Positions 1-64,000 of a stretch of DNA of 64,000 nucleotides are shown piece by piece. Position numbers and translations under genes: made by a program. The notes below the pieces were generated by a model. It worked only from the letters and a program-made list of their open reading frames with translations. It made no database searches and was not told the DNA's origin. Positions within the stretch are counted from its first letter, which is position 1. Each line of letters begins with the position of its first letter. Source of the DNA: Desulfatirhabdium butyrativorans DSM 18734 (GTDB lineage Bacteria > Desulfobacterota > Desulfobacteria > Desulfobacterales > Desulfatirhabdiaceae); assembly GCF_000429925.1 (NCBI RefSeq), contig NZ_KE386985.1, positions 59,225 to 123,224 on the forward strand. The letters run 5' to 3'.

Positions 1-196
1 CCGGGCGGGTCCGGATCCGTCCAGAAAAGCCGAATCCAATGAATGAGGGGTTTTTATCGTGCTTTCTCCTGGAGAACGCCCGGCCCATCACGCCGTTGGC
101 GTGACTCCGGCGGCTTCAGACAAGTTCCCGCTGCATCGCAAAACAGCCCGCCCTCCGGCTCAGATTGCAACCAAAACTGGCTTTCCGTTCAGACAC
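1..196 (+). repeat. MITE-like repeat, long form, left end cut by window edge (copy A)
   Basis: This stretch matches the right two thirds of the long repeat at 48933-49245, sharing the blocks around CCGTCCAGAAAAGCCGAATC and CGCTGCATCGCAAAACAGCC. It ends with a variant of the right terminal repeat, GGCTTTCCGTTCAGACAC. Short reading frames through it are shared by the other copies as translations of the repeat and are not genes. Confidence 0.75.
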
Positions 197-228
197 TATA
201 TGCGACTGCATGACACAGTACCAAAAAC

Positions 229-257
229 GTCGGGGCGGGTTTAAAACCCGCCCCGAC
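229..257 (-). terminator. Rho-independent terminator downstream of the permease gene
   Basis: A perfect 12-bp stem (GTCGGGGCGGGT paired with ACCCGCCCCGAC) encloses a 5-nt loop. Read on the minus strand it is followed within three bases by a run of five T, so it suits termination of the minus-strand permease and sigma factor genes, whose last stop codon lies about 65 bp upstream. Confidence 0.7.
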
Positions 258-278
258 ATGGGGATTCCTACCAATGTC

Positions 279-308
279 AAATGGGCGGCTCGACAGGGCC
301 GCCCATTT
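279..308. terminator. Second hairpin terminator, possibly bidirectional
   Basis: ATGGGCGGC and GCCGCCCAT form a 9-bp stem, extended by flanking A/T pairs, with an 8-nt loop. The plus strand carries five T right after the stem and the minus strand three. It lies just after the stop codon of the minus-strand permease gene. Confidence 0.65.
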
Positions 309-321
309 TTCGGATGTCATC

Positions 322-1359
322 TTACAAAATCCAGTTGAATACGTAGCCGACCAGCAGGATGCCTACGGCCACCACGCCGACGAAGGTGGCGATCAGACGC
401 ATTTTGAGCACCTTTCGCAAGATCACCATTTCCGGAAAGGATAAGGCGATCACGCTCATCATGAATGCCAGAACGGTGCCGAGTGCAGCACCCTTTGCCA
501 GCAGCGCCTGAACGATCGGGATGATGCCGGCAGCGTTGCTGTACATGGGCACTCCGATTGCCACCGCCAACGGCACCGACCACCACACCTGCTTGCCCAT
601 GATGCCTGCCATGAAGTTTTCCGGAACGTATCCGTGGATGGCCGCGCCGACGGCAATGCCTGCCATGATATAGGGCCACACCCTGCCGACGATCTCCCGA
701 ATGCTCTGAAAACCGGCCTCGATCCTGCCGGACAGGGTCGGTACTTCCTCCCGGTAACGGGCGGCCATTTTGGGCATGTTGCGTACCCAGTCTTCCAGAT
801 AGGCTTCCATCTTCAAATGCCCGATGATCAGACCCGAAATGATGGCGATCGACAGGCCCATGCCCATGTAGAGCAGGGCAATCTTCCAGCCGAACAAGCC
901 AAAGAGCATCGTGAGCGCGATTTCATTGATCATCGGCGCTGCCACCAGAAACGAAAAGGTCACACCCAGCGGAACGCCGGCCTGTACGAAGCCGATGAAC
1001 AGCGGCACGGCGGAGCAGGAGCAGAAAGGTGTCACCACGCCAAGCCCTGCGGCCATGACGTTGGCAAAGCCGAGCTTGCGGCCTGCCAGAAGCGATCGCG
1101 TTCTTTCCGGGGTGAAATAGCTGTTGATCATGCCCATGACAAAGACGATGCCGGTCAGCAGCATCAGGACTTTTGGGGTTTCGTAGAAAAAGAACTCGAG
1201 CGCGCCGCCAAGATGGCTGGTCTGAACCACGTGCGTGACGGAGACGAGTCTTTTGGAAAGCGGGATCAGGGTCTGGTAGATGGCCCACCAGGTGATGGCG
1301 CTCAGAATCAGGAACAGTTTCGGGTTTCGTTGCTGCAACCGCATGACCATTGCCGACAT
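322..1359 (-). CDS. ArsP/UPF0718-family permease
   Basis: A 345-residue polytopic membrane protein of the DUF318 (UPF0718, YraQ/ArsP) family. It carries the family's hallmark CSCSAVPLF motif about residue 113 within TPFCSCSAVPLFIGF, and a second half with a repeated membrane core (GVPMYSNAAGIIPIVQALL). Characterised ArsP members export trivalent organoarsenicals using paired cysteines, but most relatives have no known substrate. An arsenosugar-type cluster lies 20 kb away, which is suggestive only. It follows the SigZ-like sigma gene by 97 bp on the same strand, so the two probably form one unit, with terminators at 279-308 and 229-257. Confidence 0.85.
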   Translation of the reverse strand: MSAMVMRLQQRNPKLFLILSAITWWAIYQTLIPLSKRLVSVTHVVQTSHLGGALEFFFYETPKVLMLLTGIVFVMGMINSYFTPERTRSLLAGRKLGFANVMAAGLGVVTPFCSCSAVPLFIGFVQAGVPLGVTFSFLVAAPMINEIALTMLFGLFGWKIALLYMGMGLSIAIISGLIIGHLKMEAYLEDWVRNMPKMAARYREEVPTLSGRIEAGFQSIREIVGRVWPYIMAGIAVGAAIHGYVPENFMAGIMGKQVWWSVPLAVAIGVPMYSNAAGIIPIVQALLAKGAALGTVLAFMMSVIALSFPEMVILRKVLKMRLIATFVGVVAVGILLVGYVFNWIL

Positions 1360-1456
1360 GGTGTTTCTCCCTTGAATGGTTGATGTTGCGCCTGCAAAGG
1401 GTGAAGGAAACGCTGCAGGCTTTCATGAATGAAGACGAACGAGGGGAGAAAAGGAT

Positions 1457-1999
1457 TCAGCGGATCGGATGCGGTATGTGGCAGCAGACGTTTCCGGATG
1501 CATCGAAACGGACATGGCAGTTTTGGACCAGAAGATCACGAAGCCGCCTTCGGGCGCGCAGCAGGCGGGATTTGGCTGCGGCAAGGCCAAGCCCATGGCG
1601 TTCGGCAAACGCCCGAACGGTCATGCCCTGCAGGTCGCAGGCCTCCACGATGGCCCGATCGTCATCGGAGAGATGAACCAGATTGCTGCCGAGGCAATCT
1701 TTCAGATCATCGACCGCCGGATGTTCCTCCTCGGCATCGGGCATCGGCAAATCTTCCGGTATTTCGACGAAAGGCTTTGCCAGGCGGGCATGGTCGATGA
1801 GGGTGGTACGGGTGACCTGAAACAGCCATGCCCGGGGGTTGTTCAACTCGCAAAATCCGGCGCCTCGCTTCATCGCCTTCAGAAAAACCTCGTGCAGCAA
1901 ATCGTCGGCGGCCATCGGATCGGAAACCTGATGGTCCAGATAGGCCCGTATTTCTTTTTCATGCGCCTGCCAGGCGCCCAGTACGCAATCGAAGGACAT
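1457..1999 (-). CDS. SigZ-like ECF RNA polymerase sigma factor
   Basis: A 180-residue sigma-70 family protein of ECF type. Region 2 is at about residues 10-75 (AADDLLHEVFLKAM, NPRAWLFQVTRTTLIDHAR) and region 4 at 105-155 (LSDDDRAIVEACDLQGMTVRAFAERHG, AAKSRLLRARRRLRDLL, read here in parts). The tail after region 4 has cysteines in NCHVRFDASGNVCCHIP, as in SigZ-type factors, which suggests metal or thiol sensing by the factor itself because no anti-sigma gene is adjacent. The downstream permease is its likely target. Upstream lies about 370 bp made almost wholly of repeats, so the promoter must be read within or beyond repeat DNA. Confidence 0.88.
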   Translation of the reverse strand: MSFDCVLGAWQAHEKEIRAYLDHQVSDPMAADDLLHEVFLKAMKRGAGFCELNNPRAWLFQVTRTTLIDHARLAKPFVEIPEDLPMPDAEEEHPAVDDLKDCLGSNLVHLSDDDRAIVEACDLQGMTVRAFAERHGLGLAAAKSRLLRARRRLRDLLVQNCHVRFDASGNVCCHIPHPIR

Positions 2000-2029
2000 G
2001 TTTCAGAGATTCCCGTGACTTCATTGATC

Positions 2030-2214
2030 GAGATGCAGGGCCAGCCGGGTTTTACACCCGGTTGGGAATGCATGGCCGATTCCTGCGAAAGTCGTATATC
2101 AGGAGTCAGAAGTCAGGAGTCAGAAGAAAGCGGATGGCTCCCATTTTTTGTAGCTTGCTCCTGCGACTTTCATTAACCGGGGTGAAACCCGGGTTGCATG
2201 GGCGATTCCTATGA
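2030..2214 (+). repeat. REP-like palindromic repeat family 2, two units around a heptad repeat
   Basis: Two related units are seen at about 2034-2092 and 2150-2214. The better one runs from GACTTTCATTAACCGGGGTG through a GGGTGAAACCC palindrome to GATTCCTATGAAAGTCG. A copy in the opposite orientation lies at about 31955-32012. Between the units, positions 2098-2125 hold four heptads of the GTCAGGA/GTCAGAA type. Confidence 0.7.
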
Positions 2215-2235
2215 AAGTCGGGCTGGTTCTATATA

Positions 2236-2355
2236 CCGCCCAACCCGTACGAGATCGGGCGGCTGTCCTGTGTTCCGCAGGTTTTCACGCTGTATCGCAA
2301 AATTGCCTGCCCGCAGGCGGCGCGCTGCTCCAAACAGGGGTTTTCCGTTCAGGCA
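2236..2355 (-). repeat. MITE-like repeat half copy (copy B), inverted
   Basis: This is the reverse complement of the left half of the long repeat at 48933-49245: shared blocks include TGTGTTCCGCAGG, CACGCTGTATCGCAAAATTG and CCTGCCCGCAGGCGG. It ends in the intact terminal repeat GGGTTTTCCGTTCAGGCAC. It lies immediately after the 3' end of the hybrid kinase gene. Confidence 0.75.
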
Positions 2356-2373
2356 CCAATTAAATTCCTGCCG

Positions 2374-5300
2374 TCAGCTTGAGGTTGGAGCAACGATCTT
2401 TCGAATTGCCCCCATCAAATCCTGAATGTGGTAAGGCTTTTCGAGGATGGCCTGCGGAAGCTCCTCATGCTTGCCTGCCAGAACGTTCGCCTCATTGTAT
2501 CCGCTGGCCAGAATGACCGGGATGTCCGGCCGGATGCGCCGCATCGCGGACAACGTTTCCCACCCATCCATGATCGGCATGGCTACATCCGAAATGACCA
2601 GACGGAACCGCTCCGGCGTTTTCTCGAAGACCTGAACGGCTTCGACACCGTTGGATGTGCAGACCACCGAAAACCCGAGCCGTTTCAGAATGGTTTCGGT
2701 CACATCCCGTACCAGAGCCTCGTCTTCCACCAGCAGAACGACGCCTTCCGCCTGGAATTCCGGTCTTCGGGGCTTCCGATCCGGGTTGATAGACACCGGC
2801 GCTTCAATAACGGGCAGAAACATCTGAAAGGTGCTCCCCTTTCCCCGTTCGCTTTCCACGCACAGAAAGCCATCGTGTCCCCGAACGATTCCGAGCACGA
2901 ACGCAAGACCCATTCCACGGCCAGTGAATTTGCTGGTGAAAAACGGATCCATGATGCGATTGATATCGGCTTCGTCAATGCCGCATCCGGTGTCCGAAAC
3001 AACGATACAGGCGTAGGACGCTTCGGGGCTGGGCTGCCGGTCGAGCGGATAGCGGTGGATGGTGGGGATTTCGGCGCCAGAGGTTTCTCGAATTCCAACA
3101 CGGATGGTCCCTGCCTGGTCGCCGATGGCTTCCGCAGCATTGGTGATCAGGTGCACCAGCACCTGGTTCATGTGCTTGACGTTGACAAGGGCTTTCGGTC
3201 CGGGTTCGGGGAACTGGAGGTTCAGGCGGATCTGCCGGGGAAGATCGGCTTCGATTACCTGCAGGTGTTCTTTGCAGACTTCGCTCAAATCGACCGACTC
3301 CTTCTGGCCGAAAGATTGCCCCAGGTAGATCAGCATGAGATGGCTGATTTCGGCGGCTTTCTGAACAGCCTTTCTCATGGCGACAAAGCTCCTGTGGGAA
3401 TTTTCGTTTTCCCGGCAGTCTTCCGCAGCCATATCCAGATTGCCCAGGATCACCATGAGCTGGTTGTTGAAATGGTGTGCAATAGCGCCCGCCATCCGGG
3501 AAAGACTTTCCGCCTTTTCAATCTGTTGGAGCCGCTGCTCCATGGTTTGACGCTCCGCTTCCATTCGTTTCTGTTCGGTGATGTCCTGCACAAGCCCAAG
3601 CACATGAACCGTGCCCCCATCCGTTTCAACGACAGATGTCGAAATGCTCAGCCATCTCGGTTGGCCGTCCTTTCGAACGATGGGCCATTCTTCGTTTCGC
3701 AGATCAATCCGTTGGAAACTTTGCTGAATCCGCTCCGTCCCTCGGATACCGGTCCCCTCATCCGGTGCCATCAGCGGATACCATCCGGCGTCGTTGACTT
3801 CTTCGCGCGTATAGCCCGTGATGCGGATCATGTTTTCATTCCAGATCGTAAAGCGGATGTAGGGTGCCATCGAAATCTGGTGACAAACGCAGAGCCCTTC
3901 GGCGATATATTCAATGATGGCGTTTCGGAAGGTGTATTCGCGCATCAGAACTTTTTCTGCCTGCTTGCGCCGGGTTTGGTCGATCATGACGGTCAGGAAA
4001 AGCTGCTGCCCCTGACTTTCAATGATTTCGCCGTAAAACAGACCATCACGGTGGCTGCCGTCCTTGCATTTCACCTGAAGCTCGACATCAAAGAGTCTGC
4101 CGTCCCTTTTCAACTGGGCTCGAGCCTCGCGATGCTTTTCCGGATCCACAAAGAGATCGATCTCAAAAACGGTTTTACCGATGATCTCTTCGCGACCATA
4201 CCCGAATGCTTTTTCGAAAGCTTCGTTGATATCGATAAAGATTCCATCCGATGTCCTGCTGATCGACATCACGGCAGGATTCCGTTCGAAAATCCGGTTG
4301 AAGAGCTGAAGGGCTTCCTGTTCCTTGCGCAAATCCTTGCAGATGCCATAAATGCAGTCAACGCCGTTCCATTTGCCGATCCAAGTTCTGGTTTCCACCG
4401 GAAGGAGCGAGCCTTCCCTGCTTTGAAGCGGCAAGGGGCAAACGCTCATGCCATTTTGAAGCATCGCGGAAAAGATGGTTTGTGCTTCGCGTCGTTTTTC
4501 CGCCGGATGGACATCGAGAATATGCATGGCCTCGAGCTCTTCGGGCCTGAATCCCAGCTTGCGGCTTACGGCGGGGTTGGTATAGAGAATCTTGCCATCG
4601 GGTGCCCCCACAAAAACCAAATCATCCATGGTCTCGAAAAAGGTTCGGAAATTCCGTTCGCTTTCCCGAAGCGCATTTTCCCGCGTGAGAAGGATTTCGG
4701 TTTGGCGGCGGACCGTTCGACGAAGCTGGACATTCCAGAACCAGACGGCCAGAAAAAGGAGCACGATGCCTGCAAAGCTGGCCAGAACAGCCATTTGATG
4801 CGCTTCAAAAAAGGATTTTGAATGACCGAATCCCTTTCCGAGCCATTTTTCGTTGATTTTTTCCAACATCCCGGTTGCGCGCGCTTCGGCGATCCCCTTG
4901 TTCAGAATCTCGATCAGGAGGGTATTTTCCGGTCGGGATGCCATGCAGTTTTGCCCGATGTACAGGGGCGTTCCGATTTTTTTGATCTCCTGGGTCAACC
5001 GGTTCTTATAGATGTGGAAAAATACGATCTGTTCGTCTCCAATGACCGCATCGGCTTGTCCGGATATCACGGCATCCGTAGCTTGCGCAAAATTCTCGGT
5101 GGTGAGCATCTGATACTGGATGCCGTTCGTATCCAGAAACTCCTTGGCGTAATCCCCCCGCTGAATGGCGATGACCTTTCCGTTCAAATCCTGGAGCGCT
5201 TTCATGTCGGTTCGTTCTGTCCGAACGAAAATGGAAGCCGGGACATCGAAAAGCGGTTCCGTGAAGGAAAACCGCTCCTTTCGCTTTTCGCTGAGAAAAA

Positions 5301-5715
5301 GGCTGGTCAGGACATCGACATCTCCGGAGAGAACGGCTTCCTGTGCTTTCTGGAATGACATGGTTACCAGAACCGGTTTAAACCCCATTTCAATGGCCAT
5401 CCAGCGGACGACATCGATCATGATGCCTTCATGTTGGCCGTTTTCATCGTAAAACTCGAATGGCGGGTATTGGGTCTGGCTGACAAAAAAGATTTGCTTC
5501 TTCTGCTGCAGGAAGGCCTGTTCTTCGGATGTAAGCTGAAGCGCCTGGCTGGGTGCTGCATCCGCAAGGAGCAAAAGGATCATAACAAACGACAAAGCGG
5601 CTTTTGCCGCTCTCAGGAACCATGTTTGATATCCCCGAGCCGATCGTCGGCGTGTATGGTTGTCTTCAAGACGATCATTTCCGGATTTTGAAGCTCGAAA
5701 CAAGTTCGTGGGCAT
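2374..5715 (-). CDS. Hybrid sensor histidine kinase with periplasmic substrate-binding domain, PAS domains and receiver
   Basis: About 1113 residues. A signal/TM segment (about 35-60) is followed by a family 3 solute-binding domain (about 70-300, with YPPFEFYDENGQHEGI and DVLTSLFLSEKRKERF), a second TM segment (MAVLASFAGIVLLFLAVWFW), three PAS domains (about 355-700), a HisKA/HATPase module (phosphoacceptor His in AIAHHFNNQ; N box NAAEAIGD; G boxes DTGCGID and GRGMGLA) and a C-terminal receiver (phospho-Asp in VISDVAMPIMDGW). It should sense a small periplasmic ligand and phosphorylate its own receiver; no output regulator is adjacent. The ATG at 5715 is preferred over an upstream TTG because GAGG precedes it by about 7 nt. 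Confidence 0.92.
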   Translation of the reverse strand: MPTNLFRASKSGNDRLEDNHTRRRSARGYQTWFLRAAKAALSFVMILLLLADAAPSQALQLTSEEQAFLQQKKQIFFVSQTQYPPFEFYDENGQHEGIMIDVVRWMAIEMGFKPVLVTMSFQKAQEAVLSGDVDVLTSLFLSEKRKERFSFTEPLFDVPASIFVRTERTDMKALQDLNGKVIAIQRGDYAKEFLDTNGIQYQMLTTENFAQATDAVISGQADAVIGDEQIVFFHIYKNRLTQEIKKIGTPLYIGQNCMASRPENTLLIEILNKGIAEARATGMLEKINEKWLGKGFGHSKSFFEAHQMAVLASFAGIVLLFLAVWFWNVQLRRTVRRQTEILLTRENALRESERNFRTFFETMDDLVFVGAPDGKILYTNPAVSRKLGFRPEELEAMHILDVHPAEKRREAQTIFSAMLQNGMSVCPLPLQSREGSLLPVETRTWIGKWNGVDCIYGICKDLRKEQEALQLFNRIFERNPAVMSISRTSDGIFIDINEAFEKAFGYGREEIIGKTVFEIDLFVDPEKHREARAQLKRDGRLFDVELQVKCKDGSHRDGLFYGEIIESQGQQLFLTVMIDQTRRKQAEKVLMREYTFRNAIIEYIAEGLCVCHQISMAPYIRFTIWNENMIRITGYTREEVNDAGWYPLMAPDEGTGIRGTERIQQSFQRIDLRNEEWPIVRKDGQPRWLSISTSVVETDGGTVHVLGLVQDITEQKRMEAERQTMEQRLQQIEKAESLSRMAGAIAHHFNNQLMVILGNLDMAAEDCRENENSHRSFVAMRKAVQKAAEISHLMLIYLGQSFGQKESVDLSEVCKEHLQVIEADLPRQIRLNLQFPEPGPKALVNVKHMNQVLVHLITNAAEAIGDQAGTIRVGIRETSGAEIPTIHRYPLDRQPSPEASYACIVVSDTGCGIDEADINRIMDPFFTSKFTGRGMGLAFVLGIVRGHDGFLCVESERGKGSTFQMFLPVIEAPVSINPDRKPRRPEFQAEGVVLLVEDEALVRDVTETILKRLGFSVVCTSNGVEAVQVFEKTPERFRLVISDVAMPIMDGWETLSAMRRIRPDIPVILASGYNEANVLAGKHEELPQAILEKPYHIQDLMGAIRKIVAPTSS

Positions 5716-6057
5716 GAGCAACCTCGGTTGGCTTTTGAGGATCGTATCCGCAACATGGATGCCGATACGATTCAGCTTTCTTCTTGAAAATCTACACTTT
5801 TAGTGTCGGCTGATAAGGTAGTCAATAAAAATATGAAAAGCGTTCAGGTCACTTCTCCGGAACCCTTTCTCATTGTCATTGGGACAGATCTATGGCATGG
5901 TGAACTGCAAGGATATTTCGGGCAACAATCGTCATTCAGGAAACATAGCCATCCGAACACCAGCCAATGGATTTGATACAGCATCACGATCAGACAAGTG
6001 CCTGCCGTTTGGGGGATGCCTTGCGCTTCTTTCTTTTTCTTCCAAAGGGATAAATGT
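5716..6057. other. Divergent intergenic region with a short dyad
   Basis: This AT-richer 340-bp space separates the minus-strand kinase from the plus-strand polysaccharide genes and must hold both promoters. A 13-bp dyad, ACACT TTT AGTGT, lies at 5794-5806, about 80 bp upstream of the kinase start, and is a possible operator. No gene or repeat element was recognised. Confidence 0.35.
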
Positions 6058-7764
6058 ATGAAACTTGTCGGTGGATACCGAAGTCGTGGAAAGACACCGC
6101 ATCCCCCACCGGCCGGTTTTCCGCTGATCAGCGTGGTAACGGTCTGCAGAAATGCAGCATCCACCATCGAACAAACGCTCCGAAGCGTTCAGGCCCAAAC
6201 CTATCCGTATCGGGAACATATCGTCATCGACGGGCAATCGACGGACGGCACGATCGACATTCTCCGACGGCATGACGATGCCATCGCCTGTTGGATCAGC
6301 GAGCCGGACGCAGGCATTTACGATGCGATGAACAAAGGCGTGGCTCTTGCCGGCGGTGAGTGGATCGGCATTCTCAACAGCGATGACTGGTACCCCGAGC
6401 AAACCCTCCAACACATCGCCGATGCCGCCAGGCACCATCCAGAGGCCGATATCCTTCACGGCGACATCTTTCTCGTCGATCGAAGCGGGCCGCCTTATCC
6501 GATCTTTCCGGGAAGCCACGAGAACCTGTTGACGAAATGGCAGATTCGGCATCCGACCTGCTTCATCCGAAAATCGATCTACGATCGCTATCAGTACGAT
6601 CTTCGGTATCCCATCAATGCAGATTTCGATTTTCTGCTCCGGCTCGAGGCGGCCGGATACCGATTTGTGCATATCGATGTTCCCCTGACCTGTTTTCGGA
6701 CAGGAGGTATCAGCAACACACCCCGATTCCGAGCCGTGTGGGACCGGTTTCGCATTCGAAGGCGCTATCGGCCATGGGTCGCCCTTCGGCTGCTGGTGAT
6801 GGATACATGGACATGGCTGAAGGACTGGCGGTATTCCCGAAAAACCACTATCCATAGGGGGGCTGCCCTCTTCGAAGATGGGAAAACCGAGATGCGCATC
6901 CTTTTCAGAAGGCTTCTGGCCCGGCTCGACAAGCAAATCGGGTTCACGAGCAGACGGCTTTCCCGCAATGCGGCACGACTTGAAGCCGCCCGGGGCAAGC
7001 CTTTCGTGGATACGATGCCCGGCATCGAGCTGCCCATGGTGATCGATCCGTCCATGTATTTCATCGGGGCCTATTGCCGGGATATTTTCGAACCCGAGGT
7101 GCTGGCGTTTCTGCGGGATCGGCTTTTGCCGGGACAGACAGCTGTGGATGTGGGAGCCAACGTCGGCTACATCTCGTTGTACATGGCCAAGCGGGTCGGC
7201 CCCAAGGGCCGGGTGATCGCCTTCGAACCCAATCCGTACGCATTCGGCCTTCTGGAGCGCAACCGGCGGATCAACGGATTCGATCACCTGGACATTCACC
7301 CGGCCGGGCTTGGAGCCAGCGACATGGACACTGCCTTTCACTGCGGTCTTCCGGGAATGGAAGTCTACAGTTCGCTTGCGGATATCGGCCATCCGGACGC
7401 TGACGTGAAGCGCTTCGAGACCATCGATGTGCATCTGTTCCGTGCGGACGACTGGATGAAGGCAGCCGGAATCGATCATATCCATGTGCTCAAGCTCGAT
7501 GTGGAGGGGGCGGAACTCAGTGTGCTGCAGGGGTTTTCCGACATGCTCGAAGCGCGTCGAATCGACTGGATTCTGATCGAGCTTTCCCACGAATTGAGCG
7601 GGCAATTCCATTACCGGGCATCCGACATCCTGCGCCTCTTGCGTGGATACGGCTACCGGTGGTACTCCCTGGAATGGCTGGGAAGACTTGTTCCCCTTGC
7701 CGGAGATGACATCGACCATGCCAGGATGTATGCGGCAACCTGCAATCCACATACATCCCGTTGA
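6058..7764 (+). CDS. Fusion of family 2 glycosyltransferase and FkbM-type methyltransferase
   Basis: A 568-residue two-enzyme protein. Residues 20-230 form a GT-A glycosyltransferase (ISVVTVCRNAASTIEQTL; HIVIDGQSTDGT; NSDDWYPEQT with the DD metal ligands; NADFDFLLRL). Residues about 330-555 form a SAM-dependent methyltransferase of the FkbM type (TAVDVGANVGYISLYMAK as motif I; IAFEPNPYAF; LKLDVEGAELSVLQG). It probably adds and O-methylates a sugar during polysaccharide assembly in the cytoplasm. The ATG at 6058 has AAGGGA seven bases upstream and is preferred over the ATG at 5998. It opens the locus, 30 bp before asnB. Confidence 0.88.
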   Translation: MKLVGGYRSRGKTPHPPPAGFPLISVVTVCRNAASTIEQTLRSVQAQTYPYREHIVIDGQSTDGTIDILRRHDDAIACWISEPDAGIYDAMNKGVALAGGEWIGILNSDDWYPEQTLQHIADAARHHPEADILHGDIFLVDRSGPPYPIFPGSHENLLTKWQIRHPTCFIRKSIYDRYQYDLRYPINADFDFLLRLEAAGYRFVHIDVPLTCFRTGGISNTPRFRAVWDRFRIRRRYRPWVALRLLVMDTWTWLKDWRYSRKTTIHRGAALFEDGKTEMRILFRRLLARLDKQIGFTSRRLSRNAARLEAARGKPFVDTMPGIELPMVIDPSMYFIGAYCRDIFEPEVLAFLRDRLLPGQTAVDVGANVGYISLYMAKRVGPKGRVIAFEPNPYAFGLLERNRRINGFDHLDIHPAGLGASDMDTAFHCGLPGMEVYSSLADIGHPDADVKRFETIDVHLFRADDWMKAAGIDHIHVLKLDVEGAELSVLQGFSDMLEARRIDWILIELSHELSGQFHYRASDILRLLRGYGYRWYSLEWLGRLVPLAGDDIDHARMYAATCNPHTSR

Positions 7765-7794
7765 TTCAAGGCGGCTTCAGACAGGACATCGACC

Positions 7795-9690
7795 ATGTGC
7801 GGCATCTGCGGAATCTGGGATTTCGAGAAGGGCAGGCGCCCCGATGCCAAGGGGATCGAGGCCATGTGCGCAGCCATGCGCCATCGGGGGCCGGATGCCG
7901 AAGGAAGCCATCTCGGAGAGGGAATCGGCCTGGGCCATCGACGGCTGAGCATCATCGATCTGGCGACCGGCGATCAACCCATGCATCTTTCCCACGAGGG
8001 GCGCCGCCTCGTGCTGGTTTTTAACGGCGAAATCTACAACTACCGCATCCTGCGAAGCGAGCTCTCCCAACAAGGGGCTATCTTCACCACGAGCTCCGAC
8101 ACCGAGGTCATCCTCTGGGCCTGGTTTCACTGGGGACCGTCGTGTGTGTCCCACCTTCGGGGCATGTTCGCCTTCGCCCTGTACGACGAAACTGCCGACC
8201 TTCTGTTTCTGGCCCGGGATCGGCTCGGCATCAAGCCGCTCTATCTCGCCCAAACCCAGCGGTCTCTCCTGTTCGCCTCTGAAATTCGGGCCCTCCTCGC
8301 AACGGGGCGGATCCCGACCGATCTGAACACGGACGTTCTCGACGCCTTTCTGTCCCTGGGCTATGTGCCCGGTGAGGAAACCCTCTTTGCCGGTATCCGC
8401 AAGCTGCCACCCGGCCATTGGATGCTGTGCCGCCGCAACAAGTCCCCGGAAATCCACCGGTACTGGGATTTGGCCGATACTGCGCCTGATCCCTCCGTTT
8501 CCTATCCGGATGCCTGCCAAAAGCTGGAGCGGCTGCTCGCCGAAACCGTATCCATACACCTCATGAGCGATGTGCCTCTGGGCGTTTTCTTGAGCGGCGG
8601 GCTCGATTCGAGTCTTGTCTGCGCCTTGGCCGCCCGGGAATCCGGTTCTCGGATCCAAACCTTTTCCGTCGGTTACGAAGGTGCACCGGAGGCAAACGAG
8701 CTCGCATACGCCCGCATCGTCGCAAAGGCCCTCGACACGGACCACCACGAATTCATCCTGAGTTCGGGACGGTTTCGGGATCTCATTCCGGAGCTGGTGG
8801 AAACGAGCGAGGAGCCCATCGTCGAAACGGCCGCTATCGCCCTGCACCAGATCGCCAAGGCGGCAAGACCGCATGCCACGGTCCTTCTCTCCGGAGAAGG
8901 GGCGGACGAGGTCTTTGCAGGATACGGCATTTATGGCAAAATGCTGATGCTGGAGAAGCTGCACCGGATTGCGGCCCTCTTTCCGCAGATTCCGGATATG
9001 CGGTTGCTCGACAAACCGTTTCTGGACGAGCGCCTGCTCAAATACATCGACTGGATCCGGCAACCGCTCGAACAGCGGTTTCGGGGAACATCGGCAGACA
9101 TCACCCCATCCATCCGCAAGCGCTTCTATGCCCCGTCCTTCCGGGAAGGATCGGACCGTTCGGGCTACATCGATCGGATCTTCCGCCGATGCTTCGACAA
9201 CGTTTCCGGTCGCTCGGCCCTTTCGAAAATGCTCTATGTCGATACGGCCACCTGGCTGGTGGACGATCTGCTGCTCAAGGCGGACAAGATGACCATGGCC
9301 GCATCCATCGAGCTGCGGGTGCCGTTTCTGGACCATGTCGTCGTGGAATGGGCCTTCGGCCTCCCGGACGAATTCAAGCGCAAAGGCAGCATGACGAAAC
9401 GGATCCTGCGAGAGCTCGCCGGATCGATGCTCCCAGAAACCATCCTGAAGCGGCCCAAGATGGGCTTCGCCGTTCCGACGAGGCGTTGGTTTTCGACGGA
9501 CCTGATCGCCCATGCCCGAAGAACCCTCCGCCGACCGGCCGTCCGCCGATGGAATCTCTTCGAACCGGCATACATCGAAGCCATGCTCGATCGCCACGAA
9601 CGGGGAAAAGGGGATTACAGCAGACGCATCTTTTCGCTCTTGGTGCTGGATGCCTGGATCGAGCGCTACGTTCCGGGGTGGGAGCGGTAG
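7795..9690 (+). CDS. asnB: Asparagine synthase (glutamine-hydrolysing), amidotransferase
   Basis: 631 residues, the usual length. The start is fixed by MCGICGIWDF, whose Cys2 is the glutaminase nucleophile, and AGGA lies 8 nt upstream. The N-terminal Ntn domain (1-200) has RHRGPDAEG and FNGEIYNYR; the synthetase domain has the ATP-pyrophosphatase loop LSGGLDSSLV (about residue 265) and LSGEGADEVFAGY. It moves ammonia from glutamine to an adenylated carboxylate. Inside a polysaccharide locus such AsnB paralogues often amidate uronic acids rather than make asparagine; the true acceptor cannot be read from sequence. Confidence 0.92.
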   Translation: MCGICGIWDFEKGRRPDAKGIEAMCAAMRHRGPDAEGSHLGEGIGLGHRRLSIIDLATGDQPMHLSHEGRRLVLVFNGEIYNYRILRSELSQQGAIFTTSSDTEVILWAWFHWGPSCVSHLRGMFAFALYDETADLLFLARDRLGIKPLYLAQTQRSLLFASEIRALLATGRIPTDLNTDVLDAFLSLGYVPGEETLFAGIRKLPPGHWMLCRRNKSPEIHRYWDLADTAPDPSVSYPDACQKLERLLAETVSIHLMSDVPLGVFLSGGLDSSLVCALAARESGSRIQTFSVGYEGAPEANELAYARIVAKALDTDHHEFILSSGRFRDLIPELVETSEEPIVETAAIALHQIAKAARPHATVLLSGEGADEVFAGYGIYGKMLMLEKLHRIAALFPQIPDMRLLDKPFLDERLLKYIDWIRQPLEQRFRGTSADITPSIRKRFYAPSFREGSDRSGYIDRIFRRCFDNVSGRSALSKMLYVDTATWLVDDLLLKADKMTMAASIELRVPFLDHVVVEWAFGLPDEFKRKGSMTKRILRELAGSMLPETILKRPKMGFAVPTRRWFSTDLIAHARRTLRRPAVRRWNLFEPAYIEAMLDRHERGKGDYSRRIFSLLVLDAWIERYVPGWER

Positions 9691-9725
9691 AACTGGATGT
9701 TTCATATGGCGTGGCTATGGGTGGT

Positions 9726-9760
9726 ATCAGAAGTCAGGAGTCAGGAGTCAGGAGTCAGAA
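9726..9760 (+). repeat. Heptanucleotide tandem repeat (GTCAGGA/GTCAGAA)
   Basis: Five consecutive seven-base units: one TCAGAA end, three GTCAGGA and one GTCAGAA. It lies in the 88-bp gap between asnB and the DUF2442 gene, ending about 18 bp before that start codon. The same motif occurs at 2098-2125, 38340-38367 and, complemented, 49380-49450. Confidence 0.85.
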
Positions 9761-9778
9761 GAGCAGCGGGAGCCTGGC

Positions 9779-10081
9779 ATGAGCATTGTGGTGAAACCCC
9801 AGATTCGGATTAAACATGTGGATGTCGATGATGAGATGATTACGGCCTACCTGATGGATGGGCGCATCATCAGCGTTCCGTTGGAATGGTCGTGGAGGTT
9901 GGCGGAAGCAACGCCCGAACAGCGGAAACATTTTGAGATCATTGGAGACGGGCATGGTATTCATTGGCCCGATATTGATGAAGATATCAGTGCAGAAGGC
10001 ATGTTGTACGGTACCCCTGCTCTACGTCCCAAACGCCGGCCCCATAACGAACGCCGGATCCATCATAAAATCTATGCCTGA
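9779..10081 (+). CDS. DUF2442-family small protein
   Basis: A 100-residue protein with the DUF2442 pattern: a short beta-rich N terminus (ITAYLMDGRIISVPLEWSWRL) then AEATPEQRKHFEIIGDGHGIHWPDIDEDIS. The function is unproven; members are often found beside DUF4160 or toxin-antitoxin genes. The ATG at 9779 has GGGAG six bases upstream. Its last eight bases overlap the start of the following glycosyltransferase, so translation may be coupled. The C terminus from about residue 85 (RPKRRPHNERRIHHK) is basic. Confidence 0.8.
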   Translation: MSIVVKPQIRIKHVDVDDEMITAYLMDGRIISVPLEWSWRLAEATPEQRKHFEIIGDGHGIHWPDIDEDISAEGMLYGTPALRPKRRPHNERRIHHKIYA

Positions 10082-11078
10082 AGAGCTTGCAAAGAATCTG
10101 GTCTCCGTCATCATCCCGACCTACAACCGGGCGGAGCCCACCTGCCGCTGCATCGCATCGGTGCTGGAGCAGGACTGGCCGGCCGTGGAAATCCTCGTCG
10201 TAGACGATCACAGCACGGATGACACCCCGCAGGTCGTCGCGGCCCGCTACCCCCAGGTGCGGCTCATTCGGGCTTCCCGACGTTTCGGTCCGGCCCATCT
10301 GCGGAACATCGGCATTCGGGCTGCGACAGGCGATTTTCTGCTCTTTCTCGACAGTGACGTCGTGCTGCAACGCCCCGGTCTCATCCGGGATCAGGTAATG
10401 CGGCTTCAGGAGGAGCCGACCCTTGGGGAGATCGGCGGCGAAATCCCCGTGCACCTCGGCATCTCGGACCATGCCCGGGGCAAACGGCTCGATAGGCTCG
10501 GAAACAACCACCCCGTCGTTTCCACACCGTCGGATCGGGGGAGATGCTGCGATTATCTGGCCACCTGCAATGTCATGGTCCGCAGACAGACGGCATGGAC
10601 CGTAGGCGGCTTCGATCCCTACTTCATCTTCGGCGGTGAAGACGTCGATTTCGGCTGGCGTATCCGACACCGGCTCGGGCTCCGCAATGTTGTCGATTTC
10701 CGGCTTTCCGTGCATCACCACCATGCAGCAACGGGTCGGTATCCCGACGAGACGATGCGCTACCACCTGACCCGCGTGCGGTTCGACCTGAAGCATTTCG
10801 AGCCGCTGCACAACCTCTGTTTGTTCTGGATCGACGTTCTGCGCGCGATGGTCTTTTACGGTCTGCTCCTTCCCAAGCTTGCGATCAAGCGGATGCAAAA
10901 CGAGCCGATCGTCCGGGACAACCTGTTGGGCGGATGGAATCTCCTTCGGGCCTATGCTCCCAACCTTCGCCGCTACGGTCGGATCCGCAACAGCCGATGC
11001 ACCGATTTTCTGGCACCCGAAGAAATACGTCGATACGAAAAATGGATCGAAAGGACGAGCGAAGCCCATGCGACATGA
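10074..11078 (+). CDS. Family 2 glycosyltransferase
   Basis: 334 residues with a GT-A fold: VSVIIPTYNRAEPTCRC at the N terminus, ILVVDDHSTDDTPQVV, LRNIGIRAATGDFLLFLDSD with the DxD metal site, and GGFDPYFIFGGEDVDFGWR, the acceptor-side ED motif. The C-terminal third holds a hydrophobic stretch (LCLFWIDVLRAMVFYGLLL) that may tether it to the membrane. The start is taken at the ATG at 10074, inside the end of the DUF2442 gene, because the conserved fold begins ten residues later and the upstream extension reads in the DUF2442 shadow frame. It overlaps the radical SAM gene by 11 bp. Confidence 0.87.
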   Translation: MPEELAKNLVSVIIPTYNRAEPTCRCIASVLEQDWPAVEILVVDDHSTDDTPQVVAARYPQVRLIRASRRFGPAHLRNIGIRAATGDFLLFLDSDVVLQRPGLIRDQVMRLQEEPTLGEIGGEIPVHLGISDHARGKRLDRLGNNHPVVSTPSDRGRCCDYLATCNVMVRRQTAWTVGGFDPYFIFGGEDVDFGWRIRHRLGLRNVVDFRLSVHHHHAATGRYPDETMRYHLTRVRFDLKHFEPLHNLCLFWIDVLRAMVFYGLLLPKLAIKRMQNEPIVRDNLLGGWNLLRAYAPNLRRYGRIRNSRCTDFLAPEEIRRYEKWIERTSEAHAT

Positions 11079-12240
11079 CCGGCTGCTTCCTCTGTTTGCG
11101 AAAACGCCTCCCCGTCTGCGGCAACAGGCCGTGAAAGCCTGGTGCCTGTGGCGAAAACGCCGGGTTTCGGCCAACCAAACACCGAGGGCGCTCATCTTCT
11201 TCATCACCCATCGCTGCAACCTGCGTTGCAGCCACTGCTTCTTCTGGCGGGAAATCAACCAGAGCGTCCACGAGCTCACCCTCGAGGACATCCGGAAGAT
11301 CGCCCGGTCCATGCGCCATCCGCTCTCGCTTTCCCTGACCGGAGGCGAGCCCTTCCTGCGATCCGACGTCCCGGACATTCTCGATGCCTTCAACGAAGGC
11401 TGCGGCATGCACGAGGCGGCCATCGCCACCAACGGCACGCTGACCGAGCGCATCGTCGACACGGTTGACACCATCCTGAAGCGCCGCTACCTTTCCTCCT
11501 TCGGCGTTCAGGTGTCGATCGACGGGACGCAACCCACCCACGACGCCATCCGCCAGGTACCGGGCACATTTCAAAAAGCCATGCGGACCATCGCTTCGCT
11601 GACGGAATTGACAAGGCGCGATCCCCGACTTTCCGTCCATGCGGCTGTTGCGGTTCAGAAACGAAATCTTTCCGAGCTCGAGGCCGTCGTCGAAACCCTG
11701 CTGCCCTTCCGGATTCCGATCCGCTTCAATATCGTCCGGGGAGGAAGCTTCGGGGTGTTTGGTCTGCCCCGCTCCGCAGCCGTAGACCACGATCCGGAGG
11801 ATCACGACGGCATCTTTCTGAGTATCGAAGACATCCGACAAGCCTTCCGACGGCTCACCCGTCTGAACGAGACGGCTCCCTACCGGTTCTGGTCGGAGCG
11901 GCAGCGGCGCATCTGGGAGCTATCCCTTGCCATGCTCGAAACCCGAAAGCCCATTTTTCCCTGCTATGCAAGCCGCATGGAATCCGTGCTCTATGCCCAG
12001 GGAGATGTGGCCTTCTGCGAGCTTTCCCGAAGCGTTGCCAACATTCGGGACTTCGGACTCGACATGGCGGTCCTCTGGGCCTCGGATGCCGCCAGGCGGA
12101 TGCGCCCCCTCATCTCGAAATGCTTCTGCATCCACGGCTGCAACCTCACGACAGGGCTCACCTTCGATTCGGCCACCGTGGAATCCGTCCTGATGGAGCG
12201 GGCGGGACATCGCCTCGGGCAGCGGGAGTCGGGCGTATGA
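11068..12240 (+). CDS. Radical SAM protein with SPASM-like C-terminal cysteines, in polysaccharide locus
   Basis: 390 residues. The radical SAM cluster motif CNLRCSHC lies near residue 50, followed by SLTGGEPFLRSDVPDIL, ATNGTLTERIV and VQVSIDGTQPTHDAIR, all typical of the SAM-binding barrel. The C-terminal part has cysteines in FPCYASRMESV, DVAFCELSR and KCFCIHGCNL, consistent with auxiliary iron-sulfur ligands of SPASM type. Family members modify peptides or sugars; no small peptide substrate gene was recognised next to it, so a sugar modification or a regulatory role is possible. It starts 11 bp inside the preceding glycosyltransferase and its TGA overlaps the next ATG. Confidence 0.85.
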   Translation: MRHDRLLPLFAKTPPRLRQQAVKAWCLWRKRRVSANQTPRALIFFITHRCNLRCSHCFFWREINQSVHELTLEDIRKIARSMRHPLSLSLTGGEPFLRSDVPDILDAFNEGCGMHEAAIATNGTLTERIVDTVDTILKRRYLSSFGVQVSIDGTQPTHDAIRQVPGTFQKAMRTIASLTELTRRDPRLSVHAAVAVQKRNLSELEAVVETLLPFRIPIRFNIVRGGSFGVFGLPRSAAVDHDPEDHDGIFLSIEDIRQAFRRLTRLNETAPYRFWSERQRRIWELSLAMLETRKPIFPCYASRMESVLYAQGDVAFCELSRSVANIRDFGLDMAVLWASDAARRMRPLISKCFCIHGCNLTTGLTFDSATVESVLMERAGHRLGQRESGV

Positions 12241-12530
12241 GTTCCATCGAGAGCATCCTTTCCAGCAGGCGACTGTTCTGGGACAAGGCGATCCTCGATC
12301 CGGAAACCGACCGATGGGTGATTGCCGAGCGCGTCCTTGAACGGGGGACAGCAGCAGAGGTCGACGCCTTGTTGGCGTTTTATGGAAAGGACTGGATCGG
12401 ACAGGTGATTCGAGAAAGCCGCAACCTCAGCCCAAAGACGGTGAATTATTTTTGTTTTCTGTTGGGCATTCCCCGGAAGGAGACCCGATGTTTTTCCGAT
12501 GCATCACCTCGGATATGGCAGCCATTTTAG
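12237..12530 (+). CDS. DUF6922-family protein, likely antitoxin partner
   Basis: 97 residues. The pattern LFWDKAILDPETDRWVIAERVLERG followed by a Tyr-Gly motif and LSPKTVNYFCFLLGI fits DUF6922 (listed here in two parts because of length limits). Such genes regularly sit directly before an AbiEii-type nucleotidyltransferase, as here, and probably act as its antitoxin; this is context, not proof. ATGA overlaps the stop of the radical SAM gene, and the reading frame runs 43 bp into the toxin gene, whose ribosome site lies inside it. Confidence 0.75.
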   Translation: MSSIESILSSRRLFWDKAILDPETDRWVIAERVLERGTAAEVDALLAFYGKDWIGQVIRESRNLSPKTVNYFCFLLGIPRKETRCFSDASPRIWQPF

Positions 12531-13171
12531 CCCATCCCGTCCTGAAAGAACTGCCGGAATCGACATATCTGGCAGGCGGAACAGCCATTGCCCTGCGGTA
12601 CGGCCATCGGATATCGGTGGATGTCGATTTTTTCACCCCCAAGGATTTCGACAGCCTGCAGTGGTTCGAACGGCTACGTCAGGCCTTTGGTTCGATCTTC
12701 ACGATCTCGGTTACGAAACTCGAACACAATACCCTGGTAGCAACGCTGAACGAAACCGGATTCAGCCTCTTTCACTATCCGTATCCCCTGCTCGGCGAAT
12801 GCGTTGCTGCGATCAAATTTCCGATATCTGTCGCCTCCATGATCGATCTGGCATGCATGAAGCTCATTGCAGTCAACCAGCGGGGCTCATGCAAGGACTT
12901 CATCGATCTCCAATGGATTCTGGAACGCGAAGGGTTTTCCCTTGACGTCCTGTTTTCATGGGTATGCCAAAAATATGGCGTCGGCGAAGAACTGTTGCTG
13001 CAGATTCGAAAGAGCCTCGTGTACTTCGACGACGCCGAGCGGGATCTCCATATCCGGATGCACGATCCGGAATCGGGTAACTTCATCCTGCTATCGGATT
13101 CCCAATGGACATCGACGAAACGCTTCTTCGAGCGTCTCATCCGGCAATCCACTCACATTCATGGAGCATAA
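12488..13171 (+). CDS. AbiEii/AbiGii-type nucleotidyltransferase, probable toxin
   Basis: 227 residues. The N-terminal nucleotidyltransferase core is clear: YLAGGTAIALRYGHR then SVDVDFFTPKDFD, that is the GG motif and the paired Asp metal ligands. AbiEii toxins transfer nucleotides to tRNA or another target and underlie some abortive-infection systems. AAGGAGA lies 5 nt before the ATG at 12488, which is therefore preferred to the upstream ATG at 12452. With the DUF6922 gene it forms a two-gene module in the same direction as the polysaccharide genes, 11 bp before the next glycosyltransferase. Confidence 0.85.
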   Translation: MFFRCITSDMAAILAHPVLKELPESTYLAGGTAIALRYGHRISVDVDFFTPKDFDSLQWFERLRQAFGSIFTISVTKLEHNTLVATLNETGFSLFHYPYPLLGECVAAIKFPISVASMIDLACMKLIAVNQRGSCKDFIDLQWILEREGFSLDVLFSWVCQKYGVGEELLLQIRKSLVYFDDAERDLHIRMHDPESGNFILLSDSQWTSTKRFFERLIRQSTHIHGA

Positions 13172-13182
13172 CGCTACAGGCC

Positions 13183-14382
13183 ATGCATGTCGTTCTGTTC
13201 ACCAATGCCTTTCCGAATGCAGTCGAACCCCAGCGGGGCGCGTTCACCCTTCAGATCGCCCGAGCGATGAAGGATCTAACGGATGTCGACGTCGTTGCGC
13301 CGCTTCCGTTCGCTCCGAAATGGACGGCCCGCCGCCACCCCATTGCAGGCGTTGCCGCCGTGGAAGAGATCGAAGGCCTTTGCGTCCACCATCCCCGCTA
13401 TCTTGTCCTTCCGAAAATCGCCGGCGCCACCCACGCAGCCACCCTTGCCCTGGCCGCCCTTCCGATGATCCGAGCGATTCAGAGGCAGCACCGGATCGAT
13501 CTCATCAACGCGCATTGGATCTATCCTGACGGAGTGGCGGCCGTGTGGATCGGCAGGCGGATGGGCATTCCGGTCTACCTCACGGCTTTGGGCTGTGACA
13601 TCAACGCCTATCCGAAGATGAAACTGCGTAAACCGCAGATCGTCTGGGCACTTCGTCATGCCCGAGGACTCGGCGCCGTTTCCCGCAATCTGGCAGACGG
13701 CATGGCCGCCCTGTTACAAGAGCGGCATGGACGAAATGGGATACGACCGGAAAGGGGCGGCAAGAAGCCCGACATCCGGGTGATCCCGAACGGCGTCGAC
13801 GGACATCGATTTTTTCCATTACCCGCCATTGAAGCTCGAAACAGGCTCGGCCTCGAACCCGAGGGGCCCGTGGTGCTGACCGTCGGCAGTCAGGACGAAG
13901 TGAAGGGCACCCGGTACCTCATCGAGGCCGTCGCCATGCTCGAGGAGGTTCCGGGGCTTCGACTCGTTCTGGTCGGCGACGGCCCGCTGCGGGGAAGACT
14001 CGAGCGGCTCGGGGAGGCGCTCGGCATTTCGGGGCGGGTACGCTTCGCCGGAAAGCGGGATCATGCCGAAATTCCCCTCTGGATGAATGCGGCCGATGTC
14101 TTCTGCCTGCCCAGCCTGCGGGAAGGGCATCCGAACGTGGTGATGGAAGCCCTGGCCTGTGGCATCCCTGTCGTCGCAAGCGATGTCGGCGCCGTATCCG
14201 AAGTGTTGCGACCAGAGGCAGGCATCGTGGTTCCGCCGGCCGACGCCGCGGCGCTTGCGCGGGCGCTTCGCTCGGCGCTCCAAAGAAACTGGGGCCGCGA
14301 CACGATCCGAAACACCGTCTGCGGCGCAAGCTGGGAAGCCTGTGCCCGCAACTATATCCACTGGTATCGGGAGATGCGCTGA
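13183..14382 (+). CDS. Family 4 glycosyltransferase
   Basis: 399 residues, GT-B fold. The N-terminal acceptor domain starts MHVVLFTNAFPNAVEPQRG; a middle HWIYPDGVAAVWI and ALGCDIN follow; the C-terminal donor domain contains VIPNGVDGHRFFPL, VLTVGSQDEVKGTRYLIEA, LVLVGDGPLRGRLE and the EX7E region SLREGHPNVVMEALACGIP. It should transfer a sugar from a nucleotide donor to a lipid-linked or polysaccharide acceptor. The ATG at 13183 begins right at the family's first strand. A second GT4 gene follows after 4 bp. Confidence 0.9.
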   Translation: MHVVLFTNAFPNAVEPQRGAFTLQIARAMKDLTDVDVVAPLPFAPKWTARRHPIAGVAAVEEIEGLCVHHPRYLVLPKIAGATHAATLALAALPMIRAIQRQHRIDLINAHWIYPDGVAAVWIGRRMGIPVYLTALGCDINAYPKMKLRKPQIVWALRHARGLGAVSRNLADGMAALLQERHGRNGIRPERGGKKPDIRVIPNGVDGHRFFPLPAIEARNRLGLEPEGPVVLTVGSQDEVKGTRYLIEAVAMLEEVPGLRLVLVGDGPLRGRLERLGEALGISGRVRFAGKRDHAEIPLWMNAADVFCLPSLREGHPNVVMEALACGIPVVASDVGAVSEVLRPEAGIVVPPADAAALARALRSALQRNWGRDTIRNTVCGASWEACARNYIHWYREMR

Positions 14383-14386
14383 GCCC

Positions 14387-15619
14387 ATGAACGTTCTTCA
14401 CGTCCTGAACGACTCGATCCCCCTCATCTCCGGCTACAGTTCCAGGGCCAAGGCCATCGTCACCGAACAGGCCCGGCTCGGCATGCATCCCGTCGTCGTG
14501 ACGTCGGTGCGACAGGGGCCAACACCCGAGGCCGTGGAATCGATCGACGGCATTCCCTATTACCGGACGGCGGTTCCTGCTCGGCTCATCCCCTGGATGA
14601 GGCGCATCGGGCCTGCAGCCATCGGCGTCGAAATGGCCCTGCTTGAAAGCCGGATTTGTACCATCCTGCAAAGGGAATCCATCGATATCGTGCATGCCCA
14701 TAGCCCGGTGCTCTGTGCGCTTCCGGCCTGGATCGCCGCCCGGCGCTTCGGTCTTCCCTTCGTGTACGAAATCCGGGCCTTTTGGGAAGATGCGGCCGTC
14801 GACCGGGGAAGAACCCGGGAAGGGGCGCTGCGCTATCGGTTGACGCGAGGCATCGAAACGGCCGTCATCCGACGGGCCGATCAAATCGTCGTCATCTGCG
14901 AGGGCTTGAAACAGGACATCCTCGCACGGGGTGGGGTGCCCCCCTCGGCCATCCATGTCGTTCGAAACGGGGTGGATGTTCGGGGATTCACGCCGCAGAC
15001 GAGGAACGTGGCGCTTGCCGCTCGTCTCGGCCTCGAGGATGCCGTCGTGGTCGGGTTCGTGGGAACATTCTATGCGTTCGAAGGATTGCCGCTTCTCGTC
15101 GATGCCCTCGAGCGGCTCATGGCGAGTCATCCCCGGCTCTTCGGCCTGATCGTCGGATACGGCCAAACCGAAGCCGCCTTGAAGCGCCGCATCGAGGCCA
15201 GTCCGTTTCGAAGCCGCTTCCTTCTTCCCGGCAAGGTGCCCCGAGAGCAGGTGGCCGCCTACTACAGCCTGATCGATATCTGCGTCTACCCGCGCGAGCG
15301 CCGCCGCATCACGGAGCTTGTGACCCCGCTCAAACCGCTCGAGGCTATGGCCATGCAGAAGGTGGTCGTGGCAAGCGATGTCGGCGGCCTGCGGGAGCTC
15401 GTCCATGAAGGCGAAAACGGGTTTCTGTTTCGGGCAGGGGATGCCGGCGATCTCGTTCGGGTGCTGAAGCGCCTTCTGGAGCAGCGGGAGGCGTGGCCGC
15501 AGATCGGCGGCAAAGCCCGGCAGTCCGTCATCGATCGCCACCGGTGGGACGGGCTTTGCGAGGAATATCGGCGCGTCTATGCGGACGTGATGCGCCGCGA
15601 CAGACGGGGGATGTCATGA
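14387..15619 (+). CDS. Family 4 glycosyltransferase (TIGR04063-like)
   Basis: 410 residues, GT-B fold. It starts MNVLHVLNDSIPLISGYSSR, has YEIRAFWEDAAVDRG in the acceptor half, and VVRNGVDVRGFTP, VGFVGTFYAFEGLPLLVDAL and ERRRITELVTPLKPLEAMA in the donor half. The YEIR..WED and PLKPLE signatures resemble glycosyltransferases of PEP-CTERM/exosortase-associated exopolysaccharide clusters, although no exosortase lies in this window. It overlaps the acetyltransferase gene by 4 bp (ATG at 15616). Confidence 0.88.
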   Translation: MNVLHVLNDSIPLISGYSSRAKAIVTEQARLGMHPVVVTSVRQGPTPEAVESIDGIPYYRTAVPARLIPWMRRIGPAAIGVEMALLESRICTILQRESIDIVHAHSPVLCALPAWIAARRFGLPFVYEIRAFWEDAAVDRGRTREGALRYRLTRGIETAVIRRADQIVVICEGLKQDILARGGVPPSAIHVVRNGVDVRGFTPQTRNVALAARLGLEDAVVVGFVGTFYAFEGLPLLVDALERLMASHPRLFGLIVGYGQTEAALKRRIEASPFRSRFLLPGKVPREQVAAYYSLIDICVYPRERRRITELVTPLKPLEAMAMQKVVVASDVGGLRELVHEGENGFLFRAGDAGDLVRVLKRLLEQREAWPQIGGKARQSVIDRHRWDGLCEEYRRVYADVMRRDRRGMS

Positions 15620-16170
15620 GCGGAGCGTTTCAAGAGGATGTACGCGTCTTTCTGGAGCAGGAATTCGAAGGAGCCTATCCGCTGTGGCAGTGCCTGCTGC
15701 GCCTGCTCTTCGTTCAGGGCTTTGTCGCTGTGGCCGTCTATCGGTTCGGCCGATGGGCCTATCGGCTTTCCAAACCGATCGCCATTCCCGTTCGCATCCT
15801 GTGGTTTCTGCTCTCAAAAGGAGTCGAAGTCTTCGCCGGAATCATGCTTCCGGCCAGCGTCGAGGCCGGGCCGGGGTTGTATATCGGCCACTTCGGGGGT
15901 ACGATCATCAACGGCGGAGTGAAGATCGGCAGCTACTGCCAGATCGCCCACGGGGTCACCCTCGGAACCAAGGGGGCAGGCCGCGGAGGCGGGGTTCCGG
16001 TAATCGGCGATCATGTCTATATCGGCGCAGGCGCCAAGGTGCTCGGACCGATCCGGGTGGGACATCATGCAGTCATCGGCGCCAATGCCGTCGTCGTGAA
16101 AGATGTGCCGGATTACGCCGTCGTCGGCGGGGTTCCGGCCAGGATCCTCGGAACCAGCGACAAGACTTGA
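15616..16170 (+). CDS. Serine O-acetyltransferase homologue, left-handed beta-helix
   Basis: 184 residues. The C-terminal half shows hexapeptide-repeat turns (ASVEAGPGLYIGHFGG, GVKIGSYCQIAHGVTLGT, IGDHVYIGAGAKVLG, VGHHAVIGANAVVVKDVP) and ends GGVPARILG, typical of CysE-like acyltransferases; His in QIAHGVTLG is the expected catalytic residue. The N-terminal half is shorter than in biosynthetic CysE and contains hydrophobic segments, as in polysaccharide-cluster homologues such as EpsC. It probably acetylates a sugar or serine in this locus rather than serving general cysteine synthesis. Confidence 0.83.
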   Translation: MSGAFQEDVRVFLEQEFEGAYPLWQCLLRLLFVQGFVAVAVYRFGRWAYRLSKPIAIPVRILWFLLSKGVEVFAGIMLPASVEAGPGLYIGHFGGTIINGGVKIGSYCQIAHGVTLGTKGAGRGGGVPVIGDHVYIGAGAKVLGPIRVGHHAVIGANAVVVKDVPDYAVVGGVPARILGTSDKT

Positions 16171-16187
16171 AAAACAGGAGATCTGCC

Positions 16188-17930
16188 ATGAAACGCATGC
16201 TTGCCATCTTTGGCGTTATGGTGTCAATCGGTTGGATATGTTGCGTTACGGTGTATGCCGAAACGATCTGGTGCAATCCGGCCAATATCGGCACACAGAA
16301 CGGGAAGAGCAAGGCTACCGGAATTCGAACCTTGTGGGATGCCATGCAACAGATGACGCCAGGCGACACGGTGAAAATCGCCAACGGCGACTGGAGCCGG
16401 AACCATCCCGGGATGACGATCGAGGGTGCGGAGCATTTGCCTGCTCCGGGAATCAACTACGACATGATGAGTGCCATCGAGGCGGAAACCGACTGGCAGG
16501 TGAAGCTTCCGGCCATCAAGGATCTCGGAACCGGCCGATCCTATGTGCGGCTGCGGGGGCTTGTCGTCAACCAGGAATTCACCACACTCTACGGATGGAC
16601 GAACAGCAAAATCTACCGATGCGGCTTTCTGGGCGCCAAACAGGATGGGAACGTCGCCACCTTCGCCCTGTTCAAGGCCAGCTACAACGTTGTCGAAGAG
16701 TGCATCGCCTGGGGGGGCGGCAGGTACAAATTCATCGATTATCACGGAAACCACAACATATTCCGGCGTTGTGTGGCCCGGCACGACTGGTATATTTCCC
16801 CTTCCTGGGCAGGGCAGGAATGCAATTTCCGCGGATATGGCTGCCAGAACTCGGCCTGGCAGAATTGTATCTCCATCGATTCCGACCGGGAGATGTACCA
16901 GACCCCGGCATCGAAGGAAGACGCTGATTTCTGGATCGGAGATCAGTCCGGAGCAGGCGGAAATGTCATCACCGGCTGCATCGTCCTGCACGGGATGTAT
17001 CAGGGCTATTATCTTGCCGGGCCGAATGAAAAGCCGCTGTCCGTCACGCTGACCCATTCGATTGCCGTCGGCCCATCGCTCGTCGGGCAGGAGTACCTCA
17101 CCGGAGCCGTCACCTTCGGCACGGTGGATGCCCGCATCGAAAACAGTCTGTTCTGGGATTACCACAGAGGGGTTCAGCATGCCATCAGCCACAACAAGGA
17201 AATCGGAGGTCTTGTGCTGCGAAACAGCGTGTTCCGCAATGTCGGCAAGCTGAACGCCAAGGGGCTCAAGGCGCAAAACAACCTCTATTTCGAAGCGGCA
17301 TCCGCTGGCTACGGTTCGGGATCGCTCGAGCTCGATCCGCTGCAGAACGGGTTTTCCTATCCCTGCATGCCGGATCCTGGATCGAAGGCGGCAACGATGG
17401 GCTGCGGCCCCACCATCCTCAAGCGCATCGGCAAACCCCTTGCCGCCATGGACGAACCGGGGTGGGATGCGCTGACCGACGAGAACCTGTGGCCGTTTCC
17501 CAACGAAGCCATCATCGGCGGACTCATGCAGCAGACCGTGGAAGGGGTGAGCGGGATCTACGGGTTTACGGCAGGCGGCCAGACCCTGACCAGTTATATC
17601 TGGGGCGTTTTCGGAAAGACCGTTCCGCCCTTCCTGACAAAAGGGGTGGCCGGAAACGGGAAGGTACTGCTCCAATGGGGCCGCGTGGCGCCTGCAACCG
17701 AAAAAGGCTTGACGGGATACCGGATCTACGAGGTTTCGGGCAAGACGCCCGTCTTGCTGAAAACCCTTGCCGGAAAAGCCTACGATGGGGTGCTGCTGAC
17801 TGGGCTTGAGAACGGCAAACGGTACAACCTCACGGTCACGGCAGTAGACGCCGAAAAGGGTGAAAGCGGATGGGTCTACAGCATTCCGCTGCAGCCCGAG
17901 GCGAACCTGCCGGAGATTATCCTAAAATGA
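16188..17930 (+). CDS. Exported right-handed beta-helix protein with C-terminal fibronectin III domain
   Basis: 580 residues. A Sec signal peptide (MKRMLAIFGVMVSIGWICC, cleavage likely after VYA at about 24) precedes a chondroitinase/pectate-lyase-like parallel beta-helix, seen as repeating short turns (SYVRLRGLVVNQEF, SYNVVEECIAWGGG, NHNIFRRCVARHDW, NSAWQNCISIDSD). Residues about 480-575 look like a fibronectin III module (GNGKVLLQWGRV ... LTGYRIYEVSG ... RYNLTVTAVDAEKGES). Likely periplasmic or extracellular, binding or cleaving the polysaccharide made by the preceding genes; no catalytic residues can be assigned by eye. GGAG lies 9 nt before the ATG. It closes the locus. Confidence 0.82.
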   Translation: MKRMLAIFGVMVSIGWICCVTVYAETIWCNPANIGTQNGKSKATGIRTLWDAMQQMTPGDTVKIANGDWSRNHPGMTIEGAEHLPAPGINYDMMSAIEAETDWQVKLPAIKDLGTGRSYVRLRGLVVNQEFTTLYGWTNSKIYRCGFLGAKQDGNVATFALFKASYNVVEECIAWGGGRYKFIDYHGNHNIFRRCVARHDWYISPSWAGQECNFRGYGCQNSAWQNCISIDSDREMYQTPASKEDADFWIGDQSGAGGNVITGCIVLHGMYQGYYLAGPNEKPLSVTLTHSIAVGPSLVGQEYLTGAVTFGTVDARIENSLFWDYHRGVQHAISHNKEIGGLVLRNSVFRNVGKLNAKGLKAQNNLYFEAASAGYGSGSLELDPLQNGFSYPCMPDPGSKAATMGCGPTILKRIGKPLAAMDEPGWDALTDENLWPFPNEAIIGGLMQQTVEGVSGIYGFTAGGQTLTSYIWGVFGKTVPPFLTKGVAGNGKVLLQWGRVAPATEKGLTGYRIYEVSGKTPVLLKTLAGKAYDGVLLTGLENGKRYNLTVTAVDAEKGESGWVYSIPLQPEANLPEIILK

Positions 17931-18477
17931 ATGACATGATGCGGCAGGTACAACCCGATGAGATGAAACCTTTGCCCTGTTCAGGGAAAAAGGGGAGCCA
18001 ATTGCAAAACCAGCATATTTCGTGCCTGAACGGAAAACCCCTGTTTGGATCAGCGCGCCGCCTGCGGGCAGGCAATTTTGCGATACAGCGTCGAAACTCA
18101 GCCGTCCGATATCGTAAGGGCCGGGCGAGTCCGGGTTCATCCAGAAAAGCCGAATCCAATGCATGAGGGGTTTATATCCTGCTTTCTCCTTGAGAACGCC
18201 CGGCCCAATCACGCCTTTGGCGTGATCTCCGGCGGCTTCAAACAACTTTCCGCTGCAGCATCAAAAGGCGTACCCCGCCCCATACTCAGGCCCGAAAGCA
18301 CCCCAAAATCGGAGGCAGAACGACTTTTTGCGATTCCATCAAGGTTGACCTTTCTGGTTATTCGGCCGCCATCGATTTATACCAGCGAACCAGAGGTCAA
18401 CCGTTGGTATGAAGCGGTGTTCGGCAATGTGCTTTTTATACGGGTTCTTCTTTGGCTTTCACAGCTGCTCGTTGAGG
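17931..18477. other. Repeat-filled intergenic region
   Basis: This 547-bp gap lies between two convergent genes. It contains MITE copy C at 18022-18260. Short reading frames on either strand here translate repeat sequence and match those of the other copies. Beyond the repeat (18261-18477) no gene or clear terminator was recognised. Confidence 0.6.
18022..18260 (+). repeat. MITE-like repeat, long form lacking right end (copy C)
   Basis: It begins with the intact terminal repeat GTGCCTGAACGGAAAACCC and follows the long copy at 48933-49245 through GCGGGCAGGCAATTTTGCG, CAGAAAAGCCGAATCCAATG and the ATCACGCC-TTT-GGCGTGAT hairpin. Similarity fades after about 18260, and no right terminal repeat is found. 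Confidence 0.8.
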
Positions 18478-20670
18478 TTATCCGGATTGAATCAAATACG
18501 CGTAAAGTTCCAATGCCAGGTTCGGGTTCTCCTGTTCGAGGAGGATTCGCCCTTCGGCGGACAACAGCGCCAAATGACAATCCGAGTCGGCACGAATGGC
18601 GGCGGAGGATGCATATGGACCGAAAGCCGCAGGGGCTGCGATGACATCTCCCTGCGTCAGGCTTCGTATCCGGACATCTTGATCCGAATCCATTTCGGTA
18701 GCTGTGCCGAGAGTGATCAAGAGAAGTCCGGGACTTTGTTCTCCTTTTGCAAGGATGGTGTTTCCGGCAGGAATGACTCGTTTCTCCAGCCAGGGTTCGA
18801 GACGATCCACCAGATTTTCGAAGCGTTCTTGGTGTTGCAGATGGCTCATGATATCATCGACCGATTGATGAAAAAGCATGTCCCGCAGCGATGCTTCTTC
18901 TGCATCGGTTAGCGGCTTCTCTTCGATAAGGCGATCTTCGCACCATTCCAGCCCTTCATCGAGATGATCGAAGAAAATGATATTTGCTATGGCTTTCGGT
19001 GACAGATTGTGTTTCAGTGCTTTCATCAAATATTTTGGAGCAGCCGTGATGATCAGTTTGGTCTGCTGCGCCATGGCATTGATCGAAAAGCGATGAAAGT
19101 GGTTCACAGCAGAAATGTCGAAACCGGAGACGTGCTTAAAATCGAGAAGGATGAAATCCGGAACAGGCGTAGCGGTCAGGGCGTTTTTGAGCGAATCGAT
19201 GAGGATCGTGGCGGAACCGAAAAAAATGTAACCGCACAGCTCAAAAACCCGGATCCTGTCGCCTTTCAGGTAGATCAGCTTGCGGTGTGGGATGGGGCGC
19301 TCTTTCAGGCTTGGCCGTTTGCGTGCGGTGGATTCGGATTGGATCACGGAAATGCTGCTGAAGCGAATGACGAAAAAGATCACCGATGCGATCAGTCCTA
19401 CGGCAACGCCGTGCAGGAAACCGAAAATTCCGATCACCAGAAAGATGATGCACAGGATCAGGTAATCGGGCAATGGGAGTCGCTTGCGACCTTCGTAGAT
19501 CCATTCATGAATGAGACTGCATCCGAGAAACAGCAGCATTCCACCCAACAACGATTTTGGAAAATATTCCAGCGTTCTACCGCCGAAAATCAAGACGCCG
19601 CCAACGATCAGTCCCGTCAGGATTCCCGTAAATCTGGATGGAGCGCCCGTTTTTTGTCCGAGAAGGGTCAGGGAGACTGCCGGATATCCCGGGAAACTGC
19701 CTCCGAGGCTTACCAGACAATTTCCCATGCCGCAGACAGCAAATTCCCGGTTGATGTCCGTCTCTTTTCCCACAGCAAGCTCAAGCCCGCTCGAATTGAG
19801 CATCATGCCGATCACGGTGATCAAAACGACCGAGAACATGTTGGGCAATTGTTGCAACAGCACGGACCACTGGATCAGGGACAGATCGTTCAGAGTGTAT
19901 GGAGGCCACAACCCATTGGCTGGAACGCCGGATACCAAAAGCCCGGCAGTTCTGGCCGCATCCGCAGACATCCCGCAAACCGCAAAGGCGATATAGTAGA
20001 GCACGACACTGGTGACCAGCGATGCCGGCAAAATGAGAAAGTGAGGATATCGCATCGTCACTACGAAAAGAGCCACACCGTAGACCACGCCGGGTATCCA
20101 TTTAATCATCATATCGCTGGAGACCAACAGTGGAATCGTGTGAATGGAGATCGGCATGTCACACATCACGGATAAACCTCCCGTGATAAAAAGGTAGCCT
20201 GTTCCGGCGAGAAAGCCCCCAACAACGGGAAAGGGAATGAAACGGAGCAGGTTGGCCAATCGGAATCTGCCGATCAGGATAAAGACAACGCCCGTAAGCA
20301 AGGAAGACAGGGCAAGTGCTGCAGCCACATGGATGTATTTGACCTCCATCGGGGTTTGTTGCCCGAGGGTTGCGGAAATGGCGAGTGCGATGGCGGCGAG
20401 AACGGCTGCCGGAGCGTCCTGGGGCAACGAAAGCACAGACTTGAAAGAACTGGTCAAGGCGCCGAAGAGACACAGCAGGAATCCGCCACAGAGGGTAAGG
20501 CTTGCGCCACGAGTGGCCAGGCTGGAAAGATCCCCGGAAAAGATCATGGCAGCAAACGAAAGCTCGAAAATGATCTCCAGGATGGATACGACAACCGCAG
20601 TGCTGGCGGCAGGGATGATCCTTCCGGAGGTGATATCCGAAAACAATTCTGAAAGCAGTGAGGTTTTCAT
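18478..20670 (-). CDS. SulP-family anion transporter with STAS and cyclic-nucleotide-binding domains
   Basis: 730 residues. About 12 membrane segments of the SulP/SLC26 core occupy residues 15-440 (PQDAPAAVLAAIALAISATL; RFIPFPVVGGFLAGTGYLF; GSFPGYPAVSLTLLG). A STAS domain follows (about 465-575: FELCGYIFFGSATILIDSL, FILLDFKHVSGFDISAV), then a cyclic-nucleotide-binding-like domain (about 620-725: KRVIPAGNTILAKGEQSPG, LTQGDVIAAPAAFG). Family members carry sulfate, bicarbonate or other anions; which one cannot be told. The added effector domain suggests gating by a nucleotide or other small ligand. Divergent from the Fic gene. Confidence 0.9.
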   Translation of the reverse strand: MKTSLLSELFSDITSGRIIPAASTAVVVSILEIIFELSFAAMIFSGDLSSLATRGASLTLCGGFLLCLFGALTSSFKSVLSLPQDAPAAVLAAIALAISATLGQQTPMEVKYIHVAAALALSSLLTGVVFILIGRFRLANLLRFIPFPVVGGFLAGTGYLFITGGLSVMCDMPISIHTIPLLVSSDMMIKWIPGVVYGVALFVVTMRYPHFLILPASLVTSVVLYYIAFAVCGMSADAARTAGLLVSGVPANGLWPPYTLNDLSLIQWSVLLQQLPNMFSVVLITVIGMMLNSSGLELAVGKETDINREFAVCGMGNCLVSLGGSFPGYPAVSLTLLGQKTGAPSRFTGILTGLIVGGVLIFGGRTLEYFPKSLLGGMLLFLGCSLIHEWIYEGRKRLPLPDYLILCIIFLVIGIFGFLHGVAVGLIASVIFFVIRFSSISVIQSESTARKRPSLKERPIPHRKLIYLKGDRIRVFELCGYIFFGSATILIDSLKNALTATPVPDFILLDFKHVSGFDISAVNHFHRFSINAMAQQTKLIITAAPKYLMKALKHNLSPKAIANIIFFDHLDEGLEWCEDRLIEEKPLTDAEEASLRDMLFHQSVDDIMSHLQHQERFENLVDRLEPWLEKRVIPAGNTILAKGEQSPGLLLITLGTATEMDSDQDVRIRSLTQGDVIAAPAAFGPYASSAAIRADSDCHLALLSAEGRILLEQENPNLALELYAYLIQSG

Positions 20671-20857
20671 CCATTCCTCTCTGTGCCAGGATGGTTGTCG
20701 GCGGCTGTGGTGTGAAGGTGATCAGCTGCTTCGCAAAGCACCAGACGTCCTTCTGTCGAAAGTACTTCATTGCAAAAAAATCGGTAAATGGCAACCTTTT
20801 TGCCAAACCGCCAGGAAATGACAACCCGTCTGAATGTAAGGAGCTATCGATATCGCA

Positions 20858-21583
20858 ATGCAATATCCAGAAAGTCCTCTAAGGTTCCGGTGGCCGGATT
20901 GGGGTATTCGGACAACGACCGTTCCCGACATTGCCAGGGTTTGTTTTCGGGCGAAAAAAGCACTGGAGGGTATCGTTTACGATACGGTACACTTGGAAGG
21001 AAACCCGTTTACCTTTCCGGAAGTAAAAACGCTTCTCGAGGGGATTACGGTCGGAGGGCACAAGCTCTCGGATGAACGTCAGGTGCTCAATCAGGCCAAA
21101 AGCTGGCATGTGCTGCTGAAGAAGGTGCAGCGAGGGGAATTTACCGTCGATCGAACCACATTCTGTGAGTTGCAGGCCATCGTTGCAGCCGAGGAAGCAT
21201 TGGAATGCGGGGTGTTTCGAACCGGACCGGTCTCCATCGTAGGAACCGAATATCAGCCGCCCGCTGCAGCCGAGCTGGATACCTTGTTCGATCAAGGGGT
21301 GGCGGCCTTGGAGAGCATTCAGCAACCCCATTGGAAAGGCATTCTGTTTTTCCTGTTCGGCAGCCTGAACCAGTTCTTCTGGGAAGGTAACAGGCGCACC
21401 TCACGCCTTGTCATGAACGGCATTCTGATGTCTTCCGGATACGATGTCATCAACATCCCCGCCAAGAAGCGCCTCGATTTCAACGAAAAAATGATGCGCT
21501 TCTATGAGAGTCAAGATGCAGCCGAAATGGTGGAGTTCCTGGTGGGCTGCTCACTGGACCCCGAATTGCGAATCGTCCGATGA
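20858..21583 (+). CDS. Fic-domain protein with Gln in place of the catalytic His
   Basis: 241 residues. The N terminus carries a class II Fic inhibitory motif, TVHLEGNPFT, with Glu47 in the T/SxxxEGN pattern. The Fic core motif, normally HPFxxGNGRxxR, reads QFFWEGNRRTSR at residues 172-183: Gln172 replaces the general-base His, while Glu176, Gly177, Asn178 and the last two Arg remain. Active Fic enzymes AMPylate proteins; without the His this one is either inactive, a regulator, or uses another mechanism. TAAGGAG is 14 nt before the ATG, a long spacing. Its 3' end is 18 bp from the convergent transferase gene. Confidence 0.85.
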   Translation: MQYPESPLRFRWPDWGIRTTTVPDIARVCFRAKKALEGIVYDTVHLEGNPFTFPEVKTLLEGITVGGHKLSDERQVLNQAKSWHVLLKKVQRGEFTVDRTTFCELQAIVAAEEALECGVFRTGPVSIVGTEYQPPAAAELDTLFDQGVAALESIQQPHWKGILFFLFGSLNQFFWEGNRRTSRLVMNGILMSSGYDVINIPAKKRLDFNEKMMRFYESQDAAEMVEFLVGCSLDPELRIVR

Positions 21584-21601
21584 TGCAGCGTTTCGAGCAT
21601 T

Positions 21602-22996
21602 CTACTCCCGATTGCCAACGCATCGTTCACGCATCCCTCGATACAACGCCGCCATTCGGCAAGGGTCCATATGGGCGACATAAGCGGCCAGCATGAGCTG
21701 GTTGATGAGGGTGGTTCGCAGAACGCCCAGTCGGTTCCATCGCCGGGCCGAAGTCCAGACCTTTTGCGGAATGATGGTTAGATTGCCTCGGTGTCTCAGG
21801 CGCAACACGAGCTCCAGGTCTTCAAAGATGTGCCAATTCACGCAGCCGCCCATCTCCAGGAAATCCCGTCTTCTCATGCTGAGAACCTGATCTCCATAAG
21901 GAAGCTTGAGAAGCCGTGAACGAATGTTGGCCAGACATGCCACCGCCCTGACACCGAGGCTGCCTCCCTCAATTGCCAGTTCGAAGGCGCATGCCGAAAT
22001 ATCGGGGTTCCGCAGCACCTGGGCGATTTCCTTTCCGAATCCATCGGGAAGACGGGTATCTGCATGCAGGAAGGCGAGGATTTCACCTTTGGCCTCCAGA
22101 GCTGCGGCATTCAGCTGCGCTCCTCGGCCGTAAGGAAACAAAAGGACCTTCGCGCCTGCCTCCTCGGCTCTTTCCCGTGTATCGTCTTCACTGGCACCAT
22201 CCGCCACGATCACCTCATCGGCGTCCTGAAACGCAACCCGGACGGTTTCGGCGATATGTCCTGCTTCGTTTCGCGTCGGAATGATCACCGTCATCCGGTT
22301 TTCGGAATACCACCCGATGGATTGGTACACATCAGCTGTCAGATCGTCCGGTCGGTCCACATCCGAGCGTGTCGGTAGCTCGAACAGCGATAGACCCTGA
22401 ACATGAATCCGGCTCCGGGTTTCGGCGTAGAGTTCCGGCATTCCCCAGGGCATTTCTTCGAAGAGACATGGGAAAGGTTTGCGCAGACCGATCAGGATAT
22501 ATCCTCCGTCCTGAACCGGGCCCAGAACGACATCATGGGTATCCAGCGCTGAAAAGGCCTGCCGAATCGATTCGATCCCCAACTGAGGGCAGTCACATCC
22601 GGCGAGAATGACGCGGTCGGCCCCGGTGTTGAAAGCCATCCGAAAGGCGTGGGCCATCCGTTCTCCCAGATCCGTCCCCTTCTGGGGATGGAAGGCGAGC
22701 CCCTTGCCCAGCCAACGCCGAAACACCCGATCGTTGCCGTCTTCATGGAAAACGTCGATGGTCGCTTGAATCTCGGATGCAACGCAACGGGCTGTCGCAA
22801 CCGTCCTGCCTGTGAGGCTTTTCTGAAGCGATGCCGCCCCTGCCGCTCCCAGAAGCGGAATCATGCGCGTTTTCGTCGATCCCGGAGCCGGAAACCGGGA
22901 AAAGAGGATCAGGCGGCGATTGCCTGTCGACGGTTGGACCATCCCGAAGGATGTTTCGGCGGGGATACAGACGGCTGTCGTTCTGTCGGTAGGCAT
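21602..22996 (-). CDS. Fused rSAM/selenodomain-associated transferase 1 and transferase 2
   Basis: 464 residues joining two families that are usually separate. Residues about 25-225 match transferase 1 (TIGR04282, DUF2064, CofC-like): LILFSRFPAPGSTKTRM, GTDLGERMAHAF, DRVILAGCDCPQL, VLGPVQDGGYILIGL. Residues about 233-455 match transferase 2 (TIGR04283, family 2 glycosyltransferase): MTVIIPTRNEAGHIAETV, EVIVADGASEDDT, GRGAQLNAAALEAKG, FLHADTRLPDGF. Both are named for co-occurrence with the radical SAM/selenodomain system, present here 3 kb upstream in the same direction. Product unknown; a glycosylated arsenic or selenium compound has been suggested for the pathway. Its ATG overlaps the stop of the hydroxylase gene by one base. 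Confidence 0.9.
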   Translation of the reverse strand: MPTDRTTAVCIPAETSFGMVQPSTGNRRLILFSRFPAPGSTKTRMIPLLGAAGAASLQKSLTGRTVATARCVASEIQATIDVFHEDGNDRVFRRWLGKGLAFHPQKGTDLGERMAHAFRMAFNTGADRVILAGCDCPQLGIESIRQAFSALDTHDVVLGPVQDGGYILIGLRKPFPCLFEEMPWGMPELYAETRSRIHVQGLSLFELPTRSDVDRPDDLTADVYQSIGWYSENRMTVIIPTRNEAGHIAETVRVAFQDADEVIVADGASEDDTRERAEEAGAKVLLFPYGRGAQLNAAALEAKGEILAFLHADTRLPDGFGKEIAQVLRNPDISACAFELAIEGGSLGVRAVACLANIRSRLLKLPYGDQVLSMRRRDFLEMGGCVNWHIFEDLELVLRLRHRGNLTIIPQKVWTSARRWNRLGVLRTTLINQLMLAAYVAHMDPCRMAALYRGMRERCVGNRE

Positions 22997-23853
22997 TACG
23001 GGTTTCGTCTGCTGTTTCGCAGCTTTTTCGGATCGCCGCCGATCCGGTTCAGGGAATAGGCACCCGGATTCGCCGTCAGCGGAAGGATCAGCAATTTTCC
23101 CAGAAAAAGTTCGGCTTCGTTGCGAAACGGGGCAATTCCCAGGGGCATCATTTCATGGTCCAGGATCGGTTGATCCCGATAGGTGCCAAACAACCTGTCC
23201 CACCAGGGCAGGTTGAAGCCGAAGTTGCTGTTCGTCTCGCGGATGGTGACCGAATGGTGCACCCGATGCATGTCGGGTGTTACGACCAGGAGCCGCAGGA
23301 TACGATCTACAGAAAGGGGAAGCGCGATATTGCCGTGGTTGAACATGGCGGTTCCATTCAGGAGAATCTCGAAGATCAGAACGGACCGAACGGATGGCCC
23401 CAATGCAGCGACGGCCGTCATCTTGATGAGCATGGAAACCAGGATTTCAATGGGATGAAACCGAAGCCCCGTGGTCAAATCCAGCTCCATATCCGTATGA
23501 TGCACCAGATGGAGGCGCCACAGGAGGGGGGTGGCATGAAACATCAGGTGCTGAAGGTACACGACCATATCCAGCAGTACGACAGCCAGGATCGTTTCCA
23601 GTGGTTCGGGCAACGGCAGGTGGTTGAAAAGGCCCCAGCCCGAAGCATGGGCCTGCATGGCAACTCCTACAGCAGCCGTCGGCATCAGGATCCGAACCGC
23701 CAGGACATCCATCAGCGCCAATCCGAGGTTGCTCGTCCATCGTCTGGACCTGGGAAAACGACGCTTCCGGCGAGGAAAGAGGATTTCCCAGGTACCGATG
23801 AGGCCAAACAAAGCGCCGAAACAGACGAGTCGCAGCAAAGGCTCGGATGTCAT
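22996..23853 (-). CDS. Sterol desaturase / fatty acid hydroxylase superfamily membrane protein
   Basis: 285 residues with three or four membrane segments and the di-iron histidine boxes of the superfamily: HLMFH, then HLVHHTDMELD, then HRVHHS. Such enzymes hydroxylate or desaturate lipids with O2, which is notable in a presumably anaerobic host. It overlaps the regulator gene (ATGA at 23850-23853) and the transferase gene by one base, so the three are co-translated. The context suggests that the substrate is a lipid made or decorated by the rSAM/selenodomain pathway; this is inference. Confidence 0.87.
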   Translation of the reverse strand: MTSEPLLRLVCFGALFGLIGTWEILFPRRKRRFPRSRRWTSNLGLALMDVLAVRILMPTAAVGVAMQAHASGWGLFNHLPLPEPLETILAVVLLDMVVYLQHLMFHATPLLWRLHLVHHTDMELDLTTGLRFHPIEILVSMLIKMTAVAALGPSVRSVLIFEILLNGTAMFNHGNIALPLSVDRILRLLVVTPDMHRVHHSVTIRETNSNFGFNLPWWDRLFGTYRDQPILDHEMMPLGIAPFRNEAELFLGKLLILPLTANPGAYSLNRIGGDPKKLRNSRRNP

Positions 23854-24641
23854 ACCGATTCATTTCCCGTCAAATGCACATGGTGAGCGTCCACTGTCTC
23901 CTTCACTGCTTTGTCCCGATGATACGGACTCTCTTTCAGCACCCCTCGATACAACAGATGGTCATGCAGTTCAATAGCCGTCATCGCTACCTGAGCCGAA
24001 AACTGGGACAAAGGGTACTGGCACAGCAGCAAAGCCCCGGGCCGGATGCGCGCCTGAGCAGCGCTTTCGAGCTGCCGAATCTGATCGAAAGACCAGCCTC
24101 GCTCCAGTGTCCATGACATCTCCCCGAACAGCCGAAACCTGCCGGACGTATTGCAGGCAATGTCGGTGATCATTTCGATCTGATCGCCCACACTCGGTCG
24201 GCCGCTGCGGACATGCAATCTGCCGATATCTCGATACCTCCGGACATCGATCTGCCGCTTCTCCAAAAGCTGTATCAATGCATCGCGAACAGTTTCCGGG
24301 CAGACCATCATCACGGTTTCCTCATGGATCAAGCCTTCGGCAATATAGGATGTTGCAACGCTCATGGACTCGTCATCGTCTGGGCTCAGATGGGTCAGAT
24401 GAGAGCCGTCCGGCACCGAAAGGCCGTCCGTGCCCAGTGCCACATCGAAAGATGGTACGGTGGTGTCCGGAGTGCGCTGCAGGTAGTGTTCGAGGTCCGA
24501 CATTCGGAACCTTCGGGCCTTTCGGCCTCCGATGCGATAGCAGGGAAGCGATCCATCGTTGGTCCAGCGTCGAATGGTCATTTCGGATACATGAAGATAG
24601 GTCGCTGCTTCCCGTATATTGAGCAGGCGTTCCAATGCCAC
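23850..24641 (-). CDS. Excisionase-type HTH protein with MEDS (DcmR-like) sensory domain
   Basis: 263 residues. Residues 5-55 are a MerR/excisionase-like helix-turn-helix (LNIREAATYLHVSEMTIRRW, RKARRFRMSDLEHYL). Residues about 80-240 match the MEDS domain, named for methanogens and methylotrophs and found in DcmR (HLTHLSPDDDESMSVATSYI, MVCPETVRDALIQLLE, RIRPGALLLCQYPLSQF). It probably regulates this operon in response to an unidentified ligand. AGGAGG sits so close to the GTG at 24641 that the TTG two codons later (24635) may be the real start. Located 43 bp after the selenoprotein gene. Confidence 0.82.
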   Translation of the reverse strand: MALERLLNIREAATYLHVSEMTIRRWTNDGSLPCYRIGGRKARRFRMSDLEHYLQRTPDTTVPSFDVALGTDGLSVPDGSHLTHLSPDDDESMSVATSYIAEGLIHEETVMMVCPETVRDALIQLLEKRQIDVRRYRDIGRLHVRSGRPSVGDQIEMITDIACNTSGRFRLFGEMSWTLERGWSFDQIRQLESAAQARIRPGALLLCQYPLSQFSAQVAMTAIELHDHLLYRGVLKESPYHRDKAVKETVDAHHVHLTGNESV

Positions 24642-24684
24642 CTCCTATGCCGCTTGATCAAGCGACGCTTTGCGGATGAAGATC

Positions 24685-25902
24685 TCAGCCCTGATCGAGG
24701 GGAATCAGCAACATCTTTCCCGTCATTTTTAACGAGCGATCCGTTTCTTCGAGGCATTTTTTCCGGATATCCTTCAGTAAATCGGCTGCAGCCGTTTCAT
24801 TCCAGAACCAGTGCTGGAAGGCTTTGCCGTCGACGGGTTTTGTCCCGGGTTGGGCCATCAGCGCTTCAAAGTAAAAGGCCTTGAGATCCTGAGCTGCAAT
24901 CCGGATGGCGGCTCCCGGTGACATGCCTTTCGTCTTGTCTTCGATGGAGCCTCCGGAAGCATAGGTGCACAGCAATTCGCAGACCGATTCCGGATCGAAG
25001 TGCGTCACAGTCGTCCGTTTCGTTTTCTGAAGATTCAGATCGTACCAGTTGCGGAATTCCGCAACTTCCTGTTGAAATGCGGCAATACGCATTTCGGGTT
25101 CACTCATGCCTTCCGAGTGTCTTCGAAACGAAATGGGACAGGCCAGAACGGTCGGCTCCTGGTCTCCTTCTTCGATTTCCGGCAAGCCTTCATCGGGGAA
25201 ATCTTCCAGAACAGGGCCTTCGGAAGATTCCAACAGCTTCAGTGCGGCCAACATCACCCGATGCTGAAGGTCTGCGTTCAGTGGTTCCCCCAAGGGGCGG
25301 CCCAGATCGAAAGGCACCCACAAAGCCCTTGGCGGCCGGATGATCTGGGTATGCTCCCGGATCAGACTGATTTGGGTCGTCGGAAGACCTTCGGTTTCCA
25401 GAAAATGCCCCAGCACGCCCACGGCGCGCGTACAGAACGGTCAAACGGGTATCAGGAAGACGGCATCGACGCGATCCGCCTTCAGCAGCCCTGCCAGCTT
25501 CCTGGCCGATACCTCCATCGTGGATGGATCAGAAGCTCCCATGAAGGAATAGTGGAAATCCGCCACGCTGCCGATGACGCCTTCCTGGGCCAGCTCCCGA
25601 AGGCGGTCCAGTGGAAAGACGACGTTCCAGTCCTGCTGAAAACCGGTTCGATCGAAATTGGTCGATAAATGGGTCATCACCAGGTCGCTGGCCTGAACCG
25701 AGCCTGGAATGACCCGATAATCGCCTTCCAGACTTTCGAAAGGCCGATCCTCCCGGCGATGCAGACCCGCCGTCGAGATCAGCGCGATCCTTCGTTTCGG
25801 CAAGGCCGGACCTTTGGCCCATGGGGTCGTTGGATAGGACGGACAGGGCAGGTTCGCCAGATGGGAACGCATGGGTTCCGGAAATCGTTCAAGTCGTGCC
25901 AT
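24685..25902 (-). CDS. Selenoprotein, glycine/sarcosine/betaine reductase selenoprotein B (GrdB)-like, with in-frame UGA as selenocysteine
   Basis: Two frames (25441-25902 and 24685-25440) are in register and separated only by TGA at 25441-25443; read through, they give 405 residues with Sec154 in the context VFLIPV-U-PFCTRAVG, a UxxC redox motif at the exact place where GrdB-family proteins carry Sec. The N-terminal part has other family marks (IALISTAGLHRRED, SVADFHYSFMGA). A SECIS-like hairpin follows at 25413-25429. The C-terminal 170 residues I do not recognise. It lies 151 bp after the ArsS gene in one direction. A plain nonsense mutation is unlikely because both halves show conserved sequence up to the UGA. 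Likely a thiol/selenol redox protein of the rSAM/selenodomain system. Confidence 0.9.
25413..25429 (-). promoter_or_regulatory. SECIS-like hairpin directing Sec insertion
   Basis: In the mRNA sense, GCGCGCC pairs with GGCGTGC over 7 bp (one G-U) around a GUG loop. The stem begins 11 nt after the UGA, so the loop lies about 18 nt downstream, the spacing expected for bacterial SECIS elements, which present a G/U-containing apical loop. The tiny 3-nt loop is atypical; breaking the closing pairs would enlarge it. Confidence 0.6.
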
Positions 25903-26053
25903 AAAGTAGCTCCTTTTGGTGAATGTTTGGGTCGTTCCATTCCAATAGAGGTGATTCCTTCTAAGAAAGGCCCCCCTATCCGCGCTTGCGTGCCGAGGAA
26001 ATCGCTGACGGCGGGATTTTCGATGCTATCGGGTCAATCCGGCACCGGATGGC

Positions 26054-27040
26054 TCAGCTCGTCAGGGCACCCTGACAGGATGAGCCTGCCCCGGCGGTGC
26101 AAGCGAAACAATGGCTGCGCACGACGACTTCGCGTTCGGCCAGCCGATGATAGTCAAAATTCTCGATGTGATTTGGGGCGCCGCTGTTCACCGTCAAATC
26201 GAGCATCTGATTGAAATCGCAGTCATACAGGCGCCCGTCCCATCCGATCGAAAGCATGGTCCGGCACATGAGGCTGCCTACGGTTTGAATGTTGAAGGCG
26301 CACTGAAGGGTGCGCATGTAATCCGACCAGTTGCCGCTGCGTTTCAAGTATTCGGCGTAGCGGCCGATGGGATTGTTGACCAAACAAAACAGCGTATTAA
26401 AGTGAAGGCCATATTGGTCGCGCAACACTCGGCGATATTCGACTTCGAGGGCGGACTGCAGCCCTGGCAGGTAAGCCCCCACCGGGTTGTGGACCAAGTG
26501 CAGCATCAGTCCGCTGCCGGGAAGGCCGTAGGATCGGTGGTTCAGATCACGAATCACCTCGATGGCTGCGGCGAAGCTGCCTGCTCCGCGTTGACGATCC
26601 GATTTTTCGGGGTGATAGTCGGGAAGAGAGGCGACCAGCTCGACCTTGTGTGCGGCAAAGATATCCAGGTATCGCCGATATGCCGGATCGAGCATCACTA
26701 CCAGGTTGCTTCGCACGATCAGGCGCTTTTTCAAACCAGCAGCTTCGCCGAGCAGCCATTCGAGCTCCGGGTGAAGTTCCGGAGCACCACCGGTGATATC
26801 GATAGTCGTGATGTTTGGGTGTGCAGCCGCTGTCATGCAGTTGGTCATGGTTTCCCGGCTCATCATTTCGGCACGATCGGGCCCGGCCTGTACATGGCAG
26901 TGCTTGCAGCTCAGGTTGCACTGACGTGTGATGTTCATCTGGAGGATTTCGATACCCGCCGACCGCAGAGGGGCGAGTCCGCAAGCCCTGAGACGCTCTG
27001 CAAAATCATCCGCCGGATGGGATGGTGGCATGAGTTGCAT
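26054..27040 (-). CDS. arsS: Arsenosugar biosynthesis-type radical SAM protein (ArsS / TIGR04167)
   Basis: 328 residues from the ATG at 27040 (GGAG 11 nt upstream; the longer frame to 27088 lies inside the previous gene). The radical SAM motif is CNLSCKHC near residue 42, followed by TIDITGGAPELHPELEW. The C-terminal domain has CRTMLSIGWDGRLYDCDFN and HCFACTAGAGSSCQG, the Cys-rich end that in some relatives carries selenocysteine; here all positions are Cys. Characterised ArsS adds a 5'-deoxyadenosyl group to dimethylarsenite. No ArsM methyltransferase is visible in this window, so the substrate may come from elsewhere or differ. Same operon direction as the selenoprotein. Confidence 0.9.
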   Translation of the reverse strand: MQLMPPSHPADDFAERLRACGLAPLRSAGIEILQMNITRQCNLSCKHCHVQAGPDRAEMMSRETMTNCMTAAAHPNITTIDITGGAPELHPELEWLLGEAAGLKKRLIVRSNLVVMLDPAYRRYLDIFAAHKVELVASLPDYHPEKSDRQRGAGSFAAAIEVIRDLNHRSYGLPGSGLMLHLVHNPVGAYLPGLQSALEVEYRRVLRDQYGLHFNTLFCLVNNPIGRYAEYLKRSGNWSDYMRTLQCAFNIQTVGSLMCRTMLSIGWDGRLYDCDFNQMLDLTVNSGAPNHIENFDYHRLAEREVVVRSHCFACTAGAGSSCQGALTS

Positions 27041-27044
27041 GGAA

Positions 27045-27383
27045 TCACATCTCCTTCTGCTTGATGATCTTGCGCATCTGGGTGGCATGGGCCAGGGTGT
27101 CGCCAGCCACCATGGCCGCTCCTACGTGGATGGCTTCCATCATCTCATCGTTGTCGACACCTAAGGACAGGCACTTGTTGGTGTAGGCATCGATGCAATA
27201 GGGACAATGGCGAACGGTAGCCACCGCCAGCGCGATCAAGGCTTTCTCCCGTTCGGTGAGCTTGCCTGCGCTGGTGGCAGCAGCGTAGTATTCGAAAAAT
27301 TTGGCGCCGGGCCCGGAGGCATACTCGCCGATGTTGGCAAAGTCTTCCAGATCCCGCTTTTGGTAATAGGTTGTTTCGTCCAT
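27045..27383 (-). CDS. Arsenosugar-associated peroxidase-like carboxymuconolactone decarboxylase family protein
   Basis: 112 residues, an all-helical AhpD-like CMD protein. The redox pair is in VRHCPYCIDAYTNKCLS (CxxC), with the usual downstream His in AIHVGAAMVAGDTLAHATQ. Family members next to ArsS often have selenocysteine at the first Cys; here the codon is Cys. It probably reduces a peroxide or recycles a thiol of the radical SAM pathway. AAGGAGATGTGATTCC at its 3' end provides the ribosome site of arsS, and its stop is 4 bp before that start. Confidence 0.88.
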   Translation of the reverse strand: MDETTYYQKRDLEDFANIGEYASGPGAKFFEYYAAATSAGKLTEREKALIALAVATVRHCPYCIDAYTNKCLSLGVDNDEMMEAIHVGAAMVAGDTLAHATQMRKIIKQKEM

Positions 27384-27440
27384 TTGACCTTTACTTTCTT
27401 GTTTGAGGTTGTTTTGATGGATGGATTTATCGTGAAAATA

Positions 27441-27457
27441 GTGGGCAGTCGGCAGTG
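27441..27457 (-). repeat. Short heptad repeat (ACTGCCG/ACTGCCC)
   Basis: GTGGGCAGTCGGCAGTG, two-plus units of the ACTGCC(G/C) heptad on the minus strand, in the 117-bp gap between the oxidoreductase and peroxidase-like genes. It is followed by a fragment resembling the CCGGCTTTCGCYGGAATGA hairpin seen intact at 50520-50539. Confidence 0.55.
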
Positions 27458-27500
27458 TGGCCCGTCCCCCCGGCTTTCGCTGGAATGACGAACCCCATTT

Positions 27501-29027
27501 TCATCGTCGCCAGGCCATCAGCCGTGAAAACAGCGATTGGACAAAGGGTGTCAGCCGCGTCCGGTTGTACGCATCCCCGATTTGGCGGAGGACCTCCGCC
27601 TGTGTCGGGTAGGGGTGGATCGTGTTCGCGATGCGCCCAAGGCCCAAGTTGTGCGTCATGGCCAGGGTGATTTCCGCAATCATGTCTCCAGCATTTGCGG
27701 CCACGATGGTTGCGCCCAGGATTTTATCCGTACCCTTGCGTACATGCACACGCGCCAGCCCGTTCGTGTGGCCTTCGAGAATCGCCCGGTCCACCTCGTT
27801 TAGCGTTCGGGTGAAGGTATCGACGGCGATGCCCTGCTCGAGAGCCTGCTTTTCATAGAGTCCAACATGGGCAATCTCCGGCTCGGTGTAAGTACACCAG
27901 GGAATCGTCAATGCACTTGCCTTGGATCGGCCGAAAAACAGGGCGTTGCGGATGACGATGCGCGCCATGAAGTCAGCCGCATGGGTGAACTGATAGGGCG
28001 AGCAGATATCACCGGCAGCGTAGATGTGCGGCTGGCTGGTTTGCAGATAGTCATTGACCTGAACGCCTTTCTTGTTGAACGCGACACCTGCGGCCTCCAG
28101 CCCCAGGTGTTCCACATTCGGGGCTCGGCCCACAGCCACCAGGAGCTGATCGACTACTTCGTCGTATCCTTTGCCGTGGGAGGTCACGGTAAGACGGATT
28201 TTACCGCCCTCGGCCTTGGCCAGTTTCAGGTTCTTGCCGCAGCACAGCAGCTTCACCCCGTCTTGCTGCATGGATTCCAGTACAATGTCGGAAGCATCGG
28301 CATCTTCTCTGGGAAGAATGCCATGCATGGTCTCCACCAGCAGCACCTCCGAGCCGAAGCGGGCAAAAGACTGGGCCATTTCGCATCCAATGGGACCTGC
28401 GCCGATGACAGCCATGCGCCTGGGCAGCTCGGTCAGGGAAAAGACGGTCTCGTTCGTCAAATAGGAGATTTCACTCAACCCTTCAATGGGGGGTGCCGCA
28501 GCCCTGGCACCGGTGGCGATGACCGCTTTCTTGAAAGCCAGGCGTTCGCCGGCGACTTCGACGGTGTGGGAATCGACGAAACGGCCATCGCCCATGAACA
28601 CGTCGATGCCCAGGTTGCTGAAGCGCTGGACCGAGTCGTGCGGCGCGATGGAGGCCCGAAGCCGCCGCATGCGTTCCATCACCTGACCGAAATCGATGGT
28701 CATGCCTTCGGGGATGTGCACACCGAATGTCCTGGCATTTCGTGCGGCAGCCGCCGCCCGTGCCGCTCGGATCACAGCCTTGGACGGTACACAGCCGATA
28801 TTGAGGCAATCTCCTCCCATCAGGTGGCGCTCGATGAGGGCCACCTTGGCCCCCAGACCGGCCGCTCCGGCCGCACATACCAGTCCGGCAGTGCCGGCGC
28901 CGATGACAACCAGGTTGTAGCGTGAGGCCGGCTTTGGGTTTTGCCAGTCCAGGGGATGGACATGGGAGGCCAGTTGCTGGTTGTGGGTATCCCATGGACT
29001 TAGGATGGTGGTTTCCGAGGCTTTCAT
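27501..29027 (-). CDS. Mercuric-reductase-like FAD-dependent disulfide oxidoreductase
   Basis: 508 residues of the class I pyridine nucleotide-disulfide oxidoreductase family. The FAD site is YNLVVIGAGTAGLVCAAGAAG; the redox disulfide is in GGDCLNIGCVPSKAVIR; the NAD(P) site is RRMAVIGAGPIGCEMAQSF; the second FAD motif is IYAAGDI; and the dimerisation domain ends with HPYPTQAEVLRQIGDAYNR. The C-terminal Cys pair of true MerA and the lipoamide dehydrogenase HPHPT motif are altered or absent, so the substrate is uncertain. Such proteins are often fused to or next to TVP38/TMEM64 membrane proteins, one of which lies two genes upstream. Confidence 0.88.
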   Translation of the reverse strand: MKASETTILSPWDTHNQQLASHVHPLDWQNPKPASRYNLVVIGAGTAGLVCAAGAAGLGAKVALIERHLMGGDCLNIGCVPSKAVIRAARAAAAARNARTFGVHIPEGMTIDFGQVMERMRRLRASIAPHDSVQRFSNLGIDVFMGDGRFVDSHTVEVAGERLAFKKAVIATGARAAAPPIEGLSEISYLTNETVFSLTELPRRMAVIGAGPIGCEMAQSFARFGSEVLLVETMHGILPREDADASDIVLESMQQDGVKLLCCGKNLKLAKAEGGKIRLTVTSHGKGYDEVVDQLLVAVGRAPNVEHLGLEAAGVAFNKKGVQVNDYLQTSQPHIYAAGDICSPYQFTHAADFMARIVIRNALFFGRSKASALTIPWCTYTEPEIAHVGLYEKQALEQGIAVDTFTRTLNEVDRAILEGHTNGLARVHVRKGTDKILGATIVAANAGDMIAEITLAMTHNLGLGRIANTIHPYPTQAEVLRQIGDAYNRTRLTPFVQSLFSRLMAWRR

Positions 29028-29101
29028 TGGGTCCTCTCCCTCTGCTGTCTTTCACGCATTTGGGGTTTGTTTCTTTTTGGGGTTGATCCTTCCATCGGGT
29101 G

Positions 29102-30556
29102 TTATGCTAAAGGAGTCTTAGAGGCGGTGGCTTCACGGTTACCGTTCCAATGGGTGTGAAAAAACAAGCCCCGGGGCTTGTCGACGCGCTCATAGGTGTG
29201 TGCGCCGAAATAGTCCCGTTGTGCCTGGAGCAGATTCGCGGGAAGCCGGGCCGTGCGGTATCCGTCGTAATAGGCCAGTGCGGCGCCGATCGCCGGTGCC
29301 GGAATTCCCAGATGGATCGCCAATGCTGCAGTGCGGCGCCAACCGGCTTGAGCGTTTTCGATGGCCGTTTTGAAAAACGGGGCCAGCATCAGGTTCACCA
29401 GGTCTGGATCGGCGTCAAAGGCTTGTTTGATGTCACGGAGGAATACCGAGCGGATAATACATCCGCCGCGCCACATCAAGGCGATGCCGCCGTAGTTGAG
29501 ATGCCAGCCCTGCTCTGCAGCCACGGCCCTCATGAGCTGGTATCCCTGGGCGTACGAGACGATCTTGGACGCATACAGCGCCTGTTCGAGATCGTCGATC
29601 GCCGCTGCTCTGTCTCCCTGAAAACGCGCAGGCGGCCCCCAGAAAATGCGGGATGCCGCAACGCGCTCATCCTTGAGCGCTGACAGGCAGCGCGCAAAGA
29701 CCGCCTCTCCGATCAGGGTCAAGGGTTGTCCTACATTCAGGGCCGTAACGACTGTCCATTTGCCGGTCCCCTTCTGTGCTGCCACATCGAGAATTCGATC
29801 GACGGTCGCTCGACCGTCCCCATCCTGATGCGTCAAGATATGGCTGGTGATAGCGATTAAATAGGATGCCAGCGGGCCTTGGTTCCACCGGCCGAAGACA
29901 TCCGCCATTTCCCGGTTGGAAAGTCCGAGTCCGTCTTTCATGATCTGGTAGGTCTCGCAGATCAACTGCATATCACCGTATTCGATGCCGTTGTGCACCA
30001 TCTTCACGAAATGACCGGCCCCGCCCTCGCCGACCCAGTCGCAACATGGCGAGCCGTCGCCCGTGAAGGCGCAGATGGTCTGGAAAATCGGTCGGACGAT
30101 GTGCCATGCCTCCGCTGACCCTCCCGGCATGATGGACGGACCTGTGAGGGCGCCCTGCTCGCCCCCGGAAATTCCGGCACCGACATAATAGAGACCGTTG
30201 CTTTCCACCTCCCGCATGCGGCGGGCGGTGTCCATGAAATGAGAATTGCCGCCGTCGATGATCACGTCTCCGGTATCCAGGAAAGACAGTACCGAAGCGA
30301 TGAACTCGTCCACGGCTTTTCCTGCCTGAATCATGAGCATGAGCTTACGCGGCCGTTTCAAGGTTGTGATGAGCTCTCCGATACTGTGACATCCGATAAT
30401 GTTCTTTCCGGCGGCCCGTCCGTCGACAAAGGCATCGACCTTGCTGGTGGTGCGGTTGTAGCAAGCGACGGTAAAGCCATTGCTTGCCATGTTGAGAATC
30501 AGATTCTCCCCCATCACCCCCAATCCGACCACAGCGATATCGGCTTTTTTCCCCAT
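29102..30556 (-). CDS. gnd: 6-phosphogluconate dehydrogenase, decarboxylating
   Basis: 484 residues, full length for the long bacterial and eukaryal type. ADIAVVGLGVMGENLILNMA with CYNRTTSKVD is the NADP site (Arg-Thr-Thr favouring NADP); DGGNSHFMDTARRM, GAGISGGEQGALTGPSIMPG and the catalytic region GHFVKMVHNGIEYGDMQLI are intact. It oxidises 6-phosphogluconate to ribulose 5-phosphate, giving NADPH. Its place between the disulfide oxidoreductase and the TVP38 protein is unusual and may supply NADPH to the oxidoreductase. 74 bp from each neighbour. Confidence 0.95.
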   Translation of the reverse strand: MGKKADIAVVGLGVMGENLILNMASNGFTVACYNRTTSKVDAFVDGRAAGKNIIGCHSIGELITTLKRPRKLMLMIQAGKAVDEFIASVLSFLDTGDVIIDGGNSHFMDTARRMREVESNGLYYVGAGISGGEQGALTGPSIMPGGSAEAWHIVRPIFQTICAFTGDGSPCCDWVGEGGAGHFVKMVHNGIEYGDMQLICETYQIMKDGLGLSNREMADVFGRWNQGPLASYLIAITSHILTHQDGDGRATVDRILDVAAQKGTGKWTVVTALNVGQPLTLIGEAVFARCLSALKDERVAASRIFWGPPARFQGDRAAAIDDLEQALYASKIVSYAQGYQLMRAVAAEQGWHLNYGGIALMWRGGCIIRSVFLRDIKQAFDADPDLVNLMLAPFFKTAIENAQAGWRRTAALAIHLGIPAPAIGAALAYYDGYRTARLPANLLQAQRDYFGAHTYERVDKPRGLFFHTHWNGNREATASKTPLA

Positions 30557-30630
30557 ATGAAGCGCTTTCCTTCCCTTGTGAAAACAAAAATCATTGCACT
30601 ATCCTGGTAGAAAGGCCTTGATGGCCTATC

Positions 30631-31398
30631 CTACATGGCATTGCCATTCATGGTCGAGACGTCGCTTGTATGACTGTCTGTCGTTTTTGAGGCTGATTTC
30701 TGAGATGAGCTCCTGTAACGGGCAAGCAACTTTCTTGCGGTGATCGGAAACAAGCCCAGCGCTGCAAAGGAAACCAGCACGCCGGGGGATAGAATGCCCG
30801 ACAGGGAATCGATTTTGGCCAGCTCCTTTCCGGCATTGACATAAACAATGGTTCCAGCCAGCATGCCGATTTGCGACACCCAGAAAAAGGTGAAAAGTCG
30901 CATCTTGGTAAGCCCCATCAGCAGGTTGATCACGAAAAACGGGAACACCGGCACCAAGCGAAGGGAAAAGAGATAAAAAGCGCCCTCCTTTTCGATGCCG
31001 CCGTTGATGGTCGCCAGTCGATCGCCGAATTTGCCCTGCACCCAATCCTGCAGCAGAAACCGGGAAACGGCGCAAGCGAGTGTGGCGCCAATGGTGCTGG
31101 CAAACGATACGGCGATGGTTCCGACGACCAAACCAAACAGCCCACCACCTGCCACGGTCAGGACGGCTGCGCCAGGCAGCGACAGGGCCGTGACCGCAAT
31201 ATAGATGCCCATGTAGGCGGCGATCACGGCGAACCGGTGCGACTGGTACAACTGTTGAAATTTCTCCTGGGACGCCTTGAGGTAGTCGAGGGAGAGATAT
31301 CGCCCCAACTCGAAATATCGGAAGGCGAAAATGCCAATCACGATAAGACCAACCACGACCGCCTTGCCGATCCAAGTATTCTTTTTTGTCGGTATCAT
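30631..31398 (-). CDS. TVP38/TMEM64 (DedA-like) membrane protein
   Basis: 255 residues from the ATG at 31398; longer starts lie upstream at 31413 and 31443. Six or so membrane segments, with the family core AVTALSLPGAAVLTVAGGGLFG, SFASTIGATLACAVSRF and LRLVPVFPFFVINLLMGLT, a VTT-domain signature. Family members are proposed lipid scramblases or transporters. It is the first gene of a possible ten-gene minus-strand run and commonly pairs with mercuric-reductase-like proteins such as the one at 27501-29027. Confidence 0.87.
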   Translation of the reverse strand: MIPTKKNTWIGKAVVVGLIVIGIFAFRYFELGRYLSLDYLKASQEKFQQLYQSHRFAVIAAYMGIYIAVTALSLPGAAVLTVAGGGLFGLVVGTIAVSFASTIGATLACAVSRFLLQDWVQGKFGDRLATINGGIEKEGAFYLFSLRLVPVFPFFVINLLMGLTKMRLFTFFWVSQIGMLAGTIVYVNAGKELAKIDSLSGILSPGVLVSFAALGLFPITARKLLARYRSSSQKSASKTTDSHTSDVSTMNGNAM

Positions 31399-32162
31399 GG
31401 TTTCTGAACCTTTCATCACCGGTTGCTTGCCGCAAAAGACCACACCTGGTTAGCGAGCTGCCCTGCTGTATCGGATCGAAGGTGGGCATTTCGCAGAAAA
31501 TCGATCCGCTCTTGAACCAATCGAGATAACGGACGATACACATTTCCTTTGGAGGAATCGATCATCGAACATGATAGTTATTCAATGCTATACAAATTTA
31601 TATATAGCTGTTCATCGATCGATAGCAACCCAAAATTGTGGATGGACTCGCAAAAAGGCGACGAGTCTTTCGTGGGCCGCATGGGGGGCGGGCACGCCTT
31701 TTCCGCTGCAAAAGTCATCCGTCCTGTCCGCATGCGACGTCGTATCCTAAACCAGGGACTTTGACGGGGTTCTGGAGGGTATCCGTTGCATTTTCGTTGA
31801 CCATGGTAATCAGGTGATATACTCAAGCGTGTAAGACTTCTACGTCAATGAGCCGGGGGAAGCATCATCGGAATCGCTCACGCAGACGGCCGGGTGTAAA
31901 CCCCCGGCCCTACAGCGCCCCGCTGGATGAAAGTCGCCGGGGCGAGTTCCGTAGGAATCCCCCATGCAGCCGGGGCTTCACCCCGGTTAATGAAAGTCGA
32001 TGGAGCAACTTCCTTAGGAGTGTGGCGACATGACAGCCGCCCTACGACACTGCCGACCGCCGACTGCCCACTGCCCACTTTCGTAGGAATCCCAGGAAGG
32101 CGGACTTGCGTATTACGTACTGCACATCTTGATTTTCAGGACAATCACGTGAGGACTTGTTG
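31399..32162. other. Divergent intergenic region with repeats
   Basis: This 764-bp gap separates the minus-strand TVP38 run from the plus-strand pseudopilin genes. Positions 31540-31625 are AT-rich and could hold the TVP38 promoter. Positions 31885-32012 hold REP family 2 sequence in inverted orientation (copy at 31955-32012), and 32049-32076 hold four ACTGCC-type heptads. A 71-codon frame at 31549-31764 has no recognisable family. Confidence 0.55.
31885..32076 (-). repeat. REP family 2 copy plus ACTGCC heptads
   Basis: The reverse complement of 31955-32012 follows the copy at 2150-2214 base by base over most of its length (GACTTTCATTAACCGGGGTG ... TGCATGGG.GATTCCTA). A further palindrome, GGCCGGGTGTAAACCCCCGGCC-like, lies at 31889-31911. 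At 32049-32076 four heptads read ACTGCCG, ACCGCCG, ACTGCCC, ACTGCCC. Confidence 0.7.
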
Positions 32163-32654
32163 ATGAACAGGAGTGTTTCTCTCAGCCCGGCATACCGCCG
32201 ATGGACGAAACGATCATCATGGGCCGAAAAGGGCGGCGGTTTTACCCTGATCGAGCTCATGGTGGTGATCGTGATCCTCGGCATTCTGGCATTGTATGTG
32301 GCGCCGAAGATCATGGGACGGCCGGACGAGGCCAGACAGGTCAAGGCGAAGATGGACATTGCGGCCATCGAGACGGCGCTCAAGCTCTACAAGCTCGACA
32401 ACGGAGTCTACCCCACGACGGAGCAGGGCCTCCAGGCCCTGGTGCAGCGGCCCGACTCCTCTCCTGTCCCCCGCAACTGGCGAAAAGGCGGATACCTCGA
32501 AAAAGGCAAGGTGCCGAAAGATCCCTGGGGGAACCCCTACGTCTATCTGTCTCCAGGGGTATCGAGCGACTACGACATCATCTGCTACGGAGCGGACGGG
32601 CTTCCCGGCGGCGAGGGCGCGGACCGGGACATCACATCGAGGGATACGGAGTGA
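32163..32654 (+). CDS. gspG: Type II secretion major pseudopilin GspG
   Basis: 163 residues from the ATG at 32163 (GAGGA 9 nt upstream). After a basic leader of about 27 residues comes the type III signal [20 protein letters not shown], cut by prepilin peptidase before Phe. The globular part has the GspG hallmarks [36 protein letters not shown] and the Ca-binding loop region [15 protein letters not shown]. It would form the pseudopilus in the inner membrane and periplasm. The next gene's GTG overlaps its stop codon. No gspD, E, F, J or K is near. Confidence 0.93.
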
Positions 32655-33226
32655 GACGGCGGGATGGGGTCTCCGGCATGACCCTGATGGAACTGGTCGT
32701 GGTCATGGGTTTGATTGCCGTGCTTCTGATCGGAACGATTCCAAGACTGATGCGCTCCGAAAAGGAGGCGGATACGGCTCAGGCCGTGAGGCGTCTCGGC
32801 GGATGGATTTCCCGACTCAGGGAGGAAGCGGTTCGCGATGGAAGCATCTACGTTCTATCGGTCGATCTGGACAACCGTCGGGCGTGGATCGGGCGTCCGA
32901 AAAGCGATACGTCGGCGGCTTTCTCCGGGGTACTTTCAAAACAACAGCGGGAAAACAGTCCCGAGCCCGTTCTGTATATTTCGAATGAAATCAGCCGGAT
33001 GACGCTTCGTTTTCTGCATGACGATCCCGTGGATTCCGGCACGCATGAGATTCGCTTTTATCCGCAGGGTTACGGCAGCGCAGCGGCCCTTTGGCTCGAA
33101 ACGCGCAACGGCAGTGGGGTTTGCCTGAGTATCGAGCCATTTCTGGAAGAGCCGAAGCTGACCACGCGTGAGGTCTGTGAGCGCTCCGAATCGTTCCGGC
33201 AAACAGAGACAAGCCCGAAAAAATGA
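32651..33226 (+). CDS. gspH: Type II secretion minor pseudopilin GspH-like
   Basis: 191 residues from the GTG at 32651, which overlaps the gspG stop as GTGA. The prepilin signal is [21 protein letters not shown], with Met rather than Phe at +1, followed by [21 protein letters not shown]. The C-terminal domain is beta-rich and weakly conserved, as is usual for GspH ([19 protein letters not shown]). It overlaps gspI by an ATGA. Confidence 0.83.
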
Positions 33227-33708
33227 TGAAGCACAGTGAGCCGATCTGGAAAAGTGACAGGGAGATTCCGTTCTCCCTGAACTGCAGGGATGTGTTTCCG
33301 CATCGGGGCTTTACGCTTCTTGAGGTGCTCATTGCCGTTTTTGTTGCGGCTACCGCCCTGCTCGCCATCTGGAAGCTTCATGGGCAGGTGGTTTCGCTGG
33401 TCCCAAACATGCGGTTTCAGTCGGTCGCTCCATTATTGGCGGAAAAAACGCTTGCGGAAATCGATGCCATGCCCAGGGAAAAACATGCGTCAGGCCATTG
33501 CGACACGGAAGATCAGCAGCCTGGAATTTCCTGCGATATCCAGATTGAATGGATGGATGACAAAAATTGGGAAAAAATCGGCACATCCGTCGAGAGGATC
33601 GATGTCCGGATCACAGGCCCGGCAGATGGCGATCGCTTCCAGTTGCGCGCATACCGCTTTTACCCGATCAACAAGGGAAAGACTGCGGCAGCGGTTTCGG
33701 CAAAATGA
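33223..33708 (+). CDS. gspI: Type II secretion minor pseudopilin GspI-like
   Basis: 161 residues. The leader is long (about 28 residues) and ends HRG-FTLLEVLIAVFVAATALLA, a prepilin peptidase site with Glu at +5. The rest (LLAEKTLAEIDAMPREKH, RFQLRAYRFYPIN) is consistent with GspI. A downstream ATG with a shorter leader is not available, so the start at 33223 is kept. The operon stops here; a right-end MITE fragment begins 2 bp after the stop codon. Confidence 0.8.
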   Translation: MMKHSEPIWKSDREIPFSLNCRDVFPHRGFTLLEVLIAVFVAATALLAIWKLHGQVVSLVPNMRFQSVAPLLAEKTLAEIDAMPREKHASGHCDTEDQQPGISCDIQIEWMDDKNWEKIGTSVERIDVRITGPADGDRFQLRAYRFYPINKGKTAAAVSAK

Positions 33709-33710
33709 GC

Positions 33711-33765
33711 TGTCGCCTGCCCTCCGGCTCAGGTTGTACCCAAAACGGGTTTTCCGTTCGGGCAC
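33711..33765 (+). repeat. MITE-like repeat, right-end fragment (copy D)
   Basis: CGCCTGCCCTCCGGCTCAGG, then TGTACCCAAAACGGGTTTTC and the terminal repeat variant GGGTTTTCCGTTCGGGCAC. It matches the right end of copies E and F and lies between the converging gspI and CDF genes. Confidence 0.75.
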
Positions 33766-33768
33766 TAT

Positions 33769-34773
33769 CTATCGACCTTCCATCGTCATGGATTCGACGG
33801 TCCACAATGGCATCGAGAGAGCCTCACTGGACCGGGTCGGACAGGAAAACCGGGCGCAGATGGGGCATTCGGTGTTGAGGCACGGATCCAAATGAATCAG
33901 AATGCCGGCATTCCCTGAAAAATGCGTCTTCAGGATCGACTCCAATGTTTTGGCTTCCGCATGGGATTGCTCAAGGGTGAAATCCTTGGGCAGGATCAGG
34001 TGAAAATCGATGTGAACGAAAAGACCTGAAGTCCAGGCCCGGAGCTGATGAATGTCGATCCAGCACTCCCGGCGATTGGCATGAATGACCCGGGCGATTT
34101 CGGCCAGCAGCTCCGGATCGGCCGCGTTCATCAAACCGGAAAATGCCTTTCGGACCAACATCAGACCCGAAAACAGAATGTTGATGCCCACCAGGCAGGC
34201 CACGACTCCGTCCAGCATTCCCCAGCCCGTCCATCGAACCAGAAGCAATCCGATCAGCACGCCGGCAGTCGAATACACATCCGTCAGCACATGTTTGCCA
34301 TCGGCAATCAGGGTCAGCGATTTGGTCTTTCGCCCGATGCGTATCAGAAAACCCCCGAGGACGAGATTCACGATCGCCGTGCTCAGAATCAGGAGCATGC
34401 CGGTATCGAGATGAGGCAGCATGCTTGGCTTGAGGATTTTGGGCCAGGCCGACACAAAGATGCCGACTGCTGCCAGGATGATCAGTGCGCCCTCGAATCC
34501 GGCGCTGAACGATTCGATCTTGCCGTGACCATAGGGATGGTTTTGATCTGCGGGCTGGGAGGCCAGCCAGATACTCCCGAACGCAAAGGCGCTGGCGATG
34601 ACATTGATGATCGATTCGAGGGCATCGGAAAGAATGGCTGCGGATCCCGTCAGGAGGTAGCCGTAGAATTTGAGGAACAGCAGGGCAATAGCGGTGACCA
34701 CCGAAATGGAAATGCTTCTCATTCGAAGACGATTCGATTGCTGCTCTTCGGTCATGGGAAAACCTTCTTTCAT
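33769..34773 (-). CDS. Cation diffusion facilitator (CDF) metal transporter
   Basis: 334 residues with six membrane segments and the CDF marks SDALESIINVIASAF (first metal site, Asp), HPYGHGKIESF and a C-terminal cytoplasmic domain (DIHQLRAWTSGLFVHIDFHLIL). The extreme C terminus carries a cysteine set, DPCLNTECPICARFSC, a possible extra metal site. CDF proteins export Zn, Fe, Co or Mn against protons. The start at 34773 overlaps the xdhC stop as ATGA; the ATG at 34755 has a better ribosome site (GAAGG) and is an alternative. Its place at the end of the molybdenum hydroxylase run may be incidental. Confidence 0.9.
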   Translation of the reverse strand: MKEGFPMTEEQQSNRLRMRSISISVVTAIALLFLKFYGYLLTGSAAILSDALESIINVIASAFAFGSIWLASQPADQNHPYGHGKIESFSAGFEGALIILAAVGIFVSAWPKILKPSMLPHLDTGMLLILSTAIVNLVLGGFLIRIGRKTKSLTLIADGKHVLTDVYSTAGVLIGLLLVRWTGWGMLDGVVACLVGINILFSGLMLVRKAFSGLMNAADPELLAEIARVIHANRRECWIDIHQLRAWTSGLFVHIDFHLILPKDFTLEQSHAEAKTLESILKTHFSGNAGILIHLDPCLNTECPICARFSCPTRSSEALSMPLWTVESMTMEGR

Positions 34774-35708
34774 GCCGCTTTTCTGCGATGGGCGATCATT
34801 TCGGCAAGGATACTGATGGCGATTTCAGCCGGCGTCACGGCGCCGATGGGCAGCCCGACAGGACAATGGATACGCGAAAGCGTTGCATCGCTGATGCCTT
34901 CGGCTTTCAGCCTGGCATAGATGGTATCGCGTTTGTTGAGGCTGCCGACCATTCCGATATAGCCCGCATTCGTATCGAGTACCTGTTTCAGCACGACCAT
35001 ATCGTGCCGATGACCATAGGTGGCGATCAACACGAATGTCGTTTCGGATACGGCCGGAGCGCTTGCCATGCATTCCTCGAAGGATGAAAGGGCAATGGCA
35101 TGCACTTCCTCTGGCAAAACGACATCCTGGAGAAAGGCGCTGCGATCGTCCAGTACACTCACCTGAAAGTCGGCGGCAAGAGCCATCGGGCTCATGGCCT
35201 GCGCGATATGCCCGGCGCCGAAAATCAACAGCTCTGCCACGGCTTCTACCGGTATTTCAAACCAGGACGCCATATCCTGCAGTGGCGGAGAAATCTCCCA
35301 GCGCACAACGCCGGGCTCTTTCATGCCTGCATACAGGGTGGTAGCCTTTCCTCTGGCCAGCCGGCTGACCAGTGCGGAAAAAACCGGCAGCGCATCCTTT
35401 CCGATCGGTGAGAGCACCACCTTGATTCGCCCGCCGCAGGGCATGCCAAAGCTTTCGGGAAGCAGATCGAAAACCTGAATCTTTGCCGCATGCGACACCA
35501 TGACGTTGGCCAGCTCTTCAACGACTTGCTGCTCGAGCGCACCACCGCCGATGGTGCCGACACACCCGCCTTCACCGTCGAGCATCAGCATGGCGCCTTT
35601 CTCCCGGGGGGTGGAGCCCTGCCGCTCCACGATAACGGCAAGTCCGGCATCGATACCCTGTTCACAACAGGCGACGATCCTGTTCAACACTTTGAAGTTA
35701 TCGGACAT
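34770..35708 (-). CDS. xdhC: XdhC-family molybdenum cofactor maturation factor
   Basis: 312 residues. The N-terminal XdhC/CoxI domain has VIVERQGSTPREKGAMLML and GTIGGGALEQQVVEEL; the C-terminal Rossmann-like domain has LLIFGAGHIAQAMSPMALAADF, VLIATYGHRHDMVVL, YIGMVGSLNKRD and PVGLPIGAVTPAEIAISI. XdhC binds the molybdenum cofactor and helps to sulfurate and insert it into hydroxylases, fitting the three subunits upstream. The ATG at 35708 has GGAG about 10 nt upstream and overlaps the MFS gene by 11 bp. Confidence 0.92.
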   Translation of the reverse strand: MSDNFKVLNRIVACCEQGIDAGLAVIVERQGSTPREKGAMLMLDGEGGCVGTIGGGALEQQVVEELANVMVSHAAKIQVFDLLPESFGMPCGGRIKVVLSPIGKDALPVFSALVSRLARGKATTLYAGMKEPGVVRWEISPPLQDMASWFEIPVEAVAELLIFGAGHIAQAMSPMALAADFQVSVLDDRSAFLQDVVLPEEVHAIALSSFEECMASAPAVSETTFVLIATYGHRHDMVVLKQVLDTNAGYIGMVGSLNKRDTIYARLKAEGISDATLSRIHCPVGLPIGAVTPAEIAISILAEMIAHRRKAA

Positions 35709-36864
35709 TGTTTCTTCTCCAAGCCCATCCAATACAGGTGGCGGCCAAAGCGCCCATCAGCGCGGCACCAATGAACACCGCAGGATATCCTGCTGCAGAA
35801 AACAATTTTCCGCCGATCAGCGGCCCCAGAAAGAAACCGGCCTGCAGCATCAGCAGGGCCAGGTTCTGATTCAGACCGGCGTATTGCGGGGCTGACATAT
35901 CGAATACGAGGGCGTTCAACAGGGGCATGGCAATACCCCATCCCACACCGCACAGGAAGGCGGCGGCGATCAATACGGGCAGGGTGGATGAAGCAACAAT
36001 CATGCCTGTTGCCATCGCGCACAGAAGGAGTGCCGCCCCATTTGCCCGATATTTATTCCATTTGTCAAACCACTGGCTGCCTGCGAGGCGGATCGCCATC
36101 ATGACCAGGGTGGCCACCGTAAAAAAGAAACCGATCGAGGCCATTCCTTTCGATAGACCATATCCTTTGAGAAAGAAGAAGATGGCGGCATAGTTGGCGT
36201 AGAGCAGGGTAATCGCCGAAAAAACAGGGAACAGCTTGCTGTCGAACAAACACCGTGCCATCACCGCGTAGGACATCACCTGCCGACTGGCAGGTGATGC
36301 ATCGGTGATCCTGCGGTTCAAGGCGGGAAGCAGCGCCGCAATGAGCACGCAGCCTGCCGATGCCCAGCGGATGACGACGTCCAGGTTTTGCGGCATGAGC
36401 CGGAGCGCATCGTATATGGCGGGCATGGCGGCATAAGGAAGGAGGCGAAGCAGGGAAATCCATCCAAAAGCTCTGCCGCTCATGGTTTTGGGAATGCAAA
36501 GCACCAGGAGCACCATGATGCCCGATACGATGCAGATGAAACCAACTCCCTGAAGCAACCTGGCGGCAATAAAGCCGAATACGTTCGTCAGTGTGCCTTC
36601 CAGAATGAGGGCGATGGCCATTGCAATCGATCCGGCAAGAATCCAGCGCCTTGCATATCCGGCCGTGATCAGCGGCGTGATGAAAGGCTGCAGGATGAAA
36701 GCGGAAAGCGCGTCGCCGCCCAGAAGAAAGCCGATGGTGCCATCGGAAAAACCCAAACCGGCCATATAGGCTTGCAACGGAAAGAACAGCGCCACCAGTG
36801 TCGAAACGATCAGGAACTGGAGACAGAGAACCGTGAAGGACCAGGAGAACAGGGAATCTTTCAT
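35698..36864 (-). CDS. Major facilitator superfamily transporter
   Basis: 388 residues with about 12 membrane segments. The first (SFTVLCLQFLIVSTLVALFF) and the seventh (LLYANYAAIFFFLKGYGLS) open two homologous halves, and VATLVMMAIRLAGSQWFDKW holds a motif-A-like turn. The ATG at 36864 overlaps the FAD-subunit stop as ATGA and is preferred over the long upstream extension, which reads in another frame of that subunit. Embedded between hydroxylase subunits and xdhC, it probably imports the hydroxylase substrate or exports its product. Confidence 0.88.
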   Translation of the reverse strand: MKDSLFSWSFTVLCLQFLIVSTLVALFFPLQAYMAGLGFSDGTIGFLLGGDALSAFILQPFITPLITAGYARRWILAGSIAMAIALILEGTLTNVFGFIAARLLQGVGFICIVSGIMVLLVLCIPKTMSGRAFGWISLLRLLPYAAMPAIYDALRLMPQNLDVVIRWASAGCVLIAALLPALNRRITDASPASRQVMSYAVMARCLFDSKLFPVFSAITLLYANYAAIFFFLKGYGLSKGMASIGFFFTVATLVMMAIRLAGSQWFDKWNKYRANGAALLLCAMATGMIVASSTLPVLIAAAFLCGVGWGIAMPLLNALVFDMSAPQYAGLNQNLALLMLQAGFFLGPLIGGKLFSAAGYPAVFIGAALMGALAATCIGWAWRRNNVR

Positions 36865-37700
36865 GAATCGAGCAAACGGAGCAACAGGTTGGCGCAGACG
36901 CGGCGCCTGTAAGCCGCAGTGGCCCGGATGTCGTCGATGGGCCGGACCGATCCGGGCACAAATGCCGCTGCCGCCTCGATTGCATCCGCTGCCAGTCTGC
37001 GGCCGAGCAGGGCTTCTTCCGCCTCGGGGCAGCGCATTACGGTGGGGCCTACACTTCCCCATGCCAGGCGAGCTTCATGAACGATGCCGTTTTCATCGAG
37101 GTGAAGCGCGGCGGCCATCGAAGCTACGGCGATAGCCAGCGATTTTCGTTTGCCGATTTTTTCGTAGCGCTGGATCGTCCAGGCCGGTCGCTTTCGGGGG
37201 ATATGGATGGCAAGCAGAATTTCGTTCTCGCCAAGCTGTGTCTTGCCCGGGCCGGAGATGAATTCGCCAACGGGCATGATCCTTGTGCCCTGAGCGGAAG
37301 CGAGCTCGACCGATGCATCGAGAACGTACAGCGCGGGCAGGGAATCTCCCGCAGGAGATGCCGTGCAGACATTGCCGCCGATGGTGGCCATGTTGCGGAG
37401 GGCCGGTCCGCCGATTGTGGCGGCGGCCTGAGCGAGAACGCCGATTTCGGTGGTTGCGCATTCTCCGGTCGCAATCCGGCTGAAGCAAACCCCGGCGCCG
37501 ATCACAATTTCCGTGTCTGCCGTCTCAATGCGTTGCAGCGCTTCAATGCGCTCCAGCAGGATCAGGGGCCGATCATCGGCCGGTTGTTTGCGCAGGCGCA
37601 CCAGCAGATCGGTTCCGCCGGCCATCAGGCGGGCATCTGGGTGGGCATTCCGGATGGAAAAAAGCTCGGGCAGGCTTTGCGGAGAAAAGATCGGCCTCAT
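36861..37700 (-). CDS. Molybdenum hydroxylase FAD-binding (medium) subunit
   Basis: 279 residues of the CO dehydrogenase flavoprotein / xanthine dehydrogenase FAD family. AHPDARLMAGGTDLLVRLRK is the first FAD loop; TIGGPALRNMATIGGNVCTA is the second, with the conserved TIGGN; FISGPGKTQLGENEIL follows. It passes electrons from the 2Fe-2S subunit to its acceptor. The ATG at 37700 overlaps the small-subunit stop as ATGA. Confidence 0.92.
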   Translation of the reverse strand: MRPIFSPQSLPELFSIRNAHPDARLMAGGTDLLVRLRKQPADDRPLILLERIEALQRIETADTEIVIGAGVCFSRIATGECATTEIGVLAQAAATIGGPALRNMATIGGNVCTASPAGDSLPALYVLDASVELASAQGTRIMPVGEFISGPGKTQLGENEILLAIHIPRKRPAWTIQRYEKIGKRKSLAIAVASMAAALHLDENGIVHEARLAWGSVGPTVMRCPEAEEALLGRRLAADAIEAAAAFVPGSVRPIDDIRATAAYRRRVCANLLLRLLDS

Positions 37701-38167
37701 CTGTCCGTTCCTTTGCATGCCTGTGCCACGGCATCCACGATCTTGACATATCCGGTGCACCGGCACAGGTTACCGGATAGCCCCGAGCGGATCGCCATCC
37801 TGTCGAGCGGCCTGCCGGAGCGGAGCATGGCCAGGGATGCCATTTCCATTCCGGGGGTGCAAAAGCCGCACTGAACAGCGCCGTGTTCGACAAACGCCTG
37901 GAGAATTTTTCGGCCTTCCTCGCTCTTCTCGAGTGACTCGACCGTTTCCACCGATTTTCCGTCCAATTGCGCCGCAACCATCAGACAGGCCAGTTTGGGC
38001 GTGCCATCCACCAGGATGGTGCAAGCCCCGCATTCGCCCGTACCGCAGCCTTCCTTGGTGCCGGTGAGACCCATCTGCTCCCGCAACAGATCGATCACCC
38101 GGCAGTCGGGGTCACACGGGTGGCTGATCGCCTGGCCATTCAACGTAAAATGCAATCGATGGGTCAT
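37697..38167 (-). CDS. Molybdenum hydroxylase [2Fe-2S] (small) subunit
   Basis: 156 residues. The plant-type cluster is GCGTGECGACTILVDG with the last Cys in ACLMVA; the second cluster is CGFCTPGMEMASLAML and CRCTGYVKIVDAV. It passes electrons from the molybdenum site to the flavin subunit. Separated from the large-subunit gene by 239 bp that hold a MITE copy and heptad repeats, an unusual break in this type of operon. Confidence 0.95.
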   Translation of the reverse strand: MTHRLHFTLNGQAISHPCDPDCRVIDLLREQMGLTGTKEGCGTGECGACTILVDGTPKLACLMVAAQLDGKSVETVESLEKSEEGRKILQAFVEHGAVQCGFCTPGMEMASLAMLRSGRPLDRMAIRSGLSGNLCRCTGYVKIVDAVAQACKGTDR

Positions 38168-38194
38168 CTAAATGTCACCTCAGATTCTCTGATA

Positions 38195-38283
38195 GTGCCT
38201 GAACGCAAAACCCCTATTTGGAGCAGCGCGCCGCCTGCCCTCCGGCTCAGGTTGCACCCAAAACGGGTTTTCCGTTCAGGCAC
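38195..38283 (+). mobile_element. Complete short MITE-like element with target duplication (copy E)
   Basis: 89 bp bounded by the 19-bp inverted ends GTGCCTGAACGCAAAACCC and GGGTTTTCCGTTCAGGCAC (one mismatch). The sequence CTGATA stands directly on both sides (38189-38194 and 38284-38289), a 6-bp target-site duplication. It has no coding capacity and lies between the small- and large-subunit genes of the molybdenum hydroxylase. Confidence 0.85.
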
Positions 38284-38339
38284 CTGATAGGAGAAACCCC
38301 CTCCGAAAAAGGAGAATACCTGCTATCATTCCGGCGGAA

Positions 38340-38399
38340 GTCAGAAGGCAGAAGTCAGGAGTCAGGAGAAACACTGCCGACTGCCGACTGCCCACTGCC
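38340..38399 (+). repeat. Two heptad repeat tracts side by side
   Basis: Positions 38340-38367 read GTCAGAA, GGCAGAA, GTCAGGA, GTCAGGA; positions 38372-38399 read ACTGCCG, ACTGCCG, ACTGCCC, ACTGCCG. The tract ends 7 bp before the stop codon of the large-subunit gene. Confidence 0.85.
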
Positions 38400-38406
38400 G
38401 TTATGT

Positions 38407-40683
38407 TCACGTCAGCCCGAGAATGCGTTCAGCAGTAATCGGCCCTTCACAGATTCGTCTTCCCGAGGCGTCGGCGACGGCATTGGCCACGGCAGGCAGC
38501 GGGCCGTTCATCGCGACCTCGCCGATGCCTTTCATGCCGAAAGGGCCGCTTTCCTCTTCATCGGCCTCGATGGCAATGGAAGCGATGTCCGGCGTATCGA
38601 GGGAGGCCGGGATCAGATAGGTCGTGAAATCTTCGGTGATGACATGTCCTTGCCGGGTGCGAAAATCCTCCATCAGGGCATAGCCAAGCCCCTGGGCGAC
38701 TCCCCCCTGAATCTGCTGCTCGAACATGGCGGGATTGAGAACCCGGCCGCCATCCGTGACGGCGAGATAGTCTATGATGGCGGCCTCTCCTGTCCGCTCA
38801 TCGATTTCGAGCCTGACCAGATGTGCACCGTAGCCAAAGATGACGTGGGGAAATCCGATGAAAAATCCCTTTGCGGTTTTCGGGACATCCTTGCAGGTTG
38901 GCGCCAGGGATTCCGACAGGATGACCCGTTCTTCAGGCTGCATCATCCGGGCCAGTGTCTGCAGGGAGACTTCCCGTCCGGATGGCCGGTGAACGATGCG
39001 GCCGGGCTCCATCTCGATGCCATCGTCATCCTGCAGAAAGAGCACCAGGCCGGCCCGGTTGATCAGGCGGGCTTTCATCCGCTCGCATGCCGTGATCAGC
39101 GCCTTTCCGTAAGTGTATGTGGTTCGGCCTGCCGAGGAAGAACCGGAAGGATAGGCGGAGCGTGTATCGGGCTGTTTGACGGCGATGCGGGAAGTGTCCT
39201 GGTTGAGGATATGGCCCGCGATTTGGAAAAAGGCGCAGGAATTGCCCTGTCCCATGTCCGAGACCGCATTGTGTACGAGAAACGTACCATCGTCGCAGAG
39301 CTCGATCTTGGCAATGGCCGCATCCCGCACCCCGCCGCCGTAACCCGCTGCGTTCCATACGGCGACGACACCCACTCCCCGTTTCCGAAACCGGGGTGCC
39401 TGGCGTTTCCATTCATCCCGGGTTTTCCAGAGGGGATGGGCCTGAATGGTTTCGAGGCAGGGCTGGATGCCTGTCGAGGTTTCCAGGCGCACACCGGCGC
39501 AGTTTCGCTCTCCCCGGTGCAGCGCGTTGCGGATGCGAAGGGAAAGCGGATCGATTCGGAGTCGCTGGGCGAGCATGTCCATCATGGATTCGATGCCGAA
39601 GGTGGCCTGGCAGACGCCGAAGGCGCGCATGGCGCCTGCCACGGGTTCATTGGTGTAGACACACCATCCTTCGATCCGGGTGTTCGGGATGCGGTATGGC
39701 CCGCCGGCATGTTCCATGCCCAGTTCCATGACCTCTGCGCCCAGATGGGCATAGGCGCCGGTATCGTACCACAGCCGGGCATCGAGCGCGACGAGCTCGC
39801 CATCCGATGTTGCACCGAGACGATAGTTCATGCGGCAGGCGTGTCGCTTGTATCCGGCGCGGAAGCTTTCTTCCCGGTCCCATTGCATGCGGACCCAGCG
39901 GCCGCCGGCATTCAGGGCCGCAAGGCCGAGCAGGCATTGCACCGTTGCACCGTCTTTGCCGCCGAAACCGCCGCCGAGCGGCGGGGAGACGATCCGGATG
40001 TTCTGATACGAAAGTCCCAGGGCATGAGCGATTTCGAAGCGGTCCCGGAAAGGCGACTGGGTCGAGACTTCCATGAAAAGCCCCCCGTCTTCCTCGAGTC
40101 GGGCAACGCCGCATTCGGTTTCCAGAAATGCATGAGCCTGGACCGGGGTCGAAAACGATCCTTCCACGACGATATCGCTTCGCTCGAAGGCGGCGGCGGA
40201 ATCCCCGGTTTCAATGAGGGCATGGGCCAGCACATTGTCCGGCCGATCGGCATGGACAAGCGGAGCGCCTTGGGCCATGGCCTCATCCAGACTGCAAACC
40301 GCCGGAAGGGGCTCGATTTCGAAACGGATGCGGGAAAGGGCTTGCTGCAAGGCCGCCTTGTCTTCCGCCAGCACCAGGGCGATGGGGTCCCCGCAGTAGC
40401 GCACCACGTCTTCGCAGAGCACGGGCATGTCCTTGTGGACGATACCCTGGCGGTTGGTTCCGGGGACATCGGATGCGGTCAGAATCCGGAAAACCCCCGG
40501 CAGGTCTGCAGCCTCCCGGGTATCGACGGACAGAATCCTGCCGCATGGGATGCCGCTTCGCAGCGCACCTGCCCAGAGATACGGGTCGGGATATCGGTCT
40601 GCGGCGTAGCGCTCTGCTCCGCAGGCTTTCGGCCGGCCATCGTTTCGGGCCAGGCTGTGATGCAGGCGAATCGGCGTGTCCAT
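38407..40683 (-). CDS. Molybdenum hydroxylase large (molybdopterin-binding) subunit
   Basis: 758 residues of the xanthine dehydrogenase/aldehyde oxidase large-subunit family. It has VVRYCGDPIALVLAEDKAA, SPFRDRFEIAHALG, SPPLGGGFGGKDGATVQ (molybdopterin site), GAMRAFGVCQATFGIE and, near the C terminus, GPFGMKGIGEVAMNGPLPAV with the catalytic Glu. It hydroxylates an N-heterocycle, purine or aldehyde with water as oxygen source; the substrate cannot be assigned. The ATG at 40683 is preferred; the upstream TTG at 40695 would overlap the STAS gene. Confidence 0.93.
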   Translation of the reverse strand: MDTPIRLHHSLARNDGRPKACGAERYAADRYPDPYLWAGALRSGIPCGRILSVDTREAADLPGVFRILTASDVPGTNRQGIVHKDMPVLCEDVVRYCGDPIALVLAEDKAALQQALSRIRFEIEPLPAVCSLDEAMAQGAPLVHADRPDNVLAHALIETGDSAAAFERSDIVVEGSFSTPVQAHAFLETECGVARLEEDGGLFMEVSTQSPFRDRFEIAHALGLSYQNIRIVSPPLGGGFGGKDGATVQCLLGLAALNAGGRWVRMQWDREESFRAGYKRHACRMNYRLGATSDGELVALDARLWYDTGAYAHLGAEVMELGMEHAGGPYRIPNTRIEGWCVYTNEPVAGAMRAFGVCQATFGIESMMDMLAQRLRIDPLSLRIRNALHRGERNCAGVRLETSTGIQPCLETIQAHPLWKTRDEWKRQAPRFRKRGVGVVAVWNAAGYGGGVRDAAIAKIELCDDGTFLVHNAVSDMGQGNSCAFFQIAGHILNQDTSRIAVKQPDTRSAYPSGSSSAGRTTYTYGKALITACERMKARLINRAGLVLFLQDDDGIEMEPGRIVHRPSGREVSLQTLARMMQPEERVILSESLAPTCKDVPKTAKGFFIGFPHVIFGYGAHLVRLEIDERTGEAAIIDYLAVTDGGRVLNPAMFEQQIQGGVAQGLGYALMEDFRTRQGHVITEDFTTYLIPASLDTPDIASIAIEADEEESGPFGMKGIGEVAMNGPLPAVANAVADASGRRICEGPITAERILGLT

Positions 40684-40687
40684 CGGA

Positions 40688-41023
40688 TCATCCAACCGGC
40701 TTCATGGCGTCTTCGAGGCTGTCGAAGACTTGGAAAATGGAGAAAAATCCGGAAAGCTGAAACACCTGCCGGACGACGCCCGTCAATCCGAACAGGGCCA
40801 GGGATCCCTTGCTGGACCGGATTTGTTTGGCAGCACTCAGAAGGGATCGCAGTCCGGAGCTGCTGATGTAGCTGAGATCGCTCATGTCGAGCACCAGATC
40901 CTTTTGTCCCTGCTGCAGCCATTCCGAGAACCATTGGTCGAAGTTCTTGGTTGTCAGCGTATCCATACGGCCTTTGAGCTTTCCAATGGTCTTGCCTTGC
41001 CGGGTTTCAGCCAGGATTTCCAT
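40688..41023 (-). CDS. STAS-domain protein (anti-sigma factor antagonist type)
   Basis: 111 residues, a single STAS domain. The phosphorylation loop reads DLVLDMSDLSYISSSGLRSL, with the SSSG serine at the usual SpoIIAA position, and FQVFDSLEDAM near the end. It would bind and release an anti-sigma kinase under phosphorylation control; no such kinase is adjacent. AGGAGG lies 5 nt before the ATG at 41023. It ends 4 bp before the large-subunit start. Confidence 0.9.
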   Translation of the reverse strand: MEILAETRQGKTIGKLKGRMDTLTTKNFDQWFSEWLQQGQKDLVLDMSDLSYISSSGLRSLLSAAKQIRSSKGSLALFGLTGVVRQVFQLSGFFSIFQVFDSLEDAMKPVG

Positions 41024-41040
41024 GTTACCTCCTCTTTTTT

Positions 41041-41841
41041 TCAGGCGATCAGCCCGACAGCCATCCGGGTGGCCACCACCAGCAGAATCACCGCAAACAC
41101 TTTTTTCAATTGTTCGACAGGCAGTGCATGGGCGATTCGCACACCGAAAGGCGCCGTGAGCACACTGCTTACGACGATGCCCACCAATGCCGGAAGGTAC
41201 AGATAGCCCAGCGAATGGGCAGGCAGATCCAATGCGCCGATGCCGTTGACGATATAGCCGATGGTTCCGGCAATGGCGATGGGAAAACCGATGGCTGCCG
41301 ATGTGCCGATGGCATGATGCACCGGGATGTTGCACCAGATCATGAAGGGAACCGAAAGGGTTCCTCCGCCGATGCCCACCAGGCTGGATATGGCGCCGAT
41401 GATGCCTCCGGCACTGAACATGCCGATATTTCCGGGAAGGGCTCGCGAGGGTTTCGGCTTTTTGCCGAGGATCATCTGGGTGGCCACATAATAGAGAAAC
41501 AGAACGAAAAACCCCTTCAGAAATCCGGTCGAAAGCCTTGCCGCTATGCACGAGCCCAGGAAGGTGCCGACCAGGATGCCGATGACGATCCGTTTGACCA
41601 CATCCCAGTGAACGGCGCCTCTCCGGTGATGGGCCATGAAGCTCGATACCGAGGTGAAGATGATGCTGGCCATCGATGTGCCCAGGGCAAGATGCATGAT
41701 GACCGTGCTGGATATGCCCTGCCTGCTGAAGGCGAAAACGAGCATCGGTACGATGACGAGGCCACCGCCAATGCCGAGAAGTCCGGCCAGAATACCGGCG
41801 ATGGCGCCGATGATGATATAGGTCAGAATAATGATGATCAT
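41041..41841 (-). CDS. TauE/SafE-family sulfite/organosulfonate exporter
   Basis: 266 residues from the ATG at 41841, with about eight membrane segments and the family repeats IAGILAGLLGIGGGLVIVPML and ISSLVGIGGGTLSVPFMIW. A longer frame opens with GTG at 41913, but its GGAAAGG is too close to act as a ribosome site. TauE proteins export sulfite, sulfoacetate or related sulfur anions. It ends 17 bp before the STAS gene. Confidence 0.88.
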   Translation of the reverse strand: MIIIILTYIIIGAIAGILAGLLGIGGGLVIVPMLVFAFSRQGISSTVIMHLALGTSMASIIFTSVSSFMAHHRRGAVHWDVVKRIVIGILVGTFLGSCIAARLSTGFLKGFFVLFLYYVATQMILGKKPKPSRALPGNIGMFSAGGIIGAISSLVGIGGGTLSVPFMIWCNIPVHHAIGTSAAIGFPIAIAGTIGYIVNGIGALDLPAHSLGYLYLPALVGIVVSSVLTAPFGVRIAHALPVEQLKKVFAVILLVVATRMAVGLIA

Positions 41842-42150
41842 GTGAAAACAGGGTCCAAGAGACTGCTTGATTGTATGCTGCAGCCGGTCATAAAACGTGA
41901 TTTCCTGTAACACCCTTTCCCGGCGGGGGAGGGTCGGGGCGAGGTTTATCCATGTTCATGGAGAGGGTCACTGCCCCCGGCGATGGAAATAGACCGAAAA
42001 CCCATAGCCTATTACCCATAGCCCATTACCCATAGCCCATTGCCCATAGCCCATAGCCCATTGCCCATTGCCCATTACCCATAGCCTATTACCCATAGCC
42101 CATATTTTCACGATAGATGCTCAGGATTCAGGAGCCCGCATACGGGAGCG
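41842..42150. other. Intergenic region dominated by a heptad array
   Basis: The gap between the TauE and minE genes, both on the minus strand. About a third of it is the heptad array at 42001-42103. The remaining sequence holds no recognised gene. Confidence 0.6.
42001..42103 (+). repeat. Heptanucleotide tandem array (CCCATAG/CCCATTG/CCCATTA)
   Basis: Fourteen full seven-base units and a partial one, in strict phase: CCCATAG, CCTATTA, CCCATAG, CCCATTA, CCCATAG, CCCATTG, CCCATAG, CCCATAG, CCCATTG, CCCATTG, CCCATTA, CCCATAG, CCTATTA, CCCATAG, then CCCAT. Variation is confined almost wholly to positions 6 and 7. Confidence 0.92.
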
Positions 42151-42495
42151 CTATCTGCCCTTCGATTTGACCGCCTTTGCCTGCTTCGTTGGCTCGCGTG
42201 GGGGCGCTGGTTGCCGTTTGGCCGATAGGATCGGTGTATTGACCACGAGTGCGGATTTGCCTTCCGCCTTGCAGATATCGAGTTTGATGGCCTCGGTGTC
42301 GATTTCGAAATACCGGGTGATTACCTCGACAATGTCCTTCTGGAGATTTTTGAGAATGTCTTCGGAAATCTCCAGCTTGTCGTAGACGAGGGCAAACTGG
42401 ATCCGCGTCTTGGCCGTTTCCTTGCTGCAAGGCTTGCCTTTACCGAATTTTCCCTGAAAGATTTTCTGAAGTTCCTGCATGAAACCGCTCAACAT
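42151..42495 (-). CDS. minE: Cell division topological specificity factor MinE
   Basis: 114 residues. KTRIQFALVYDKLEISEDIL is the anti-MinCD segment, and ILKNLQKDIVEVITRYFEID the topological specificity domain. The C terminus (from about residue 88) is basic and extended (PPREPTKQAKAVKSKGR) compared with the E. coli protein. MinE drives pole-to-pole cycling of MinD. Last gene of minC-minD-minE, 12 bp after minD. Confidence 0.93.
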   Translation of the reverse strand: MLSGFMQELQKIFQGKFGKGKPCSKETAKTRIQFALVYDKLEISEDILKNLQKDIVEVITRYFEIDTEAIKLDICKAEGKSALVVNTPILSAKRQPAPPREPTKQAKAVKSKGR

Positions 42496-42507
42496 GGCGC
42501 TATCCCC

Positions 42508-43305
42508 TTATCCAAGGCCCAGTTTTTCGCCGATTTTCTTCCATATCGATTTGTTCACCTGAGGCACTTCAATGGGAATATCCTTCCGGCCGTTCAGTCT
42601 CTGGGCGATGCGCATGAAAGCCTCTCCCGCCTTGGACCCTTTCTGCAGGACCGGCGAAATGCCCGTGTTGGTGGCTACAACGACCTGATCGTCCATCTCC
42701 ACCAACCCGATCAATTCGATCGAGAGCACATCCACGACATCCTGGTGGCTCAGCATGTCGCCCCGTGCCACCATTTCGGGAATGATCCGGTTGACGACCA
42801 GCTTCGGCGTGATCGATTTGGACAGCAGCAGGCCGATCACCCTGTCCGCATCCCGGACCGAGGAAACTTCAGGCGTGCAGATGACCAGCGCTTCATCCGC
42901 GGGGGCCACGGAGTTTTCGAATCCCCTTTCGATGCCTGCCGGGCAGTCGAGCAGAATGTAGTCGAATTCCTTTCGAAGCTCCTTGCAGAAACGGACCATC
43001 GATTCAGGCGTCAGCACGTCCTTGTTGTCGCTCTGGGAGGCGGGCAGCAAATAGAGGGATTCGAGTCTTCTGTCCTTGATGGCTGCCTGCTTGATTTTGC
43101 ATTTGCCTTTGATGGCGTCCACGACGTTGAAAACGATCCGGTTTTCGAGGCCCATGACCACATCGAGGTTCCGGAGACCGATGTCCATGTCCACAACAGC
43201 GACCTGTTTTCCTTCCAGCGCGAGCGCGGCACCGATCGACGCGGTTGCCGTGGTCTTACCCACACCGCCTTTGCCGGATGTGATGACAATGACTTTTCCG
43301 TTCAA
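42508..43305 (-). CDS. minD: Septum site-determining ATPase MinD
   Basis: 265 residues. The deviant Walker A is SGKGGVGKTTATASIGAAL; DMDIGLRNLDVVMGLE and LLDCPAGIERGFENS are the switch regions. The C-terminal amphipathic helix SIWKKIGEKLGL anchors it to the inner membrane when ATP is bound. It recruits MinC to block septation away from mid-cell. 16 bp after minC. Confidence 0.96.
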   Translation of the reverse strand: MNGKVIVITSGKGGVGKTTATASIGAALALEGKQVAVVDMDIGLRNLDVVMGLENRIVFNVVDAIKGKCKIKQAAIKDRRLESLYLLPASQSDNKDVLTPESMVRFCKELRKEFDYILLDCPAGIERGFENSVAPADEALVICTPEVSSVRDADRVIGLLLSKSITPKLVVNRIIPEMVARGDMLSHQDVVDVLSIELIGLVEMDDQVVVATNTGISPVLQKGSKAGEAFMRIAQRLNGRKDIPIEVPQVNKSIWKKIGEKLGLG

Positions 43306-43321
43306 GAAACACCTCTTTCGA

Positions 43322-44017
43322 TTAGCGGATCATCGGATAGGGATATTTTGCAAAAGGGTTCTCGTTGACATAAGAAGCGACGACAATGAGCCCGTTTTGT
43401 ACGGCCGCGATTTCAGGGGTTTTGGTATGGGATGGCCCTGTGCCGATGGCAATGATCCGGCCGATCTGAACCTGCAGGGGTTTGAATTCCATTGCGAAGA
43501 CGATGGCGGCTTCGTTGTCGGGCTGACCGGCAAGCGCGACCCCGCCGAGCGTGCCCAGTACGATGATGTCCCCGCCCGCCCGAATTTCGGCGCCCGGATT
43601 GACATCACCCAGAATGACGACATGGTGCCGGCCCTCGATGTTCTGGCCGGAACGGATTCGCCCGGCCAGGATCAGGGCATCACTTCTTTGCCAGGATCGG
43701 TTGATGTCGTATCGTCGGGGCTCTTTGTCTTTGCCGGGCGGTTCTTTTGGCCCTTCCTCCTGGCGCAGGACCATTCCCACCTGAAAACGATCGATCAGAT
43801 ATTGGGCAAGCGCCTGTTCGAGCTCGGGATATTCCAGGTCGTTTCCCCAGTCGAGAACGATTTTGGCGTTTCGGGTGAGGTGGGCCGCCTGTTGGAAGAC
43901 TTTTTCAATCTCCTGCTTGAGCGTTTCGATAGGGGTTTCGGGTTTGAGGGACAGGAGAAGCCCGTCCCGGATGCCGATCAATCGGACAGCTTGTGGTGGG
44001 GATTCGTTGTTCTGCAT
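43322..44017 (-). CDS. minC: Septum site-determining protein MinC
   Basis: 231 residues from the ATG at 44017; a longer start at 44110 exists, and AAAGGAT is very close to the shorter one, so the start is uncertain. The N-terminal domain (AVRLIGIRDGLLLSLKPETP) inhibits FtsZ assembly; the C-terminal beta-helix (VVILGDVNPGAEIRAGGDII, GTLGGVALAGQPDNEAAIV) binds MinD. A linker of charged residues (EEGPKEPPGKDKEPRRYD) joins them. Confidence 0.92.
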   Translation of the reverse strand: MQNNESPPQAVRLIGIRDGLLLSLKPETPIETLKQEIEKVFQQAAHLTRNAKIVLDWGNDLEYPELEQALAQYLIDRFQVGMVLRQEEGPKEPPGKDKEPRRYDINRSWQRSDALILAGRIRSGQNIEGRHHVVILGDVNPGAEIRAGGDIIVLGTLGGVALAGQPDNEAAIVFAMEFKPLQVQIGRIIAIGTGPSHTKTPEIAAVQNGLIVVASYVNENPFAKYPYPMIR

Positions 44018-44290
44018 ATCCTTTGTCGAAACGTTGAAGGTGGTCGAACAGGATTTCCGCCATTCGTCGTTTGCGCAGCCGATCCATTTTCGGGAAGGGA
44101 TCGCTGGCATATATTCCTCCTGGCTTCTTTACGATATTTGTCGAAGGCTTGCAATTGATTTTCCGCCGAATGGCTCCCGGATATCTGCCCCGTCCTTGTC
44201 GGCCGGGTTGGGATGTGGTAAAGGGGGACGGCTTTCGAAACAATATCCGGATAAGAGAATATCACCTGGCGCATCAGGAGAAAGTGTTTC

Positions 44291-45130
44291 ATGATTGGAA
44301 TCGTCGGTTCGGGAATCGATGCCCTTGTTGTGGCAAAGGCGCTGTTGGCACGGGGAGCGAAGGGTGCGGTGACGTGTTGTATCGACAACCTCCGGGTTCC
44401 CCTGTATGAGAAAACCCCGCAGGAACTGACGAACGTACGGGAGCAGGCGGCGCAGATCCTGATCGATCGCGGGGCGGATTGCCTCGTTGTGGCATCGCAT
44501 CGGCTGTCCGGCCTCGATGCTGGAGATTTCCGGCAGCGGTTGAAGGCTCGGGGCATCGAATGCTTCGATATTTTTTCGGCAACAGCGGCCGCATGCATGC
44601 GGGGCCCCGCTGCAAGACGCTTCGGGGTGATGGCGCCCCCGGCGACGGTGGAAGCCAACGCATACGGCGCTTTTCTGGCCGGGCATGTTCCCTCCGCCGT
44701 CGTCATCGAGCGGTCTGCGCCGCTGTGGATTTCGTTCATTCAGGAAGGCATTGCCGATCGGCCCGAAATCCGGAGGAACATCAAGCAAACGCTTCGCCCG
44801 CTTCTTGTCCGCCAGATCGACACCCTGGTGCTGGGGTGTGCGGCCTACAGCGTCCTTTCCCCTTTCCTGAAGCAGAAGGCCGGAAAGAATGTCCGCATCA
44901 TCGATTCGGCAACGGAACTGGTTCAAGCCGTCATCGGCGCCGGTTTTTGCGAGAAGGCCGATGCAGGGGCGTCTGCCGAAAGACAAAGCCTGAACATTCT
45001 GGCTACCCGAATCGATACCGGTTTCGAGCATGCCTGCGGCAAGTTGCTGAAAGGGCTTCCGGGGTATCCCCCAGCCAAACGCCTGTCTATCGAGCTTCTT
45101 CCCCTGAACGCAGCGCTTTCTGAAATTTGA
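44291..45130 (+). CDS. Aspartate/glutamate racemase superfamily protein, catalytic residues partly lost
   Basis: 279 residues with the general layout of MurI. The opening DSGVGGL motif reads GSGIDALVV, the first catalytic region ACNTAS reads ASHRLSG, so both the Asp and the first Cys are missing, while the second catalytic Cys is kept (Cys183 in VLGCAAYS, where MurI has GCTHYP). One-Cys relatives occur among decarboxylases and hydantoin racemases, but a classical two-base racemase is ruled out. Divergent from minC; its last 44 bp overlap the end of the M48 peptidase gene tail to tail. Confidence 0.75.
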   Translation: MIGIVGSGIDALVVAKALLARGAKGAVTCCIDNLRVPLYEKTPQELTNVREQAAQILIDRGADCLVVASHRLSGLDAGDFRQRLKARGIECFDIFSATAAACMRGPAARRFGVMAPPATVEANAYGAFLAGHVPSAVVIERSAPLWISFIQEGIADRPEIRRNIKQTLRPLLVRQIDTLVLGCAAYSVLSPFLKQKAGKNVRIIDSATELVQAVIGAGFCEKADAGASAERQSLNILATRIDTGFEHACGKLLKGLPGYPPAKRLSIELLPLNAALSEI

Positions 45131-46928
45131 GCAATTGGGTCTCGAAATAACGCCGGTCTCCCGTTGCAAGCTGCAGCGCCCGTTTCCCGGCGGCCACAGC
45201 CTCTGCATTCCTTCCGGCTGCAAAGTAGGCTTCGGCCAGGGTGTCAAGAAACTGCGCTGAATCCTGAAGGCGAACCGCCCGCTCGGCAAACCCGACGGCT
45301 GCCTGCGGGTCGCAGACCTGCCTGTCCCCGCAGGTGGCAAGCATCCATGCCAGATTGTTCAGGGCGACGGCGTTTTCCGGCGCCAATGCGATGGCCTTCT
45401 CGTAAGCCGCCCTGGCGTCCCGGTATTTTTTCCGGTTCTGCAGCACATCCCCCAGAAAGGCATGGAGCCTCGCATCGTTGGGGTTTCGCTCGATCTCCCG
45501 CACCAGCACCTTTTCGATGACATGCTCGTTGAGGCGTTTACCGGTTTCCCCATAATTCAGGGCATAGGTGAGCGAACCGAATGCGAGGAGCACCAGGCAA
45601 TACACTGTGAGGCTGAAACGAATCTTTCTGTCGTGGCGGCCGATCCAGGAGCGATCCGCTTCGCATCGGGCCAGAAAGGCGATCCGTTCGGCGATGCTGA
45701 AATGATGCCAGTTTGGCTTGTCGATCGGCTGAAAGCTGAACATGGCGATTTTTTGCAGCGTGGAGATGAGCGGCATGGCGCTTTCGAAGAGGGAAAAGAC
45801 ATAGGCATCCGCCTGGCGCTCGAAATTGCGCATGAAATACCCAAAACCGTAGCGGAAATACACCAGAAACAGCAGGATCGAACATACGGTGGTCATGGTT
45901 GACAGGTGGCCCATTGGATCGGCGCCGGAAAATCCGAGCGCATCGAAGAAGGGGCGGATGTACATCAGGGCGTAGAGCAGGACATCGAAGAGGGCGTAGG
46001 AAATCAGCAGATAGCCCGCAAAGAAAAACAGGTAAAACACGAGATGCTTCTTTTTGACATGCCCGATTTCATGGGCGATGACGGCATCGATTTCTTCCGG
46101 CCTGAGCTGGTCCAGCAGGGCTTCGGTAACGAGAAGGTAGCGGAAGCGTTTGACGAGGCCCATCACGCCGGCGGTGATCATCCTGCCGCCGTAGATCGGC
46201 CAGTAGAGGATTTCGGCATGGGCAAACCCGGCCTTGCTGCACAGGCGCTCGATGCGATCCCGCATCCATCCGGCCTCCAGCGGGATGCAGCGCCAGGCTT
46301 TCTGGATCAGAAAAGGGCCGAAGATGCCGGCCGCGCTCAGAAAGACGAAAAACATCGTCGTTTGACCGGCGGCAGTCTGAAGCCATTTTCCGGGCTGCTC
46401 GAACGGCAGCGCCATGACGAGATCCATGAGCGCGGAGAGCGCCAGCCAGGGCAGGTACACCGGAATGCCGAAAAAAAGCTGGCTTCTCAGGTAGTCTCGG
46501 AAACCGATTGGATCCGAAAAGACTTTTTTCTGAATCGGATATACCCAGGTCCAGACCAGGATCAGATGCAGCAGAAAAAGCGCCAGAAACAGCATGGCCT
46601 CGAGTGTCGGGAACACCCGGAAAAGCGCCCATCGTTGGGTGAACGTCGGCAGGTGAAGCCCCCAGATGTAGATCACGAACAGGGCGATGGCGGCGATCTG
46701 CCAGCGATTCTGATGCTTTTGCAGCAGATCGTCGGCGCGATAGCGATCCATTCGGGTCAGGCGGTCCAGCAGGTGTCGAAACGACCATTTCCCCGCAGCC
46801 GCAAAACCGATGAACCCCGCCAGAAGCAGGGTGATGGCCTGCAGGCCGTCGAGGGGTGGGGTCTCCGTCGGCCGGTAGGATGTATAAATGAGCAAAACGA
46901 CAATGAAGAGCAGAAACTGACCAAACAC
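45087..46928 (-). CDS. M48-family membrane metallopeptidase with C-terminal TPR repeats
   Basis: 613 residues. Several membrane segments occupy the first 200 residues; the zinc site is AVIAHEIGHVKKKH (about residue 275) with the third ligand expected in NFERQADAYVFSLFE. After another TM segment, TPR repeats follow from about residue 470 (NDARLHAFLGDVLQNRKKYR, AYEKAIALAPENAVALNNLA). It resembles CAAX-protease/HtpX-type envelope peptidases; TPRs probably bind substrates. The start is a GTG at 46928, 3 bp after queH, and the 3' end overlaps the racemase-like gene. Confidence 0.88.
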   Translation of the reverse strand: MFGQFLLFIVVLLIYTSYRPTETPPLDGLQAITLLLAGFIGFAAAGKWSFRHLLDRLTRMDRYRADDLLQKHQNRWQIAAIALFVIYIWGLHLPTFTQRWALFRVFPTLEAMLFLALFLLHLILVWTWVYPIQKKVFSDPIGFRDYLRSQLFFGIPVYLPWLALSALMDLVMALPFEQPGKWLQTAAGQTTMFFVFLSAAGIFGPFLIQKAWRCIPLEAGWMRDRIERLCSKAGFAHAEILYWPIYGGRMITAGVMGLVKRFRYLLVTEALLDQLRPEEIDAVIAHEIGHVKKKHLVFYLFFFAGYLLISYALFDVLLYALMYIRPFFDALGFSGADPMGHLSTMTTVCSILLFLVYFRYGFGYFMRNFERQADAYVFSLFESAMPLISTLQKIAMFSFQPIDKPNWHHFSIAERIAFLARCEADRSWIGRHDRKIRFSLTVYCLVLLAFGSLTYALNYGETGKRLNEHVIEKVLVREIERNPNDARLHAFLGDVLQNRKKYRDARAAYEKAIALAPENAVALNNLAWMLATCGDRQVCDPQAAVGFAERAVRLQDSAQFLDTLAEAYFAAGRNAEAVAAGKRALQLATGDRRYFETQLLKFQKALRSGEEAR

Positions 46929-46931
46929 GGC

Positions 46932-47495
46932 TCAGCGATCCCCCGAATGGCTTTTGGCGGGCTTTTCTTCCCGGAAATAGCGGTCTTTTTCACTGTAGAT
47001 ACAGCCGCAATAGGGCTGCCGGTACATGCCCAGCCTTCTTGATTCCATCACGCCTTCCGTCCAGCCGACCCGGAAATCCCGGTAGACGAACGGTATGGCG
47101 TATTCGGCGGAAATGGCCTCGGCAATTTCCCGGATGCGATCGTGCCGCTGGTACCTGCTGTAGAGCAGCGTCGATGAAAAGGCATCGAAGCCGCCTTCCC
47201 TGGCGCGTCTGGCCGTTTCTTCGAGTCTCGAATGGTAGCACACGTCGCAGCGGTTCTTTTCCCGAAAGACCGCATTTCGCAGAAACCCTTCCAGATCGTA
47301 TCCCGGTTGCACCACCAGCGGCAAATCGACGTTGGCCGCGTAGGCTTTCAGGGTGTCTTCCCGTTTTCTGCATTCGGTGTAGGGATGAATGTTGTGCCTG
47401 TAGAAAAAACCGGTGACGGCGATCCCTTCGCTTCGCAGTACACCGAGCGGATAGATGGTGCAGGGCCCGCAACAGGTATGCAGCAGCAGGTTCAT
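46932..47495 (-). CDS. queH: Epoxyqueuosine reductase QueH
   Basis: 187 residues of the QueH (DUF208) family. Its iron-sulfur and metal ligands are visible: LHTCCGPCTIYPLGVL at the N terminus, RCDVCYHSRLEETA in the middle and RQPYCGCIYSEKDRY near the end. It performs the last step of queuosine synthesis in tRNA without cobalamin, replacing QueG. The ATG overlaps the YggS stop as ATGA. Confidence 0.94.
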   Translation of the reverse strand: MNLLLHTCCGPCTIYPLGVLRSEGIAVTGFFYRHNIHPYTECRKREDTLKAYAANVDLPLVVQPGYDLEGFLRNAVFREKNRCDVCYHSRLEETARRAREGGFDAFSSTLLYSRYQRHDRIREIAEAISAEYAIPFVYRDFRVGWTEGVMESRRLGMYRQPYCGCIYSEKDRYFREEKPAKSHSGDR

Positions 47496-48175
47496 GACCG
47501 TTCTCCGAAAATGGCTGTCCCGATCCGGACAAGCGTCGCGCCTTCCGATACGGCAACCTCGAAATCACCGCTCATGCCCATGGAAAGCTCACGCAAATCG
47601 ATGCCTGGAACCGATGCGGCGCAATGGTCTGCAAGCGCCTTGAGGCGCCGAAAATGCGGCCTGGACGCCTCCGGGTCCTCACTGAACGGCGGCATGGTCA
47701 TCAGGCCGGCCACCCGGACATGGGAAAGCGCCGAGACCGAGCGGACAAGATCGATCAGCGCCTCCGGATCGATGCCGGATTTGGTGGCTTCCCCGGCCAC
47801 ATTCACCTGGATCAGGATCGGCTGAATTTTCCCGGCTTTCCGGGCTTCCCGGTCGATTTCAGCGGCCAGTCGGAGCGAATCCACCGAATGGATCAGGGAA
47901 AACTGCCGAACGGCGTATTTGGCCTTGTTGGACTGCAGATGGCCGATGAAATGCCATTCGATGGGCAAATCGGAAAGCGCCTGGGCCTTGTCCCGGGCTT
48001 CCTGGATGTAATTTTCGCCAAAGACCCGCAGCCCCGCATGGAAGGCTTGCCGGATTCTTTCGGCGGCAACCGTTTTGCTGACGGCCACAAGCCGGATATC
48101 TTCAGGCCTTCTGCCGGCCTGGAGCGCGCTTTTGGCGATGCGCTGCCGGATGGAATCGATGTGCTGTGCGATCAT
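47492..48175 (-). CDS. YggS-family pyridoxal-phosphate homeostasis protein
   Basis: 227 residues. The PLP lysine lies in IRLVAVSKTVAAERIRQAF; GENYIQEARDKAQAL, WHFIGHLQSNKAKYA, SVDSLRLAAEIDREA, QVNVAGEATKSGI and SMGMSGDFEVAVSEGATLVR are family signatures. It binds PLP and buffers its level without known catalysis. It lies 43 bp after maf. Confidence 0.95.
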   Translation of the reverse strand: MIAQHIDSIRQRIAKSALQAGRRPEDIRLVAVSKTVAAERIRQAFHAGLRVFGENYIQEARDKAQALSDLPIEWHFIGHLQSNKAKYAVRQFSLIHSVDSLRLAAEIDREARKAGKIQPILIQVNVAGEATKSGIDPEALIDLVRSVSALSHVRVAGLMTMPPFSEDPEASRPHFRRLKALADHCAASVPGIDLRELSMGMSGDFEVAVSEGATLVRIGTAIFGERS

Positions 48176-48218
48176 CTGTGCGACCCGTTTTTGCTGGTGA
48201 AATGGTCCGGGGGCGGAT

Positions 48219-48815
48219 TCAGGGGATATGGGAAAATCGGATCAGCCCTTCGTGCGCCAGGGTTTCGATCAATTCGCAGATCGGCAGGCCGATGACATTC
48301 GTATAGGAGCCATGAACGGCCTTGATCATGAAGGCGCCGATTCCCTGAAGCGCATACGCTCCGGCCTTGTCAAATGGCTCATCGGTGCCGATGTACCAGG
48401 CGATTTCGTCATCGGAGAGGGGTTTGAACAGCACATCCGTTGAAACGGTCCGGCCAATGGTCCGCTCTCCGGCCTGGTTGACGAGGGCAAACCCCGTGAG
48501 CACCTGGTGGGTTCTTCCGCTCAACCGGCGCAACATGGTTTTCGCTTCGGCCTTGGACGAGGGTTTCCCGAGGATGGTGCCATCGATTACGACGATGGTA
48601 TCCGCCCCGATCACCCAGGCATCGGGATGCAGGCTTGCAATGTCCGAAGCTTTTTGAAGCGCAAGCTGCGCCACACAATCAGCCGGTGAAAGCGCCGGAT
48701 CGATATGCTCTTCACACCGGGACGGGATGACCCTGAATTCGATCCCGGCCTGTTTCATCAGATACCTTCGCCGAGAGCTCTGGGATGCGAGAATGATGGT
48801 GGAACATGTTTCCAT
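48219..48815 (-). CDS. maf: Maf-family nucleotide pyrophosphatase
   Basis: 198 residues. ILASQSSRRRYLMKQAGIEF is the substrate-binding N terminus; VIGADTIVVIDGTILGKPSS holds the catalytic Asp region; and RLSGRTHQVLTGFAL and DKAGAYALQGIGAFMIKAVH complete the family pattern. Maf proteins hydrolyse non-canonical nucleoside triphosphates such as dTTP/UTP or m7GTP. First gene of a maf-yggS-queH-M48 run. Confidence 0.94.
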   Translation of the reverse strand: METCSTIILASQSSRRRYLMKQAGIEFRVIPSRCEEHIDPALSPADCVAQLALQKASDIASLHPDAWVIGADTIVVIDGTILGKPSSKAEAKTMLRRLSGRTHQVLTGFALVNQAGERTIGRTVSTDVLFKPLSDDEIAWYIGTDEPFDKAGAYALQGIGAFMIKAVHGSYTNVIGLPICELIETLAHEGLIRFSHIP

Positions 48816-48872
48816 GGGAATCTTGTTGATTAATTCTGTTCCTCACAACATCAGAAGAGGATCCCTATTTCC

Positions 48873-48932
48873 ATCGTTGTCGTAATCTTAGTCGTTGTCG
48901 TTGTCGTTGTCGTAATCGTAGTCGTAATCGTA
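48873..48932 (+). repeat. Hexanucleotide microsatellite (CGTTGT/CGTAAT)
   Basis: About ten six-base units built from CGTTGT, CGTAAT and CGTAGT run up to the left end of the long MITE copy. On the minus strand the tract encodes runs of Thr and Ile and could be mistaken for a gene. Confidence 0.8.
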
Positions 48933-49245
48933 CCACCTGAACGGAAATCCGCTATTCGGAGCGTACCGCCGCCTGCGGGCAGGCAATTTTGCGATACAGC
49001 GTGAAATCCTGCGGAACACAGGACTGCCCCCCGATCTCGTAAGGGCCGGGCGGGTCCGGATCCGTCCAGAAAAGCCGAATCCAATGAGTTCATGGGGTTT
49101 ATATCGTGTTTTCTCCTGGAGAATGTCCGGCCCAATCACGCCTTTGGCGTGATCTCCGGCGGCTTCGGACAAGTTCCCGCTGCATCGCAAAACAGCCTGC
49201 CCTCCGGCTCAGGTTGTACCCAACACGGGGTTTCCGTACAGGCAC
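48933..49245 (+). repeat. MITE-like repeat, long form, most complete copy (copy F)
   Basis: About 313 bp. The left end reads CCTGAACGGAAATCCGC and the right end GGGGTTTCCGTACAGGCAC, imperfect versions of the 19-bp terminal repeats. Inside lie GCGGGCAGGCAATTTTGCG, a hairpin around CTGCGGAACACAGGACTG, CAGAAAAGCCGAATCCAATG and the palindrome ATCACGCC-TTT-GGCGTGAT at 49135-49153. All partial copies in the window align to portions of this one. Confidence 0.82.
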
Positions 49246-49269
49246 CATGTAGTCGGCAGTGGGCAGTCT

Positions 49270-49297
49270 GTAGGGGCGACCGGCCGGTCGCCCCTAC
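49270..49297. repeat. Perfect 28-bp palindrome
   Basis: The half-site GTAGGGGCGACCGG is followed at once by its exact reverse complement. It stands alone between the MITE and a heptad tract. It could form a hairpin at RNA level or be a REP element; there is no T run for termination. Confidence 0.8.
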
Positions 49298-49379
49298 GTG
49301 CTCCAGCGTAGGCCAACGTCATTGACCCCGGCTTTCGCCATCGACTTTCGTCAAAACAGGCGTCATCCGCTTTTCTTTT

Positions 49380-49450
49380 GACCCCTGACTCCTGACTCCT
49401 GACTCCTGTCTTCTGACCCCTGACCCCTGTTTCCTGACTCCTGTCTCCTG
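49380..49450 (-). repeat. Heptad repeat tract (TCCTGAC, complement of GTCAGGA)
   Basis: About ten imperfect seven-base units of TCCTGAC, CCCTGAC and TTCTGAC type in a 70-bp tract, ending about 30 bp before the stop codon of the lyase gene. Confidence 0.85.
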
Positions 49451-49478
49451 CCCCCCCATCACCCTTGCTGACGCGTTA

Positions 49479-50414
49479 TCAGAGCGTCTCCGGATCGGAT
49501 TCGACCATCCCCAGCTCTCTGGCCTGATCCCAAAGCTGCTGGGCCATCCGGACGGTGGCCTGATCGATCATTCTGCCATCGAGGCTTGCCGCTCCCCGAC
49601 CCTGCTGTTTGGCCATGCGGAATGCCGCAAGCACCCTGCCTGCCCGTTCGATGTCTTCCTTCCCCGGTGAAAAGACGGCATGAATCGTTTCGATCTGATC
49701 CGGATGAATGGCCCATTTGCCGTCGAATCCGAGACTGCAGCTCATGCGGGCCGCCCGGGCCAGCCCTTCGTTATCCCGGAAATGCCCGTAGGGAGCGTCG
49801 ATGGCCAAAAGACCGTTGGCCCTGGCTGCATTGACGATGCGGCACATGGCGTAGTGCCATCGGTGACCGGGATAGATGGTTTCCTCGTTTTCGCCGTGGC
49901 CGGAAATGGATACGAGCCTGGCACCCAGGGACGCCGAGTAGTCGGCGATGCCAAAGACCAGGGTTTTCATGCGGGGGCTTGCTGCGGCGATGCCTGCGAT
50001 TTGTTCCATCCCCCGGGCCGATTCGATGGTCGCCTCGATGCCGATGGCCAGCTCGACGCCCAGATGCCGGGCAATGCCGTCGATCATGCGGGAGACGAAA
50101 TGAATGTCCCCCGGTGAGTCGACCTTGGGAACGACGATGGCATCGATCCGGTCGGCTGCCGCTTCGACCACATCGAGCAGGTCCCGATATCCGAACGGCG
50201 TGTCGATCCCGTTCATGCGGACCGTGAGCGTTCTGTTTCCCCAGTCCTTTTCGAGCAGGGAGCGGATCACGAGGTTTCGGGCATCCACCTTGCTTTCGAA
50301 GGGGACACTGTCTTCCAAATCGAGCATGATGACATCCGCATGGCTGCGGGTGGCCTTTTCGTGCATGGATTCCCGGTGCCCGGGAACCGAAAGTGTCGAA
50401 CGCCGCAATCTCAT
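49479..50414 (-). CDS. HpcH/HpaI-family CoA-ester lyase (CitE/malyl-CoA lyase type)
   Basis: 311 residues from the ATG at 50414; the upstream extension reads through a repeat. LRRSTLSVPGHRESMHEKAT opens the barrel; DVIMLDLEDSVPFESK, VPKVDSPGDIHFVSRMI, IGIEATIESARGMEQIA (metal-binding Glu) and GFDGKWAIHPDQIETIHAVF are typical of beta-methylmalyl-CoA/L-malyl-CoA lyase and CitE-like proteins. It would cleave a 3-hydroxy-dicarboxylyl-CoA to acetyl-CoA or propionyl-CoA plus a keto acid. It stands alone, flanked by repeats. Confidence 0.88.
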   Translation of the reverse strand: MRLRRSTLSVPGHRESMHEKATRSHADVIMLDLEDSVPFESKVDARNLVIRSLLEKDWGNRTLTVRMNGIDTPFGYRDLLDVVEAAADRIDAIVVPKVDSPGDIHFVSRMIDGIARHLGVELAIGIEATIESARGMEQIAGIAAASPRMKTLVFGIADYSASLGARLVSISGHGENEETIYPGHRWHYAMCRIVNAARANGLLAIDAPYGHFRDNEGLARAARMSCSLGFDGKWAIHPDQIETIHAVFSPGKEDIERAGRVLAAFRMAKQQGRGAASLDGRMIDQATVRMAQQLWDQARELGMVESDPETL

Positions 50415-50519
50415 TTCGGGGTTCTTTCTATAGAGCCCCTTGCAAGCCCCCCATTTTTCGTCACCCCTGCGAAACCCTGCCTCCGGCAGGAGGGGTCCAT
50501 ATCGCTTTACAATGCATGG

Positions 50520-50539
50520 ATTCCGGCTTTCGCCGGAAT
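50520..50539. repeat. Short REP hairpin
   Basis: ATTCCGGC-TTTC-GCCGGAAT, an 8-bp perfect stem with a 4-nt loop, in the gap between the lyase and UbiB genes. A degenerate relative lies at about 27468-27488. The motif is common in intergenic space of many proteobacteria. Confidence 0.7.
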
Positions 50540-50648
50540 GACGCAGAAGGGCTTTTGCAATTGGCTCCAGAAAATGTTTGGATGCAAGGATTGGGAGGAT
50601 TCCTCCCGCCCGTGACCTTTTCCATTGACCCGGTATGTGTAACACAGT

Positions 50649-52412
50649 ATGAATCGGAAAGAAAGAATCGCGTCAACAACACCCATCCCCCTCATTGCGG
50701 AAATGCGATCGATGCGCCTGTCTGCCGGTACAAGTCGAATGGGAAGTGCATCCCGGGCTGCCGCCATTGTTCGTGTCATGAGCGCGCATGCCATGAAAGG
50801 GCTTGCGGAAAGGCTCTTTGGCAAAACCCGGGACAAGGATGAAGGCGCCGTCGAGCCATTTTTCGCCATTGCGCCCAGGCACCTTCGGGAAACGCTTCAG
50901 GAACTGGGTCCAAGCTTCATCAAATTGGGCCAATTGCTGAGTACCCGGGCCGATGTCTTCCCCAAATCCGTCATCGACGAGCTTTCCCTGCTTCAGGACC
51001 AGGTGCCGGCCATCGATTTTTCCGAGATCCGCGCCATCATCGAAAGCGAATCGGGACACGCCATCGCGTCCATCTTTCGGTCCATCGAACCATCGGCGCT
51101 TGCGGCAGCCTCCGTTGCCCAGGTGCATCGTGCGGTTCTGGCAACAGGAGAACAGGTTGCCGTCAAGATCGTTCGGCCGGGTATCCGCAAGACCATCCAA
51201 AAAGACATTCGCCTCATGTATGCGCTTGCCCGGAGGATTGAACATCTGTTTGAACCCGCCCGGCTGATCGGCTTGATCCATATTGTCGAGGAATTCGAGC
51301 GGACGGTTTTCAAGGAACTCGACATGTTCATCGAGGCCGGGAACATGGAGCGGTTCTCGGCCAATTTTCGGGGTATCGATGAAATTCACATCCCCAGGGT
51401 GTATTGGGAGCATACCAGCCGCTCGGTGCTGGTCATGGAATATATCGAAGGCGTCCGCATGGATCAGGTTGCGGCCATCCGTGCGATGGGCATCGACCCG
51501 GAAGAAATCGCCATGATCGGGCTTCGCTCCTTTTCCAGGCAGCTCATGGTGCATGGCTTCTTTCACGCCGATCCCCATCCGGGCAACACCATCGTCATGC
51601 CCGATGGCCATGTGGGGCTCGTCGATTTCGGGATCGTTGGCTATCTCGATCCGGGCCTGATGAAAACGGTGGGCATGCTTTTTCTGGGGTTTGCGGAACA
51701 CGACTACGAGATGGTGCTCGATGCGTTGTGCCGGGCAGGCATTCTGGGGGAAGCGCAAATTGCGGATCCGGATTTTCTCGCCGATTTCATGGACGCCTGC
51801 GAACCGTTTTACGGCCGGAATCTGCGAACCATCTCGGCGAGGGATGTCTACGACCAGATCATGCAGCTTGTGCTGCGGCACCGGATCCGCTTGCCCAGAA
51901 ACGTCCTGCTGATCCTGAAGACCATCATCCAGACCGAAAGTCTCGGGAAAATTCTCGGAAGCCATGCCAGTCTGCTCGAACAGGCCAAGCCGTTCGCCAG
52001 AAGACTGGTTCGCCGGGGGCTCGACGCGACGGCACTTTCCAAAAACCTCTCCCGGGACATCCGGGATGCCTATGGCCATGCCAGAGACATCCCCAAGTGG
52101 GTGAACCGGATCCTCAGGCAGGTGGCCGAGGGTTCCCAGGATGTCCATCTGCACCACAGCGGGCTGGAGGCGCTCCAGGGCGGGATCGAGCGGGGCATCA
52201 ACCGCCTGATCATCGGGCTTGTCGTTGCGGCATCCACCATTGCCGGCGCCCTGGTTCTCAATTCTTCCCAGAGCGTTCTGGAAATACCGATCGATCTGTG
52301 GGGCATGCACCGGCTGACGGCTACCGGTGTGCTGGGGCTGACGGGATATGTCATCGCCACGATTCTGGGCGTGTGGCTCTTTGTTTCCATCGTGCGGTCC
52401 CGGAAATTGTGA
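50649..52412 (+). CDS. UbiB/ABC1 (AarF)-family atypical kinase
   Basis: 587 residues. The KxGQ motif lies in GPSFIKLGQLLSTRADVFP; the A-rich loop AAASVAQVHRAVL replaces the usual glycine loop; HADPHPGNTIV and VGLVDFGIVG hold catalytic and metal residues. Two C-terminal membrane segments (NRLIIGLVVAASTIAGALVL; GVLGLTGYVIATILGVWLFV) anchor it. UbiB proteins act as ATPases in quinone and prenyl-lipid metabolism. The true start may be one of several downstream ATGs within the first 50 codons, as that region is poorly conserved. Confidence 0.92.
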   Translation: MNRKERIASTTPIPLIAEMRSMRLSAGTSRMGSASRAAAIVRVMSAHAMKGLAERLFGKTRDKDEGAVEPFFAIAPRHLRETLQELGPSFIKLGQLLSTRADVFPKSVIDELSLLQDQVPAIDFSEIRAIIESESGHAIASIFRSIEPSALAAASVAQVHRAVLATGEQVAVKIVRPGIRKTIQKDIRLMYALARRIEHLFEPARLIGLIHIVEEFERTVFKELDMFIEAGNMERFSANFRGIDEIHIPRVYWEHTSRSVLVMEYIEGVRMDQVAAIRAMGIDPEEIAMIGLRSFSRQLMVHGFFHADPHPGNTIVMPDGHVGLVDFGIVGYLDPGLMKTVGMLFLGFAEHDYEMVLDALCRAGILGEAQIADPDFLADFMDACEPFYGRNLRTISARDVYDQIMQLVLRHRIRLPRNVLLILKTIIQTESLGKILGSHASLLEQAKPFARRLVRRGLDATALSKNLSRDIRDAYGHARDIPKWVNRILRQVAEGSQDVHLHHSGLEALQGGIERGINRLIIGLVVAASTIAGALVLNSSQSVLEIPIDLWGMHRLTATGVLGLTGYVIATILGVWLFVSIVRSRKL

Positions 52413-52835
52413 CGATTTTCTGGAAGTCTTTGGGGTGGTTCAAATCCTGTTTTGATCTTTCCTGCACCTGTGTTAAAATCAAGAGAATCACTTCCTGTCA
52501 AAGAGCGTACCATTCGAAAAGCTTCCATCGTACGATCCGGGATCGTCTGATGGAATTTCCGATCCGTTTTTCCACTGGATGAAGATATCGATGCTCAGGT
52601 TTTCGACTTCTTTCTTTTGGAGGAATCGCACGGAATTTCCAAGTGGTTTCCGTGCAGCAGGCCGAATATGGATAGCGCCATCATCCGTCGAATTCCATAA
52701 GGAATGACCCATTGTGCCTCATTCTTTTCCGAAGTCTTTTCACCGAAGGCCGGAAGCTAAAACCGACAGGAAGACAACAACAGGGGGTAACCGATCGATA
52801 AAGACGGAATCACCCAATATAAAAGGAGAACTTGT
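52413..52835. other. Intergenic region without recognised features
   Basis: A 423-bp gap between two plus-strand genes. No coding frame with family signs, no copy of the window's repeats and no clear terminator was seen. The isomerase promoter is expected in the last 100 bp; the ribosome site AAAAGGAG is at 52821-52828. Confidence 0.5.
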
Positions 52836-53285
52836 ATGATCAAGGCTCAAATCGGCAATCATGTCAAAGTCCACTACACCGGAAAACTGGAAAACGGAGA
52901 GATTTTCGACAGCTCGGTAGATCGCGAACCGCTTGAATTCGAACTTGGAAGCGATGGAATCATCGCAGGATTTCAGCAGGGTATTCTCGGTATGGCGGAA
53001 GGAGAAAAGAAGACCCTTCGGATCGAAGCCGAAGACGCTTACGGCCCCTATCATCAGGAGGGCGTGATGGAAATCGACCGAAGCCTCATGCCCAACGATG
53101 TTCCGCTCGAAATCGGGTTGGGCCTTCAGTTGAAAAATCCAGATGGGGATGTTTTCAATGTCATGGTAACGGATTTGACAGACGAAAAAGTCACTTTCGA
53201 TGCCAATCACCCGCTGGCCGGACAAACGCTCATCATGGATGTCGAGCTTCTCGAAATCAGGCCGAACATCATCCTGGCGAGTTAG
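52836..53285 (+). CDS. FKBP-type peptidyl-prolyl cis-trans isomerase, SlyD-like
   Basis: 149 residues. The split FKBP domain (VKVHYTGKLENGEIFDSS; EFELGSDGIIAGFQQGILGM; VTFDANHPLAGQTLIMDVEL) is interrupted by an insert-in-flap domain (about 75-120: YGPYHQEGVMEIDRSLMP, GLGLQLKNPDGDVFNVMV), as in SlyD and FkpB chaperone isomerases. The His-rich metal tail of E. coli SlyD is absent. AAAAGGAG precedes the ATG by 7 nt. It helps proline-limited folding in the cytosol. Confidence 0.94.
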   Translation: MIKAQIGNHVKVHYTGKLENGEIFDSSVDREPLEFELGSDGIIAGFQQGILGMAEGEKKTLRIEAEDAYGPYHQEGVMEIDRSLMPNDVPLEIGLGLQLKNPDGDVFNVMVTDLTDEKVTFDANHPLAGQTLIMDVELLEIRPNIILAS

Positions 53286-53431
53286 CAAGAGCGCCAAATT
53301 GGTATCTGAAGGCAAGCCCCCGTATTGGCAGGTAAACGATGCCGGGGGCTGACCATGTTGTGAAGCATCGGGAAACAACTTGCCATCCGGCCCATGCTTC
53401 TGGTCGGAATTTCCAGAAAGAAGCCTCTGCA

Positions 53432-54523
53432 TCAGCCCGGGCCTTGGCCCCAATCTCTTGCAATTGCATAGTCGAGCAGTCTGTCTACCCTGTCTTGGGT
53501 GATTGGCGGAACTGGCATGTGTGGCGTGGCATGATTGGTGTTGGTACGGTCGAATACGGGATTGTTGGAAAAGTGGAACAGGATGGTCTTTATCTGACGG
53601 TAAACCATGCGTTCTATCGGATTGCGCGGCTCGGTCATTGAAGTTCCGTCTCCGGAAAAATGGATTCCACCTACATTGAACCGTTTACAAACATAGTCCA
53701 TGGTCCATTGATGACTTGGAGGATCAGGGTGTGTAAGATGAAAAATCTTGTTATGATTATCCGGGTTCTCAATGATTGCCACCGCAGCCCTCGCAACGTA
53801 ATCCACAGGCACGATGTTAATCGTGGCATGGGGGGCGGACGGCAGATGAATATCGAGATTCAGCCTGTTGAAGTCTTTGTTTTCGTCCATTAGCCGGTCC
53901 AGCAGATGCATGGCTTGAAACAGGATATACCAGCCGGTGAAGGTTTTACAGCGGGCAGTTTCGGAATGCCCCACAATGATCGATGGCCGCAGCAGGGTGG
54001 CTTTCAGGTGCCAAAGCTGTTCAGCTTCCCATTTGCTTTCTTCATAGACATTCACGAAGTCACCCGGCGGATGGTTGATTTCACGAATGATCGCACCCTG
54101 AACCAGGCCGCATACATAGGCCGTACTGATCATATGGACCTGAATGGGTATGCGCTCTGCCAATCGGGCCAGCACTTTTGCGCCGCCAAGATTGGTTCTC
54201 AGGGGCTCCCCGGATTTATCCATATGAAGTCGAATGGATGCAGCACTGTGCAGCAGCGTATTGACTTCATGGATTCCGGGATGTTGCTGGCACAGTCGAT
54301 CCCAACGCTTGTCCAGTTCGAGGACCTCGCATTTGAACCAATGAAGGCTGTCGGCAGTATATGGTAAACCCAGACTGCCCAGGAATCGGATTGTATCTAT
54401 CCGCCTGGATGCATTTCGGTAGAGAGCCCAAACCGTATGACCCCGCTCCAAAAGCTCAGCCAGGAGATATTCCCCTAGAAATCCGGTTGCTCCGGTAAGC
54501 AGCACGTTCATTGGTCCATTCAT
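53432..54523 (-). CDS. Thioester-reductase-like SDR protein (NAD-binding 4 family)
   Basis: 363 residues from the ATG at 54523, which has AGGAGG 5-6 nt upstream. NVLLTGATGFLGEYLLAELL is the NADP-binding loop; HSAASIRLHMDKSGEPLRTN, HMISTAYVCG and the catalytic pair NVYEESKWEAEQL (YxxxK) follow, then LLRPSIIVGHSETARC and NIVPVDYVARAAVAII. These match thioester reductases and fatty-acyl reductases that release products as aldehydes or alcohols (HetM/HglB-like). It is divergent from the giant synthase, its probable partner. Confidence 0.85.
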   Translation of the reverse strand: MNGPMNVLLTGATGFLGEYLLAELLERGHTVWALYRNASRRIDTIRFLGSLGLPYTADSLHWFKCEVLELDKRWDRLCQQHPGIHEVNTLLHSAASIRLHMDKSGEPLRTNLGGAKVLARLAERIPIQVHMISTAYVCGLVQGAIIREINHPPGDFVNVYEESKWEAEQLWHLKATLLRPSIIVGHSETARCKTFTGWYILFQAMHLLDRLMDENKDFNRLNLDIHLPSAPHATINIVPVDYVARAAVAIIENPDNHNKIFHLTHPDPPSHQWTMDYVCKRFNVGGIHFSGDGTSMTEPRNPIERMVYRQIKTILFHFSNNPVFDRTNTNHATPHMPVPPITQDRVDRLLDYAIARDWGQGPG

Positions 54524-54856
54524 CCTGCCCTCCTTCTTCCTGCTCATGGCCTGTTTCCTATGGGCGGATCATTCCCCGCAAGAGAAAGGCTTTCGACTCC
54601 ACGAATATACGCCATGTGGAATCGAAGATAAAACCACTTTCTGAGCCATTGTCGGAAGGTTGCGTTGAATTGTTTTGCAAAACTGATCAGATAATATTAC
54701 CTGTTGTCTGCATGGTAACCCTTGCTTACCCGACCAGAGCCAGACTGCAGATGATGCGTTGCACCAGAGCATGGGTGTCCGTGCAGGTACGAAGTAAGGG
54801 ACAAATGGCGGGTCATTTGGTTTAATGATAAGGTATCATTTGGGAAAATACATCTA
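54524..54856. other. Divergent promoter region of reductase and synthase
   Basis: A 333-bp space that must hold both promoters. Its second half (54600-54856) is AT-richer than the flanking genes. No operator or repeat was recognised. The ribosome site of the synthase is weak (GGGAAAA about 10 nt before the ATG). Confidence 0.4.
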
Positions 54857-57800
54857 ATGTCCATTCAAACTGATAAACCTGGAATCGGTTTTCAATTCTT
54901 TCCGGAACACATCTCTTCTTCGGTTGTAGGGGTCGCAAGGCGGAAAGGGGTTAAAGCGGTATTCGACCTGACCGGGGCAGATCTCGCTGCCAGCGCCGGA
55001 GCGCTTCTAGAGGCCAATTCCGATTCGGAGACCGTGGAGCTGAAGCTCTCCGCCAATGCCTTGTTCGACCCGGCTGTGCCCGGCTTCCTCAGAAAGACGA
55101 AGGTGACCACGGTATGGGTGGAACTTCATGACGGGCTCGTGTCGGACACCGGGGCGCTCCTGGAAAAGATTTCCGAGCTGTCGGATGAATTGACCATCAT
55201 TCCCGTCATGGGGAGTATGCCGCTTATCCAAAATATCATTGAAAATCATCCGGAAATCCGCCTCATAGCGCTCAAGGGAAACGAGGTGTCCGGTTTCGTG
55301 GGAAGTGAAACGCTTTTCATCCTCTATTGCGCCGTTCGGCAATTGATTCAGGACCGGGACAAAGCCCCAGATCTTGCCATTTGGGGGGGCATGGCGTTTG
55401 CCGAGGCGGTGGCCGCATTTGTTGCCACCGGATCAAAGCGCATCGTTTTCGAGAGCGTACACTGGTTGACGGATCTTTTTTCGGCCTCTGAAGATTTTCG
55501 CAACAAGGTCGAAAATCTGCGGCCTGGTCATTCTGATCTCGTGGGGTTGGGCCTTGGAACGCCATGCCGACTCTTTGACAGGGGCAACTCCGTTGCTGTG
55601 AAGAATCTGAAAGACTTCGAAAACTCGCTGTGCGGCGTTGAAGTCACGAAAGAAAATCAACGGAAATTTTGTGAAAGGATATTGCGCCAATTGGCGCCGC
55701 CAAACCGTGGCACGTTCAGTCGGGATACACTGACTGCCATGGGGATAGAGGCTGCTTTTGCATCATCTTTCGTGAACCGATACGGTACCGGGACCGAAAC
55801 TGCCATCGGCGGGTTTATAACGGAAATTGACAGGCATCTTGCCAATGCGCCCAAAGCCGTCGATACATTTGCAAGCAGCCCGGTGGCCCGGGAAATGGGG
55901 GTTCGTTATCCCTTTATCCAGGGTGCCATGACCTGGATTACGGATAATCCGGACTTTGCAAGGCGCATTGCCGAAGCGGGCGGGTTGGCCACGATCGCCT
56001 TGGGAATGATGGATGAAACTGCTCTCGAGCAGAGACTGGGAAATCTGCCTCAGGTCATGGGTGATTATCCCTATGCCGTGAACATCATTACCCTGAACGA
56101 GAATCCGTTTCGGGACGTGCAACTGGCGTGGATCAAGCGCACAAGGCCGCGTTTTGCGGTGATTGCAGCGGGTGAGCCTTCTCATGCGGCAAGTCTCCTT
56201 TCAGCCGGTATAGAGACGATCTATATCGCTCCCAACGAAGCGCTCCTGCAACTCGCTTTTGAAGCGGGAGTCCGTTTTGTCATTTGTGAAGGCAGTGAAG
56301 CGGGTGGTCATGTGGGACGCTACTCAACGCTCACATGGGCACAGGTCATCCTGGATTTGAAGCTCCGGAATCCGGCTTTGTTTGAAGGCCGAAGGATTAT
56401 CCTTGCAGGCGGTTTTTGCAACCGCGAAACAGCCTTTATAGCCGCCATGCTTGGCGCAGATGCAATCCAGATGGGGACGGCATACCTTGCTGTCTCGGAC
56501 ATCATCGAAACAGGCGCTCTTCGCCCGCTCTATCAAAAAATGATCCTCAAAGCGGAACCGGAAGGGACTATCGTAACGGGTGAAGCCACGGGGCTTCGGG
56601 TCCGGTCTCTCAAAACGCATGTCATCGATGCGATCTGTTCGCTCGAAAGAAATTATGTTTCCCAAAAGGAGGATGAAGCCTCGTTTCGTTTCAAAACGGA
56701 GGCCCTGAGTGCGGGCAGTCTTCTGATCGCGGCTCGGGGCGTCAATCGCCTGGATGGCGCCATCCTTGACGAAACGACATGTTTGAAGAAGGGTCAATTC
56801 ATGAGCGGTGCGGCCGCTGGAACGATCCGGAGCGTCAAGTCCGCTGGAGAGCTGCATGTGGAATTGGCGCAGGGCCCACTTGCCCCCGGTCTGCCCTTTG
56901 TGGGTCCTCTCATGCAGGAGACGGTGCAGGATCATGGTGCTCAAATCTCCAGAAAAGTCGCCATGGCGGCCATGCGAAACAACCGGAGCGAGCGCATCGC
57001 CATTACGGGGATGAGCGTCGTCAATTCTCTCGGAAAAAGTCCGCAAGAGGTGTGGGCAGCCAGTTTGAATATGGAGAGCGGCATCCGGTATGTGCCTTCG
57101 GACAGATGGAACCATGCGCTCTTTTACCATCCAAGGCCGGGAACGCCGGAAAAAACCTACTGCAAATTTGGCGCCTTCCAGAAAATTGACGTCAATCGTA
57201 GGGATATTGGCGTGCCGCCCCAGGATTTCCGCACGATGACGAATGCCACCAGGCTTACCCTTTGGCTCGCATCGAAGGCGATTCAGGAATCCGGACTTAT
57301 CAACAGGGATATACCGCGTGAGAGGATTGCGGTGCTGATTTCCCAAAACTCCGGGGAAGCGGCGGCCACGTTACAAGATGTCATTATCCGCGCTTCCGCG
57401 AGTGAGATCATGGAAGCGGTAAATCGCGTGGTGCATCTTTCGCCCGAGAAGCAAGCCGCAGTTGCGGAAGAAATCAGGGCTGGTCGCATGGCAATTGACG
57501 ATACCACACTCATGGGTCGCTTGAATTGCTCGGCAAGCGGATTCATCTGCAATCAATTTGGATTCATGGGGCCAAGCTTTTCGGTCTCGGCTGCTTGTGC
57601 AAGTTCGCTCGTGGCGCTTTATAGCGCTTATCAGATGATTCGCAATGGCGTGATTGATGCTGCGATCGTAGGCGGGGCGGAAGAATACCTCACCCCGATG
57701 CATTTTCTTGAATTTTCCGCTTTGGGCGCCTTGGCTGGTATTTCCGGTGGGCAGATGCCTCCGCATCTATCCAGCAGACCCTTTGATGCTGACCGTGATG

Positions 57801-60800
57801 GCATGGTGCTTGGCGAAGGGGGAGGCATGATCGTCATCGAGCGGGAATCCGTCGCGCGAAAACAAGGCGCCAGGATTCATGCCTGCATTACGTCCATGGG
57901 CGCCAGCAATAACCATCTTGGTTTGGTGGAATCTTCCCGTATCACGCAGAAAATCGCCATCCGGGCTTCTCTCCTGAATCTGCCTTACGGCCCTGATCGT
58001 ATCGGTCTTGTTGAATGTCATGCAACGGCCACCCGGCAGGGTGATGTCGAAGAGGTGCAGGCGCTGAAGTCTTTCTTTCCATCCAGTGGCAAGACGGTGC
58101 TCACATCGTTTAAATCGCAGATTGGCCATACCCTGGGCGCTTCCGGCCTCATCAGCCTGATCCGCGGGGTGATGGCAATGAATGCGGGAATATTTCCCCC
58201 GACGCTCAATTACCGGAAACCGGATCCGGAAATCGGGGTCGAGGGCTCCGGTCTGGCTATTCTTTCCGAACCGGAAACATGGACCCGCGAAGAGGGGCGC
58301 CCGCGGCGCATGCAGGTGAACGCCTTCGGCTTTGGCGGCTCCAATTATGTCGTTCAGCTTGAGCAAGCGATTGATGAGGATGATTCGGTTCTCGTGTCCC
58401 CAAAACAAACCGAAGAACGGCATGAGCCGATACCGGCGGATTTGCCCGAAGGCATTTTCCTCTTCAGAACCAAAATCGGGGGGCAGCCTTGCAGGCTTGC
58501 CATCCAGGCGGAATCGGAAGCGTCGGCCGTCGACCTCGCCAGGAAAGCCGAATCTTTGGGAAAAGAAGGAGGGGTAACGTCAAAACGACTGAAGGCGCTT
58601 GCCCGTCAAGGGGTTCATCTGTCGGTGGCGGGGAAGGCTCCCGAACTCGCCTTTGTCTTTCCAGGGCAAGGATCCCATTATGCGGGAATGGGTCGTGAAC
58701 TGTATCGGTCATTTCCCGTCATCAAGGAATGGATGGACAGGGCTGCTTCCGTTGCTGAATTCGACCTGCTGCATTCCATTTTCCACAACAGCGGGGAGGA
58801 TGCGCGCAAGACCCGGTGGCAGCAACCGGCGCTGTTTACCATGGAATATGCCATGGCGAAGTATCTGTGGTCTCTTGGAATCCGTCCGGCCGCTCTGGCC
58901 GGGCACAGTCTGGGAGAACTGACAGCGCTTTGCCTGGCCGGGGTTTACTCGTTTGAAGACGGCTTCAGGATTGTCAACAAGAGGGCCGTATGCATGGACA
59001 AGGCATGCGCGATGAACCTGGACCCTGGCGCCATGATGGCCGTGGATGCCCCCATGGATGTGCTCCTGGATTTCATGTCTGAAAGGCGGGATGTATTTTT
59101 AACCAATATCAATTCGCCCAGCCAGCTCGTGATAGGCGGAAAGACCGAAACCGTCAACAGCCTGGGCGCAGAACTCGAGAAAAGCGGATACCGCGTGACG
59201 CTTCTGCCGGTGAGCATGGCTTTTCACTCACCCATGATGAAGTGTATTCATGACGAACTGGCTACGTTCATGGCTGATATCCCGTTTCATGCACCCCGAA
59301 TCCCTGTTGTTTCCAACACGACGATGGAACCGTTCCCCGGTGATCCCTGCGAAATCAGGCGCATTGTCATGGCGCATCTGGAATCCCCGGTACATTGGAT
59401 GGCCAATGTGCGAACCCTCTGGAATGATTTTGGCATTCGCCTCTTTGTGGAGGTTGGTCCGCGGGAGGTTCTGTGCAATTTGATTTCCGGCAACATTGAT
59501 GAAGCTGAATGCATTCCAACGTGTTTGCCTTCCGCAGAAACACTTGTGTTCAAAACGGCGCTCGCCAGGCTTTTCGTGCGAGGTAACCTGACCATCCAAA
59601 CGCCAGTGCGATCCATATCTTTCCCGCAGGCAGAAGAATTGGGAGCGACACCGGCAACGGATCAAATCGCAGCAGCGGATGCCGGGCTTGCTCCCGGGCA
59701 TTTCGATTCCCTGGAAATCGTTGTTCAAAAACAGATCAATTCCTTCATGCTGCAAAGCTTTGGCAGATTTTTGAAACCAGGTATTCTATCGGCCATCCGG
59801 TCCAAATATGATCCGGCATTTTCGGTTCAGCGCCTCGAAGCGGTGCTGAACCGCATGTTTCCCGGCTCGGGGAATGCCTGTATGGCAGACCCATATCCGC
59901 CTGGTCAACCGGAAGGCGCAAGCGATTTTCCTGTGCAACCGATGGCGAGCCTTTTTCCCTCGCAACGGGCCGTCATCAGCGGACATGGAGCTGGCGGCGA
60001 AGATGTCACCGAGGAGGTGATCCGCATCATCATGGATGTCACGGGTTATGATCGAGAGGAGATAGCGCCTGGCATGGACCTGCGTGAGGACCTTTCCATT
60101 CGTTCCAGCCGTCTTCCGGTTATCATGGACATGCTGGAGGGCCATTTTGGCGTCAAAATGGAATTTCAGGACTTCAGGGATGTTCACACGGTCCGGGATG
60201 TTTCGGATCGAATTTCCCGAATCATGGCACGGGAGCAATCCGGCCTTGAACCGGCAAACAGAAGGCGAATTGTTCCGGCAGGAGAAATGGTTTCAACGAT
60301 CGGGGAGGCGGGTGAAAAACAACCCATCAAGCGCATTGTATTGAAAGAGGTTGCCATCGAGAGCACGGCGATAGGGCTTGTGGAACTCACGCCGCTGGAT
60401 TCCGTCGTGGTTTTGTCCTGCGGGAGCGGAACGGATATTCGCAAGCAGGTTGGCGATATGTTTCGCCGAGACTATGGCTGCAACATCGTTCCAATGTCCT
60501 TTCTTGAACAGGGCCGGGATATCAAGGGTGCCGCATTCGATCCGGGAATGTCCGAAGACGCATGCATGGCTGCCGGGAAACTGTGCAATATCGAATTGCT
60601 GGCGGGAATGGCTATCATCCTCGACAATGACATCGAAACCCGCATCGGTAGCGTGGAGGACGTTCCCCGGCTGCTGACGGGGTTTTTTGCATGGGTTAAA
60701 ACATTTCTTGAATCTTCGGCCAAAAAATTCGTGATGCTTGTCGACCTTTCGGACAGACCCTTTGGAATAGCACGATTGCTTTCGGAAGGCCTGCTGGGAG

Positions 60801-62794
60801 GTTTTCTATGTGCGGCTCATGAATTTCCCGATGTCCTCTTTCGGACTGTGCGGGTAACCGGAGAGGCAGCGATACGAGATGTCATCAGAGGCGCCCTCAA
60901 CCAGAAACAGCAATATATCGAGACGGTATTTGAAGGCGGCCCGATTCCGGCAACGCTGACCCTTGCCGGGAATGCTGCGCCCATTGTGTTCCGGGAAGAG
61001 CCAAGCCTTAAACTCGGGAAGGAGGATGTGATACTCTTTACGGGGGGATGTTCGGGACTGATGCCCTATCTGGCGAAAGGTCTCGTTCCATACGGGTGTA
61101 AGGCTGCTTTTGTTGGGCGCACCCGGCTATCCCCGCGTTATGACCACGCAGAAACGGAAGGTCAGCAGATCGCTCCAAAAGCAAGGGAAATCATCCATGC
61201 CATTCAGAAACTGAAAGACGCAGGGATCGAAGCCGCATATTTCTCCGGGGATATGAACGATCCGGAAAGCGTTTCTTCGGTCGTACGCACGATTCAGGAG
61301 CGATTCGGGAATATTTCCGGCGTTGTCCATGGTGCGGGCATATTGCGCGACAACCGTATTCAAAGCATGACTGCCGAAGATTTTTCCGCCGTTGTGAACG
61401 TAAAGCTGACAGGGGCATGGCGCCTTTTTCAGGAAACACGGGGATCCATCAAGTTCTTTGTTTGCCTTTCCTCGATTGCCTGCATTCAGGGCAATGCGGG
61501 ACAGTTCAATTACGCTTGTGCCAACAGGGCAATGAGTGCCCTCATGCTCCACTTGAAAGGTATTCATGACGGGATTCTTTTCAAGGCATTCATGCTGCCC
61601 CCGATCGAGGGCGCCGGAATGGCGGAGAACCCGGATATCAAATCCATCATGAACTTGATAAACGCGGCTTACATCCATGTCGAGGAGCTTTCGCACCTGT
61701 TCTTGCGGGAGCTCTTCCTGGGCTCTTCGGAGGATGTTTGGGCGCTTTATATGCGCGCCCTCCCCGATGTAAAATCAGTGTGCCTCAAGGCCGATGATGC
61801 CGGATTCGATAGCGGTTTCGTGTGTAACGGGATGCTCTATGAGGGCAAGCGCTTCCCACTCATTGATTCGGTCTCGAATATGAATCTCAAGATGGCCGAT
61901 TGTGTCGCCGCAAGGGATTTTCATTCGGAGAAGGATCTATGGATTTCGGATCACAAGCCGTTCAAGTTCATAAAACACCCGCTTGTCTCCGCAATTATGG
62001 CTCTCGAATGTTTTATGGAAGCCGGCAGGATACTGCATCCGACGCTGAAGGTAACAGGGATTAGAGATGCACAGTTCCTGGACATGATCGAATGTCCCCC
62101 GGGTGTGACGCGACATGCGCAGGTTCATTGCAGGACACTGTCGTGGAAAGCCAAAGAAGTGGTCTGCGAGGGATTCCTTTCGTCAAAAGGGATTTCGTTC
62201 TCGCGCAGATCCGTTGAGCGAATGAACCCGGCATACAAGGCTCGGATTCTGCTGGGGATGACGCAGTGGGCCGACGTGGGATTGAGCGGTTTTCCCGTCA
62301 GAATGGAAGAACTGGATTCCCGGTTCATGAATCACGAGGAAGTGATCAGCTGGTATGAAAAGCGAAGCGATCTGCAAGGCCGATATCGGGTTGTAGAAAC
62401 GCTGGAAGGCACCGCTCCAAGAGCGGTCAGGGGCCGCGTGGTTTATCGCACCGGGGTGGATTTCAAGGCAACGAGAGAAACAAACTACCAGTATTCTCCG
62501 TATCTTCTGGAAGCGCTGCTTCAGCTTGTGAACTTTCATGTCATCATGAGAGATGAGACTGAACAGCGCTCCATGATCCCGCTGCGCATCGGTGAGGTGA
62601 TGTTCTGCCGCAAATGCTCGGATGGAGAAGAAGTGGATATCGAAGCACGTATGCGGGATCAGGATGATGAAGGGATCACCTGGGATGCCCGCGCTATAGA
62701 CCTGGAAGGCAATGTACTCATGACCGTGAAAAAACTCGGAATGGGCTGGTTTTATAAGGCAGTGTCTGAAAAAAGTACCATTGTTGACGGTTGA
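54857..62794 (+). CDS. Type I polyketide/secondary-lipid synthase, NPD-NPD-KS-AT-ACP-KR-DH
   Basis: 2645 residues, all domains in one chain. Residues about 1-300 are a degenerate and 345-640 an apparently intact nitropropane-dioxygenase-like flavin domain (IQGAMTWITDNPDFARRIAE; EGSEAGGHVG; LAGGFCNRETAFIAAMLGAD), the type used as enoyl reductase in PUFA synthases (PfaD). KS spans about 712-1170 (Cys914, His1055, His1091), AT about 1260-1560 (GHSLG, Ser1351), ACP about 1715-1785 (phosphopantetheine Ser1750 in DLSIRSSR), KR about 2055-2250 (Tyr2219) and a hotdog dehydratase about 2355-2630 (His2366 in ISDHKPF). No thioesterase is present; the divergent reductase may release the chain. Probably an iterative synthase of a reduced lipid. 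The upstream SDR and the NPD domain recall Pfa/Hgl-type systems. Confidence 0.9.
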   Translation: MSIQTDKPGIGFQFFPEHISSSVVGVARRKGVKAVFDLTGADLAASAGALLEANSDSETVELKLSANALFDPAVPGFLRKTKVTTVWVELHDGLVSDTGALLEKISELSDELTIIPVMGSMPLIQNIIENHPEIRLIALKGNEVSGFVGSETLFILYCAVRQLIQDRDKAPDLAIWGGMAFAEAVAAFVATGSKRIVFESVHWLTDLFSASEDFRNKVENLRPGHSDLVGLGLGTPCRLFDRGNSVAVKNLKDFENSLCGVEVTKENQRKFCERILRQLAPPNRGTFSRDTLTAMGIEAAFASSFVNRYGTGTETAIGGFITEIDRHLANAPKAVDTFASSPVAREMGVRYPFIQGAMTWITDNPDFARRIAEAGGLATIALGMMDETALEQRLGNLPQVMGDYPYAVNIITLNENPFRDVQLAWIKRTRPRFAVIAAGEPSHAASLLSAGIETIYIAPNEALLQLAFEAGVRFVICEGSEAGGHVGRYSTLTWAQVILDLKLRNPALFEGRRIILAGGFCNRETAFIAAMLGADAIQMGTAYLAVSDIIETGALRPLYQKMILKAEPEGTIVTGEATGLRVRSLKTHVIDAICSLERNYVSQKEDEASFRFKTEALSAGSLLIAARGVNRLDGAILDETTCLKKGQFMSGAAAGTIRSVKSAGELHVELAQGPLAPGLPFVGPLMQETVQDHGAQISRKVAMAAMRNNRSERIAITGMSVVNSLGKSPQEVWAASLNMESGIRYVPSDRWNHALFYHPRPGTPEKTYCKFGAFQKIDVNRRDIGVPPQDFRTMTNATRLTLWLASKAIQESGLINRDIPRERIAVLISQNSGEAAATLQDVIIRASASEIMEAVNRVVHLSPEKQAAVAEEIRAGRMAIDDTTLMGRLNCSASGFICNQFGFMGPSFSVSAACASSLVALYSAYQMIRNGVIDAAIVGGAEEYLTPMHFLEFSALGALAGISGGQMPPHLSSRPFDADRDGMVLGEGGGMIVIERESVARKQGARIHACITSMGASNNHLGLVESSRITQKIAIRASLLNLPYGPDRIGLVECHATATRQGDVEEVQALKSFFPSSGKTVLTSFKSQIGHTLGASGLISLIRGVMAMNAGIFPPTLNYRKPDPEIGVEGSGLAILSEPETWTREEGRPRRMQVNAFGFGGSNYVVQLEQAIDEDDSVLVSPKQTEERHEPIPADLPEGIFLFRTKIGGQPCRLAIQAESEASAVDLARKAESLGKEGGVTSKRLKALARQGVHLSVAGKAPELAFVFPGQGSHYAGMGRELYRSFPVIKEWMDRAASVAEFDLLHSIFHNSGEDARKTRWQQPALFTMEYAMAKYLWSLGIRPAALAGHSLGELTALCLAGVYSFEDGFRIVNKRAVCMDKACAMNLDPGAMMAVDAPMDVLLDFMSERRDVFLTNINSPSQLVIGGKTETVNSLGAELEKSGYRVTLLPVSMAFHSPMMKCIHDELATFMADIPFHAPRIPVVSNTTMEPFPGDPCEIRRIVMAHLESPVHWMANVRTLWNDFGIRLFVEVGPREVLCNLISGNIDEAECIPTCLPSAETLVFKTALARLFVRGNLTIQTPVRSISFPQAEELGATPATDQIAAADAGLAPGHFDSLEIVVQKQINSFMLQSFGRFLKPGILSAIRSKYDPAFSVQRLEAVLNRMFPGSGNACMADPYPPGQPEGASDFPVQPMASLFPSQRAVISGHGAGGEDVTEEVIRIIMDVTGYDREEIAPGMDLREDLSIRSSRLPVIMDMLEGHFGVKMEFQDFRDVHTVRDVSDRISRIMAREQSGLEPANRRRIVPAGEMVSTIGEAGEKQPIKRIVLKEVAIESTAIGLVELTPLDSVVVLSCGSGTDIRKQVGDMFRRDYGCNIVPMSFLEQGRDIKGAAFDPGMSEDACMAAGKLCNIELLAGMAIILDNDIETRIGSVEDVPRLLTGFFAWVKTFLESSAKKFVMLVDLSDRPFGIARLLSEGLLGGFLCAAHEFPDVLFRTVRVTGEAAIRDVIRGALNQKQQYIETVFEGGPIPATLTLAGNAAPIVFREEPSLKLGKEDVILFTGGCSGLMPYLAKGLVPYGCKAAFVGRTRLSPRYDHAETEGQQIAPKAREIIHAIQKLKDAGIEAAYFSGDMNDPESVSSVVRTIQERFGNISGVVHGAGILRDNRIQSMTAEDFSAVVNVKLTGAWRLFQETRGSIKFFVCLSSIACIQGNAGQFNYACANRAMSALMLHLKGIHDGILFKAFMLPPIEGAGMAENPDIKSIMNLINAAYIHVEELSHLFLRELFLGSSEDVWALYMRALPDVKSVCLKADDAGFDSGFVCNGMLYEGKRFPLIDSVSNMNLKMADCVAARDFHSEKDLWISDHKPFKFIKHPLVSAIMALECFMEAGRILHPTLKVTGIRDAQFLDMIECPPGVTRHAQVHCRTLSWKAKEVVCEGFLSSKGISFSRRSVERMNPAYKARILLGMTQWADVGLSGFPVRMEELDSRFMNHEEVISWYEKRSDLQGRYRVVETLEGTAPRAVRGRVVYRTGVDFKATRETNYQYSPYLLEALLQLVNFHVIMRDETEQRSMIPLRIGEVMFCRKCSDGEEVDIEARMRDQDDEGITWDARAIDLEGNVLMTVKKLGMGWFYKAVSEKSTIVDG

Positions 62795-62890
62795 CGGAAG
62801 AAGATTTGAGCCAGTTATGGCTACATGGCGCCTGAACAGAAACCCTGTTTTCCTGGAAGTCCGAACCTGACAAGGGCAAGATTTACCTTA

Positions 62891-62983
62891 GTGTCTGAAC
62901 GGAAAACACCTCTTCGGAGTAGCGCGTCGCCTGCGGGCAGGCAATGCGCTGTCCCGAATAGGGGTTTTCCTTCAAGTGCCCAC
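62891..62983 (+). repeat. Short MITE-like element (copy G)
   Basis: About 93 bp. The left end is GTGTCTGAACGGAAAACAC and the right end GGGGTTTTCCTTCAAGTGC plus a few bases. TACCTTA (62884-62890) and TACCTCA (62984-62990) flank it, a possible target duplication with one mismatch. The right end touches the stop codon of spoVR, so insertion may have set the end of that gene. Confidence 0.72.
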
Positions 62984-64000
62984 TACCTCAGGATGGTTTT
63001 CGAGAGTTTACGGTCCTCCATGGTGTAGAGCACCCGTTTCCAGGCAGCCGGAGGTGTTTCGGCCTCTTCCGGAACGCCCATGCCCGAAAACGTCATGATG
63101 GGCTCATCCGAGATCAGTTCGCTGGTCTCGAGCTTCACCGGTCCCCCCCACAGATAGGATACACCGATCAGAACATTGGGGATGAATTCGGTGACGAGTT
63201 GTTTGCCTTCGAATCGATGGTTGAGATACAGGATGTTTTTCTCCTGCCTGGGCGGCGGGATTTCGATATCGGGCGGATGATACAGGGAATCGATCACCAT
63301 GGCCCGGTAATCTTCCGCCTTGCGGCTTTTCACGATGTATTGCCATACCATCCGCTGTTCGTCGAGCCGCTGCTCGACAACGAAGAGTCGATACCGATCC
63401 ACGAAGCGTTGGTCAACGAAGCCGGAAATGAACTGAAAATCGTTCAGATTCCTGCGGATCTCGAAAATCCGGTCTCTGCCCCTGCCGGTAGTACGGTCGT
63501 ATCCCTCCCGCTGTCGATAATCGGATAACCGATCGTAGTCCCAATCCAGGCAGCCTTTTTCAGCCATTTCCTCGATATAGGCAAAAAGGCGCATGCCCAG
63601 GGCATAGGGATTCAATCCGACCCGCGGCAGGGATGTGACTTTTGCGTTGACCAGGGCGAAATCCACTTCATGGCCGTTGATTCGGTCATCCGCAAGAAAC
63701 AGCTTCTCATGCCAATAGCTGGCCCATCCTTCGTTCATGATTTTCGTGCGAATCTGCGGTTGGAAGAAGAGGGATGTGTCCCGCACGATCTGGACGATCA
63801 GTTTCATCCAGCGGTTTTCTTCCCGGTTCAGGAATGCCGAATGTTCCAGGATATATTGGACGGGATCGAGGCTTTCGCTTGGTGGGGCGATCAGGCTTTT
63901 GTTGAAAAAAGCCTCGAATTCGGGGTATTTTTGATTGACCTCCGAAAAGAAAATCTGGTCTGCGGATTCCCCATATTGATGGGTGGCTGCATTGTAGGCA
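62983..64000 (-). CDS. SpoVR-family protein (5' end beyond window)
   Basis: Partial: the frame stays open to the right edge, giving at least 338 residues of a family usually around 500. The visible part has QYGESADQIFFSEVNQKYPE at the edge, then EGWASYWHEKLFLADDRING, GLNPYALGMRLFAYIEEMAE, NDFQFISGFVDQRFVDRYRL and LYLNHRFEGKQLVTEFIPNV. SpoVR proteins are widespread outside spore formers, often with the PrkA kinase and the YeaH protein, and have no settled biochemical role. The stop lies within the edge of MITE copy G. Confidence 0.9.
   Translation of the reverse strand, partial: AYNAATHQYGESADQIFFSEVNQKYPEFEAFFNKSLIAPPSESLDPVQYILEHSAFLNREENRWMKLIVQIVRDTSLFFQPQIRTKIMNEGWASYWHEKLFLADDRINGHEVDFALVNAKVTSLPRVGLNPYALGMRLFAYIEEMAEKGCLDWDYDRLSDYRQREGYDRTTGRGRDRIFEIRRNLNDFQFISGFVDQRFVDRYRLFVVEQRLDEQRMVWQYIVKSRKAEDYRAMVIDSLYHPPDIEIPPPRQEKNILYLNHRFEGKQLVTEFIPNVLIGVSYLWGGPVKLETSELISDEPIMTFSGMGVPEEAETPPAAWKRVLYTMEDRKLSKTILR

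Follow-up and report, generated by a model that had tools for sequence, protein, structure and literature searches.

The window is a stretch of 64,000 nucleotides from Desulfatirhabdium butyrativorans DSM 18734 (contig NZ_KE386985.1, positions 59,225 to 123,224). A frame of 405 codons lies on its minus strand, with an ATG at 25902 and a terminal TGA at 24687-24685. The sole interruption is an in-frame TGA at 25443-25441. The table-11 ORF listing splits this frame into a 153 aa ORF (25441-25902) and a 245 aa ORF starting from GTG (24685-25422). The features of the gene and of its surroundings were as follows.

23850..24641 (-): HTH_17 and MEDS small-molecule-sensing protein, the next gene downstream (43 nt), a candidate regulator (Pfam)
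24685..25902 (-): predicted selenoprotein gene, 405 residues and a terminal TGA (one frame; full-length relatives have the identical frame and TGA)
24688..25119 (-): predicted six-helix domain, residues 262-405, with no recognisable relative (Pfam, AlphaFold2, PDB fold comparison)
25198..25902 (-): PrdB/GrdB-like alpha/beta domain, residues 1-235 (PF07355, TIGR04483 over residues 33-226, AlphaFold2 model)
25413..25429 (-): SECIS-like hairpin, a 7-bp stem (25423-25429 with 25413-25419) and a GUG loop (25420-25422) (comparative evidence)
25441..25443 (-): in-frame UGA, predicted selenocysteine 154 (Sec154) in the motif VFLIPV-U-PFC, a UxxC with Cys157 (TGA kept in relatives)
26054..27088 (-): ArsS radical SAM protein, the next gene upstream (TIGR04167, 398.9 bits, cut-off 300)
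27045..27383 (-): AhpD-like arsenosugar-associated protein (TIGR04169)
27501..29027 (-): MerA-like FAD oxidoreductase (NF004991)
30631..31443 (-): VTT-domain (TVP38-like) membrane protein (Pfam)

The first-pass annotation had described two minus-strand frames in register with one TGA between them, and its coordinates (25441-25443) were exact. The residues around the TGA, VFLIPV-U-PFCTRAVG, were also as it had claimed. The D. butyrativorans genome (4.48 Mb, 73 contigs, a 97.3% complete draft) was searched for the selenocysteine machinery. The four genes whose presence had been proposed as a check all scored above cut-off: tRNA-Sec (selC) at 77.1 bits (cut-off 47), selB at 356.4 bits (cut-off 242), selA at 608.1 bits (cut-off 268) and selD at 375.4 bits (cut-off 125). 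The selD match (G000:C2:142842-143768) has one in-frame TGA inside it and is probably a selenoprotein too. SelB scored above cut-off in 30 of 36 genomes that carry a relative of the gene. The other six are drafts in which just fragments or other GTPases scored. SelB and Sec-tRNA would read the UGA at 25441-25443 as selenocysteine 154, given its conservation and the known SelB pathway.

Relatives were present at E <=1e-8 in 94 of 395 genomes of the same phylum. Eleven matches, the window's own included, run from residue 1 to about residue 404 with 45-61% identity, and each has one in-frame TGA. The full-length copy in genome G026 has a TAA in addition to its in-frame TGA. Scanning the GTDB species genomes yielded 37 loci. 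Alignment A1 has TGA at residue 154 in 33/33 rows, with both flanks conserved and 49-63% identity to the window protein. Its named rows belong to Thermodesulfobacteriota, Chloroflexota, Pseudomonadota, Gemmatimonadota and Actinomycetota. Three further phyla were searched at E <=1e-15. Relatives were found in 15 of 398 Pseudomonadota genomes (the phylum of G427), 93 of 400 Chloroflexota genomes (G415) and 64 of 396 Actinomycetota genomes (G424). A match was classed as full-length if it covered about residues 10-385 or more. There were 39 such matches, 11 in the window's phylum, 2 in Pseudomonadota, 16 in Chloroflexota and 10 in Actinomycetota, and 38 of them carry the TGA. The exception is locus L140, which has Cys at the Sec site. 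Most of the remaining matches are short forms that stop near residue 230; the majority have the TGA and some do not. Cys was found at the Sec site of short forms L104-L112, L114, L130 and L132-L134. The homologues run on in frame through the TGA, which had been a point to check. Comparison of these relatives shows the UGA kept as UGA in at least five phyla, with the frame continuing.

Close to the window's genome the gene is patchy. It was found in 0/2 genomes of the same family, and in 1/14 genomes of the same order just a 39-residue stretch was found, which suggests horizontal transfer or loss. In a tree built from 71 rows of the N-terminal domain (SH-aLRT only, midpoint root), a branch with support 92 separated the 46 long-form rows from the rest. 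The long forms were grouped with L031 and L032, which have a divergent C-terminal extension too, with support 95. This was a quick tree in which some end branches are long. One Chloroflexota contig (G1215:C27:8490-13326) holds three full-length copies in tandem, and every copy has a single in-frame TGA. Two in-frame TGA codons were present in short relatives from G1279, G1307, G1340, G1552, G1604, G1431, G888, G1073 and G1129. These may be double selenoproteins, or the second TGA may be a stop inside the match.

A 7-bp stem with a G/U loop about 18 nt downstream of the TGA had been reported, and this held: the GUG loop is 18 nt and the start of the stem 11 nt after the UGA. RNA folding of the UGA region had been proposed as a check and did not single it out. 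The single-sequence fold of the hairpin region was no more stable than shuffles (z +0.71, with 152/200 shuffles at least as good), and its minimum-energy fold is not exactly the 25413-25429 stem. Over the folded windows the mean z was -0.56 (simple shuffles). Single-sequence folding was therefore ruled out as proof of the hairpin, and the evidence for it is comparative. The Rfam scan of the window gave no match at gathering thresholds.

Sixty distinct hairpin windows were compared, 59 with TGA and one with GGA. The loop starts with GU in 58 and at least 6/7 pairs form in 56. Among 46 long-form windows 90.4% of cells were paired, with a double change in 5/7 pairs. For 64 long-form rows the paired fraction was 90.2%, and 30 double-change cells were counted compared to a shuffled mean of 5.3; a change that several rows inherited is counted in each of them. 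Double changes occurred at least once in 6/7 pairs of these rows and the slid controls were far lower. A 30-row hand-chosen set including short relatives had 51 double-change cells compared to 17.3 in shuffles, counted in the same way. Codon and position controls are independent of amino-acid conservation. Arg159 is encoded by CGC in 29/32 A1 rows (274/887 elsewhere in the same ORFs), Ala160 by GCC in 29/32 rows (615/1435 elsewhere) and Gly162 by GGC in 32/33 rows (339/824 elsewhere). At the hairpin spacing, 32/33 rows form a stem of 6 or more pairs after the Sec column. The next best column had 9/33, and the other codons together 195/12771. The comparison shows selection on the hairpin just downstream of the UGA as RNA.

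The Cys forms were scored for the same pairs. L140, the full-length Cys form, has TGC at the site and nearly the same protein motif (TPACPMCTRTVCTLAH) but only 2/7 pairs, compared to 6 or 7 of 7 in the full-length Sec copies from the same search (L135-L139 and L141-L143). Ten Pseudomonadota Cys short forms had 3-5/7 pairs and a GU-starting loop in 0/10, while their Sec sibling L113 had 6/7. The pairing contrast of these short forms with L113 is weak; the clean contrast is that of L140 with its Sec relatives. In the subfamily L130-L134 the number of pairs was 5 in L130 (Cys), 4 in L131 (Sec), 2 in L132 (Cys) and 3 in both L133 and L134 (Cys). L131 (G1134) and L130 (G1031) have near-identical motifs. 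Pairing at this spacing does not follow Sec in the subfamily, so its SECIS may be placed otherwise. L129 was left out of the hairpin scoring as its motif was missed by the search pattern.

The reading of the in-frame UGA as selenocysteine, proposed in the first-pass annotation, is upheld by the conserved TGA, the sel genes of the genome and the covarying hairpin. Region 24685-25902 on the minus strand is almost certainly one gene and not two broken genes, its apparent stop being read as selenocysteine. It is scarcely credible that the TGA acts as a true stop codon, arose from a sequencing error or marks a pseudogene, leaving two separate or decayed genes. Broken copies do occur elsewhere, with an extra stop in L021/L062 and interruptions in L029, L030 and L083, and L041 has GGA at the Sec site. 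Against this, the identical TGA recurs in every A1 row at about 49-63% protein identity over the whole length, the hairpin after it covaries, and L140, the Cys form, has an uninterrupted full-length ORF.

The broken copies (L021/L062, L029 in G009, L030 in G331 and L083 in G430) suggest repeated decay or assembly errors. L041 (G359) is a short PrdB-like form with GGA (Gly) at 1927-1929 where others have TGA. Its hairpin is still present, and the GGA is either a recent Sec loss or a sequencing error.

The N-terminal domain matched Pfam GRDB (PF07355) at 33.9 bits (gathering cut-off 22) over residues 81-150 only. The best NCBIfam score was to TIGR04483 (PrdB) at 103.5 bits, below the cut-off of 300, over residues 33-226. 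TIGR04483 matched 33/33 family members at E <=0.001. The GrdB-type NCBIfam models scored 39.7-51.9 bits, with TIGR01917 (GrdB) at 39.7 (cut-off 602.2) and TIGR01918 at 47.9 (cut-off 65.45). No NCBIfam cut-off was reached by the selenoprotein. The claim that both sides of the TGA keep family sequence was confirmed by the TIGR04483 match, which spans the UGA although it is below cut-off; the PF07355 match is confined to residues 81-150. The description of the protein as GrdB-like was right in part. It stands at the level of PF07355, and solely there, because the scores are below both the GrdB and the PrdB cut-offs, and the protein is nearer to PrdB than to GrdB. With PrdB it shares a homologous N-terminal domain and a UxxC with Sec at the matching place. 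It differs from PrdB in being far under the 300-bit cut-off, in having about 170 extra C-terminal residues and in that no PF09338 partner was found. Among GrdB, GrdH and GrdF (PF07355, TIGR01917, TIGR01918, NF040795, NF040794) the likeness is to the C-terminal part, which holds the Sec site. The N-terminal part of these proteins is missing from the selenoprotein, with matches starting at profile positions 266-274, and its own C-terminal domain is a different one.

PrdA presumably falls under PF09338, the GrdE-type partner family. PF09338 had no match in the window's genome (a 97.3% complete draft), and the control genomes of the first search gave none either. A follow-up search covered 26 genomes, with GrdB-type genomes as positive control. 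PF09338 was found in 5/5 genomes with GrdB-type matches (G256, G035, G296, G371 and G241). It was also found in 3/16 carriers of long, interrupted or divergent forms (G026, G358 and G033) and in 0/5 carriers of short forms (G056, G303, G341, G043 and G119). In G033 and G358 PF09338 shares its contig with a separate GrdB-type match, and the long form is on a different contig. The short forms lack PF09338 too, so the added C-terminal domain by itself does not explain the missing partner. The absence is provisional as the carrier genomes are drafts. In the published mechanism GrdE and PrdA carry a pyruvoyl group (PMC10838667, from a title cited there). The two-domain selenoprotein appears to work without a GrdE-type partner of PF09338.

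It is improbable that the protein is instead a subunit of a Stickland-type reductase (glycine, betaine, sarcosine or D-proline reductase) with its pyruvoyl partner encoded elsewhere. The PF07355 score above the gathering cut-off, the TIGR04483 match to residues 33-226 and to all family members, and the UxxC at the same place are in keeping with such a subunit. The scores below cut-off for TIGR04483 (103.5/300), TIGR01918 and TIGR01917 are not, and PF09338 was missing from the genome in a search that succeeded in all of the GrdB-type genomes. No second PF07355 match was found in the window's genome.

The C-terminal region of about 170 residues had been noted as belonging to no recognised family, and no Pfam family covers it. 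Pfam searches of 32 C-terminal domains gave no convincing family, with the best stray matches at E 0.008-0.009. The suggestion of a new architecture was also borne out, as a family of two-domain proteins and not a single oddity. An AlphaFold2 model built with A1, with Cys in place of Sec, had a mean pLDDT of 82. In it an alpha/beta domain extends to about residue 235 and is joined, by a linker of low prediction quality near 241-261, to a C-terminal part made up of helices only. The C-terminal 144 residues modelled alone gave six helices at a mean pLDDT of 90.5. Positions near or fully invariant in this domain in A1 include Glu279, Trp286, Asp339, Leu340, Tyr344, Glu346, Pro352, Trp365, Trp367 and Thr370. 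A sequence search of solved structures gave nothing credible, with one match at E 0.25. Foldseek gave no match at E <=0.001 for the whole model and a best E of 1.7 for the C-terminal domain alone. The best VIA match of the domain alone was Z 5.2 over 94 residues at 4.9 A, which does not by itself establish a novel fold. The helical domain would bind a substrate, a redox partner or a second subunit. For the whole model VIA returned a LacI-type regulator (Z 9.7, 142 residues, 3.8 A rmsd). Many similar rows were returned, pointing to a common alpha/beta arrangement, and this candidate was set aside.

In addition to the neighbours listed above, ORF 21602-22996 on the minus strand is a fusion: its N-terminal half matches TIGR04282 and its C-terminal half TIGR04283, each scoring above cut-off. 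Both are arsenosugar-type glycosyltransferase models. A fatty-acid-hydroxylase-type protein is a further same-strand neighbour in the window. ArsS (26054-27088) ends in ...GAGSSCQGALTS, with Cys. For the ArsS family Sec is reported in a GxxU motif (PMC13188914, a 2026 review). The copy in the window looks like a Cys form by this comparison.

Neighbours were also examined at 52 other carrier loci. Because longest-ORF calling produces spurious genes in G+C-rich loci, the comparison was limited to genes backed by a family match or by homology. Homologues of the window's genes lie near the selenoprotein at 9 loci for the MEDS-HTH protein, 8 for the MerA-like protein (two of them weak or partial), 7 for the VTT protein and 1 for ArsS. 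These counts are minima because many of the loci have short flanks; at least one locus was seen twice. Other neighbours were FMN reductases (FMN_red; L050, L067), a ferredoxin-nitroreductase (L089), MFS transporters (L055, L078), an arylmalonate-decarboxylase-like protein (L064), a beta-eliminating lyase (L060), DUF1638 (L057), URO-D (L074) and PhyH (L073). The FMN reductases and the ferredoxin-nitroreductase are possible reductants of the selenoprotein in some relatives. The neighbourhoods differ between phyla and name no substrate. MEDS senses simple hydrocarbon derivatives, as described for DcmR (PMC11507031), and the adjacent MEDS sensor would control expression of the selenoprotein in part of Thermodesulfobacteriota. 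A methyl-transfer role, hinted at by MEDS, DUF1638 and URO-D, was rejected as the cases were too few.

The Sec/Cys pair could reduce or demethylate methylated or thiolated arsenicals within an arsenosugar or metal-resistance operon. This role in arsenic or mercury detoxification is suggested by ArsS, the AhpD-like and MerA-like proteins and the TIGR04282/TIGR04283 domains in the window. ArsS, VTT and MerA-like genes also lie alongside L076, and an ArsR-family regulator lies near L047 on the opposite strand. The low counts at the other carrier loci and the unrelated neighbours in other phyla make it rather unlikely. The arsenosugar role in particular was demoted as ArsS was near only 1/52 other loci. 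Given the different neighbours elsewhere, the arsenosugar cluster is probably local context and not the function of the family.

Parts of the family have precedents. Table 1 of the 2026 review (PMC13188914), which covers 119 prokaryotic selenoprotein families and subfamilies, gives GrdB as PF07355 and D-proline reductase as TIGR04483; the available part of the table holds no separate entry for the two-domain form. PrdB-like UxxC selenoproteins are abundant in marine metagenomes, with 42 Sargasso Sea sequences and 235 Sec and 110 Cys sequences from GOS (PMC1088965, PMC2398784). The catalytic domain with Sec was thus already reported from sea water. The short relatives are probably of the same class as these "Proline reductase PrdB" proteins. 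In the accessible text of the two papers, in contrast, neither the helical C-terminal domain nor a missing pyruvoyl partner is described, and their counts may include long forms. FarB is GrdB-like and was proposed to reduce monofluoroacetate (PMC10838667). It is relevant here as a case in which Sec chemistry on a substrate other than an amine has been proposed for the GrdB family. FarB differs in being encoded with a GrdE homologue, FarE, while PF09338 had no match in the window's genome. No description of the two-domain form, its spread or its missing partner was found in the open-access literature, a search that leaves out most subscription papers.

The mechanism favoured here, and held to be somewhat more probable than its alternatives taken together, is that of a Sec/Cys reductase that works without a partner and carries an extra helical domain. 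The N-terminal domain would be the PrdB/GrdB-type catalytic domain. Sec154 would displace a leaving group by attacking a small molecule at an electrophilic centre. Cys157 of the UxxC would then resolve the bond between Se and substrate, giving a selenenylsulfide, and the Sec154/Cys157 pair would be reduced again by a thiol or flavin reductase. As no PF09338 partner was found, pyruvoyl activation of an amino group should be unneeded. The substrate should then already bear a good leaving group or a soft electrophilic atom.

A broader proposal is offered tentatively, as one that may well prove wrong. The two-domain proteins would be widespread single-chain selenoenzymes that perform GrdB/PrdB chemistry without a pyruvoyl subunit. 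The helical C-terminal domain would replace the lost partner or bind a new one, and Sec would cleave activated carbon-heteroatom bonds (halogen, sulfur, arsenic or quaternary nitrogen) in small metabolites or pollutants. If so, many "D-proline reductases" of earlier selenoproteome surveys are misnamed.

An apparent split gene has become a selenoenzyme family in at least five phyla, with one full-length Cys form among 39 full-length matches. L140 and its Sec relatives form a natural Sec/Cys pair, a clean comparison for the decay of a hairpin within a coding sequence once Sec is lost. If the partner-free reading is true, GrdB/PrdB-type Sec chemistry would not be tied to amino-acid fermentation and environmental counts of "proline reductase" would need re-reading.
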